Below, piece by piece: positions 1 to 34,681 of a DNA stretch of 34,681 bases. The notes under the pieces are model-generated. The model was not told the DNA's origin. It did not search any database and saw only the letters and a program-made list of their open reading frames with translations. This stretch comes from Nitrospirota bacterium (GTDB taxonomy: Bacteria > Nitrospirota > Thermodesulfovibrionia > SZUA-242): NCBI GenBank assembly GCA_003235715.1, contig QJVM01000260.1, positions 1 through 34,681 of the forward strand, in the 5' to 3' direction. Within the stretch, counting starts at the first letter, position 1, and each line of letters begins with the position of its first letter. The position numbers and the translations under genes were made by a program.

Positions 1-459
1 CCGGAGCGTTACGGCGTGGTGGAGTTCGACGCGAGCGGCCGGGTGGTCGGGATCGAGGAAAAGCCGCAAGAACCGAAATCCAGTTATGCCGTTCCCGGCC
101 TCTACTTCTACGATAATGAAGTGGTCCGCATTGCCGAAGCGCTGAAACCCTCGGCCCGGGGGGAACTCGAAATAACGGACGTAAACCTTGCCTACCTGGA
201 GCGCGGCACGCTGCGCGTGCAGGTCATGGGTCGGGGCTTTGCCTGGCTCGACACGGGGACGCATGAATCCCTCCAGCAGGCGTCCAGCTACGTGGAGGCC
301 ATTGAGGCCCGCCAGGGCCTGAAGATATCCTGCATCGAAGAAATCGCCTACCGGCTGGGCTACATCGACGCAACCCGGGTTGAAGCCCTTGCCGCGGACA
401 TGACCCGGAACGATTACGGTCGTTATCTCCTCCAGGTCATCGGAAAGAAGGGCTGGTAA
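1..459 (+). CDS. rfbA: Glucose-1-phosphate thymidylyltransferase, C-terminal part (5' end outside window)
   Basis: Makes dTDP-glucose from dTTP and glucose-1-phosphate, the first step of dTDP-L-rhamnose synthesis in the cytoplasm. The open frame runs in from base 1 ([10 protein letters not shown]), so the gene is cut by the window edge and the internal ATG/GTG codons are not its start. Visible family signatures are the [10 protein letters not shown] block, the EEKPQEPKS segment, the [10 protein letters not shown] strand, ITDVN, and the [14 protein letters not shown] motif near the end; about 153 residues of a protein usually near 290 are present. It ends four bases before rfbC, so the two are very probably co-transcribed as part of a surface polysaccharide operon. 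Very sure of the family. Confidence 0.95.
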
Positions 460-463
460 CGGC

Positions 464-1027
464 ATGAGTTTCAGGGTAAGCGAGACGACCCTTCCCGGAG
501 TGTTAATGATCGAGCCGGCGGTATTCGCGGATGCCAGAGGGTTCTTCATGGAAACGTATCAGCACCGAAGGTACGCGAGTTCAGGGATAGATCGGGTCTT
601 CGTCCAGGACAACCATTCCCGTTCCTGCCGGGGCACGGTGCGCGGTCTTCACTATCAGCTGAGACATCCCCAGGCCAAACTCGTCTGCGTCATCCGCGGT
701 GAAGTCATGGATGTGGCTGTGGATATTCGAAAGGGCTCGCCGACCTTCGGTCGCTCGGCAGCTGTCGTACTTTCAGACACCAATCACCGACAGCTCTTCG
801 TACCGGAGGGGTTTGCCCATGGCTTCTGCGTGTTGAGTGGTGAGGCCGACCTTCTGTACAAATGCACCGATTACTATGCTCCCGGGGATGAATACGGCAT
901 CCTCTGGAGCGACCCGAAGCTTGGAATCGACTGGCCTGTAACCTCGCCGGTCACATCTGAAAAGGATCAGGCCTACCTGCCCCTCCTCAGGACCCCGGCG
1001 GAGAACCTTCCCGCTTTTTCCGGGTAA
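464..1027 (+). CDS. rfbC: dTDP-4-dehydrorhamnose 3,5-epimerase
   Basis: RmlC-type cupin epimerase that converts dTDP-4-keto-6-deoxyglucose to dTDP-4-keto-rhamnose. The 187-residue length is normal for the family. Visible motifs are FADARGFFMET near residues 21-31, QDNHSRS with His51, RGTVRGLHYQ with the catalytic-type His63, the PEGFAHGF strand with His119, and YKCTDYYAPGDE with the active-site-type Tyr around 132. The ATG lies four bases after the rfbA stop, with a purine-rich AAGAAGGG stretch in the end of rfbA serving as a likely ribosome site. No further rhamnose gene (rfbB or rfbD) follows; the next 389 bases are non-coding, so this is the last gene of its operon in this direction. Confidence 0.96.
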   Translation: MSFRVSETTLPGVLMIEPAVFADARGFFMETYQHRRYASSGIDRVFVQDNHSRSCRGTVRGLHYQLRHPQAKLVCVIRGEVMDVAVDIRKGSPTFGRSAAVVLSDTNHRQLFVPEGFAHGFCVLSGEADLLYKCTDYYAPGDEYGILWSDPKLGIDWPVTSPVTSEKDQAYLPLLRTPAENLPAFSG

Positions 1028-1416
1028 GTCCGCCCCTGTCGGAATTCCGCCCCGGGCTAAAGAGCATCCGAATGCGGCCGGTTGGGATTAACGCCCCGGC
1101 GTGCTCCCTAACCGCGCTGGGGATCTCCCTCCGGTCCGGACGCCTGGCCTCATGCCTTATTGAGCCGGGGAAACAATCGTGAGACAATGGCAACGTCTGC
1201 GCCAGTTTTCCGGGGGACACCCAAGCCCCCGGGTGCTGCAGAAGAACCTTCTCCTGACATGAGACTAGCTATGGTGATGGCGTTTATCCTGTCGTCTGAT
1301 GATGAGGGGCTCCCCCTTTGGGTCCTTCTGCAACCCTTTGCTCGCGTCCAGCCCAAACCGGGGAGAGCCTCAATCCGGGTCATCCGTAACAAGGGCTCCC
1401 TGGAGGTTTTCTTTCC
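1028..1416. other. Intergenic region, 389 bp, no convincing gene
   Basis: Lies between rfbC and the first histidine kinase. It holds one clear structure, a perfect 7-bp stem CCGGGGG/CCCCCGG at 1210-1216 and 1226-1232 with a 9-base loop; no T-run follows it on either strand, so I do not call it a terminator. An 86-codon frame from a TTG at 1160 overlaps the kinase start by four bases but has no ribosome site and no recognisable protein character. No good -35/-10 pair was seen. Confidence 0.6.
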
Positions 1417-3717
1417 ATGAACTCCGCCCGCCTCCTGATCGTTGAGGACGAATATATCGTCGCTTCAGATATCCGGAAGACTCTCACCGGTTACGGATAC
1501 GATGTGGTCGGACACGAAACTTCGGGAGAAGAGGCCCTGATACGTGCATCAGAGGTCCACCCGGATCTGGCCCTGGTGGATATCGTTCTGCGCGGAGAAC
1601 TGAACGGAATCGAAACAGCACGGGAACTGGAAAGGCGTTTCGGGATTCCCGTCATTTTTCTCACATCCTATGCAGATGAGGAAACCCTTGAGAAGGCGAA
1701 GCTCTCGTCACCCTACGGGTTCCTGATCAAACCTTACAAGGATCGCGAACTTCGAGCCACCATCGAGACCGCCCTGCAACGGATCGGGCTCGAGAAGGAC
1801 CTTCGGGCCCGGGAACAGGATCTCCGGGAAAGCGAGGACCTCTATCACGTGGCCCTCGAGAACGCCAACGATGCCTTCATGGCCGCGCAGGAATCTCGGG
1901 TGAGCCTTATCAATCCCAGATTCCTCGAGATGTTCGGATATCCCGCAAGGGAGGAGGTTGAGGGCAAGCCCGTCGAGGAGTTCTTCCATCCTGACGAACG
2001 GGAACGGGTCATAAGGAGCCTTTCTGCAACGGGCTCGCACGCGTTTCGCGGCCTTCAGCAGGACGGCACGACCATCGACCTTGAGGTGTCCTCGAGTGTG
2101 ACAACGTTCAAGGGCCATCCAATGACACTCACCTACCTCAGGGATATTTCACAGCGCAAGAAGGAAGAACGAAAGGTTCAGGAGGACCGTGACCGCCTCC
2201 AGGCGGTGCTGGACAGTATTGAGGCCGTGGTGTACGTGGCGGATATGCAGACCTATGAAATCCTCCTCATCAATGAGTATGCCCGCCAGCTTTTCGGGGA
2301 CATTGAAGGCCGTACCTGCTGGAAGACGCTCCAGGCCAGTCAGACCGGCCCCTGCACTTTCTGCACGAATGCCCGCCTCGTGGACGATGCGGGGATGCCA
2401 ACCCAGGGGCTGGTCTGGGAGGTCGAAAACAGCCTCAACCGGAGATGGTACGAATGCCGTGACCGGGCCATCCGGTGGCTCGACGGCCGGGTCGTCCGGC
2501 TGGAGATAGCAACCGATATCACGGATCGCAAACTACTGGAACACGAGACACAGAGGGCCCGAAACCTTGAGTCCCTCGGCTTCCTCGCCGGAGGGATTGC
2601 TCATGACTTCAATAATCTCCTCACGACCGTCCTGGGCAATATTGAACTGGTCAAGATATATGCGGGCCACGAGGATCGGATACGGTCGTGGATTGACGAA
2701 GCCGTCGGTGCTGCAGAGGGAGCGTGCCAACTCACAACCCAGCTCCTCACCTTTTCCCGAGGGGGCGTGCCGATCCTTGAATCCCTGTCGGTACGTGATC
2801 TGATCGCCCAGACCTGCTCCTTTGCCTTAAGCGGAGCAACCATCAAATATGAAGTGGACTTCCCGGAGGACACTTGCTCCGTCAAGGGAGACCGGGAACA
2901 ACTGTCTCAGGTATTTCACAACCTGCTCATGAATGCCCGGGAGGCCATGCCGGCCGGCGGAAGAATAACGGTCCACGGCGAAAACCTTGACCTGCCCGAA
3001 ACAAACGATCTCGGACTCGCCGCGGGTAGGTATGTCCGGATAGAAATCTCCGATACGGGGCGCGGCATCGCGGCAGAGATTCTGCCAAAGGTTTTTGACC
3101 CCTACTTCTCCACGAAACCGCTGAGTAACAGCAAAGGGACCGGTCTTGGACTGGCCATCTGCTACTCCATCGTAAGAAAACACGGGGGGTCCATCACGCT
3201 GGCGTCCACGCCTGGCCGTGGAACCCGGGTCGCGGTCCTGCTGCCGGTCGGGTCGGAGGAGTTGTCGGGACACACCATACCGACGGACGCGAAAGCACCT
3301 TCCCGCCGGGTCAAGCCCCGGGGCCGGGTCCTCTTCATGGAAGACGAAGAACCCATTATCCGGGTCACAGGTGAGATCTTCAGACACCTGGGGTTGGCCT
3401 TTGAAGTGGCCCGAAAAGGAGAGGACGCCGTAGCCCTTTACGCCAGGGCCAAAGAGGAGGGTCGTCCCTTTGACTGCGTCATCCTCGACCTCACCGTAAG
3501 GGGCGGCATGGGGGGCCTGGATACACTCGGCCGACTGAAGAAACTGGATCCCGGCGTTCGGGCGGTTGTGAGCAGCGGGTATGCCGACGACCGTGTGATC
3601 AGGCACTATGCCGATTTCGGTTTCTGCGATGCCCTGATCAAGCCCTACCGGGTGCGCAACGTAAAAGATGTGCTCGATAGGATCCTCCCCGGACCTGAAC
3701 AGAGCCCGACCTCATGA
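1417..3717 (+). CDS. Soluble hybrid histidine kinase (REC-PAS-PAS-HisKA-HATPase-REC)
   Basis: A 766-residue signalling protein without membrane segments, so probably cytoplasmic. Order: an N-terminal receiver (about 1-120, phospho-acceptor Asp55 in LALVDIV), PAS around 140-250, a second PAS around 262-370 carrying a GPCTFC cysteine pair, a dimerisation/phospho-acceptor helix with His396 in AGGIAHDFNN, an ATPase domain (NLLMNAREAM, SDTGRGI, GTGLGLAI) and a C-terminal receiver with Asp691 in VILDLTV. Receivers at both ends suggest it takes a phosphoryl signal as input and passes one on. It overlaps the next kinase by four bases (ATGA), so the pair is translationally coupled. No DNA-binding output domain or separate response regulator is encoded nearby. 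The signal is unknown. Confidence 0.93.
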   Translation: MNSARLLIVEDEYIVASDIRKTLTGYGYDVVGHETSGEEALIRASEVHPDLALVDIVLRGELNGIETARELERRFGIPVIFLTSYADEETLEKAKLSSPYGFLIKPYKDRELRATIETALQRIGLEKDLRAREQDLRESEDLYHVALENANDAFMAAQESRVSLINPRFLEMFGYPAREEVEGKPVEEFFHPDERERVIRSLSATGSHAFRGLQQDGTTIDLEVSSSVTTFKGHPMTLTYLRDISQRKKEERKVQEDRDRLQAVLDSIEAVVYVADMQTYEILLINEYARQLFGDIEGRTCWKTLQASQTGPCTFCTNARLVDDAGMPTQGLVWEVENSLNRRWYECRDRAIRWLDGRVVRLEIATDITDRKLLEHETQRARNLESLGFLAGGIAHDFNNLLTTVLGNIELVKIYAGHEDRIRSWIDEAVGAAEGACQLTTQLLTFSRGGVPILESLSVRDLIAQTCSFALSGATIKYEVDFPEDTCSVKGDREQLSQVFHNLLMNAREAMPAGGRITVHGENLDLPETNDLGLAAGRYVRIEISDTGRGIAAEILPKVFDPYFSTKPLSNSKGTGLGLAICYSIVRKHGGSITLASTPGRGTRVAVLLPVGSEELSGHTIPTDAKAPSRRVKPRGRVLFMEDEEPIIRVTGEIFRHLGLAFEVARKGEDAVALYARAKEEGRPFDCVILDLTVRGGMGGLDTLGRLKKLDPGVRAVVSSGYADDRVIRHYADFGFCDALIKPYRVRNVKDVLDRILPGPEQSPTS

Positions 3718-5999
3718 GGGCGCCCGTGGTGAAGACCAAATCGCTTCCCTACCGTTTTATATCCCTGACCGGGGCCTTCGCCGCCGTGTTCTGGACGATT
3801 TGCATCCTCGCATCCTATGGCTGGAATGTGTCCAAGGAACGGGCCAAGACCAGGGAAGTGGCGCTCAGTACGGCCCATGCCTATTTCAACAAGGACCAGG
3901 CCTATCGTCTGTGGGCCACAACCCATGGGGGAGTCTATGTCCCCGTCACAGACGAGACGCCACCCAACCCCTACCTCGACCACGTGAAGGAGCGTGACAT
4001 CGAGACCCCCTCGGGAAGAAAACTGACTCTCATGAACCCGGCGTACATGCTCCGTCAGATGATGCAGCAGTACTCGAACCTCTATGGTGTCCGTGGCCAC
4101 ATCACCTCGCTGAACACCCTGAATCCCATTAACAGGCCGGACGAATGGGAAGCGGAGGCGCTCCGTTCTTTCGAGGCAGGAGTGAAGGAGGTGGTGGACT
4201 TCACCAGCGTCGACGGCCAGCCCTATCTTCGGCTGATGCACCCCTTCGTGACCGAAGCCGGCTGCCTGAAATGCCACGCCTCGCAGGGATATGTCGTGGG
4301 GGATATTCGGGGGGGCATATCTGTGAGCACCCCCATGGCCCCTTTTCTTGATATCGAAAGGCAAACCCTGAGGGCCATCAGGCTGACCCATGCGGCCCTG
4401 CTCCTTCTTGGATATGGGAGCATCGGCCTCGTGGCATGGAGGGCCAAGCATCGGACCCGGGAACGCATGCGGGCCGAACGGATCATCCGAAAATGGGCGC
4501 ATATATTTGAAAGTGCAGACTGGGGCGTGGCCTTGGTGGCCCGTGACGGTGAAACCCTGGAAACGGCAAATCCGGCCTTTCTGGCCATGCACGGATATTC
4601 AGATACGCCCGAGAAGACGCTGCGTCTGTCCGATCTCCCGGCGCCGGAAAACGCCGGAGAACTTTCCCCATACGTCCGGCTCTCGGAGACGAGGCGGCGC
4701 ACATTTGAATCGACCCACCTGCGTAAGGACGGAACCGTGTTTCCCGTGCTCGTGACGATCACGAGCATGTCCAATGAAACCGGTGAAACCGGGAACATGG
4801 TCTTGAACGTTCAGGACATCACGGAACTCAAGACCGCCCAGAAAGAGAAGGATGCTCTGCATGAGCAGCTCGTCAGAGCCCAGCGCCTGGAGTCCATCGG
4901 CCGTCTGGCCGGAGGCGTAGCCCATGATTTCAACAACCTTCTTTCGGCGATTTTGGGTTATACCGAACTGGGTCTCCTTCGGACGCCGCCGGATTCGGAG
5001 GTGCGGGAGTATCTCGTTGCCGCCAACGAAGCCGGTGAAAAGGCTGCGGGCGTGGCCCGTCAACTCCTGGCCTTCAGCCGCAAACAGGTCCTCGAAACAA
5101 AGGTCCTGAACCTGAACACCGTTGTCCGAAATATGGCAGGCCTTTTAAAGCAGGCCGTGGGTGAAGGCGTCATCCTGGACCTTTCGATTTCGAGCCCGGT
5201 GAAAAACATCATCGCCAATCCGGGCCAGATCGAACAGGTCCTGATGAACCTTTGCGTTAACGCGCGGGATGCCATGCCGGAAGGCGGACGCCTGGGTATC
5301 GAGACGCATAATTTTGAGGTGACAGAGGAACGCCATTCAGGCCCTCCGGCCGGCCAGTACGTGGGTCTTTGGGTGTCTGATACGGGCGTGGGGATTCGTG
5401 CGGAACATATTGACAAGATTTTTGAGCCTTTCTTCACGACGAAGGAAAAGGACCTGGGAACAGGCTTGGGCCTCGCCATGGTGCACGGCATCGTAAAACA
5501 GCACGGCGGGCATGTGGAGGTTCACACGCGGGAAGGCGAAGGGACGACCTTCACCGTCTATTTCCCGGCAGTGCCTGAAGGGGTCCGGGAAACCCCGCCC
5601 CGGGCAGCCGAAGAACTTCGGCCCGGAAATGAACGAATTCTGGTGGTGGACGACGAACCCGCCATTCAGGCCCTGGTGCGGGATGCCCTGACACCCCTGG
5701 GTTACAAGGTATGCCTTGCCGGGTCTTCGGAGCAGGCAATGGCCCTGATGGAGGCCTCCCCTCGGCCGTTTGACCTGCTTCTGGCCGACGTGATCCTGAG
5801 GGGGATGAGCGGACGGGCCCTCGCCGAGAGGGTGAGGACCCGCTGGCCGCAGACCCACGTCATTCTGATGACCGGCTACGGATATTCGGAAACAGCGGGG
5901 CACGAGGCCCTGGACTCTTCCTTCGATGTGCTCGCCAAACCTCTTTCGGTTGCAGACCTGTCGGAAAAACTCAGGGAGACCTTCGACCCCGTGGCTTGA
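3714..5999 (+). CDS. Membrane hybrid histidine kinase with c-haem (Tll0287/DUF3365-like) sensor domain
   Basis: A 761-residue kinase. A membrane helix at about 14-36 and another at about 222-243 enclose a periplasmic domain with a single c-type haem motif, C184-L-K-C187-H188, in the setting typical of Tll0287-like (DUF3365) sensors: the YGVRGHITSLNP-like stretch before it and the GDIRGGISVSTPM strand after it. A PAS domain follows (about 260-375), then His404 in AGGVAHDFNN, an ATPase domain (NLCVNARDAM, SDTGVGI, GTGLGLAMV) and a C-terminal receiver with Asp692 in LLLADVI. By family knowledge the haem could sense redox state or a small gas; that is inference. The start ATG overlaps the stop of the soluble hybrid kinase, implying a coupled pair. 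Confidence 0.93.
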   Translation: MRAPVVKTKSLPYRFISLTGAFAAVFWTICILASYGWNVSKERAKTREVALSTAHAYFNKDQAYRLWATTHGGVYVPVTDETPPNPYLDHVKERDIETPSGRKLTLMNPAYMLRQMMQQYSNLYGVRGHITSLNTLNPINRPDEWEAEALRSFEAGVKEVVDFTSVDGQPYLRLMHPFVTEAGCLKCHASQGYVVGDIRGGISVSTPMAPFLDIERQTLRAIRLTHAALLLLGYGSIGLVAWRAKHRTRERMRAERIIRKWAHIFESADWGVALVARDGETLETANPAFLAMHGYSDTPEKTLRLSDLPAPENAGELSPYVRLSETRRRTFESTHLRKDGTVFPVLVTITSMSNETGETGNMVLNVQDITELKTAQKEKDALHEQLVRAQRLESIGRLAGGVAHDFNNLLSAILGYTELGLLRTPPDSEVREYLVAANEAGEKAAGVARQLLAFSRKQVLETKVLNLNTVVRNMAGLLKQAVGEGVILDLSISSPVKNIIANPGQIEQVLMNLCVNARDAMPEGGRLGIETHNFEVTEERHSGPPAGQYVGLWVSDTGVGIRAEHIDKIFEPFFTTKEKDLGTGLGLAMVHGIVKQHGGHVEVHTREGEGTTFTVYFPAVPEGVRETPPRAAEELRPGNERILVVDDEPAIQALVRDALTPLGYKVCLAGSSEQAMALMEASPRPFDLLLADVILRGMSGRALAERVRTRWPQTHVILMTGYGYSETAGHEALDSSFDVLAKPLSVADLSEKLRETFDPVA

Positions 6000-6051
6000 C
6001 CGCTCTCCGAAGGTCGCCTTCCAGCCAATCCTTACACTCCATGCAGAAGTC

Positions 6052-6077
6052 GCGCACGGCCTGTGCAAGTCGTGCGC
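6052..6077. promoter_or_regulatory. Perfect dyad, candidate enhancer site for a sigma-54 activator
   Basis: GCGCACG at 6052-6058 and CGTGCGC at 6071-6077, separated by 12 bases. The dyad is 77 to 102 bases upstream of the -24 element at 6154, the usual distance for binding sites of NtrC/ZraR-type activators. Function is inferred from symmetry and position only. Confidence 0.4.
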
Positions 6078-6097
6078 CCCTCGGAACCACTGCCCAG

Positions 6098-6116
6098 GCC
6101 AGGCCTCCTGGCTTTT
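6098..6116 (+). terminator. Rho-independent terminator after the kinase pair
   Basis: Stem GCCAGG (6098-6103) / CCTGGC (6107-6112) with loop CCT, followed directly by TTTT and then a pyrimidine-rich CCCTTCTTTT. It lies about 100 bases after the second kinase and upstream of the ZraP-like promoter, so it separates the two units. Confidence 0.6.
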
Positions 6117-6153
6117 CCCTTCTTTTCAACGGGTTCTGCTTCGACGGGACGAG

Positions 6154-6169
6154 TGGCATACCGGTTGCC
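6154..6169 (+). promoter_or_regulatory. Sigma-54 (-24/-12) promoter of the ZraP-like gene
   Basis: TGGCAT-ACCGG-TTGCC matches the TGGCAC-N5-TTGCA/T consensus with the invariant GG and GC 10 bases apart. The start of transcription would fall near 6180, leaving a leader of roughly 85 bases before the ATG at 6264. Escherichia coli zraP is also transcribed by sigma-54, which supports the assignment. Confidence 0.7.
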
Positions 6170-6263
6170 TGTCCAAACCAGATACGGATTGGGAACGGTG
6201 GCCGGGGATTCCCCGGGGTCGAAGCCCGAAATCAGCAAATCCGAATCCATGGAGGTTATAACG

Positions 6264-6695
6264 ATGAAGAAGATATTGGTGGTATCAGCAGTTCTTCTGC
6301 TTCTTGGCGCAGGGACGATGGCATCGGCCGTGGGGCCCGGTTGGGGCCGGGGACCGGGCGCCTGTGGTGGACCCGGATACGGTATGGGCTATGGTCCCGG
6401 GGATTGCCAAGGGTCCGGAGCCTGCAACGGACCCGGATACGGGCGCAGGGGGATGGGTCCCGGATACGGGATGATGGGCCCGGGTCGTTTCGACGGAGAC
6501 GAAGAGTTCCTGAACGAGACGGCGGACCTGAGGAAGCAGCTTCACGACAAGCGCTTCGAGTATTTTGAAAAGGCGCGCGATCCGAAAACAGACGAGGAGA
6601 CCCTCGCCAAGCTCGAAAAGGATATCGACGAACTTCGGGACCAGATTCGGGAGAAGGCTCCCCGTGGCACCTTCAGCCGGGGGTGGCGCCGTTAA
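6264..6695 (+). CDS. ZraP-like periplasmic zinc-resistance/stress protein
   Basis: A 143-residue exported protein. The start is fixed by ATG at 6264 with GGAGG eight bases upstream and a good signal peptide (M-K-K-I then a hydrophobic run, cleavage about residue 22 after ASA). The mature N-terminus is a glycine-rich tract with repeated G-P-G-Y-G units and three cysteines; the C-terminal half is a charged helix pair, LRKQLHDKRFEY then KLEKDIDELRDQI, which aligns with the helical core of ZraP/Spy/CpxP-type proteins. In Escherichia coli ZraP the glycine-rich metal-binding tail is at the other end, so the order is swapped here. Known family members bind zinc and act as periplasmic chaperones. It is a single-gene unit between a sigma-54 promoter and a strong terminator. 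Confidence 0.82.
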   Translation: MKKILVVSAVLLLLGAGTMASAVGPGWGRGPGACGGPGYGMGYGPGDCQGSGACNGPGYGRRGMGPGYGMMGPGRFDGDEEFLNETADLRKQLHDKRFEYFEKARDPKTDEETLAKLEKDIDELRDQIREKAPRGTFSRGWRR

Positions 6696-6718
6696 TCCGG
6701 CGACCTCTCTTCCCATTC

Positions 6719-6753
6719 ACGCGGCCAGGCCATGTCTGGCCGCGTTTCTGTTT
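6719..6753 (+). terminator. Strong rho-independent terminator
   Basis: Perfect 10-bp stem ACGCGGCCAG (6719-6728) / CTGGCCGCGT (6736-6745), 7-base loop, then TTCTGTTT. It starts 24 bases after the ZraP-like stop codon. Confidence 0.9.
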
Positions 6754-6814
6754 ATCAGGGAACCGACGCTGGCCGAAGCCATACTTTAAAGGGGTTCCCG
6801 TCGTCCACCGGAAC

Positions 6815-6852
6815 ACAAAAAGAAAGGGGTCACGCCCGGAAGCGAAACCCCT
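6815..6852 (-). terminator. Terminator downstream of tRNA-Met
   Basis: Read on the minus strand: AGGGGT (6852-6847) pairs with ACCCCT (6830-6825), an inner CGC/GCG can also pair, and TTCTTTTTG follows. It begins 11 bases after the CCA end of the tRNA. Confidence 0.7.
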
Positions 6853-6863
6853 GAAAGGGTGGT

Positions 6864-6940
6864 TGGTAGCGGTGCAGGGATTCGAACCCCGGACACGCGG
6901 ATTATGATTCCGCTGCTCTAACCGACTGAGCTACACCGCC
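6864..6940 (-). tRNA. tRNA-Met (anticodon CAT), probably the elongator
   Basis: A 77-base cloverleaf with encoded CCA. Acceptor GGCGGTG pairs with CACCGCT (one G-T at the end), the anticodon stem is GCGGA/TCCGC around loop ATCATAA, and the T arm has GTTCGAAT. The CAT anticodon alone cannot exclude the lysidine-modified tRNA-Ile2; the GGCGG...GCTACCA acceptor and GGAATCATAATCC stem look like elongator Met tRNAs I know from related bacteria. It stands alone with its own promoter and terminator. Confidence 0.93.
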
Positions 6941-6954
6941 ATTTTGAGGGCTCG

Positions 6955-6984
6955 ATTCTATCAATCGCTCAAAAGAGGTGTCAA
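6955..6984 (-). promoter_or_regulatory. Sigma-70 promoter of tRNA-Met
   Basis: On the minus strand, TTGACA (6984-6979) and TAGAAT (6960-6955) with an 18-base spacer, 14 bases ahead of the tRNA 5' end. The -35 is a perfect match and the -10 is 5 of 6. Confidence 0.8.
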
Positions 6985-7077
6985 GCGAGACGCCCCTCGT
7001 TCTCGCCCCTGTCGCTCCCGGTTTCCGTTTCACCAGAACTATCCATTAACATAAGGACAAAAGCCTTCGGACAAGGC

Positions 7078-7770
7078 ATGAAACCTATGATCAAGATGGT
7101 CCTTTTTGACATCGACGGCACCCTGATCAGCACCGGAAGGGCCGGAACCCGGGCCATGAGCTCGGCGTTCAGGGAACTCTTCGGACTGGAAGACGCTTTT
7201 GCGAAGGTTCCCATGGCCGGCCGGACCGACCCGACGATCATCCGGGACGGTTTGGAGGCCCACGGCCTGCGTGCTGTTGATGGAACCTATACCCGATATA
7301 TAAACGCATATCTGGAACACCTGGCGAGGGAAATGCTCGTTAGTCCCGGCAAGAAAGTCATGCCGGGGATTCTCGAAATTCTGGGTTCCCTGAAGGCCCG
7401 GAGCAGGCCTCCGGTTCTTGGTCTGCTCACAGGGAACATCGAGGCGGGGGCCAGGGTTAAACTGGAGAATATGGGGCTGTGGCCTTACTTCTCCGTCGGG
7501 GCCTTTGGGAGTGATCATGATGACCGGAACAGGCTTCTCGAGGTGGCCCTCAGCCGGTGCCGCGAACACCTCGGGCTGAACTTCGGTCCGGAAGAAACGA
7601 TGGTGGTCGGCGACACGCCCAAGGATATCGCCTGCTCCAAACCCTTCGGGGCCACGGCCGTGGCCGTGGCCACGGGACCCTATTCCATGGCCGAACTGGC
7701 GGCCCATCATCCGGACCACCTTTTCCAGGATTTTTCCAATCCCCGGCCCTTCCTGAATCTCGTCTCGTAG
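7078..7770 (+). CDS. HAD-superfamily hydrolase, phosphoglycolate phosphatase-like
   Basis: A 230-residue cytoplasmic phosphatase of the Gph/PGMB type. It shows the nucleophile motif D11-I-D13-G-T, a helical cap (about 20-85), a TGNIE segment that supplies the motif II threonine, and the late acid motif VVGDTPKDI with the following AVATG. By family these enzymes hydrolyse small phosphate esters; 2-phosphoglycolate is the common substrate but the sequence does not fix it. Three ATGs lie close together (7078, 7087, 7093) and none has a strong ribosome site, so the start may be a few residues further in. It stands alone between the tRNA promoter and the hemL promoter. Confidence 0.88.
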   Translation: MKPMIKMVLFDIDGTLISTGRAGTRAMSSAFRELFGLEDAFAKVPMAGRTDPTIIRDGLEAHGLRAVDGTYTRYINAYLEHLAREMLVSPGKKVMPGILEILGSLKARSRPPVLGLLTGNIEAGARVKLENMGLWPYFSVGAFGSDHDDRNRLLEVALSRCREHLGLNFGPEETMVVGDTPKDIACSKPFGATAVAVATGPYSMAELAAHHPDHLFQDFSNPRPFLNLVS

Positions 7771-7873
7771 GAAGCCGTTTCTTCTCCCGCCGCAGGTAAG
7801 GCAATAGCGCTCACGCGCGCCCCGCTGTCTCGGGCGAAATGGCTCGGGGGCGTTCCGGAAATCGGGGTTTTCT

Positions 7874-7903
7874 TTGACAAGAAACTCCTGTTCGTGTTAT
7901 TTA
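7874..7903 (+). promoter_or_regulatory. Candidate sigma-70 promoter of hemL
   Basis: TTGACA (7874-7879), 18 bases, TATTTA (7898-7903). The -35 is perfect and the -10 moderate. The expected start near 7910 gives a leader of about 73 bases to the hemL ATG. Confidence 0.5.
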
Positions 7904-7982
7904 ATCAGGCTTATTGCCCGTGCCGAAGCCCGCTTCCAACCCGGAAGTGACAAACCATACAGAGGAACGGCAGGTATCCACC

Positions 7983-9266
7983 ATGAAATGGAATCGTTCT
8001 AAAGCCGCGTTCAGGAAAGCCAAGTTGCTGATGCCCGGTGGGGTGAACAGCCCCGTGAGGGCCTTCAAGTCCGTGGGGGGAACGCCCGTTTTCATCGACC
8101 GGGCCAAAGGCTCCCGAATCTACGACATCGACGGAAATGCCTACATTGATTATGTCCTCTCCTGGGGCCCCATGATTCTGGGCCATGCTCCGGGAAACGT
8201 GATCCGGGCGATCAAGCGGGCCGCAGACAAGGGAACGAGTTTTGGCGCACCCACGAAGCTCGAGATAGAGCTCGCAAACCGGGTCCTTGAGGCTTACCCC
8301 TCCATGGATCGGGTTCGCATGGTGAACTCCGGGACCGAAGCCACCATGAGCGCCATCCGGGCCGCCCGGGGGTTTACTGGCCGGGAAAAGATGATCAAAT
8401 TCGAAGGATGCTACCACGGCCATGCGGACGGACTGCTGGTGAAAGCAGGTTCCGGCGCCATGACCCTTGGCGTCCCGGACAGTCCGGGCGTTCCAAAGGG
8501 ATATGCCCGGAACACCATCACCCTGCCCTACAACGACGTCAAGGCTCTTCGGGCGGTACTCCGCCAGGAGGGGAAGTCCATTGCCTGCGTGATCGTTGAG
8601 CCCGTGGCCGGAAACATGGGACTGATCCTTCCGCAGCCGGGGTTCCTTGAAGCGCTTCGCTCGGAAACCAGGAAGTACGGCATCGTGCTCATCTTTGATG
8701 AGGTGATGACGGGTTTCCGGGTTGCTTTCGGCGGAGCCCAGGCTCATTACGGGATCGACCCGGACCTTACCTGCCTCGGCAAGGTCATCGGCGGCGGCCT
8801 GCCGGTAGGGGCGTACGGCGGCAAGGAAGCCATCATGTCAAGAATCGCACCCGAAGGCCCTGTTTACCAGGCCGGAACCCTATCAGGGAACCCCATTGCC
8901 ATGACCGCAGGCATTGAGACGCTTAAGGTGCTTGCCCGGAAAGACACCTACAGAAAGCTCGAATCCAGCTGCCGGATGCTGGAGAGGGGGCTTAAGAACG
9001 CGGCCCGGAAGGCCCGCGTGGCCGCCCGTTTCTATCGGGCCGGGACCATGTTCTGCACCTATTTCACGGACACAGAGGTCGTGGACTACCAAACGGCAAA
9101 GACGGCGGACACCGCCCGCTTCTCACGCTTCTTCATGGGCCTGCTCAAACGGGGGGTCAACATCGCGCCGTCCCAGTTTGAGGCCGGGTTCATGAGTCTT
9201 GCTCACACACCGCGGGATATTGAAAAAACGGTCAGGGCCGCCTACGAGGCTCTGAAGGAGTCCTGA
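7983..9266 (+). CDS. hemL: Glutamate-1-semialdehyde 2,1-aminomutase
   Basis: PLP enzyme that makes 5-aminolevulinate, the first committed tetrapyrrole precursor in the C5 pathway. The ATG at 7983 gives 427 residues, the normal length, and begins at the conserved [23 protein letters not shown] block; the frame stays open upstream to a TTG at 7914, but those 23 residues are unlike the family. Visible are the [13 protein letters not shown] cofactor-phosphate region (about 117-129), FDEVMTGFR (about 238-246) and the PLP lysine K267 in [11 protein letters not shown]. The multihaem cytochrome starts 50 bases later on the same strand, a sensible pairing of haem supply and a haem-rich product, though co-transcription is not shown. 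Confidence 0.97.
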
Positions 9267-9316
9267 CCGATTGCATATAGATTCAAAATTGCATCGCACA
9301 CGGGGGATCAGCAGTC

Positions 9317-10294
9317 ATGAATATCAAGGAAATGTTTCAGGAAAAAATCACCGTGAAGGGGAAGATCGTGATCGCCCTTCTCCTTCTGGTCATCATCGTT
9401 CTCGGTGGGATCATTGCGTTCAAGTTTTATGATTTCACCCAGAACAATCCCAAGTTCTGCGTGAGCTGTCATCTCATGCAGCCGGCCTACGATGCCTGGG
9501 CCACCAGTGAACACAAGGACGTCAACTGCCACGATTGTCATCACCTTTCCATCGCCGAACAGAACAATCTGCTCATCACGTTCGTGCTTCACCGGCCGAC
9601 CTCGGTGCCGGAGCGGCATGGCAAAACCATCGTGCCCTGGAAATTCTGTGTGAGCTGTCACTGGGAGAAGAACGAGAAGTTTCCCGAAGCGGTGAAGATC
9701 AACAACTCCAGGGGGCATGCCAAGCACTATTTCATGGAGCAGATCGAATGCGCCAAGTGCCATGGATACATCACCCACAGGTTCACGGCCGAGGAACGGT
9801 TTTGCGTTCGCTGCCATGAAAACAAGGAGGTCCACGGAGCCGGGATGGAGAACCTGGCCTGCCTGAACTGCCATACCGACCGGACCCGGGACAACAAGCC
9901 GGACCGTGCAAAATGCCTCTACTGTCACGGCGATGAAAAGTACCAGAAGGAGGTTCTGGCCGGGGATACCCTGGACACGCGCCACCACGTGCCGTCCCAG
10001 GAGGTCGTGGACAACGCGATCAAGATCACGATCGCCGAGAAGAACGGCGCCATGGCCTTTGACTGCTATACCTGTCACAAGCCACATGTAAAGGCACGGC
10101 CGGACTGGAAGATCTGCCTCTCGTGTCATCAGAACATTCCGATCACCGGGGCGCACCAGATGCACATCGAGTCCATGGGACTGGAATGCAACTCGTGCCA
10201 CAAACCCCACATCTGGAAGGTGACGGCCGCCCAGGCCAAGAAGGACTGTGTCATGTGCCACGAATACCGCGACCCGAAGAAGTTTCTCATGTAA
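9317..10294 (+). CDS. Membrane-anchored NapC/NirT-type cytochrome c with 11 haem motifs
   Basis: A 325-residue periplasmic multihaem cytochrome held by one N-terminal helix (about 14-36). Eleven CXXCH motifs can be counted: CVSCH, CHDCH, CVSCH, CAKCH, CVRCH, CLNCH, CLYCH, CYTCH, CLSCH, CNSCH, CVMCH. The first four, with CVSCHLMQPAYDAW right after the anchor, follow the NapC/NirT quinol dehydrogenase pattern, so it probably takes electrons from menaquinol; the remaining seven extend it into a longer electron wire than the usual 4-5 haem members. ATG 9317 is preceded by GGGGGA. No terminal reductase gene is adjacent, so the electron acceptor is unknown. Family call is firm, the physiological role is not. 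Confidence 0.93.
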   Translation: MNIKEMFQEKITVKGKIVIALLLLVIIVLGGIIAFKFYDFTQNNPKFCVSCHLMQPAYDAWATSEHKDVNCHDCHHLSIAEQNNLLITFVLHRPTSVPERHGKTIVPWKFCVSCHWEKNEKFPEAVKINNSRGHAKHYFMEQIECAKCHGYITHRFTAEERFCVRCHENKEVHGAGMENLACLNCHTDRTRDNKPDRAKCLYCHGDEKYQKEVLAGDTLDTRHHVPSQEVVDNAIKITIAEKNGAMAFDCYTCHKPHVKARPDWKICLSCHQNIPITGAHQMHIESMGLECNSCHKPHIWKVTAAQAKKDCVMCHEYRDPKKFLM

Positions 10295-10325
10295 AGGGAC
10301 GGAACACGCGTCTCAATCGCTCTCC

Positions 10326-10365
10326 GCCCGGGGACACGGCAAAGCCGAGTCCCCGGGCCTTTTTT
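10326..10365 (+). terminator. Strong rho-independent terminator
   Basis: Perfect 10-bp stem GCCCGGGGAC (10326-10335) / GTCCCCGGGC (10349-10358), an inner CGGC/GCCG stem across an A-A mismatch, then CTTTTTT. It ends the hemL/cytochrome unit 31 bases after the stop. Confidence 0.92.
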
Positions 10366-10415
10366 GCAGCTCCTCCACAGCAGATTTTCATTGAAGAAGC
10401 GGACGGTTACGCTGT

Positions 10416-10444
10416 TTGACCCTCCCTTGGGCGTGTGATAACCT
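10416..10444 (+). promoter_or_regulatory. Possible promoter of the gsp cluster
   Basis: TTGACC (10416-10421), 17 bases, TAACCT (10439-10444). The -35 is 5 of 6, the -10 weak. The start would fall at about the A of the gspF ATG (10450), i.e. a nearly leaderless message, which fits the lack of a ribosome site there. Tentative. Confidence 0.3.
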
Positions 10445-10449
10445 ACGAC

Positions 10450-11646
10450 ATGCCTGTCTTTGAATATCGTGCCGTTGACCGGCAGGGACAGAAGATCCGG
10501 GGCTCCCTGGAGGCCGAAACAGAATTCGAGGCCAAGGGGAAGCTTCACGCAGACGGGCTCACGCCCTTGTCCTTGTCCTTTGAAACCGAATCAAAGCCCT
10601 TATTCAAGTTCGAGCGCATTCGCGATATTGATATTCTCACCTTCACCCAGCAGCTCGGAGGACTTCTGGAAGCAGGGGTCCCCGTCGACCGTGCCCTGGT
10701 CATTCTCGCCAGTCTCTCGGAAAAGAAGGCCATGCGGGACCTCGTGGCCACCGTGCTCAAGGACATCCAGGGAGGCCAGGCTCTTTCTCAGGCTCTTTCC
10801 CGGCACGAGGTGTTTTCCAGGCTGTACGTGAATATGATAAGGGCCGGGGAGGCCGGGGGCGTTCTGGAACAGATCGTGGGCAAACTGGCCTCCTTCCTGG
10901 AGACATCGAAGGCCTTCAAGGAGGAGGTGCGGACTGCACTCATCTATCCCGCGTTTCTTGTGGTCGTCGGAGGTCTCGCGGTGGCCGTGATGCTGGTGTA
11001 CGTGGTGCCCAGGTTTGCTTCGATCTTTCTTGATCTCGGCCAGAGCCTTCCCCTGAGTACGCAGATCCTTCTTGCGCTGAGTGATTTCATGGCGAAATTC
11101 TGGTGGGCTCTCATCCTCGGACTGGGGGGGCTGGTGTTGGTCGTGCGTATGTACGCCCGGACGGAAGAGGGGCGGTTGCTGATCGACGGGTACAAACTCA
11201 GAATTCCTCTTGTGAAAGACCTCCACGTCCGCGTAGCCGTATCCCGTTTCTGCCGGACCCTGGGAACCATGCTCACCAGCGGGGTCCCCGTGCTCCACGC
11301 CATCCGGATCTCGAGAGATGTGCTGGGGAATCAGGTTCTGAGCCAGAGCCTGGCAAACGTGGAGGATGGGGTCAGTCGGGGCAAGGGTCTGGCCGGGCCC
11401 TTTCGTGAGAATGCGCTTTTTCCGCCTCTCGTGGCCCACATGGTGGGCGTGGGGGAAGAGACGGGTCGGCTCGAGGAGACCCTGCTGCACGTGGCTTCAC
11501 GCTACGAGGAGGAATCCCGCCGCACGCTGAAACGGCTGTTGGGTCTGCTGGAGCCCACGATCATTCTGTTTATGGCCGTTTTGGTCGGGTTTATCGTACT
11601 ATCCATTCTGGTCACCATCTTCAGCATTTACGAGGTCCCTATCTGA
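10450..11646 (+). CDS. gspF: Type II secretion inner-membrane platform protein
   Basis: A 398-residue GspF/PilC-family membrane protein that forms the inner-membrane platform with the secretion ATPase and organises pseudopilus assembly. It begins MPVFEYRAVDRQG, typical for GspF, so ATG 10450 is preferred over the upstream GTG at 10435. Two T2SSF repeats are visible: FTQQLGGLLEAGVPVDRAL (residues about 65-83) and the second FCRTLGTMLTSGVPVLHAI. Three membrane helices lie at about 163-190, 210-235 and 365-390. It leads a same-strand run F-G-H-I-J, but the ATPase gene gspE, which usually precedes gspF, is not upstream. Confidence 0.93.
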   Translation: MPVFEYRAVDRQGQKIRGSLEAETEFEAKGKLHADGLTPLSLSFETESKPLFKFERIRDIDILTFTQQLGGLLEAGVPVDRALVILASLSEKKAMRDLVATVLKDIQGGQALSQALSRHEVFSRLYVNMIRAGEAGGVLEQIVGKLASFLETSKAFKEEVRTALIYPAFLVVVGGLAVAVMLVYVVPRFASIFLDLGQSLPLSTQILLALSDFMAKFWWALILGLGGLVLVVRMYARTEEGRLLIDGYKLRIPLVKDLHVRVAVSRFCRTLGTMLTSGVPVLHAIRISRDVLGNQVLSQSLANVEDGVSRGKGLAGPFRENALFPPLVAHMVGVGEETGRLEETLLHVASRYEEESRRTLKRLLGLLEPTIILFMAVLVGFIVLSILVTIFSIYEVPI

Positions 11647-11705
11647 CGGAGAAGCGGCCCTCAGCCCCTAGGGACGGGCATCAATGATTTGATCTGGAGG
11701 TCATG

Positions 11706-12158
11706 ATGAATATGCAGAACCAAGGCACAGAGCAGAAACTTTCGGGAAAGAAGCGGAGGCAACGCGGCTTCTCCCTTATTGAACTGATGGTAGTGATCGT
11801 CATCCTCGCGGCTATTGCCTCCATCGTGGGCCCTCGTCTTTTCAAGAACGTGGGAAAGGCCAAGCGGGGTACGGCCCGGACGCAGATGGCTCAAATCGAA
11901 GCGGCCCTGGACGGTTTCCGGCTGGATGTGGGCCGGTATCCCACCAGCTCCGAGGGACTCGCCGCCCTGGAACGGGACCCCGGGGTCAAGGGGTGGGACG
12001 GTCCCTACCTCAAGAAGGCGGTGCCGACAGACCCCTGGCAGAACCCGTACGTCTACGTGGCGCCGGGGTCCAGAGCCGAGTTTGAACTGTCTTCTTACGG
12101 ACTCGACGGCCAGCCCGGAGGGACCGGTGAAGGTGAAGACATAAACAGTTGGGAGTGA
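11706..12158 (+). CDS. gspG: Type II secretion major pseudopilin
   Basis: Major pseudopilin that polymerises into the secretion pseudopilus after cleavage by the prepilin peptidase. The class III signal is clear: R-Q-R-G^F-S-L-I-E with the +5 Glu, then a hydrophobic helix. The C-terminus has the GspG core (YPTSSEGLAALERDP, GWDGPYLKK, DPWQNPY) and the calcium-site end GEDINSWE. Three starts are close together (11703, 11706, 11712); GGAGG at 11696-11700 is best spaced for 11706, giving 150 residues. It sits 59 bases after gspF. An inverted repeat follows it, which could help set a higher level than the minor pseudopilins. Confidence 0.95.
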   Translation: MNMQNQGTEQKLSGKKRRQRGFSLIELMVVIVILAAIASIVGPRLFKNVGKAKRGTARTQMAQIEAALDGFRLDVGRYPTSSEGLAALERDPGVKGWDGPYLKKAVPTDPWQNPYVYVAPGSRAEFELSSYGLDGQPGGTGEGEDINSWE

Positions 12159-12171
12159 CACGGAACCCAGT

Positions 12172-12203
12172 CAAGGCGCCCGGGCAAAAGGCCGGCCGCC
12201 TTG
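12172..12203 (+). repeat. Inverted repeat between gspG and gspH
   Basis: CAAGGCG (12172-12178) and CGCCTTG (12197-12203) with an 18-base GC-rich spacer. No T-run follows, so it is more likely an RNA-stability or partial-attenuation element than a full terminator. It lies in the longest gap (82 bases) of the gsp run. Confidence 0.45.
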
Positions 12204-12240
12204 CCGCGGCCTGAACCAACGTCTTTTCCACGGAACGCGC

Positions 12241-12735
12241 TTGAACAGCCGCCCCCGTCCCCTTGGCACGTACGCTTCCCGAGCCTCCGGATTGGCCCTC
12301 GGGTCGCGGGGGAACGCTTGCGGGTTTACCCTGCTTGAACTCATCGTCGTCCTGGTGATCCTCGGCATGGCAACCACCCTGACCATCGTGGAGGTGGGGC
12401 GGCGCAAGGACAAGACTGAATTTCTGGGCGAGGTTCGTCGAATCTCCGTCATCCTCAAGAAGGCGCGCCAGAACGCTATCATGGATCGCATGGAATACTC
12501 GTTCCACACCGACTTCGATGTGGAAGGAAGGCCCTATTACTGGATCGAACGCGAGGGTCAGCCCGAGGGGACCTCTCGCTCGCTCCCGGAAGGGTACGAT
12601 ATCTCCGATACGGTCGTGGCCTTCTTTCCAAGAGGCTATTCCACGGGCGGCGACGTGATCCTGAAAAACGGAAAGGGACGCGAGGCGGTGGTTTCAGTGG
12701 ACCCCATTCTGGGCAGGGTCTCGATCTCCCCATGA
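12241..12735 (+). CDS. gspH: Type II secretion minor pseudopilin
   Basis: A 164-residue minor pseudopilin. The prepilin site N-A-C-G^F-T-L-L-E-L is followed by a hydrophobic helix, and a short beta-rich domain follows, ending near the GspH pattern ILGRVSISP. The frame opens with TTG at 12241, which gives a 28-residue leader, long for the family; no ATG lies between that codon and the cleavage site, so a non-ATG start is needed whichever codon is used. The stop overlaps the gspI start by four bases (ATGA). Family assignment is by prepilin motif, size and gene order. Confidence 0.85.
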   Translation: MNSRPRPLGTYASRASGLALGSRGNACGFTLLELIVVLVILGMATTLTIVEVGRRKDKTEFLGEVRRISVILKKARQNAIMDRMEYSFHTDFDVEGRPYYWIEREGQPEGTSRSLPEGYDISDTVVAFFPRGYSTGGDVILKNGKGREAVVSVDPILGRVSISP

Positions 12736-13184
12736 CCCTCGTGAGGCGCGGCTTTTCGTTCCGGGTTTCCCTTTCACCGCCTCACGGCATCCCCCGGTTT
12801 CGCGCAGAGTGTGGGCGACGGGGTTTCAGCCTTCTCGAAGTTCTCGTGGCCGTCACCATCCTGGGGCTCGCTTTTGTAACCCTGTTCCAGGGCTTCAGCG
12901 CGGGACTCGGACTGGCCGCCCGGGCCGACGTTCGCAGCTGGGCGATCATCCATGCCCGGTCCGTGATGGACAACGCCCTCGCCCAGGATCCTCCTGAAGA
13001 AGGGGGCGATTCAGGCCGTATCGACGACACGTACAGTTACCGTACGTCCATCGTGCGGGTGGAGCCGGGTGAGGATGAGCAAGCCGTCGTCTTCGACGTA
13101 CAGGTTCAGGTGAGCTGGGGTTCAACGGGCTACGTGGAACTCCGGGCAAGAAAGACCGTTAATGAATTCCTACAGGAACAGTGA
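12732..13184 (+). CDS. gspI: Type II secretion minor pseudopilin
   Basis: A 150-residue minor pseudopilin that, with GspJ and GspK, forms the tip of the pseudopilus. The cleavage site is G-R-R-G^F-S-L-L-E-V-L-V-A-V, followed by TILGLAFVTLFQGFS. The leader before cleavage is about 31 residues, again longer than usual; a shorter product from an internal start is possible. It overlaps gspH at its start and gspJ at its end, a pattern of tight translational coupling. Function inferred from family and order. Confidence 0.87.
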   Translation: MTLVRRGFSFRVSLSPPHGIPRFRAECGRRGFSLLEVLVAVTILGLAFVTLFQGFSAGLGLAARADVRSWAIIHARSVMDNALAQDPPEEGGDSGRIDDTYSYRTSIVRVEPGEDEQAVVFDVQVQVSWGSTGYVELRARKTVNEFLQEQ

Positions 13185-13824
13185 CCCCGGGAACCGGGGA
13201 GCCACCCTGATCGAGGTTGTCCTGGCCCTCACCATTACGGCCATTGTTCTGGGGGTCATTTACGGGGCCATCGTTCTGGCGCACCGGTCCATGGAACGGG
13301 GGGAGCGACGCATGGACGAAAGCCAGCATTTCAGAACCCTGGTCGATCGAATTGCCCCGGTGATTCACTCCCTTTATCCCTATGTGCGCAGGACTCCGGA
13401 AGAGACCCTGATCTTTTTCGACGGGAAATCCGACTCCCTGGGCTTTGTCAGCACCGACATCGATATCTATCGCGATGACCTGGCCAATCTTCCCGGACTG
13501 CGGTGGGTTCGGTTCTACGTGGACGGCGGCGGGCTCTTCCTGCGCGAATCGTACTTCTTCAACGCCGATGTTCTGGAAGACGAGGGTACGGGCGGAGCCT
13601 TGCTCGTCGACCCGTACGTGCGGAGTATTGCCTTCGAGTACCTGGAGATCAAGGAGGACGAAACGCAGGGAACCTGGCTCGACGAATGGGACCTGGAGGA
13701 AGAAGATCGGCAGCAGAAACTTCCCAGAGCGGTTCGTATTTCCCTTCGCGTGGAGGAAGGCGGAAACGAGGTCACCATGCCCCCATTTGTCGTCCGGATC
13801 TACGCCTACGAACCCATCCTTTGA
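13162..13824 (+). CDS. gspJ: Type II secretion minor pseudopilin
   Basis: A 220-residue pseudopilin, the usual GspJ length. The signal is G-N-R-G^A-T-L-I-E-V-V-L-A-L, with Ala instead of the common Phe/Met at +1, then a hydrophobic helix and a domain with ERRMDESQHFRTLVDRIAP and a late RAVRISLRVEEGG strand typical for GspJ. It starts inside the end of gspI (23-base overlap) and is the last gene of the run: gspK, L and M are not present and the next gene is recR on the other strand, seven bases away. The secretion system must therefore be completed from elsewhere in the genome. Confidence 0.88.
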   Translation: MNSYRNSDPGNRGATLIEVVLALTITAIVLGVIYGAIVLAHRSMERGERRMDESQHFRTLVDRIAPVIHSLYPYVRRTPEETLIFFDGKSDSLGFVSTDIDIYRDDLANLPGLRWVRFYVDGGGLFLRESYFFNADVLEDEGTGGALLVDPYVRSIAFEYLEIKEDETQGTWLDEWDLEEEDRQQKLPRAVRISLRVEEGGNEVTMPPFVVRIYAYEPIL

Positions 13825-13830
13825 ACCTTT

Positions 13831-14424
13831 TTAGATCTCCCGGCGTCCCTCGAGGGACTTGGTGAGGGTCACCTCGTCGGCAAATTCGATATCGCCGCCA
13901 ATCGGCAGACCATAGGCGATACGCGACACACGGACCTGCATGGGTTTCAGAAGCGAGGCCAAGTACTGAGCCGTGGCTTCGCCTTTCGTATTGGGGTTCG
14001 TGGCCAGGATCACTTCCTCGACGCCTCCCCGGGCCACACGTTCCAGAAGTTCACGAATCTTGAGCCGTTCCGGGGTCAGGCCGTCCAGCGGCGACAGGCT
14101 CCCCAGAAGCACATGGTAAAGCCCCCTGTAACTCCGGGTATTCTCGATGACGACCAGGTTGCTGGGCTCCTCGACGACGCAGATCCGCGAGGCATCGCGC
14201 CCCGGGTCCCGACAAACGGGACAGAGCTCCGTGTCCGTGATATTGAAACACTGCTGACAGAAACCCGCCCGTTCCTTGAGCTCGAGAATGGCGGCAGCCA
14301 GCCCTCGCGCCTCCTCCTTGCTCATGGTCATGATAAAGAAGGCCAGTCGCTGGGCGGACTTGCGACCGATCCCCGGAAGTTTCGACAGTTCTGCGATGAG
14401 GTTTTCTACGATTCCCAGGCTCAC
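13831..14424 (-). CDS. recR: Recombination mediator protein RecR
   Basis: A 197-residue DNA-repair protein that works with RecO (and RecF) to load RecA on gaps. Visible in order: the helix-hairpin-helix LSKLPGIGRKSAQRLAF, a four-cysteine zinc finger (CQQCFNITDTELCPVC, about 57-72), the TOPRIM domain starting ICVVEEPSNLVVIE, and the Walker-B-like ATNPNTKGEATAQYL with a GLPIGGDIEFADEVTL end. It is the third gene of dnaX-ybaB-recR, a widely conserved operon; the gap from ybaB is 30 bases. It converges with gspJ, leaving only six bases between the stops. Confidence 0.97.
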   Translation of the reverse strand: MSLGIVENLIAELSKLPGIGRKSAQRLAFFIMTMSKEEARGLAAAILELKERAGFCQQCFNITDTELCPVCRDPGRDASRICVVEEPSNLVVIENTRSYRGLYHVLLGSLSPLDGLTPERLKIRELLERVARGGVEEVILATNPNTKGEATAQYLASLLKPMQVRVSRIAYGLPIGGDIEFADEVTLTKSLEGRREI

Positions 14425-14454
14425 GGATCTTCCATAGGTCGCGTCGTCTGATCC

Positions 14455-14796
14455 TCAGCGACCGAACATCCCCCCCAGGTCTCCCAGACCCGGCACGTTC
14501 AAGCCCCCGGTCAGCCGGGCCATCTCCTGCTGCATCCCTTCCTGGGCCTTTCTCAGGGCCCCGTTCACTGCGGCCACCACAAGGTCCTGGAGCATTTCGG
14601 CATCCTCTGGATTGATCACGTCCTTCTCGATCCGGATACTGACCACTTCATTGGCCCCGTTGGCTACGGCCGTGACCATCCCGCCGCCCGCCGTGGCCTC
14701 CACGGTACGCTGGGCCGCTTCGGCCTGGATACGTGCCATCTCCTCCTGCAGCTTCTGCGCCTGCTTCATCAGCCCGCCAATCATCTTCTTTGACAT
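14455..14796 (-). CDS. ybaB: YbaB/EbfC family nucleoid-associated protein
   Basis: A 113-residue DNA-binding protein of the YbaB/EbfC family, which forms dimers and coats DNA. Visible family features are MKQAQKLQEEMARIQAE at the N-terminus, VEATAGGGMVTAVANGANEVVSI in the middle and DAEMLQDLVVAAVNGALRKA towards the end; the tail is rich in Gly/Met. Its ATG shares one base with the dnaX stop (TGATG), and the ribosome site GGAGGT lies in the last codons of dnaX, so translation is coupled. Position between dnaX and recR is the classic one. Confidence 0.96.
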   Translation of the reverse strand: MSKKMIGGLMKQAQKLQEEMARIQAEAAQRTVEATAGGGMVTAVANGANEVVSIRIEKDVINPEDAEMLQDLVVAAVNGALRKAQEGMQQEMARLTGGLNVPGLGDLGGMFGR

Positions 14797-16499
14797 CAGT
14801 TACCTCCGTTTTCGTACAACCCCTCCAGGGGCCGCACGTCAACCACCTTGGCATCAAATATTTCTATCGCCGACTGGACGATGGGGTCCTTCGATATCTC
14901 GTTTCGGAGTTCCGCACCGGTCTTCACCCGGTCCGTCTCCTCAACCTCGGCGGCCACGAAATTCACCCGAACCTTTCGGCCTGCCAGTTCAGAAGCCGCC
15001 TTTTCCACCTCCTGGAGACTTCTACGGAGTGATCCGATGAAGAAATCCGGGTTTTCTACGGCAAAGGCCACCTGAAGGGCGCCCCCGTGAGTTCCCTCCA
15101 CCTTGCCCTGCGAAAGCTTGATGGCCAGCGGATGATTGGTCTGGTCGACCCTCCGGACCACATCATTCCATGAGAGGGATTCTGCTGAAGTTTCCTTGGC
15201 CTGAGGCCCGGCATCATTCCGCGGGCTTGCGGCGGGCCTGGCTTCAGGCTCTGAAGCCGTCTCGGGTGCGGCCGTCTGGGCAGGGCCCGGCCCCGAACCG
15301 GCCGTTCGCCCCTTCGGGGTCCGGGACACGGACGCCCGGGGGGGGGTGCTCTCCATCCCTTCCGTTCCTCCTCCGGACTGCAGACGGTCGAGAATACTTT
15401 GAAGCGACGTCGACCCCTTCAGAAAAGAAGCCCTGATGAAGGACAGCTCCATGAGATATCTCGGCATCGTCACAGAACGGATCTGCCCCTCCAGGTTCAG
15501 GAATTCGTTGAGCATCAGCGTCAGCTCTTCGACCTCCGATTCCTCGGCCAGGGCCTTCAAATCAAGGATCTCGTCCTCAGGAAGCTCAAGAAGGCTGGCC
15601 GGTCGCTCGGCAATCTTCACGACCATCAGATTTCTGAAAAGCGAAACCAGTTCCTTGGGAAAAGCACGAAGGTCGTGCCCCGCATCCGAAAGGTTCTGGA
15701 TCATCTGGAGGATTCCGGCGCGGTCCCCACGCAACAGCAGTCCGGCCAGCTCGTAGAGCAGTCCCCTCTCGGGAAGACCGAGCATGGCCTGCAGGTCCTC
15801 TTCACGGATATCCATGCTGAAGGCCATGGCCTGGTCCAGTACCGTAAGGGAATCCCGAACACTTCCTTCGGACACGCGCGCGAGCATCTCAAGGGCCCCC
15901 GGGGTGATGGTCACCTTCTCCTGTTCCGATACGAAGGCCAGATGTTCCATGATGCGGGCCTTGGGAATCCGCCGGAAGCTCAGGTGCTGGCAGCGCGAAA
16001 GCACCGTGACCGGGATGTTTTTGGGAGATGTCGTGGCAAAGATAAAGACGACGTGAGCCGGCGGCTCTTCAAGGGTTTTCAGGAGAGCGTTGAAGGCCTC
16101 CTTCGTCAGCATATGCACTTCGTCGATGATATAAACCTTGTACTTTCCACTCGAGGGGGCATACCGGACCGCTTCCCGCAGTTCGCGGATCTCGTTGATC
16201 CCGCGGTTTGACGCCCCATCGATCTCGATCACATCCACCGCCGAACCCTCGGTAATGGCCGTGCAGGCCGGACACACGCCGCACGGGGTCGGCGTGGGAC
16301 CCTTTTCGCAGTTCAGCGCCCTGGAAAGAATCCGGGCGGTCGTCGTCTTGCCCACGCCCCGGGGCCCCGAAAACACATAGGCATGCGCAACGCGTCCCTG
16401 TTCAAGGGCATTGGTGAGCGTCCGGACCACCGAATCCTGCCCAACCAGTTCGCTGAAGGAAAGGGGCCGCCACTTGCGCGCAAGAACCAGGTAACTCAT
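14796..16499 (-). CDS. dnaX: DNA polymerase III subunit tau (gamma/tau)
   Basis: A 567-residue clamp-loader ATPase. The start MSYLVLARKWRP at 16499 is the family N-terminus; the frame stays open 51 codons further up into the SRP-RNA spacer but that part is not conserved. Visible: Walker A GPRGVGKTTT (about 45-54), a zinc site with C64, C73, C76 and C79, the IIDEVHML Walker B (about 124-131) and the LSRCQ sensor segment. After about residue 373 comes a Pro/Ala/Gly-rich linker and then the tau C-terminal domain. The linker contains a run of nine C (coding strand, 15346-15338, codons 385-388); a -1 shift there meets TGA at 15246-15244 and would give a 418-residue gamma-like form. Confidence 0.96.
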   Translation of the reverse strand: MSYLVLARKWRPLSFSELVGQDSVVRTLTNALEQGRVAHAYVFSGPRGVGKTTTARILSRALNCEKGPTPTPCGVCPACTAITEGSAVDVIEIDGASNRGINEIRELREAVRYAPSSGKYKVYIIDEVHMLTKEAFNALLKTLEEPPAHVVFIFATTSPKNIPVTVLSRCQHLSFRRIPKARIMEHLAFVSEQEKVTITPGALEMLARVSEGSVRDSLTVLDQAMAFSMDIREEDLQAMLGLPERGLLYELAGLLLRGDRAGILQMIQNLSDAGHDLRAFPKELVSLFRNLMVVKIAERPASLLELPEDEILDLKALAEESEVEELTLMLNEFLNLEGQIRSVTMPRYLMELSFIRASFLKGSTSLQSILDRLQSGGGTEGMESTPPRASVSRTPKGRTAGSGPGPAQTAAPETASEPEARPAASPRNDAGPQAKETSAESLSWNDVVRRVDQTNHPLAIKLSQGKVEGTHGGALQVAFAVENPDFFIGSLRRSLQEVEKAASELAGRKVRVNFVAAEVEETDRVKTGAELRNEISKDPIVQSAIEIFDAKVVDVRPLEGLYENGGN

Positions 16500-16608
16500 A
16501 CGAGAGAGGAGAGGCTGAGGGTATCCGCCTGGAACCCGGGAGAAGTTGGTTGGGTGTACATGCTCGTCGGCTCCTGCATCGGTATGGCTTCCCTGGGCGT
16601 GGGTTTTT

Positions 16609-16725
16609 GCAGCCAGGGGCCCGGGATGACCCGCGGCACTCGCAACGACCACTTACCGTTGCTTCCTTCCGGACCTGGCGGGGTTCGGCGGCGCCACGAT
16701 GCGCGGGGCCCGGGTCCCTGACCGC
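16609..16725 (-). ncRNA. ffs: Signal recognition particle RNA (small bacterial type, 4.5S-like)
   Basis: On the minus strand the invariant apical segment CCAGGTCCGGAAGGAAGCA is present, followed by ACGGTAAGTG. The ends pair over about 17 bases: GCGGTCAGGGACCCGGG at the 5' side with CCCGGGCCCCTGGCTGC at the 3' side, one mismatch. The pairing can extend outward through GGGTTTTTGC / GCAAAAACCC, so the exact ends are uncertain by about 10 bases. The RNA binds Ffh and targets membrane proteins. It sits between tRNA-Ser and dnaX, a known arrangement. Confidence 0.94.
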
Positions 16726-16773
16726 AAAAACCCCCCAAATCCAAGGGAGTTGGGGAGAAACCTAAGGCATTTT

Positions 16774-16867
<94 letters not shown>

Positions 16868-16884
16868 GCAGAATCAAGGGCGTT

Positions 16885-16914
16885 ATTCTATCGGCTGAAA
16901 GAGGCCAAATTCAA
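16885..16914 (-). promoter_or_regulatory. Sigma-70 promoter of the tRNA-Ser/ffs/dnaX locus
   Basis: On the minus strand TTGAAT (16914-16909), 18 bases, TAGAAT (16890-16885), 17 bases ahead of the tRNA. The same -10 hexamer and spacer are found before tRNA-Met. Confidence 0.7.
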
Positions 16915-16918
16915 GAAA

Positions 16919-18037
16919 CTAGGGAGGTCCCTCATAGGTAATCCGGTAAATGGCTCCGGCCTTATCGTCGGAGACGAGAAGAGAACCGTCGGAGAGAATT
17001 TCAAGGTCTACCGGCCGCCCCCAGGCCCGCCCCCTGCTCAGCCATCCTTCGGCGAAAACGCGGTAACTGCCCTGCAGGTCCCCTGCCTCAGGGTTTACGG
17101 TCGTAATCCGGTATCCACGCGGCGTGCTCCGGTTCCAGGAGCCGTGTTCTGCGATGAAGAGTTGACGGTGGTAGGCCATGGGAAACCTCTCCCCCGTATA
17201 GAAGCGCACGCCGAGGGGGGCCACATGCGCCGGCAGTTCCACTGCCGCCGGCACCGTCCCCTGGCATCCGCCCGGGTGGCCGTAATCCGGGTCCACGCCG
17301 GAACGGCCGAAGCACGCGGGAAATCCGAAATCCAGCCCCTCGCGCTCAGCCCGGTTGAGTTCATCCGGAGGAAGTTCATCTCCGAGCCAGTCGCGTCCGT
17401 TGTCCGTAAACCAGAGTTCCCGGGTTCCCGGGTGCCAGTCGAATCCCACGGTATTGCGGATTCCACGGGCGAAAACCTCCCGGGTGACGCCGTCGCGGCT
17501 CAGCCGTGTGAGCGAAGCATAGGGGTCAGCCGGGGCACAGACATTGCACGGAGCGCCCACTGGGACATACAGCCTGCCGTCCGGCCCGAATCGAACGAAT
17601 TTCCACCCGTGGTGCCGGTCTCCGGGGTAATCCTCCCGGAAGATTACCGGTCGGGGAGGGTCGACCAGCCGTGATTCTATCCCGTCATACCGAATTACGC
17701 GGGACACCTCCGCCACGTACAGACTGCCCTCCCGGAAGGCCACGCCGTTGGGCATTTCCAGCCCCCGGGCAATCACGTAGACCTTCTCTGCCCGCTTGTC
17801 CCCGTCCAGATCCTGAAGCGCGTAAACCTTTCCCGCCTTCCGGGTACCTACATAAAGCGTCCCTTGAGGGCTGACAGTCATTGAGCGTGCGTCCTCCAGG
17901 CCCTCGGCGAAAGCATGAATGGAGAAGCCTGGGGGCAGACGGATCGTGTTCAGGGGCAGACTGCCGGACCAACCCGAGCCCGGAGTTGCCAGAAGAATGG
18001 CCAGAAGAAGTGAACCCTTCCATCCGAATACAGGCAT
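16919..18037 (-). CDS. Exported PQQ-dependent sugar/sorbosone dehydrogenase family protein
   Basis: A 372-residue secreted beta-propeller of the soluble glucose/sorbosone dehydrogenase family. A signal peptide (W-K-G-S then a hydrophobic run to about 24) precedes the mature protein. Family marks are LPPGFSIHAFAEGLEDARSM, the HHGWKFVRFGPDGRLYVPVGAPC strand with its early His pair and a CNVC cysteine pair, GIRNTVGFDWHPGTRELWFTDNGRDWLGDELPPDELN and EHGSWNRS, then SDDKAGAIYRI at the end. By family it oxidises sugars or aldehydes in the periplasm using PQQ; no PQQ-synthesis gene is present and the substrate is unknown. ATG 18037 has GGAGG five bases ahead. It is a single gene, divergent from the exported repeat protein. 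Confidence 0.87.
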   Translation of the reverse strand: MPVFGWKGSLLLAILLATPGSGWSGSLPLNTIRLPPGFSIHAFAEGLEDARSMTVSPQGTLYVGTRKAGKVYALQDLDGDKRAEKVYVIARGLEMPNGVAFREGSLYVAEVSRVIRYDGIESRLVDPPRPVIFREDYPGDRHHGWKFVRFGPDGRLYVPVGAPCNVCAPADPYASLTRLSRDGVTREVFARGIRNTVGFDWHPGTRELWFTDNGRDWLGDELPPDELNRAEREGLDFGFPACFGRSGVDPDYGHPGGCQGTVPAAVELPAHVAPLGVRFYTGERFPMAYHRQLFIAEHGSWNRSTPRGYRITTVNPEAGDLQGSYRVFAEGWLSRGRAWGRPVDLEILSDGSLLVSDDKAGAIYRITYEGPP

Positions 18038-18129
18038 GAACCCTCCTCGCGTGGCCGGTGACGTCCCTGTTTCCTCTTATCCCATGGAACCCCTGCCCTG
18101 TCAATGCGGGAACTCCCTCGGACCCAAGG

Positions 18130-18158
18130 GTTACAGGCGCAAGGGGTCCCGTTATAAT
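18130..18158 (+). promoter_or_regulatory. Sigma-70 promoter with an inverted repeat over the -10
   Basis: GTTACA (18130-18135), 17 bases, perfect TATAAT (18153-18158). The -10 lies inside an inverted repeat, GGTCCCGTT (18145-18153) and AACGGGGACC (18161-18170, one extra G), which could be a repressor site or a leader hairpin. The start near 18165 gives about 55 bases of leader to the ATG at 18220. Confidence 0.6.
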
Positions 18159-18219
18159 GGAACGGGGACCGATGCGTGGGTTTACCCCTACGTGGATTAT
18201 GGTCTCAAGGAACTCCCTG

Positions 18220-18912
18220 ATGGCGAGGCTTCATTTCCCTAACACCCGTTTCCTGGTCATGGCGCTGACGCTGTTCGTTCTGACGGGCTCCAGGCCTGTT
18301 CATGCCGAGATGGCGGGAGGCTGCCATTGCTTCAAGAATCGAAGTTATAACCCGGAGGACCGTTTTGGGGTCGACGATTACCTCCGGGCCACGGCCGTCA
18401 ATTCCCTGGTGGCGCGTTTTTTCCACGTATCCAAGAAGGATATCGTCATGATGCGGATGAACGGTGCTCCTCTCGAGGAACTGCTGGCCGCCTTCTATAT
18501 CAGCCGCCGTGGGGAGATTGATTATCGGGAGATCCTGGATCTGAGGTTTAAGCACATCCCCTGGCCTGAAGTCCTCACGCAAACCGGCCTCAAACCGGAA
18601 ACGATTGAACCCGGCTTTGCCGATGTTCTGGCCCGGGGTGACACACGCGTCATGGAGCATCTGGAAGATGCCACCCTCGCCCGTTTCTTCTCCATCGAAC
18701 CGGCCGAAGTCATTCAACTGAGAACGCTCGGTCTCGAGAACGTGCGGGACCGTGTCCTCGCCCTCGGTCTGGCGCGTCGCCTGAACGTACCGGCGGGCGA
18801 TCTGGCCCGCTCGCTTCGTCAGGAGAACCGGAGCTGGGGGGAGATGGCTGCAGAGGCCGGACTGACCCCCGAACACATGGGACCCTATATCGAGTCCATA
18901 AGTCGGAGCTGA
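18220..18912 (+). CDS. Exported protein of unknown function with an internal duplication
   Basis: A 230-residue protein I do not recognise. ATG 18220 is chosen because AAGGA lies nine bases upstream and because it opens directly with a signal peptide (M-A-R-L then a hydrophobic run, cleavage after VHA at about 29); the frame is open further up but has no such support. The mature protein starts with a GGCHCF segment (Cys-His-Cys), then holds two related blocks: about 62-128 (LVARFFHVSKKDI to QTGLKPETIEP) and about 145-217 (TLARFFSIEPAEV to EAGLTPEHMGP). Each block is helical and ends in a W-x-E-x(6)-GL-x-PE unit, so the gene looks like an old tandem duplication. No catalytic motif is seen. Confidence 0.7.
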   Translation: MARLHFPNTRFLVMALTLFVLTGSRPVHAEMAGGCHCFKNRSYNPEDRFGVDDYLRATAVNSLVARFFHVSKKDIVMMRMNGAPLEELLAAFYISRRGEIDYREILDLRFKHIPWPEVLTQTGLKPETIEPGFADVLARGDTRVMEHLEDATLARFFSIEPAEVIQLRTLGLENVRDRVLALGLARRLNVPAGDLARSLRQENRSWGEMAAEAGLTPEHMGPYIESISRS

Positions 18913-18938
18913 GGGCTGTTCGAACCCTCGTCCCAACT

Positions 18939-19826
18939 ATGATGACCACCGTGACCCTGATCCAGAGCCGTGATCGCGCCGATGGGATCCGCCGGGCCCT
19001 CAGCCTGCTCGGTGAAAACCCGGTGTCGGGAAAGGACGTCCTCCTCAAACCAAACTTCAATACGGCCGACCCGTATCCGGGAAGCACGCACAACGATACG
19101 CTCAGCCATCTGGTGCGGAACCTTAAAGGCATGGGAGCGGTTCGAATCACGGTCGCCGACCGGAGCGGTCCCGCCGACACGGCCAACGTGATCGCGCAGA
19201 AGGGCCTTCCCGACCTCGCACGAGAATTCGGCTTTGACCTCCTCAATCTGGAAGAACTTCCCGAAGCCGACTGGGTCCGGTTCTGTCCCGACCAGAAACT
19301 CCACTGGCGAAAGGGATTTGACGTGGCCAGGCCGTTCCGGGATGCATCCTGCGTGGTGGCCACGTGCTGCCTGAAGACCCACGGTTTTGGCGGCGTCTTT
19401 ACGATGTCCCTGAAGCTTGGCATCGGGATTACGCACAAGCGAAACATGCTGGAGTTGCATGCCTCGTTTCTCAACATGGAGAAGATGATTGCCGAGGTCA
19501 ACCTGGCCTACCAGCCCTCTCTCATCCTCCTGGATGGCATCGAGGCGTTTGTAGACGGCGGGCCCATGACCGGCCGCCGGAAGCACGCCGGGGTCATCCT
19601 CGCCGGCACCGACCGGATTGCAGTCGATGCGGTGGGCGTCGCCCTCTTGAAAGAACTTGGATCGAAGAAGGCTATCATGGATAAGCGGGTCTTCGAACAG
19701 ACCCAGATCACGCGGGCGGCGGAACTGGGCCTGGGGGTAGGCCGTCCGGACCAAATCCGGATCGTGTCCGATACGAATGAGGGACAACAGCACGCGAGTC
19801 ACCTGACGCGTATCCTGCTAGAGTAG
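18939..19826 (+). CDS. DUF362 domain protein
   Basis: A 295-residue protein of the DUF362 family, whose members are often linked to iron-sulfur proteins but whose reaction is not established. Visible family features: an N-terminal VLLKPNFNTADPYPGSTHND segment (about 35-54), ITVADRSGP, CLKTHGFGGVFTMSLKLGIG around the middle and DGIEAFVDGGPM with HAGVILAGTDRIAVDAVGVALLKELG in the C-terminal half. It lacks the ferredoxin-like 4Fe-4S tail that some members have, so it is the short form. Two adjacent ATG codons open the frame and no ribosome site is evident. It follows the exported repeat protein by 26 bases and probably shares its promoter. Confidence 0.88.
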   Translation: MMTTVTLIQSRDRADGIRRALSLLGENPVSGKDVLLKPNFNTADPYPGSTHNDTLSHLVRNLKGMGAVRITVADRSGPADTANVIAQKGLPDLAREFGFDLLNLEELPEADWVRFCPDQKLHWRKGFDVARPFRDASCVVATCCLKTHGFGGVFTMSLKLGIGITHKRNMLELHASFLNMEKMIAEVNLAYQPSLILLDGIEAFVDGGPMTGRRKHAGVILAGTDRIAVDAVGVALLKELGSKKAIMDKRVFEQTQITRAAELGLGVGRPDQIRIVSDTNEGQQHASHLTRILLE

Positions 19827-19926
19827 AATCGGAAGACACGCTTTGTGGCCTCATGAAGCGGTGGCCTCCTGTATACCTTTACGGAAGACAGGAGTCAGAA
19901 TGGCAAGTCATTTCAGGAGGAGACAG

Positions 19927-20778
19927 ATGACCTCACTTCGCCCGCGACGTTATTCCGTAGAGCGCTTTACCTTCACCGGGCTTCTGTTTGCAGGGTTGCT
20001 CTTTATCTCCCTTCCCGGCGCCGCAACAGCGGAGACGATCACGGTGGGCGGAACCGGGTCGGCTCTGGGCACCCTGCAGCGCATGGGCAAGGCTTATATG
20101 GCCCTGCATCCGGAAATCAAGGTGACCATCCTGCCCAGCCTGGGAAGCGGAGGAGGCATCAAGGCCGTCATCCGGGGTTCCATCGACATCGGCTTGAGTG
20201 GTCGAGCACTCAAAGACAGCGAGAAGGAGAAGGCCGTTGCCGTGGAATTTGCCCAATGCCCGTTCGTCCTCGTGGTTCCTGAGAAAAACCCTGTTTCGGA
20301 AATGTCTCTGGAGCAACTCGCACGCATCTATTCCGGAGAAACAGATTCATGGCCGGATGGAACTCCCCTCAGATTGATCATGCGACCGGAACGCGAATCC
20401 GAAGTCGATTTTCTCAAATCCCTGGGGCCTGAGATGGAAAGGGCTGTTCCTCTCGCCTACAAACGGCAAGGGATGATCGTGGCCCTTACAGACCAGGAAG
20501 CGGCAGACAAGGTGGGAGAAATTCCGGGAGCCTTTGGGATTTCAACCCTCTGCCAGGTCGTGTCCGAAGCCCGACCACTCAAGATAGTTTCTCTCGACGG
20601 TGTCCAACCGACCCTGGACTTGGTGGAAAACGGCCGCTATCCGTACGTCCGCCTGTTTCGGCTGGTGACCCCCCTGCAACCCGCGCCCCATGTGCAGGAA
20701 TTCATCCGGTTCATTCTGTCAGAAACCGGGGCCGGCATCCTGAAAACGAACGGCAGTCTGCCCGTAAAGACCCCCTGA
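19927..20778 (+). CDS. PstS-like periplasmic substrate-binding protein
   Basis: A 283-residue exported binding protein of the phosphate-type (PstS/PBP-like) fold. AGGAGG sits six bases before ATG 19927; an alternative ATG at 19900 also has a ribosome site (AGGAG) and would add nine residues. The signal peptide ends at about residue 39 (AATA^ETI). Mature features: TVGGTGSALGTLQRM, PSLGSGGGIKAVIRGSIDIGLSGRALKDSE (the phosphate-loop-like region), and FVLVVPEKNPVSEMSLEQLARIYSGE. No permease or ATPase gene follows; instead its stop overlaps a histidine kinase start (TGATG). That argues for a role as a ligand-sensing partner of the kinase rather than in transport; the ligand (an oxyanion by family) is inferred. 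Confidence 0.85.
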   Translation: MTSLRPRRYSVERFTFTGLLFAGLLFISLPGAATAETITVGGTGSALGTLQRMGKAYMALHPEIKVTILPSLGSGGGIKAVIRGSIDIGLSGRALKDSEKEKAVAVEFAQCPFVLVVPEKNPVSEMSLEQLARIYSGETDSWPDGTPLRLIMRPERESEVDFLKSLGPEMERAVPLAYKRQGMIVALTDQEAADKVGEIPGAFGISTLCQVVSEARPLKIVSLDGVQPTLDLVENGRYPYVRLFRLVTPLQPAPHVQEFIRFILSETGAGILKTNGSLPVKTP

Positions 20779-22874
20779 TGCCTGATTCTCCGATCCATAT
20801 CATCAAGCTGACGCGCCGACTTTCTTTGGTCATCGGCCTGATGATTGCCTTGCTGGGTCCCGTGTTCTACTTTGCTCTTTCCTATCAGTATCATGCCACG
20901 GGGATCGATACGGAGGCGCAAATCAACGCCGAAATCACGAGTCAGTTCGTGGGATCCAACACCGGGCGCTGGCGTTTCATGGAGGAGCGATTGATCTCCC
21001 TCTTGGATCTGAAAAGTATCCCTTTCCTCGAACACAAGCGTCGCGTTCTTGACGTGAACCTCGAGGAACTCGCCAGTAACGGCCTGATCCTTCCCGAGCC
21101 TCTGCTCGTACGTACGAGCCCCTTCTATGACGCAGGGCGTTTGGCCGGATTCGTTGAGATCAGCCAAACGCTCCGGCCCCTCCTGTGGCGGACCTTCTTT
21201 GTGCTTCTCGTCTCTGCTCTTGCAGGGGGGGGCTTTTACCTTTTCATCCGTCGTCTGCCCCTTCAAGCGCTTGAGGAAGCCTTTGGCCGCCTGGAGGAAT
21301 CCCGTCTGCTTTTGGAAAGCGTTTTCCGGAGTTTTCGTGATGCTGTGGTAGTCGTGCGGCTGGAAGCAAGGGAGGTGATTGCCTGCAATCCTGCGACAGC
21401 GCATCTCTTGGGGTGGACGCTGGCCGATTTACGGCAGATGGAACCAGCCCGCCTGAGTGAGGTGCTGCCCGGTGAGGTCTTCCGGGAACCAACCGGAGAG
21501 GATTCAGCCGCCTTCAACCTCAGGCGCACCCGGATGAAACGGAGTAACGGAGACACATTTCCTGTCGAATATTCGCGGGCCGTGTTCCTTGACCGGAACA
21601 AGCATCCCGTGGCGGTGATTGTCGTCCGCGATATTACGGAGAGGGTCCTCCAGGAGGAGCGTATTCTGAATATCAATCGGGAACTCGAGTCACGGGTGGA
21701 AGCACGGACACGGGAACTTTCAGACAGCGAGAAGAGACTCCGGTATCTCTTCAAGCGGAGTCCTTCGCCCGTCCTGATTCTGGCCGCTTCGACTGCAGAG
21801 ATCCTCGATGCCAATGACGCAGCCCTGCAACTGCTCGAATGCGGCCTTGCGGACTGCCGCGGGATAAAACTCTCGGCGTTTGTCTCACCGGAGAGTCATG
21901 GACATATTGATTCCCTTATGATGTCTCCGGCGGACATGACACATCTTGACAGCATTTCAGAAGCCAGGTTCGTCACCCACCTGGGCAATCCCCGAGTCAT
22001 CTCGGTGCACATCAGACGATTGACCGCCGGCGGGGAACCCATCGTTTTCTGCTCTCTCTTTGACGTTACAGAGACGGTCCACCTCCGAAGCCAGTGGCGA
22101 ATGAGCCTTGAAAGACTGGTTCAGGCTGAAAAGATGGAGTTCCTCGGAACCATGGTCAGCGGCTTCGCCCACGACATCAATAATCCCAACCAGCTGATCC
22201 GAACCAATGTTCAGATGCTGGCAGAGGTCTGCCGGGACCTTCTGGAGGTTCTGGATCATTGCTCCGGGGTTCGTATCGCTTCCCTTGGAGGGCTTTCGGT
22301 CGCAGAGGCCAAAGAGTCGATCCCTTCGGCGCTGGCAGACATTGAGAGCGGCTCCAACCGGATCGCAAGAATCATCCGGAACCTCATGGGGTATGCCCGG
22401 GAACACGATTCGATGGCTCTCGGCGACGTGAAGGTCAACAAGGTCGTTGAGGATGCGGTGATGCTCCTCAAGCATCGAATTCACCAGATGACGGACCATT
22501 TCAGTATAACGCTGGACGATCATGTTCCAAGTATCAGGGGAAACGCACAATCCCTCGAACAGATCGTGATCAATCTCCTGGTTAATGCCCTCGAGTCCCT
22601 GACGGACGCGACCGGCCGCGTGGCGATAGCGACCCGGTACGAGTCCGGAAAGGAGAAGGTCCTGATTCTCGTGGAAGACAACGGAACAGGCATGTCTCAG
22701 GAAACTCTCGAACAATCACGAAAACCGTTCTTCACAACGAAGGAATCCACCGGCGGTTCGGGACTTGGGCTTTCCATCACCCAAATGCTCGTTCAGGAAC
22801 ACGGGGGCTCTCTGGACATTACATCGGCCCCCGGCACCGGAACCACCATAACGGTCACGCTCCCCGTTTCCTGA
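20778..22874 (+). CDS. Membrane histidine kinase with two PAS domains, partner of the binding protein
   Basis: A 698-residue sensor kinase. Helices at about 16-36 and 132-154 flank a small periplasmic domain of roughly 95 residues. A PAS domain (about 178-300), a charged coiled segment (LESRVEARTRELSDSEKRL), a second PAS (about 318-430), the phospho-acceptor His465 in SGFAHDINNPNQ and an ATPase domain (NLLVNALESL, VEDNGTGM, GGSGLGLSITQ) follow. Unlike the two kinases earlier in the window it has no receiver, and no response regulator is encoded nearby, so it must signal to an unlinked regulator. Translational coupling to the binding protein suggests its periplasmic domain reads the bound state of that protein. 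A run of eight G occurs at 21225-21232 inside the second membrane helix. Confidence 0.92.
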   Translation: MPDSPIHIIKLTRRLSLVIGLMIALLGPVFYFALSYQYHATGIDTEAQINAEITSQFVGSNTGRWRFMEERLISLLDLKSIPFLEHKRRVLDVNLEELASNGLILPEPLLVRTSPFYDAGRLAGFVEISQTLRPLLWRTFFVLLVSALAGGGFYLFIRRLPLQALEEAFGRLEESRLLLESVFRSFRDAVVVVRLEAREVIACNPATAHLLGWTLADLRQMEPARLSEVLPGEVFREPTGEDSAAFNLRRTRMKRSNGDTFPVEYSRAVFLDRNKHPVAVIVVRDITERVLQEERILNINRELESRVEARTRELSDSEKRLRYLFKRSPSPVLILAASTAEILDANDAALQLLECGLADCRGIKLSAFVSPESHGHIDSLMMSPADMTHLDSISEARFVTHLGNPRVISVHIRRLTAGGEPIVFCSLFDVTETVHLRSQWRMSLERLVQAEKMEFLGTMVSGFAHDINNPNQLIRTNVQMLAEVCRDLLEVLDHCSGVRIASLGGLSVAEAKESIPSALADIESGSNRIARIIRNLMGYAREHDSMALGDVKVNKVVEDAVMLLKHRIHQMTDHFSITLDDHVPSIRGNAQSLEQIVINLLVNALESLTDATGRVAIATRYESGKEKVLILVEDNGTGMSQETLEQSRKPFFTTKESTGGSGLGLSITQMLVQEHGGSLDITSAPGTGTTITVTLPVS

Positions 22875-22958
22875 TCAGCGGGAGCGCCGCGCCCTCTGGC
22901 CCTCGCCGTGGTAACTGAAAACCCGTGAGGATGGACCCGTCTTCCGTTCGAGGGCCAT

Positions 22959-22978
22959 ATTGTTTGATATCAAACAAT
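22959..22978. promoter_or_regulatory. Perfect 20-bp palindrome, operator of the MarR regulator
   Basis: ATTGTTTGATATCAAACAAT is fully self-complementary and ends 18 bases before the regulator ATG. Size and AT-rich form match operators of MarR-family dimers. A weak promoter, TGGACC (22932-22937), 18 bases, CATATT (22956-22961), would place the start within the palindrome, so binding would block transcription and give autoregulation. The site is seen directly; the binding is inferred. Confidence 0.75.
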
Positions 22979-22996
22979 CCCGTGTTAACCTGAATC

Positions 22997-23452
22997 ATGG
23001 AGACAGGAGATTCAAGAGAGAGGACAGACCGACTGGCCCTTGGCGCATGGGTCAAACTGGCCCGGTCTGCAGAGTCGGTCAGCACCCGGATACACGGACA
23101 CCTTGCGGCGTACAGGCTCACGGTGAGCCAGTTCGGAGTGCTGGAAGCACTGTACCACGTGGGGCCCCTCTCCCAGCGGAGTCTCGCCCGGAAGATTCTG
23201 AAAAGCACCGGTAACATGACGCACGTCCTGAACAACATGGAGAAGAGAGGGCTGGTCCGACGGCAACCGGACCCTAAAGACCGGAGAGCCGTCGAGGTTC
23301 ATCTGACAAGGAAGGGAACGCAGCTGGTTAGAAACGTGTTTCCCCGCCATGCAGAGATCGTTCGACGGGAAATGAGCATCCTCAATACAACCGAACAACA
23401 CGAACTTGGACGACTGTGTCGAAAACTCGGCCTTCAAACAAAGGAACCCTAG
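22997..23452 (+). CDS. MarR-family transcriptional regulator, MhqR-like
   Basis: A 151-residue winged-helix regulator. Visible: LTVSQFGVLEALYHVGPLSQRSLARKILKSTGNMTHVLNNMEKRGLVRR, i.e. helix-turn-helix (about 45-85), and the wing with DPKDRRAVEVHLTRKG, then a dimer helix. The pattern LYHxGxxxxxxxxxKxLxxxGxxTxVxxxxEKxGLVxR followed by a PKH/PRH segment is that of MhqR, the quinone/catechol-responsive repressor of Bacillus subtilis; no conserved redox cysteine of the OhrR type is present at the N-terminus. No ribosome site precedes ATG 22997. The next gene, 38 bases on, is a DoxX protein, and in Bacillus MhqR also controls a DoxX-type gene (mhqP), which strengthens the call. Confidence 0.88.
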   Translation: METGDSRERTDRLALGAWVKLARSAESVSTRIHGHLAAYRLTVSQFGVLEALYHVGPLSQRSLARKILKSTGNMTHVLNNMEKRGLVRRQPDPKDRRAVEVHLTRKGTQLVRNVFPRHAEIVRREMSILNTTEQHELGRLCRKLGLQTKEP

Positions 23453-23490
23453 GGTAGGACGGCTCTTGCTGGTCCGGAAGGAGGTCAAGG

Positions 23491-23940
23491 ATGGTAAAGG
23501 CATTCTTTCAAACACAATCGGAAACGTCTCAACTGATACTAAGGGGACTTCTGGGAATCGTGTTCTTCCCACATGGCGCGCAGAAGCTACTCGGATGGTT
23601 TGGAGGCGGCGGCTTCAGCGGAACCATGGAGTTCTTTACCGGCGCACTGGGCATTCCGGCCGTACTCGCCTTTCTCGTGATCATGACGGAATTCTTCGGT
23701 GCTCTGGCCCTGATCGCCGGCTTCTTCACGCGGCTCGCGGCCTTCGGGGTCGCAAACATCATGGTCGTGGCCACGTTCATGCTTCATTGGCCGAACGGCT
23801 TCTTCATGAACTGGTTTGGCAACCAGAAGGGCGAAGGCTTCGAATACCACATTCTCGCCCTGGCGATCTGCCTGGCCTTGATGATCAAAGGCGCCGGTCG
23901 GTGGTCTGTAGACGGATGGATTGCCGGGCGGATCAACTAG
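23491..23940 (+). CDS. DoxX family membrane protein
   Basis: A 149-residue inner-membrane protein with four predicted helices (about 15-33, 50-75, 78-98 and 120-137). Family features are LLGIVFFPHGAQKLLGWFGGGGF near the start and LIAGFFTRLAAF in the middle. ATG 23491 has a perfect AAGGAGGT six bases upstream. DoxX members are tied to quinone/oxidative stress in some bacteria and, in archaea, to thiosulfate:quinone oxidoreductase; given the MhqR-like regulator directly upstream, a quinone- or thiol-stress role under its control is the likelier one. Substrate unknown. Confidence 0.9.
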   Translation: MVKAFFQTQSETSQLILRGLLGIVFFPHGAQKLLGWFGGGGFSGTMEFFTGALGIPAVLAFLVIMTEFFGALALIAGFFTRLAAFGVANIMVVATFMLHWPNGFFMNWFGNQKGEGFEYHILALAICLALMIKGAGRWSVDGWIAGRIN

Positions 23941-24007
23941 CGCCCGGAGCGCGTATGGCGGTTCGGAGGGAAACGGACGCTTCCGGGTTTCATCCCTGGG
24001 CGCGTCA

Positions 24008-24049
24008 GAAGAGAAACGGGGCGGGGATCCCAAAAGGACCCGCCGCCCC
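24008..24049 (-). terminator. Terminator of the rhodanese/YeiH operon
   Basis: On the minus strand GGGGCGG (24049-24043) pairs with CCGCCCC (24024-24018), with further pairing inside, then GTTTCTCTTCT. It starts 13 bases after the stop of the last minus-strand gene. It may also slow plus-strand transcription from doxX, though no T-run is present in that direction. Confidence 0.55.
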
Positions 24050-24061
24050 AGGGGGGTAAGC

Positions 24062-24355
24062 TTATTGATTGAAGGAGTATTCGAAAGTACTTCTGAGGAC
24101 GAGTTCGGCCTCGGAGGTTTCCGCCACTTCGGTATAGTACAGGGCACTCGCCTCTATCCCCGTATCCCGAACAAAGCGGCCCAGTGTCTGAAGCGGTGAC
24201 ACGTGTTGCTGGAGCCACGGCGCGAATAGGAACGCAAAGGCCCATACGGCCACGAGCGAGGCGATGAGCGCAGCCCATTTCCTGACAACCACTAGTCTCC
24301 CGCCATGAGAGCCCCGGTGATGGAAAAACGTGGAGTTTGACGCGGTGATGTCCAT
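24062..24355 (-). CDS. Small single-pass membrane protein, unknown function
   Basis: A 97-residue protein I cannot assign to a named family. It has a basic N-terminus (HHRGSHGGRLVVVRK), one membrane helix (about 26-46, WAALIASLVAVWAFAFLFAPW) and an extramembrane tail of about 50 residues with an acidic, aromatic end (ALYYTEVAETSEAE). The ATG lies one base after the stop of the YeiH-type gene, so it is almost certainly co-translated with it. The tight linkage suggests an accessory subunit of that transporter. An in-frame start and good membrane helix support a real gene; the function is open. Confidence 0.68.
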   Translation of the reverse strand: MDITASNSTFFHHRGSHGGRLVVVRKWAALIASLVAVWAFAFLFAPWLQQHVSPLQTLGRFVRDTGIEASALYYTEVAETSEAELVLRSTFEYSFNQ

Positions 24356-24356
24356 A

Positions 24357-26099
24357 TCAGATATTCGCGGTGATCTCGGGGAACACCTTGTAGAACATGA
24401 TGTAGGCCATGAGCAGCGTCAGAGCCAGGTTGAAGGATTGTCCGCAGACATACAGAATGAGGGGTTTTCCTCCCTTGAAATAATGGGCCAACTCTCGGAA
24501 GTTCGTGGCCAAACCGATGCTCGTGAAGGCGAGGCAGAAGAACCAGCCACGAAGGATACGGGTAAAGCCCCTGAGAACCCCGTGGTCCACCACGCTGTAG
24601 GCGACATCACTCCCCATGGTCTGGGTCATGAGAGAGAAGATGATGGACGCCCCGATAAACCCGATCACGAATTTCGGAAACCGATACCAGATTTCCATCG
24701 CCTGCACCTGCTGGCCCGGAACGCAATCCACACGGGCGCACCAGTAGACCGCCACGCAGAAGGCGATGACTCCGATGAGCACGTTCTGAATCATTTTGAC
24801 CGTGGCCGCCACGTAAAGGGCCTGCTCGCTAAGAAAGGCGCCGGCCGCGGCCACAGCACCGGTGGCATCGATGGTCCCGCCCATCCACGCGCCCCCAAGC
24901 ACATGGGGCATGTCCACCGCCTTGATGAAAGCCGGCATGGCCACCATCATGACGGCGGTGAAGACCAGCGACAGACCCACCGCCAGGGTCAGTTCCTCCT
25001 TCTTGGCCCGGCATGCGGCAGCCGTGGCAATGGCGGCCGAAACCCCGCAGACGGACATGTCGGACGAGATCGTGATATTGAGCGTCTTGGACTCCATCTT
25101 GAGGACCTTCTGCCCGAAGACGAACGTCCCGACGAGCACGACGGGGGTCACCACCCAGGCCACAAAGATCCCGGGCACGCCGATGGAAAGAATCTTGCCG
25201 AAAAGAATCTCGGCCCCCAGAAGCACCAGACCCGTCTTGATGTAGTATTCGGTCTGTACCGCCGGCATGACCCATTTGGGTGTCCCCACGGTGTTACTGA
25301 TGATCAGACCGAAGATGATGGCCCATGCGGCAAACCCGATGCCGTATTCCTTCATTGTCGCCTGGCCCTCCATGACATAGGCCAAGACGGCCACGATGAA
25401 GACAAACACGAACCCCCCCATGAACTTGGCCATATCGCCGGTCATCACCTGCTTGCCAATCCCGAAGAAGATCATCAGCGCAATCATGAGCCCAAACAGA
25501 TACGGGATCTGATTGTATGCGCCGGGCTTGGTCTTCTTCTTTGCGTCAGAAGCCTTCCGATGGGCGGCCCGCCACGAGTCGATGGAGGCTTTCGCCGAGG
25601 CGTTCAGACTCGCATCCTGGAATCCGGCCGCCTCAGCCGCCGCTTCGGCTTCCTGGGCCTGGGCCAGGGCCGCTCCCTCGACCGCTTTGGCCTTTTCGTA
25701 CTTGGGAACAGCCGCAGCCGCCTTGGCTTCGGCCTGCTCCTTGCCCATGATAAAGGAATCTAAAGGATTGCTCTTCCATCCGTGGGGCTTGCTGGTCCAC
25801 TTCTTGATGGCCTTCCCGATGTCCGAATCAGAGGCCTTGGGTTTCTTCTTCGCGTCGGTAGCCTTGTACCAGGCAATGGTCTTGAACGGCGCGCGTGCGG
25901 CCTCGGCCTTGATGGTGGCATTGGATTTATCAAAGGTTTCCTGCATCCCCTCCGGGGCCCGGGGAAAGAAAATCATCATGCCGATGATCAGCAATGCAAA
26001 TCCGAGCCAGATCGCCCAATAGTCTTCCTTCTTCCACAGGTCGGAAAACTGGCTGGAGCCGCGGTCCACAACTATTTCATTCTGCTTCTGTTCCGCCAT
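24357..26099 (-). CDS. YeiH-type putative sulfate exporter with a large N-terminal insert
   Basis: A 580-residue membrane protein of the UPF0324/YeiH (Cons_hypoth698) family, whose members are annotated as putative sulfate exporters. The family core begins at about residue 200 and has some ten helices, with ISSDMSVCGVSAAIATAAACRAKKEE and GGAWMGGTIDATGAVAAAGAF as the diagnostic blocks. Unusually, a first helix (about 29-46) is separated from the core by about 150 Ala/Lys/Glu-rich residues containing two copies of a K-A-T/S-D-A-K-K-K unit, each a short distance after a Trp (W78 and W176). GGGGGA precedes ATG 26099. It follows an exported rhodanese and is followed by a small membrane protein, so sulfur-compound handling is likely; substrate and direction are not established. 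Confidence 0.87.
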   Translation of the reverse strand: MAEQKQNEIVVDRGSSQFSDLWKKEDYWAIWLGFALLIIGMMIFFPRAPEGMQETFDKSNATIKAEAARAPFKTIAWYKATDAKKKPKASDSDIGKAIKKWTSKPHGWKSNPLDSFIMGKEQAEAKAAAAVPKYEKAKAVEGAALAQAQEAEAAAEAAGFQDASLNASAKASIDSWRAAHRKASDAKKKTKPGAYNQIPYLFGLMIALMIFFGIGKQVMTGDMAKFMGGFVFVFIVAVLAYVMEGQATMKEYGIGFAAWAIIFGLIISNTVGTPKWVMPAVQTEYYIKTGLVLLGAEILFGKILSIGVPGIFVAWVVTPVVLVGTFVFGQKVLKMESKTLNITISSDMSVCGVSAAIATAAACRAKKEELTLAVGLSLVFTAVMMVAMPAFIKAVDMPHVLGGAWMGGTIDATGAVAAAGAFLSEQALYVAATVKMIQNVLIGVIAFCVAVYWCARVDCVPGQQVQAMEIWYRFPKFVIGFIGASIIFSLMTQTMGSDVAYSVVDHGVLRGFTRILRGWFFCLAFTSIGLATNFRELAHYFKGGKPLILYVCGQSFNLALTLLMAYIMFYKVFPEITANI

Positions 26100-26125
26100 A
26101 AATATCCCCCTTCACCTCTAGAGTT

Positions 26126-26147
26126 CAGGGCTTCACGAGAAACCCTG
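26126..26147 (-). repeat. Hairpin between the rhodanese and YeiH-type genes
   Basis: CAGGGCTTC (26126-26134) and GAAACCCTG (26139-26147) form a 9-bp stem (one G-T in RNA) with a 4-base loop. No T-run follows. A second short stem, GGGGG/CCCCC at 26164-26178, lies beside it. These may adjust RNA stability or the ratio of the two products. Confidence 0.5.
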
Positions 26148-26202
26148 AGGGCAGGGGCACGAAGGGGGAGAGGCCCCCTCCGTGTTCCAAAAGCCCCCTT
26201 CA

Positions 26203-27249
26203 CTACTTGGACGCGGTCTGGTTGTCCAGTTTCTTCAGAGTCTCTTCGAGTTTGTCCAGCTTCTTGGTCAGTTTCTTGATATCCTTGTTGACCTTGTCAA
26301 AGTTGTAGTATTGCTGGCCATTGGGGGCTTCAACGGGATAGTTGGCAAAATCGCTGGCGTAGACTCTCCAGGATTCATCCCAGTTCGCCAGGTCCTTGAA
26401 TCCCATAAGCCGGAGTTCAAAATAGGTGAGCGTGGACCGGGTGCCGGTCTGGCAATAGGCCACCGTCCGCTTGTTCCGGTCGAGGGATCCGAAATTCTTG
26501 TTCAAGGCGTCGGGATCGAGGTACTCCACCGTGTCCATCTTCTCGGTCTTGGGGTTCTTGACCTTCTGGAGCGTATCCAGGTGGCTCACATTCATAGTGG
26601 TGTTCGGCACGTGTCCGCCACGGAGGGCCCGGATATCCGTACCCTCATGTTCCTTCTTGCTCCGGGAGTCGATAAACTGAACGCCTTTCTTCTTTCCGTT
26701 TGCAATGGACAGAACTTCATCCGTTGTGGCCACCAGGTTGTGCTGGACCTTGGCCTTGAAGGTCTTGGGGGCCTTCTTCACCGGAGTGGTATCCAGCCGG
26801 TTTCCGCTCTTCCTCCAGGCGTCGAGACCGCCATCAATCAGGTGCACCTTGTCATGGCCGAGGTATTCCATGATCCAGAACCCCACGGTGGCATCAGGGA
26901 GGGTATCCAGATTCCCGTGGTAAAAGACCACGTGGCTGTCGTTGCCAATTCCCACCTTGCTCAGGATGCTTTCGTACTTGGACGTATCGTTGAAGAGGCG
27001 GGCCGTTGAGTCCCGGAGAGCCTTCTTGCACCTTTTGCCCAAACTGATGGCACCGGGAATATGCCCTTTGACGTAGTCCTCAAGGTCCCTGCAGTCCACG
27101 ACGACCCAGTCGGGTTTTTCGATGTTCGATTTAACCTGGTCAGGGGTTATCAGCAGAGACGGATTGGCCCATTGGGCGGCAAAGCTCGTTCCGGCAAGCA
27201 GAACAAGGGCCACAGCCATGCCGATACCAGCAAATAGTTTCCTTGTCAT
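26203..27249 (-). CDS. Exported tandem-rhodanese sulfurtransferase
   Basis: A 348-residue secreted sulfurtransferase. ATG 27249 has AGGAGGT six bases upstream and opens with a signal peptide (TRKLFAGIG then a hydrophobic run, cleavage about 25 after FAA). Two rhodanese domains follow: the first (about 38-150) has VVVDCRDLEDYVKGHIPGA but its active-site loop reads FYHGNLDT without cysteine, so it is probably structural; the second (about 175-302) has the active Cys266 in AYCQTGTRST. The C-terminal 30 residues are a Lys/Leu coiled coil. It would move sulfane sulfur in the periplasm. It heads the operon with the YeiH-type transporter and has a sigma-54-type promoter. Confidence 0.9.
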   Translation of the reverse strand: MTRKLFAGIGMAVALVLLAGTSFAAQWANPSLLITPDQVKSNIEKPDWVVVDCRDLEDYVKGHIPGAISLGKRCKKALRDSTARLFNDTSKYESILSKVGIGNDSHVVFYHGNLDTLPDATVGFWIMEYLGHDKVHLIDGGLDAWRKSGNRLDTTPVKKAPKTFKAKVQHNLVATTDEVLSIANGKKKGVQFIDSRSKKEHEGTDIRALRGGHVPNTTMNVSHLDTLQKVKNPKTEKMDTVEYLDPDALNKNFGSLDRNKRTVAYCQTGTRSTLTYFELRLMGFKDLANWDESWRVYASDFANYPVEAPNGQQYYNFDKVNKDIKKLTKKLDKLEETLKKLDNQTASK

Positions 27250-27292
27250 AAGATGACCTCCTTGGGATGTCGCTTTTCGTCCTCTGACGATA

Positions 27293-27308
27293 TGCACGCG
27301 TGTTGCCA
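27293..27308 (-). promoter_or_regulatory. Sigma-54-type promoter of the rhodanese/YeiH operon
   Basis: On the minus strand TGGCAA-CACGC-GTGCA, with the invariant GG and GC 10 bases apart and two mismatches at the less strict places of TGGCAC-N5-TTGCA. It is 43 bases before the ATG, giving a leader of about 30 bases. A CCCATATGGG palindrome (27385-27394) lies about 80 bases upstream as a possible activator site. Confidence 0.55.
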
Positions 27309-27431
27309 TGACGGGCATCCCGAAACAGCAATATACGTACCACCGGGTTTTACCGGATTACCGTGTTTTTCCGAGTCCCGTTGTCCCATATGGGCCAGGA
27401 GAGGCTCTCTGAATGGCCACCCTTGGCCACC

Positions 27432-27461
27432 CCCGGCCCCCGGTTTGCTTTGCGGGCCGGG
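27432..27461. repeat. Inverted repeat in the rhodanese/glycosyltransferase intergenic region
   Basis: CCCGGCCC (27432-27439) and GGGCCGGG (27454-27461), perfect 8-bp arms, 14-base spacer. A short direct repeat GGCCACCC occurs just before it (from 27415 and 27425). No T-run follows on either strand. It sits in the divergent promoter region and its role is unknown. Confidence 0.5.
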
Positions 27462-27497
27462 CGTCGCCCATGGCACGGTGCGTGCAAAAGTCGAGGC

Positions 27498-28583
27498 ATG
27501 GAAAACAGGCCTCGCATTTCAGTCATCGTGCCCAATTACAACGGGGCCGCCACCCTGGCGCTTTGCCTTGAAAGCATCTTTGCCTCAGACCATGGTTCGT
27601 TTGAGGTCATTGTGGTGGACGATGCGTCCACGGATACGTCCCGGGAAATCGCGCAGCCGTTTCCGTGCCGTCTCGTGGAACTGAGCCTTCGCTCGGGGAC
27701 CGGGCGGGCGCGCACGACAGGCGCCCTGCACAGCACGGGAGAGATCCTTTTCTTCACGGATGCGGATTGCCTGCTTCAGAAGGACACTTTGCGTCGGGTC
27801 GAAACTGCGGTGAATCGCCTGGGGGAAACGGTAATCGTCGGCGGAACCTATACCCCTGTGCCTCATGACCGGGATTTCTTCAGCCTCTTCCAGTCCGTGT
27901 TTATCCACCATTCCGAGCTCCGAAACGTAGATTCTCCGGATTATGTGGCGGGCCATGCCATGGCCATTGCGGCGACGACGTTCTGGAAAACCGGGGGGTT
28001 TCCCGAGAACCGCCTCCCCATTCTGGAGGACGTGGAGTATAGTCACGGGCTCCGGCGGACGGGATACAGGCTTCTCATCAGGCCCGACATCCTGGTACAG
28101 CACGTGTTCAACTTCAACCTGTACCGCTCCTTCCGTAACGGCTGGAGAAAATCTTTTTACTGGACGAGATATTCCCTGGCGAACCGGGACCTGTGCGCAG
28201 ACTCGGGGACGGCGTCCCGAAGTCTGAAGGTCACCGTGGGAATGCACAGTATCTTTCTCCTCCTCGTGGTGTTGCAGGCCTCCGTGCCCCCCGTCTGGAT
28301 GGCCTGTCTGGGTGGGGCTCTCGCCGCATGCGTCTTTTGGACCAACCGAAACCTCCTCCGTGCGTTTCGTCGTGTCGCGGGGCCCGTCCGGGCAGGTCTC
28401 CTCTTTCTTTATTACGCGGCCCTCTATCCCTTCTGCATCGAAACGGGAAGTGCCCTCGGCTATATGGCTCACCTGAGGGAAGTCCTGTTCAGCGCCAAGC
28501 CTGAGACCACCGCTCTGGTCCCTTTGCCCGCCTCGGCCGAGACGGGACCTGCAGGGTCGGGCCGTCGGTTTGTGGCCGGCTGA
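27498..28583 (+). CDS. Family 2 glycosyltransferase with C-terminal membrane helices
   Basis: A 361-residue GT-A glycosyltransferase. It begins MENRPRISVIVPNYNG (ATG 27498), the normal N-terminus; the upstream open frame is not conserved. The nucleotide-binding segment VIVVDDASTDTS (about 35-46), the DXD-like TDADC (about 91-95) and the acceptor-side ILEDVEYSHGLRRTGYRLLI (about 175-194) are visible. Two or three hydrophobic segments after about 240 would anchor it to the inner membrane. It probably adds a sugar to a lipid-linked carrier or surface glycan; donor and acceptor are unknown. A radical SAM gene starts 12 bases after its stop, suggesting a two-gene operon. Confidence 0.88.
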   Translation: MENRPRISVIVPNYNGAATLALCLESIFASDHGSFEVIVVDDASTDTSREIAQPFPCRLVELSLRSGTGRARTTGALHSTGEILFFTDADCLLQKDTLRRVETAVNRLGETVIVGGTYTPVPHDRDFFSLFQSVFIHHSELRNVDSPDYVAGHAMAIAATTFWKTGGFPENRLPILEDVEYSHGLRRTGYRLLIRPDILVQHVFNFNLYRSFRNGWRKSFYWTRYSLANRDLCADSGTASRSLKVTVGMHSIFLLLVVLQASVPPVWMACLGGALAACVFWTNRNLLRAFRRVAGPVRAGLLFLYYAALYPFCIETGSALGYMAHLREVLFSAKPETTALVPLPASAETGPAGSGRRFVAG

Positions 28584-28595
28584 GCGGGTCCACCC

Positions 28596-29777
28596 GTGAG
28601 ATTTTCATCCCTCAGGTTCCTGCCGTGCCTTTTCCGGAAAACCCGGCCTGTGCAGCTCACGGTATTCCTCACAAGGAAATGCAATGCCCGGTGTTCCTTC
28701 TGCTTCTATCTTTCCCGCACCTCCCCGTCGGGGGAGGATGCCCCGGAACTCACCCTTGATGAACTCTCCGAGGTTTCCAGACATACGGGACGTCTTCTCT
28801 GGCTCGCCTTATCCGGCGGAGAGTTCTTTCTTCGGCCCGATCTGGTAGAAGTGGTCGAAGCCTTTTACAGAAACTCGTCGCCCTCCATCATCCTCCTCCC
28901 GACAAACGGAATCGCCACGGATCTCATCGTCGACAAGGTCAGCCAGATCGTCCGACGTTCGCCACGAAGTACGGTCGTTGTAAAGGTTTCCGTGGACGGT
29001 CAGGAGGAAACCCATGACAGACTCCGAGGCGTTTCGGGCGCCCGGCGGAAGGCCATGGAAACCTGCAGGGAACTGGGACGCATGGCCCGCTGTTTCAAGA
29101 ATCTGGAAGTCGGAGTGAACTCTGTTTTCTGCCGGGCCAACGAGGCGGAAATGGAAGCCCTTGTTCGCGAGATCCGCGCCCTGGGCGAGGTCACCACACA
29201 CACGGTATCCATGGTTCGGGACAAGGTGGGGGACCCGTCTCTGCCCGAAGTCGACTGGGCCCGCTACGAACAGGTTGCGGACCGGCTCGCCGGTGATCTG
29301 ATGGAATCACGGGGCAGGCGGTACCGTTTCAGTGGCGCTCGGCTGAAAGCGGCCCAGGACGTCCTCCAGAGGAGAACCATACGGGAAACAGCACGGGTTC
29401 GCAGGTCGCAGGGCCCCTGCTATGCCGGAAAGCTGACCCTGGTGCTCACGGAAACGGGGGATGTCTTCCCGTGCGAATCCTTTACCAGGAAATTGGGGAA
29501 CGTCCGGTCAGACGGTTATGACCTGCAGGCCCTGGTTAAGCAGAAGCGCTCGCTTAGAATCATTGACGGTATAAATCGTGAAGGGTGCTGGTGCACGCAC
29601 GAGTGCTATCACATGATGAATATCCTGTTCAACCCCCGGAGAGTTCCTGAACTCGCAAGAGAGTTCCTGCGGCTTCCCGGCGGACCGCCTTTGTTCGCGC
29701 AACGATCTTCCTTTCCTTCACCCCGTCACCGCCGACTCGTGAACGCGGCTGCCTGCCCTCCAGAGTCGCGTCAGTGA
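28596..29777 (+). CDS. Radical SAM protein with SPASM/twitch-like C-terminal cysteines
   Basis: A 393-residue radical SAM enzyme starting at GTG 28596. The cluster motif C29-x3-C33-x2-C36 (CNARCSFC) is followed by the SAM-binding LALSGGEFFLRPDL (about 69-82). The C-terminal third carries more cysteines (GPCYAGK, FPCESF, CWC, ECYHMM), the layout of SPASM or twitch domains that hold an extra iron-sulfur cluster and are common in peptide- and glycolipid-modifying enzymes. Product unknown. Its last 60 bases overlap, tail to tail, the end of the B12-type radical SAM gene on the minus strand. Confidence 0.88.
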   Translation: MRFSSLRFLPCLFRKTRPVQLTVFLTRKCNARCSFCFYLSRTSPSGEDAPELTLDELSEVSRHTGRLLWLALSGGEFFLRPDLVEVVEAFYRNSSPSIILLPTNGIATDLIVDKVSQIVRRSPRSTVVVKVSVDGQEETHDRLRGVSGARRKAMETCRELGRMARCFKNLEVGVNSVFCRANEAEMEALVREIRALGEVTTHTVSMVRDKVGDPSLPEVDWARYEQVADRLAGDLMESRGRRYRFSGARLKAAQDVLQRRTIRETARVRRSQGPCYAGKLTLVLTETGDVFPCESFTRKLGNVRSDGYDLQALVKQKRSLRIIDGINREGCWCTHECYHMMNILFNPRRVPELAREFLRLPGGPPLFAQRSSFPSPRHRRLVNAAACPPESRQ

Positions 29778-31163
29778 TTTCAGTCCCTTCCAGGCTGTAA
29801 GCAGGTCCCGCCCGGTCCGGATGGCCGCGACCCGCCGAATCAGGAAAGAGGGTCTGGAGTAAAACCGCCGGAACGCCATCTGTCTCAGTTCGACAATTTG
29901 CTGACGGGTCATGGTATAGGGAATGAACGCGGCCCCTTGGTAGGTGTAATCGTTTAAATCCTTGGATACGGTTCCGTAACACGACGCCTGGTCATAAAGA
30001 TCCGTCCCCGGGAAGGGGGTTAGAGCGTGGAAGTTGGCAAAGTGAGGGTCCAGGCGACACGCAAACTCGATGGTCTGGAGCGCTTCTTCATAGGTCTCTC
30101 CGGGCAGGCCAATGATAAAAGGGGTGAACACATGAAGGCCCGCTCGTTTTGCGGACCGGACCGCTCTTTCCACCTGCGAAAGCGTGATTCCCTTCCTGAC
30201 CGTGTTAAGGTTTTTCTGCACGCCGCTTTCGGCGCCGATGAGGATCGCCCAGCATCCGGCCTTCCGGAACGCCTTGAGAAGCCCTTCATCCACCTGGTTT
30301 GCACATGCGGATGCAAACCAGGAAAACCTGAGCCTGCGTTTCCGGATCTTCTCGACCAGTTCGAGAGCGCGGTCCCGGTCCGCGGCCAGGGTGTCGTCAA
30401 TGAATTTGATCTCCCGGTATCCTTGAGACAGACAGAGCTCGATTTCTTCGATAACGTTATCCAGGCTCCGGTAGCGGATTCCTGAAGCGCGAGTCCGGTC
30501 CATTTGAAAACAATAAAGGCATCGACGGTTGCATCCTCGAGAGGTGAGGACAACCGCCACAGGCTTCTTTCGATAGGTGCCCGGGGGCGGGATGTAACGC
30601 CCGGCCTCTCCAAGCAGATGCCGGGCGGGAAAGGCCAGCCGGTCCAGGTCCGTGACAAAGGGCCTTGGGGCGTTCGCGACGATACGCCCGTCGGCCGCCC
30701 GGAAGACCAGGCCGGGGAGGCCGCGGAGCAAATCCCCTGTTCTGAGCCGGTCCAGCAACTCCACCACGGTTTCCTCTCCCTCGCCGGTGACCACGGCGTC
30801 GAGGGCGTGGCAGTCCGTAAGGCATCCCTCACGCACCGCGATGGGATAGGGACCCCCGGCCACGATAAACGCATCCGGCAGAACCGCCCGGACCGCCTCC
30901 GCCGTAATCTTTGCCCTGGGCCATCCGAATGCCGTGGAGTAGATCCCCACAAACCCGCACCCGCCCTCCGAAACCTGGCGGATGATCTCGTCATGGTCCA
31001 TGAAAGCGCCGTTCAGGAACCGGACCGGATAACCCGCCGCTTCCATGGCCGAGGCCACATACAGCGTTCCAAGCGGTTGCCAGTAGTTGATCTGGGATTC
31101 GACCGTCCTGGAGGAAAAGATGTCTTCGGGGTGCCAGGAGGGAATAATCAGTGCAGACTTCAC
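29718..31163 (-). CDS. B12-binding-domain radical SAM protein
   Basis: A 481-residue protein with an N-terminal Rossmann-like cobalamin-binding region (KSALIIPSWHPEDIF, then FVGIYSTAFGWPRA, VAGGPYPIAVREGCL, VTGEGEETVVELL) and a radical SAM domain with CNRRCLYC and the later KFIDDTLAADRDRA and GAESGVQKNLNTVRKGI segments. The DxHxxG cobalamin ligand motif is not evident, as in many relatives. Start: homologues begin near MKSALIIP, so GTG 31163 (GGGG five bases ahead) is chosen; GTG 31169 or TTG 31205 are alternatives. It lies 31 bases after the universal stress gene on the same strand. Methylation or ring chemistry on a lipid or cofactor is typical of the class; the substrate is unknown. Confidence 0.88.
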   Translation of the reverse strand: MKSALIIPSWHPEDIFSSRTVESQINYWQPLGTLYVASAMEAAGYPVRFLNGAFMDHDEIIRQVSEGGCGFVGIYSTAFGWPRAKITAEAVRAVLPDAFIVAGGPYPIAVREGCLTDCHALDAVVTGEGEETVVELLDRLRTGDLLRGLPGLVFRAADGRIVANAPRPFVTDLDRLAFPARHLLGEAGRYIPPPGTYRKKPVAVVLTSRGCNRRCLYCFQMDRTRASGIRYRSLDNVIEEIELCLSQGYREIKFIDDTLAADRDRALELVEKIRKRRLRFSWFASACANQVDEGLLKAFRKAGCWAILIGAESGVQKNLNTVRKGITLSQVERAVRSAKRAGLHVFTPFIIGLPGETYEEALQTIEFACRLDPHFANFHALTPFPGTDLYDQASCYGTVSKDLNDYTYQGAAFIPYTMTRQQIVELRQMAFRRFYSRPSFLIRRVAAIRTGRDLLTAWKGLKSLTRLWRAGSRVHESAVTG

Positions 31164-31194
31164 GGACACCCCGTGGACATAACCGTTGGCCCCT

Positions 31195-31659
31195 CTATTT
31201 GGCAACCAGAACGGGTATCGAGGCCCGGTCCACGACTTCGCGGCTCACGCTCCCGATGAACAGGTTCTTCCGGTCGGGGTTTCGGGACCCGATGATGATC
31301 ATCTCCGCGTTCTCCGCCTCGGCCGTCTTCAGGATCTCCTCAGCCGGATGCCCCTCGCGGATCAGGGGTTTCACGCCATCGACGCCCCGCTTCCGAAGTT
31401 CGTCTGAAAAGTAGGCCGTCACCCTCCGGGCCTTCTCGTCAAGGCCTTCCTGGTGTGCCGTACCCTGAAGGGACTCCCGCAGGGTCTTCATCTCGGATTC
31501 ACTCAGGATCAGGTCATCCATGACCGAGCGCCCCTCGGGTTTCTGAACATACAGCAGCACCACGGTCTCGGGGCGGGTGCATGTAAAGAGGGAGGCCATG
31601 GTTTCTATGGCATGAAGGGAACGTTTGGATTCGTCAACCGCAACCAGTATCTTTTTCAA
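31195..31659 (-). CDS. Universal stress protein (UspA family)
   Basis: A 154-residue single-domain Usp. It starts at TTG 31659 (L-K-K-I-L-V-A-V-D, read as Met), with GAGGG a few bases upstream; there is no in-frame ATG close by. The C-terminal nucleotide-binding region reads IIIGSRNPDRKNLFIGSVSREVVDRASIPVLVAK: the final G-S-V-S is kept but the first glycines of the G-2x-G-9x-G pattern are partly replaced, so ATP binding is uncertain. It follows the two small membrane proteins of the yeeE operon and may tie that operon to energy or sulfur stress; this is inference. Confidence 0.9.
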   Translation of the reverse strand: MKKILVAVDESKRSLHAIETMASLFTCTRPETVVLLYVQKPEGRSVMDDLILSESEMKTLRESLQGTAHQEGLDEKARRVTAYFSDELRKRGVDGVKPLIREGHPAEEILKTAEAENAEMIIIGSRNPDRKNLFIGSVSREVVDRASIPVLVAK

Positions 31660-31701
31660 AACATACCCTCTCTTTCTCGTGAAGGGGCCGTGTTCGGGAT
31701 G

Positions 31702-31911
31702 TTATTCATCTGTCTTCAGCAGGTTTTTGTAATATTCGTTCATTTCCTCGCTGATGCCCTCGACCCCTTCAGAACCTCCGCCATAGCCGGCTGCTTCCAC
31801 GGCCCCGAAATAACCGGGCTCCGTGCCTGTCTTCGCCGATACCGCCCAGCCTCCTGCGAATCCAACGCCCCACATCGCAACCGCCAGTAGAAACCATATT
31901 CCCGATTTCAT
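31702..31911 (-). CDS. Small single-pass membrane protein B, paralogue of the gene before it
   Basis: A 69-residue protein of unknown family. GGAGG lies four bases before ATG 31911. It has one membrane helix (about 4-26), then a Gly/Glu-rich linker and an acidic tail ending NEYYKNLLKTD. Compared with the 67-residue neighbour, both open MKxx[LI]W, both have GFxxG[YW][SA]V at the end of the helix, and both end with a [DE]-x-YYKxL-x3-D unit, so the two are clearly duplicates that have drifted. The gap between them is nine bases. Position right after tusA suggests that they assist the YeeE/TusA pair. Confidence 0.78.
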   Translation of the reverse strand: MKSGIWFLLAVAMWGVGFAGGWAVSAKTGTEPGYFGAVEAAGYGGGSEGVEGISEEMNEYYKNLLKTDE

Positions 31912-31920
31912 CCTGCCTCC

Positions 31921-32124
31921 CTATTCCGACCCGCCCGAATCATCCTGCTGGTACAGGCTCTTGTAGTAATCTTCCAGGTTCTCAATCGTTTCAGCCTGCT
32001 GCGTGGGCGCCGATTCGGTCTTGACCCCAAACCCGACCTCCATGAACGGAGGCACGCTGTAGCCCATCATGAAGCCCAGAAGCACGGACACCAAAAGAAT
32101 AATGATCCACAATTGTTGTTTCAT
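31921..32124 (-). CDS. Small single-pass membrane protein A
   Basis: A 67-residue protein of unknown family. The frame is open further upstream inside tusA, but GGGGAGG six bases before ATG 32124 and the immediate membrane helix (about 5-22) fix the start. A short Pro-containing linker (SVPPFMEVGFG) leads to a Thr/Gln/Glu-rich stretch and the tail ENLEDYYKSLYQQD. It starts 19 bases after tusA. By the positive-inside rule the short Lys-bearing N-terminus would be cytoplasmic and the acidic YYK tail periplasmic, facing the entry side of a YeeE-type channel. No known function. Confidence 0.78.
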   Translation of the reverse strand: MKQQLWIIILLVSVLLGFMMGYSVPPFMEVGFGVKTESAPTQQAETIENLEDYYKSLYQQDDSGGSE

Positions 32125-32143
32125 CGCTGCCTCCCCGCGGGAC

Positions 32144-32395
32144 TCAAGCCTTCTTGATCTTGAACAGAAACTTGCCGCCCTCCTTCTGCCGGTCGATGAG
32201 CTCGTTCCCATTGGCATCGCACATGGCCGAAATGGACTCGGCCGAGGAGGGGTTGTCAAAGGACACCTCCAGCACGTTCCCGGGGCTCAGTTTTTCCAGA
32301 GCCTTCTTGGTATATATCTGGGGATGAGGGCATACGTAACCGGTCACATCCAGCGCGTAGACTCCGTCTTCCTTCTTTGCAAATGTCATCGCCAT
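32144..32395 (-). CDS. tusA: TusA-family sulfur carrier
   Basis: An 83-residue sulfur-transfer protein. Cys22 in the CPHPQ motif (the family CPxP) accepts the persulfide; VLEVSFDNPSSAESISAMCDANGNELI and the KFLFKIKK end are typical. ATG 32395 has GGAGG eight bases upstream; the GTG at 32404 overlaps that site and is unlikely. A second cysteine (C59) is present. It lies 33 bases after the YeeE-type gene. In known systems a TusA-like protein (TsuB) partners with a YeeE-type channel (TsuA) for thiosulfate uptake, so this pair probably takes in a sulfur compound and delivers its sulfur in the cytoplasm. Confidence 0.93.
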   Translation of the reverse strand: MAMTFAKKEDGVYALDVTGYVCPHPQIYTKKALEKLSPGNVLEVSFDNPSSAESISAMCDANGNELIDRQKEGGKFLFKIKKA

Positions 32396-32428
32396 AACAG
32401 GCACCTCCGTATGGATTTAGGGGTTACT

Positions 32429-33868
32429 TCAAAGTTCAAGCTCAAAGCCGGCCATCTCCTTGGCCATCTTCCGCTCCGTCCACCAGTTGAAGAACTTGAC
32501 GCCGATATAGGCACCGCCGATCATTCCGAGACCGAACAGCCAGCCGGACATATCGCCGTTGGCGGTCCGCACAAAGAACGCCCCCACGTTGCATCCCAGG
32601 GCCAGCCGGGACCCGATGCCCATGAGCGCGCCGCCCACAATGGCCCAGACCGCCAGTTCCTTGGTGGGGGCCTTCCATTTGAACTCGTTGTAGAGCAGGG
32701 CCATGACCGCGGCTCCGCCGATGAGGGCCACGGACATCCAGTCCGCAGGATTGATGGCCGGGCTCGGAATCCCGTTTACCCAGCCGAAGTAGATGTTATC
32801 CATGTGGTTCCAGCCGAGCTTCTGCATGACCCAGCCGACCCACTGGGCTTCCTGTGTCGTCACATACCAGTAACCCGGGTCGAACACCGTCCCCTTGGCC
32901 GACACGCCGAAGTCGAAACCTATACGTTCCAGAATGGTTCCGGCGTTCTTCACGCCAAACTTCATGCGGAGCCCTTCAATCACGAACATCTGGAGACCAC
33001 AGGCGATTCCGAGGAACAGACCCGCAATGGCCGTCCTCTTGGAGGCCATGATCATTCCCCAGAACCCTTTCAGGTGGTCAGAGAAGGTGATGTTCTCTTT
33101 CTTCTGGTCCGCCAGCTTCTTCAGGTAGCTCCGCCGGACCCAGAAGATATAGACCACAGCCAGTAAGAACAGGGCGGGGATCAGAACGCCGACAAAGGCA
33201 TTTCCGAAAAACGCTCCGCCCACAGATTCGTCCTTCATCCCCAGAGCGCCCGCAAAGGTCTTCACCGGCTGATTCCAAACGTAGCCGGCCAGATATTGGT
33301 CCACCCAGCCGTCCGTGACCCCGATGGAAGTGGGCAGTCCCTTTTGCGCCGCAGAGGCCGTCCAGGATGCGGGTACCAACTTGTTGAGCCATCCGCCCAT
33401 ATCCACGAAAGTGGACTGCGTCACGCTGATGGACAGGATGACAAGCATCGATACACCGTTTCCCTCACCGGCCTTGTAAAGCGAACCCGACGCACAGCCG
33501 CCGGCAAACACCATTCCAACCCCGAAGATCAGCCCGGCAATGGCGGCGTGCATGCTCACGGGCGCTGCGTGAAAGGTACTCCAGCCGGTGGAGGAAACAA
33601 AGGCCGATGTGATGGCAAAAAGAACCGTGGCGATCATGATCCCCACGACCATCCGGGGCACCCCGACGGCGAAGAGGTCCCTGAAGGCCGAGGCAAAACA
33701 GAATCGGCCGTACTGAAGACACATTCCGTAAATGAACCCGAACCAGAGGTACGCCGAAAGATAGATATAGTATTCATGCAGCGCATACGTCCCCACGCTG
33801 ACCAGAATCAGAAACCCCACGATCCCGTAGGCCCATAAGACGTTCTTTCTTGGTACCGATTCTTCCAC
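32429..33868 (-). CDS. YeeE/YedE-type sulfur-compound channel
   Basis: A 479-residue membrane protein of the YeeE/YedE family. GTG 33868 is chosen because AGGAGG lies nine bases upstream; the longer frame to 34099 runs through the promoter region and is not conserved. Conserved cysteines sit where thiosulfate is relayed in the family: C50 and C57 in YGMCLQYGRFCF, C125 in FAGGCASGS and C426 in LALGCNVGAFF. It is longer than thiosulfate channels of the family (about 330-400 residues) because of two extra loops, about 150-215 and 300-380, rich in Trp, Gly and Tyr. It heads the operon with tusA and two small proteins and has a perfect sigma-54 promoter. Substrate may be thiosulfate or another sulfur compound. 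Confidence 0.93.
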   Translation of the reverse strand: MEESVPRKNVLWAYGIVGFLILVSVGTYALHEYYIYLSAYLWFGFIYGMCLQYGRFCFASAFRDLFAVGVPRMVVGIMIATVLFAITSAFVSSTGWSTFHAAPVSMHAAIAGLIFGVGMVFAGGCASGSLYKAGEGNGVSMLVILSISVTQSTFVDMGGWLNKLVPASWTASAAQKGLPTSIGVTDGWVDQYLAGYVWNQPVKTFAGALGMKDESVGGAFFGNAFVGVLIPALFLLAVVYIFWVRRSYLKKLADQKKENITFSDHLKGFWGMIMASKRTAIAGLFLGIACGLQMFVIEGLRMKFGVKNAGTILERIGFDFGVSAKGTVFDPGYWYVTTQEAQWVGWVMQKLGWNHMDNIYFGWVNGIPSPAINPADWMSVALIGGAAVMALLYNEFKWKAPTKELAVWAIVGGALMGIGSRLALGCNVGAFFVRTANGDMSGWLFGLGMIGGAYIGVKFFNWWTERKMAKEMAGFELEL

Positions 33869-33931
33869 GTTTTGCAACCTCCTGGCGTTCGTTACGAGTC
33901 CGGTCAGCGGCAAACCCGGTCTTCCCTTTTG

Positions 33932-33947
33932 AGCAACATGTGTGCCA
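33932..33947 (-). promoter_or_regulatory. Perfect sigma-54 (-24/-12) promoter of the yeeE-tusA operon
   Basis: On the minus strand TGGCAC-ACATG-TTGCT, an exact match to TGGCAC-N5-TTGCA/T with GG and GC 10 bases apart. Transcription would begin near 33920, about 50 bases before the GTG start. Sigma-54 promoters need an ATP-driven activator; none is encoded in the window. Confidence 0.8.
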
Positions 33948-34181
33948 CCGAATCCGTAGATTCTCCCGGAGGGGAGGAATCGGCGTCCGGACCTTGTGGT
34001 GCGGGGCTTTGCTGCAGGCCTGCCCGCCCTGTCGCGCCCCGGGCTGAGTTTCCAATCTTCAAACGGGTTGGCCCAAATCGGACAGCATGGCGGGTTCAAT
34101 GGCCTTATACGGCCAGATGGCGCGAGTCTCTTTATGCGCCTGACATCCTGGATTTCTGCGGCCCCGTGTTCGTTGAATCAA

Positions 34182-34227
34182 GAAGGATATCCGTCTCAGC
34201 CGCTCTTGAGGGTCCGACGTATCCTTC
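34182..34227 (-). terminator. Possible terminator of the partial minus-strand gene
   Basis: On the minus strand GAAGGATACGTC pairs with GACG-GA-TATCCTTC (two-base bulge), loop about 20 bases, then TTGATTC. It begins 11 bases after the stop at 34239. The T-run is weak, so the call is tentative. Confidence 0.35.
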
Positions 34228-34238
34228 CGCGAGCCGTA

Positions 34239-34681
34239 TTACTCGAAAACCGTGACCAGGGTTTTGTAACGAAAAGGGGTGGACTGTCGGAGGAACTGTC
34301 GTGTCAGGGTCCGGGGTGAAAGCTGTTTCGCCAGTTCCGGCAAAGCCTCTTCCAGGGTCTGGTCCGAAACAACGGCAACGGGGCCGCCCGCAGGAAGTTC
34401 TCCCGCGCTCCGGTAGAACAGCGGATGGTCGAGTCTCCATGTGAACCGGAGGGGCGAAAGGCGAAAACGGGCTTCGCCGTCCCCGACCCCACCCCCCGCT
34501 GCCATGAGCCGTAACTCCTTCACACTGAAGAGGTCCAGAAGGGCCACGGAAGCTGTCGTGTTTCCCGAGGACTCCCTCTGGGGAAGGGCATAGACGTAAA
34601 CCCTTGATGATGGAAGTCCGTCCAGATACCGGGCCGCGTCCCTCAGGTTTGAGGCGCTGTCCCCGTTCACAAAAGGGTGGT
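34239..34681 (-). CDS. C-terminal part of an unidentified protein (5' end outside window)
   Basis: The frame is open to the window edge (H-P-F-V-N-G-D-S-A-S-N-L-R-D-A-A-R-Y-L), so the GTG at 34670 is probably internal and about 147 residues of a longer protein are present. There is no membrane helix in this part. The opening segment, with a small acidic turn followed by a helix and then RVYVYALP, resembles the periplasmic end of GT39/ArnT-type membrane glycosyltransferases as I remember them, but the similarity is short and I would not name it on this basis. It ends with TAA at 34239, 370 bases from the yeeE start, on the same strand. Confidence 0.6.
   Translation of the reverse strand, partial: HPFVNGDSASNLRDAARYLDGLPSSRVYVYALPQRESSGNTTASVALLDLFSVKELRLMAAGGGVGDGEARFRLSPLRFTWRLDHPLFYRSAGELPAGGPVAVVSDQTLEEALPELAKQLSPRTLTRQFLRQSTPFRYKTLVTVFE

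Follow-up and report, generated by a model that had tools for sequence, protein, structure and literature searches.

Two small single-helix proteins encoded with a long YeeE-family channel and a TusA-like carrier: candidate parts of a sulfur import line in Nitrospirota and other bacteria

Both sulfur oxidation and sulfur disproportionation include a step that is not yet understood, the transfer of extracellular sulfur to the Dsr machinery in the cytoplasm. A contig of a Nitrospirota bacterium (GenBank assembly GCA_003235715.1, contig QJVM01000260.1, 34,681 nucleotides; this one whole contig, C60, is the window referred to below) encodes, next to a YeeE/YedE-family channel and a TusA-like carrier, two very small membrane proteins, designated here smA and smB, and the question is what such proteins could contribute to this step. 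The genes follow each other on the minus strand in the order yeeE, tusA, smA, smB, with intergenic gaps of 33, 19, and 9 bases (Table 1), and the compact operon described in the initial annotation is borne out by these coordinates and by the Pfam matches. The start of tusA was set by comparison with 83-aa relatives. A promoter and terminator scan returned nothing above chance.

Table 1. The yeeE-tusA-smA-smB operon and selected neighbouring genes in the window
Feature	Coordinates	Strand	Description
yeeE	32429..33868	-	Long YeeE/YedE-family channel, 479 aa, GTG start; Pfam Sulf_transp E 2e-39
tusA	32144..32395	-	TusA/TsuB-like sulfur carrier, 83 aa, VCPHPQ (CPHPQ motif); Pfam TusA E 6e-21
smA	31921..32124	-	67-aa protein with a single N-terminal helix; no reliable match in Pfam or NCBIfam
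smB	31702..31911	-	69-aa protein with a single N-terminal helix; no reliable match in Pfam or NCBIfam
Universal stress protein (Usp)	31195..31659	-	Starts 42 bases past smB; Pfam Usp E 4e-25
B12-binding radical SAM protein	29718..31178	-	Conserved neighbour
Secreted double rhodanese	26203..27249	-	Candidate sulfur donor, adjoining the operon directly in several relatives; Pfam Rhodanese E 3e-28
PMT_2-like membrane glycosyltransferase, 3' end	34239..34681	-	Truncated at contig end

Searches of smA and smB against Pfam and NCBIfam gave nothing reliable, and the open-access literature searched contains no description of either protein. A profile comparison shows the two proteins to be homologues (99%, E 5.6e-18), and they share a GF-x-x-GY motif in a conserved helix that has no conserved cysteine. 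The helix motif of smA is GFMMGYSVPPFMEVG, and its acidic tail ends in YYKSL; smB carries the motif TG-x-EPGYF...AAGYGGG and an acidic tail ending in YYKNL. The tails are conserved too, both in TG-x-EPGYF and in the final YYKxL. A second, diverged yeeE-tusA-smA-smB-usp set, followed by the start of a radical SAM gene, occupies a 3.2-kb contig of the same genome (C63; L058 1-3213), which may represent a strain, a paralogue, or a foreign contig. Comparison of the window with this copy gives dN/dS values of 0.12 for smA, 0.13 for smB, 0.14 for usp, and 0.03 for yeeE and tusA, at dS of about 0.9-1.4. The values for smA and smB resemble that of the neighbouring usp; as judged from these substitution rates, both are real and constrained genes under purifying selection.

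The scan of the genome collection yielded 306 encoded relatives, 80 of which were kept; their titles name Nitrospirota, Desulfobacterota, Pseudomonadota, Rokubacteria, and 'Deltaproteobacteria'. Small single-helix proteins are encoded directly 3' of tusA in 76 of the 79 loci that are readable, i.e., have the downstream DNA present (L070 and L138 were classed by eye): smA and smB occur as a pair in 68, one helix protein with a Gly/Tyr-rich tail takes their place in 8, and 3 have none. Loci with yeeE-tusA and no small protein at all are L116, L117, and L137. The yeeE-tusA-smA-smB order is more than a chance arrangement because it is found in dozens of genomes and the dN/dS of the small genes is low. 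In the nearest 60 genomes, smA-like matches adjoin yeeE-tusA. A survey of 246 genomes in the phylum found smB-profile matches in 15, all of them within the 44 that encode a long YeeE; the chance probability of this co-occurrence would be 6e-13 for independent genomes, a condition that related genomes violate. The smB gene lies within about 1 kb of the long YeeE gene on the same contig in 14 of the 15 genomes, with none elsewhere; in the 15th (G118), the two are on short pieces of separate contigs. The small proteins, then, are present rather than absent beside yeeE-tusA in relatives, and the earlier proposal that they are dedicated, uncharacterised partners of yeeE-tusA holds up on both counts (76/79 loci; long YeeE in 15/15 smB genomes). 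Very probably, smA and smB are dedicated to the long YeeE. Two loci (L069 and L070) have an extra TusA-family gene between tusA and smA.

Most class relatives have, in the position after tusA, the single protein type with a (GGYGAP)n-like tail (Gly 34%, Ala 18%, Tyr 10%, and almost no Cys), which smA matches mainly over the helix, in a similarity that may be partly compositional. The sulfur globule proteins of Allochromatium are likewise small, exported, and rich in Gly and Tyr repeats. The GGYGAP tails may be compared with them, and the proteins studied here differ in retaining a membrane helix and the link to yeeE-tusA. Near the operon, some relatives also encode other small proteins, exported or lipoprotein-like, whose repeats are of the GYGDD, GDYGDS, or GYGEK type (L052, about 4700-5200; L115, about 7185-7695; L043, about 4620-4955).

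The channel and the carrier resemble the TsuA-TsuB (YeeE-YeeD) thiosulfate importer of Spirochaeta thermophila and E. coli in both sequence and fold, including a three-cysteine channel with an adjacent gene for a TusA-family carrier (PMC11073785). Four well-placed cysteines had been noted in YeeE, of which C57, C125, and C426 are indeed invariant across the family, but C50 is replaced by Met in part of the relatives. The three invariant residues align with the three conserved cysteines of S. thermophila TsuA (StTsuA) (PMC11073785), and the YeeE profile matches only StTsuA/StTsuAB in the PDB. The scores against the curated NCBIfam TsuA/TsuB models are far under their cut-offs (103 bits versus 400, 64.7 versus 645, and 33.2 versus 147.5). 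For structure prediction, YeeE and TusA alone were joined in an artificial read-through chain derived from the sequence of the window; its alignment consisted of read-through rows, separate TusA rows having been dropped (they had 20-28% identity to the query and lay off its TusA part). The top Foldseek match of this artificial chain (pLDDT 77.6, pTM 0.81) is 8k1r, the StTsuA-TsuB complex, with E 3.2e-14 and target TM 0.72, so that the predicted fold, albeit of an artificial chain, supports a channel-carrier model. Compared with TsuA-TsuB, YeeE is larger here (479 aa against about 340) and its middle part is extended; smA and smB come in addition, and DsrE-type genes lie upstream. Thiosulfate may be a candidate substrate of this YeeE. 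SoxT and PmpAB also belong to the YeeE family and import sulfur for oxidation, but they differ in size and gene context, and the passages on them in PMC11582611 mention no small subunits. In the YeeE tree, the window sequence clusters with Desulfobulbales and two Nitrospirota bins, a position that may reflect transfer or misbinning.

The lack of a DsrE gene in the window, pointed out in the initial annotation, is probably a contig-end effect, because three DsrE-type genes are present on a separate contig of the same genome, C263, which overlaps with the end of the window. C263 ends in the PMT_2-like gene that is also cut at the window end, the shared stretch (128 codons) having 96.4% nucleotide identity, and it encodes a TusA-like protein and, just upstream of this gene, DsrE-type proteins of 90, 55, and 100 aa. 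As this overlap is far closer than the C63 copy, C263 is best read, from sequence comparison, as the window's upstream neighbour or a strain variant thereof. The sole PDB match of the 100-aa family profile is A. vinosum DsrE (2hy5, E 0.005); in locus L120, a member of this family falls just under the Pfam DsrE cut-off and its 123-aa neighbour lies above it. The profile of the 55-aa DsrH-like protein has no significant PDB match, so its assignment relies on position and recurrence. The DsrE-type triplet and the PMT_2-like gene are conserved upstream in relatives, too, with the DsrE-type genes 5' of the glycosyltransferase-like gene that precedes yeeE. The genome contains dsrA. Elsewhere in it, on contig C177 (L060 7574-9519), three DsrE-type genes lie directly 5' of a gene for a 381-aa YeeE, and smA/smB were not detected there.

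YTD, i.e., yeeE-tusA-dsrEFH type II, clusters likewise combine a channel of the YeeE family with TusA and three DsrE-type genes. In comparison with them, the locus, read together with C263, has its DsrE-type genes upstream of the PMT_2-like gene and yeeE, with smA and smB coming after tusA. Small membrane proteins of this kind are unnamed in the published descriptions (PMC13293266, PMC13047784), and genes of fewer than 75 codons beside tusA are easily overlooked, which corrects the reading of YTD-like clusters.

On which side of the membrane the tails lie is suggested by charge and by gene fusions. The mean charge of smA and smB is about -6 in the tail and about +0.7 at the N-terminus. Directly after tusA, and followed by usp, three families (G009, G270, and G357) encode in the slot of the small gene a fusion of a helix, a GYG linker, and a rhodanese domain; that of G009 runs across two contigs that overlap exactly over 127 bases, and those of G270 and G357 retain the CxxxxRS loop. 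G164 and G028 encode such helix-linker-rhodanese fusions too, but not on the contig that carries yeeE. The lineages in which these fusions were seen have the single Gly/Tyr-tailed type and are not smA/smB lineages. Stand-alone rhodaneses of the same family start with signal peptides, which makes it probable that the fused domain and the tails are periplasmic, and a periplasmic location of the smA and smB tails is, by predicted topology, likely. Secreted rhodaneses are encoded after smA/smB in five class-relative loci (L035, L036, L037, L038, and L040). In the window, the rhodanese gene lies 4.4 kb from the operon, and only 14 of the 80 loci have one within 3.5 kb downstream. A small-subunit family that always accompanies one YeeE type, in a slot that can be occupied by a rhodanese fusion, provides candidate periplasmic parts for sulfur import and makes this step testable.

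We give roughly even chances to the proposal that the operon encodes the membrane components of a line importing sulfane sulfur, in which smA and smB hold the donor at the channel mouth. The topology, docking, and direction of sulfur flow that we infer would be as follows. A periplasmic rhodanese, or another donor, would place sulfur onto the outer cysteine of the long YeeE, which would relay it along its three cysteines to TusA; from TusA, the sulfur would pass to the DsrE/F/H-type proteins, whose genes lie upstream, and through them to the Dsr pathway. Each of smA and smB would span the membrane once, with the N-terminus inside and the acidic (in relatives, Gly/Tyr-rich) tail outside, and would keep the sulfur donor at the mouth of YeeE; whether they actually dock a rhodanese or another donor could go either way. 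A more far-reaching version, in which YeeE, TusA, smA/smB, and the periplasmic rhodanese form one membrane complex that takes up zero-valent or sulfane sulfur from the exterior, its Gly/Tyr-rich or acidic tails tethering a donor enzyme or polysulfide, and feeds the DsrE/F/H line directly, would amount to an undescribed multi-subunit translocation system and is put forward only tentatively. Metabolically, the line may serve oxidation or disproportionation.

The foremost alternative is that smA and smB are small stabilising subunits, comparable to the tiny subunits found in other membrane complexes, that assist the folding or gating of YeeE and bind no donor. The conserved GF-x-x-GY helix, with no conserved cysteine, would suit such a role, as would locus L098, where tusA is missing between yeeE and smA, but smA-smB-rhodanese still come after yeeE, so that the tight link to YeeE persists. 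However, conservation extends to the tails, and the helix-linker-rhodanese fusions in the slot point to a role outside the membrane; a purely stabilising function appears rather unlikely.

It is improbable that the tails are instead cytoplasmic and recruit TusA or the DsrE/F/H-type proteins, although tusA directly adjoins the small genes in nearly all loci and acidic tails could meet basic carriers. The charge pattern favours an N-in, C-out orientation, the rhodanese family represented in the fusions otherwise has signal peptides, and L098 retains smA-smB with yeeE even with tusA absent from the slot.

Slightly more doubtful still is the idea that the small proteins are envelope proteins or substrates modified by the glycosyltransferase-like and radical SAM proteins encoded nearby, with no more than gene neighbourhood connecting them to sulfur. 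Such genes are indeed frequent among the 80 loci (PMT_2-like in 72, B12-radical SAM in 58, FAD amine oxidase-like in 49, SPASM radical SAM in 36), and the GGYG tails are rich in repeats. Nevertheless, smA and smB come after tusA with greater constancy than most of these genes do, across gaps of a few bases, and their partner in the fusions is a rhodanese, not an envelope protein.

That the operon is the YTD marker of sulfur disproportionation, with smA and smB as its two hypothetical proteins, as the initial annotation hinted, is hardly credible: the locus does belong with yeeE-tusA-dsrE-type clusters, but the two hypothetical proteins of YTD are published as sulfurtransferase subunits with a DsrE fold (PMC13293266; PMC13047784), smA and smB are widespread in Pseudomonadota as well, and YTD is poorly supported as such a marker (PMC13293266) and cannot act as one alone (PMC12998232). 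An identity of smA/smB with Chp1/Chp2 of YTD was accordingly rejected, the latter being soluble proteins of the DsrE fold and the former one-helix proteins of 67-69 aa with no Pfam match.

The operon is accompanied by several other recurrent genes. A usp gene lies 3' of the operon in 41 of the 80 relatives. The conserved neighbours, in the window at 28596-31178 and in relatives, encode the PMT_2-like, FAD amine oxidase-like, B12-radical SAM, and SPASM radical SAM proteins. Farther away, the window encodes a YeiH-like protein of the putative sulfate exporter family, whose N-terminal extension is long (24357-26099, on the operon's strand), and a DoxX protein (23491-23937) that also scores above the Pfam cut-off for DoxD, the small subunit of thiosulfate:quinone oxidoreductase.
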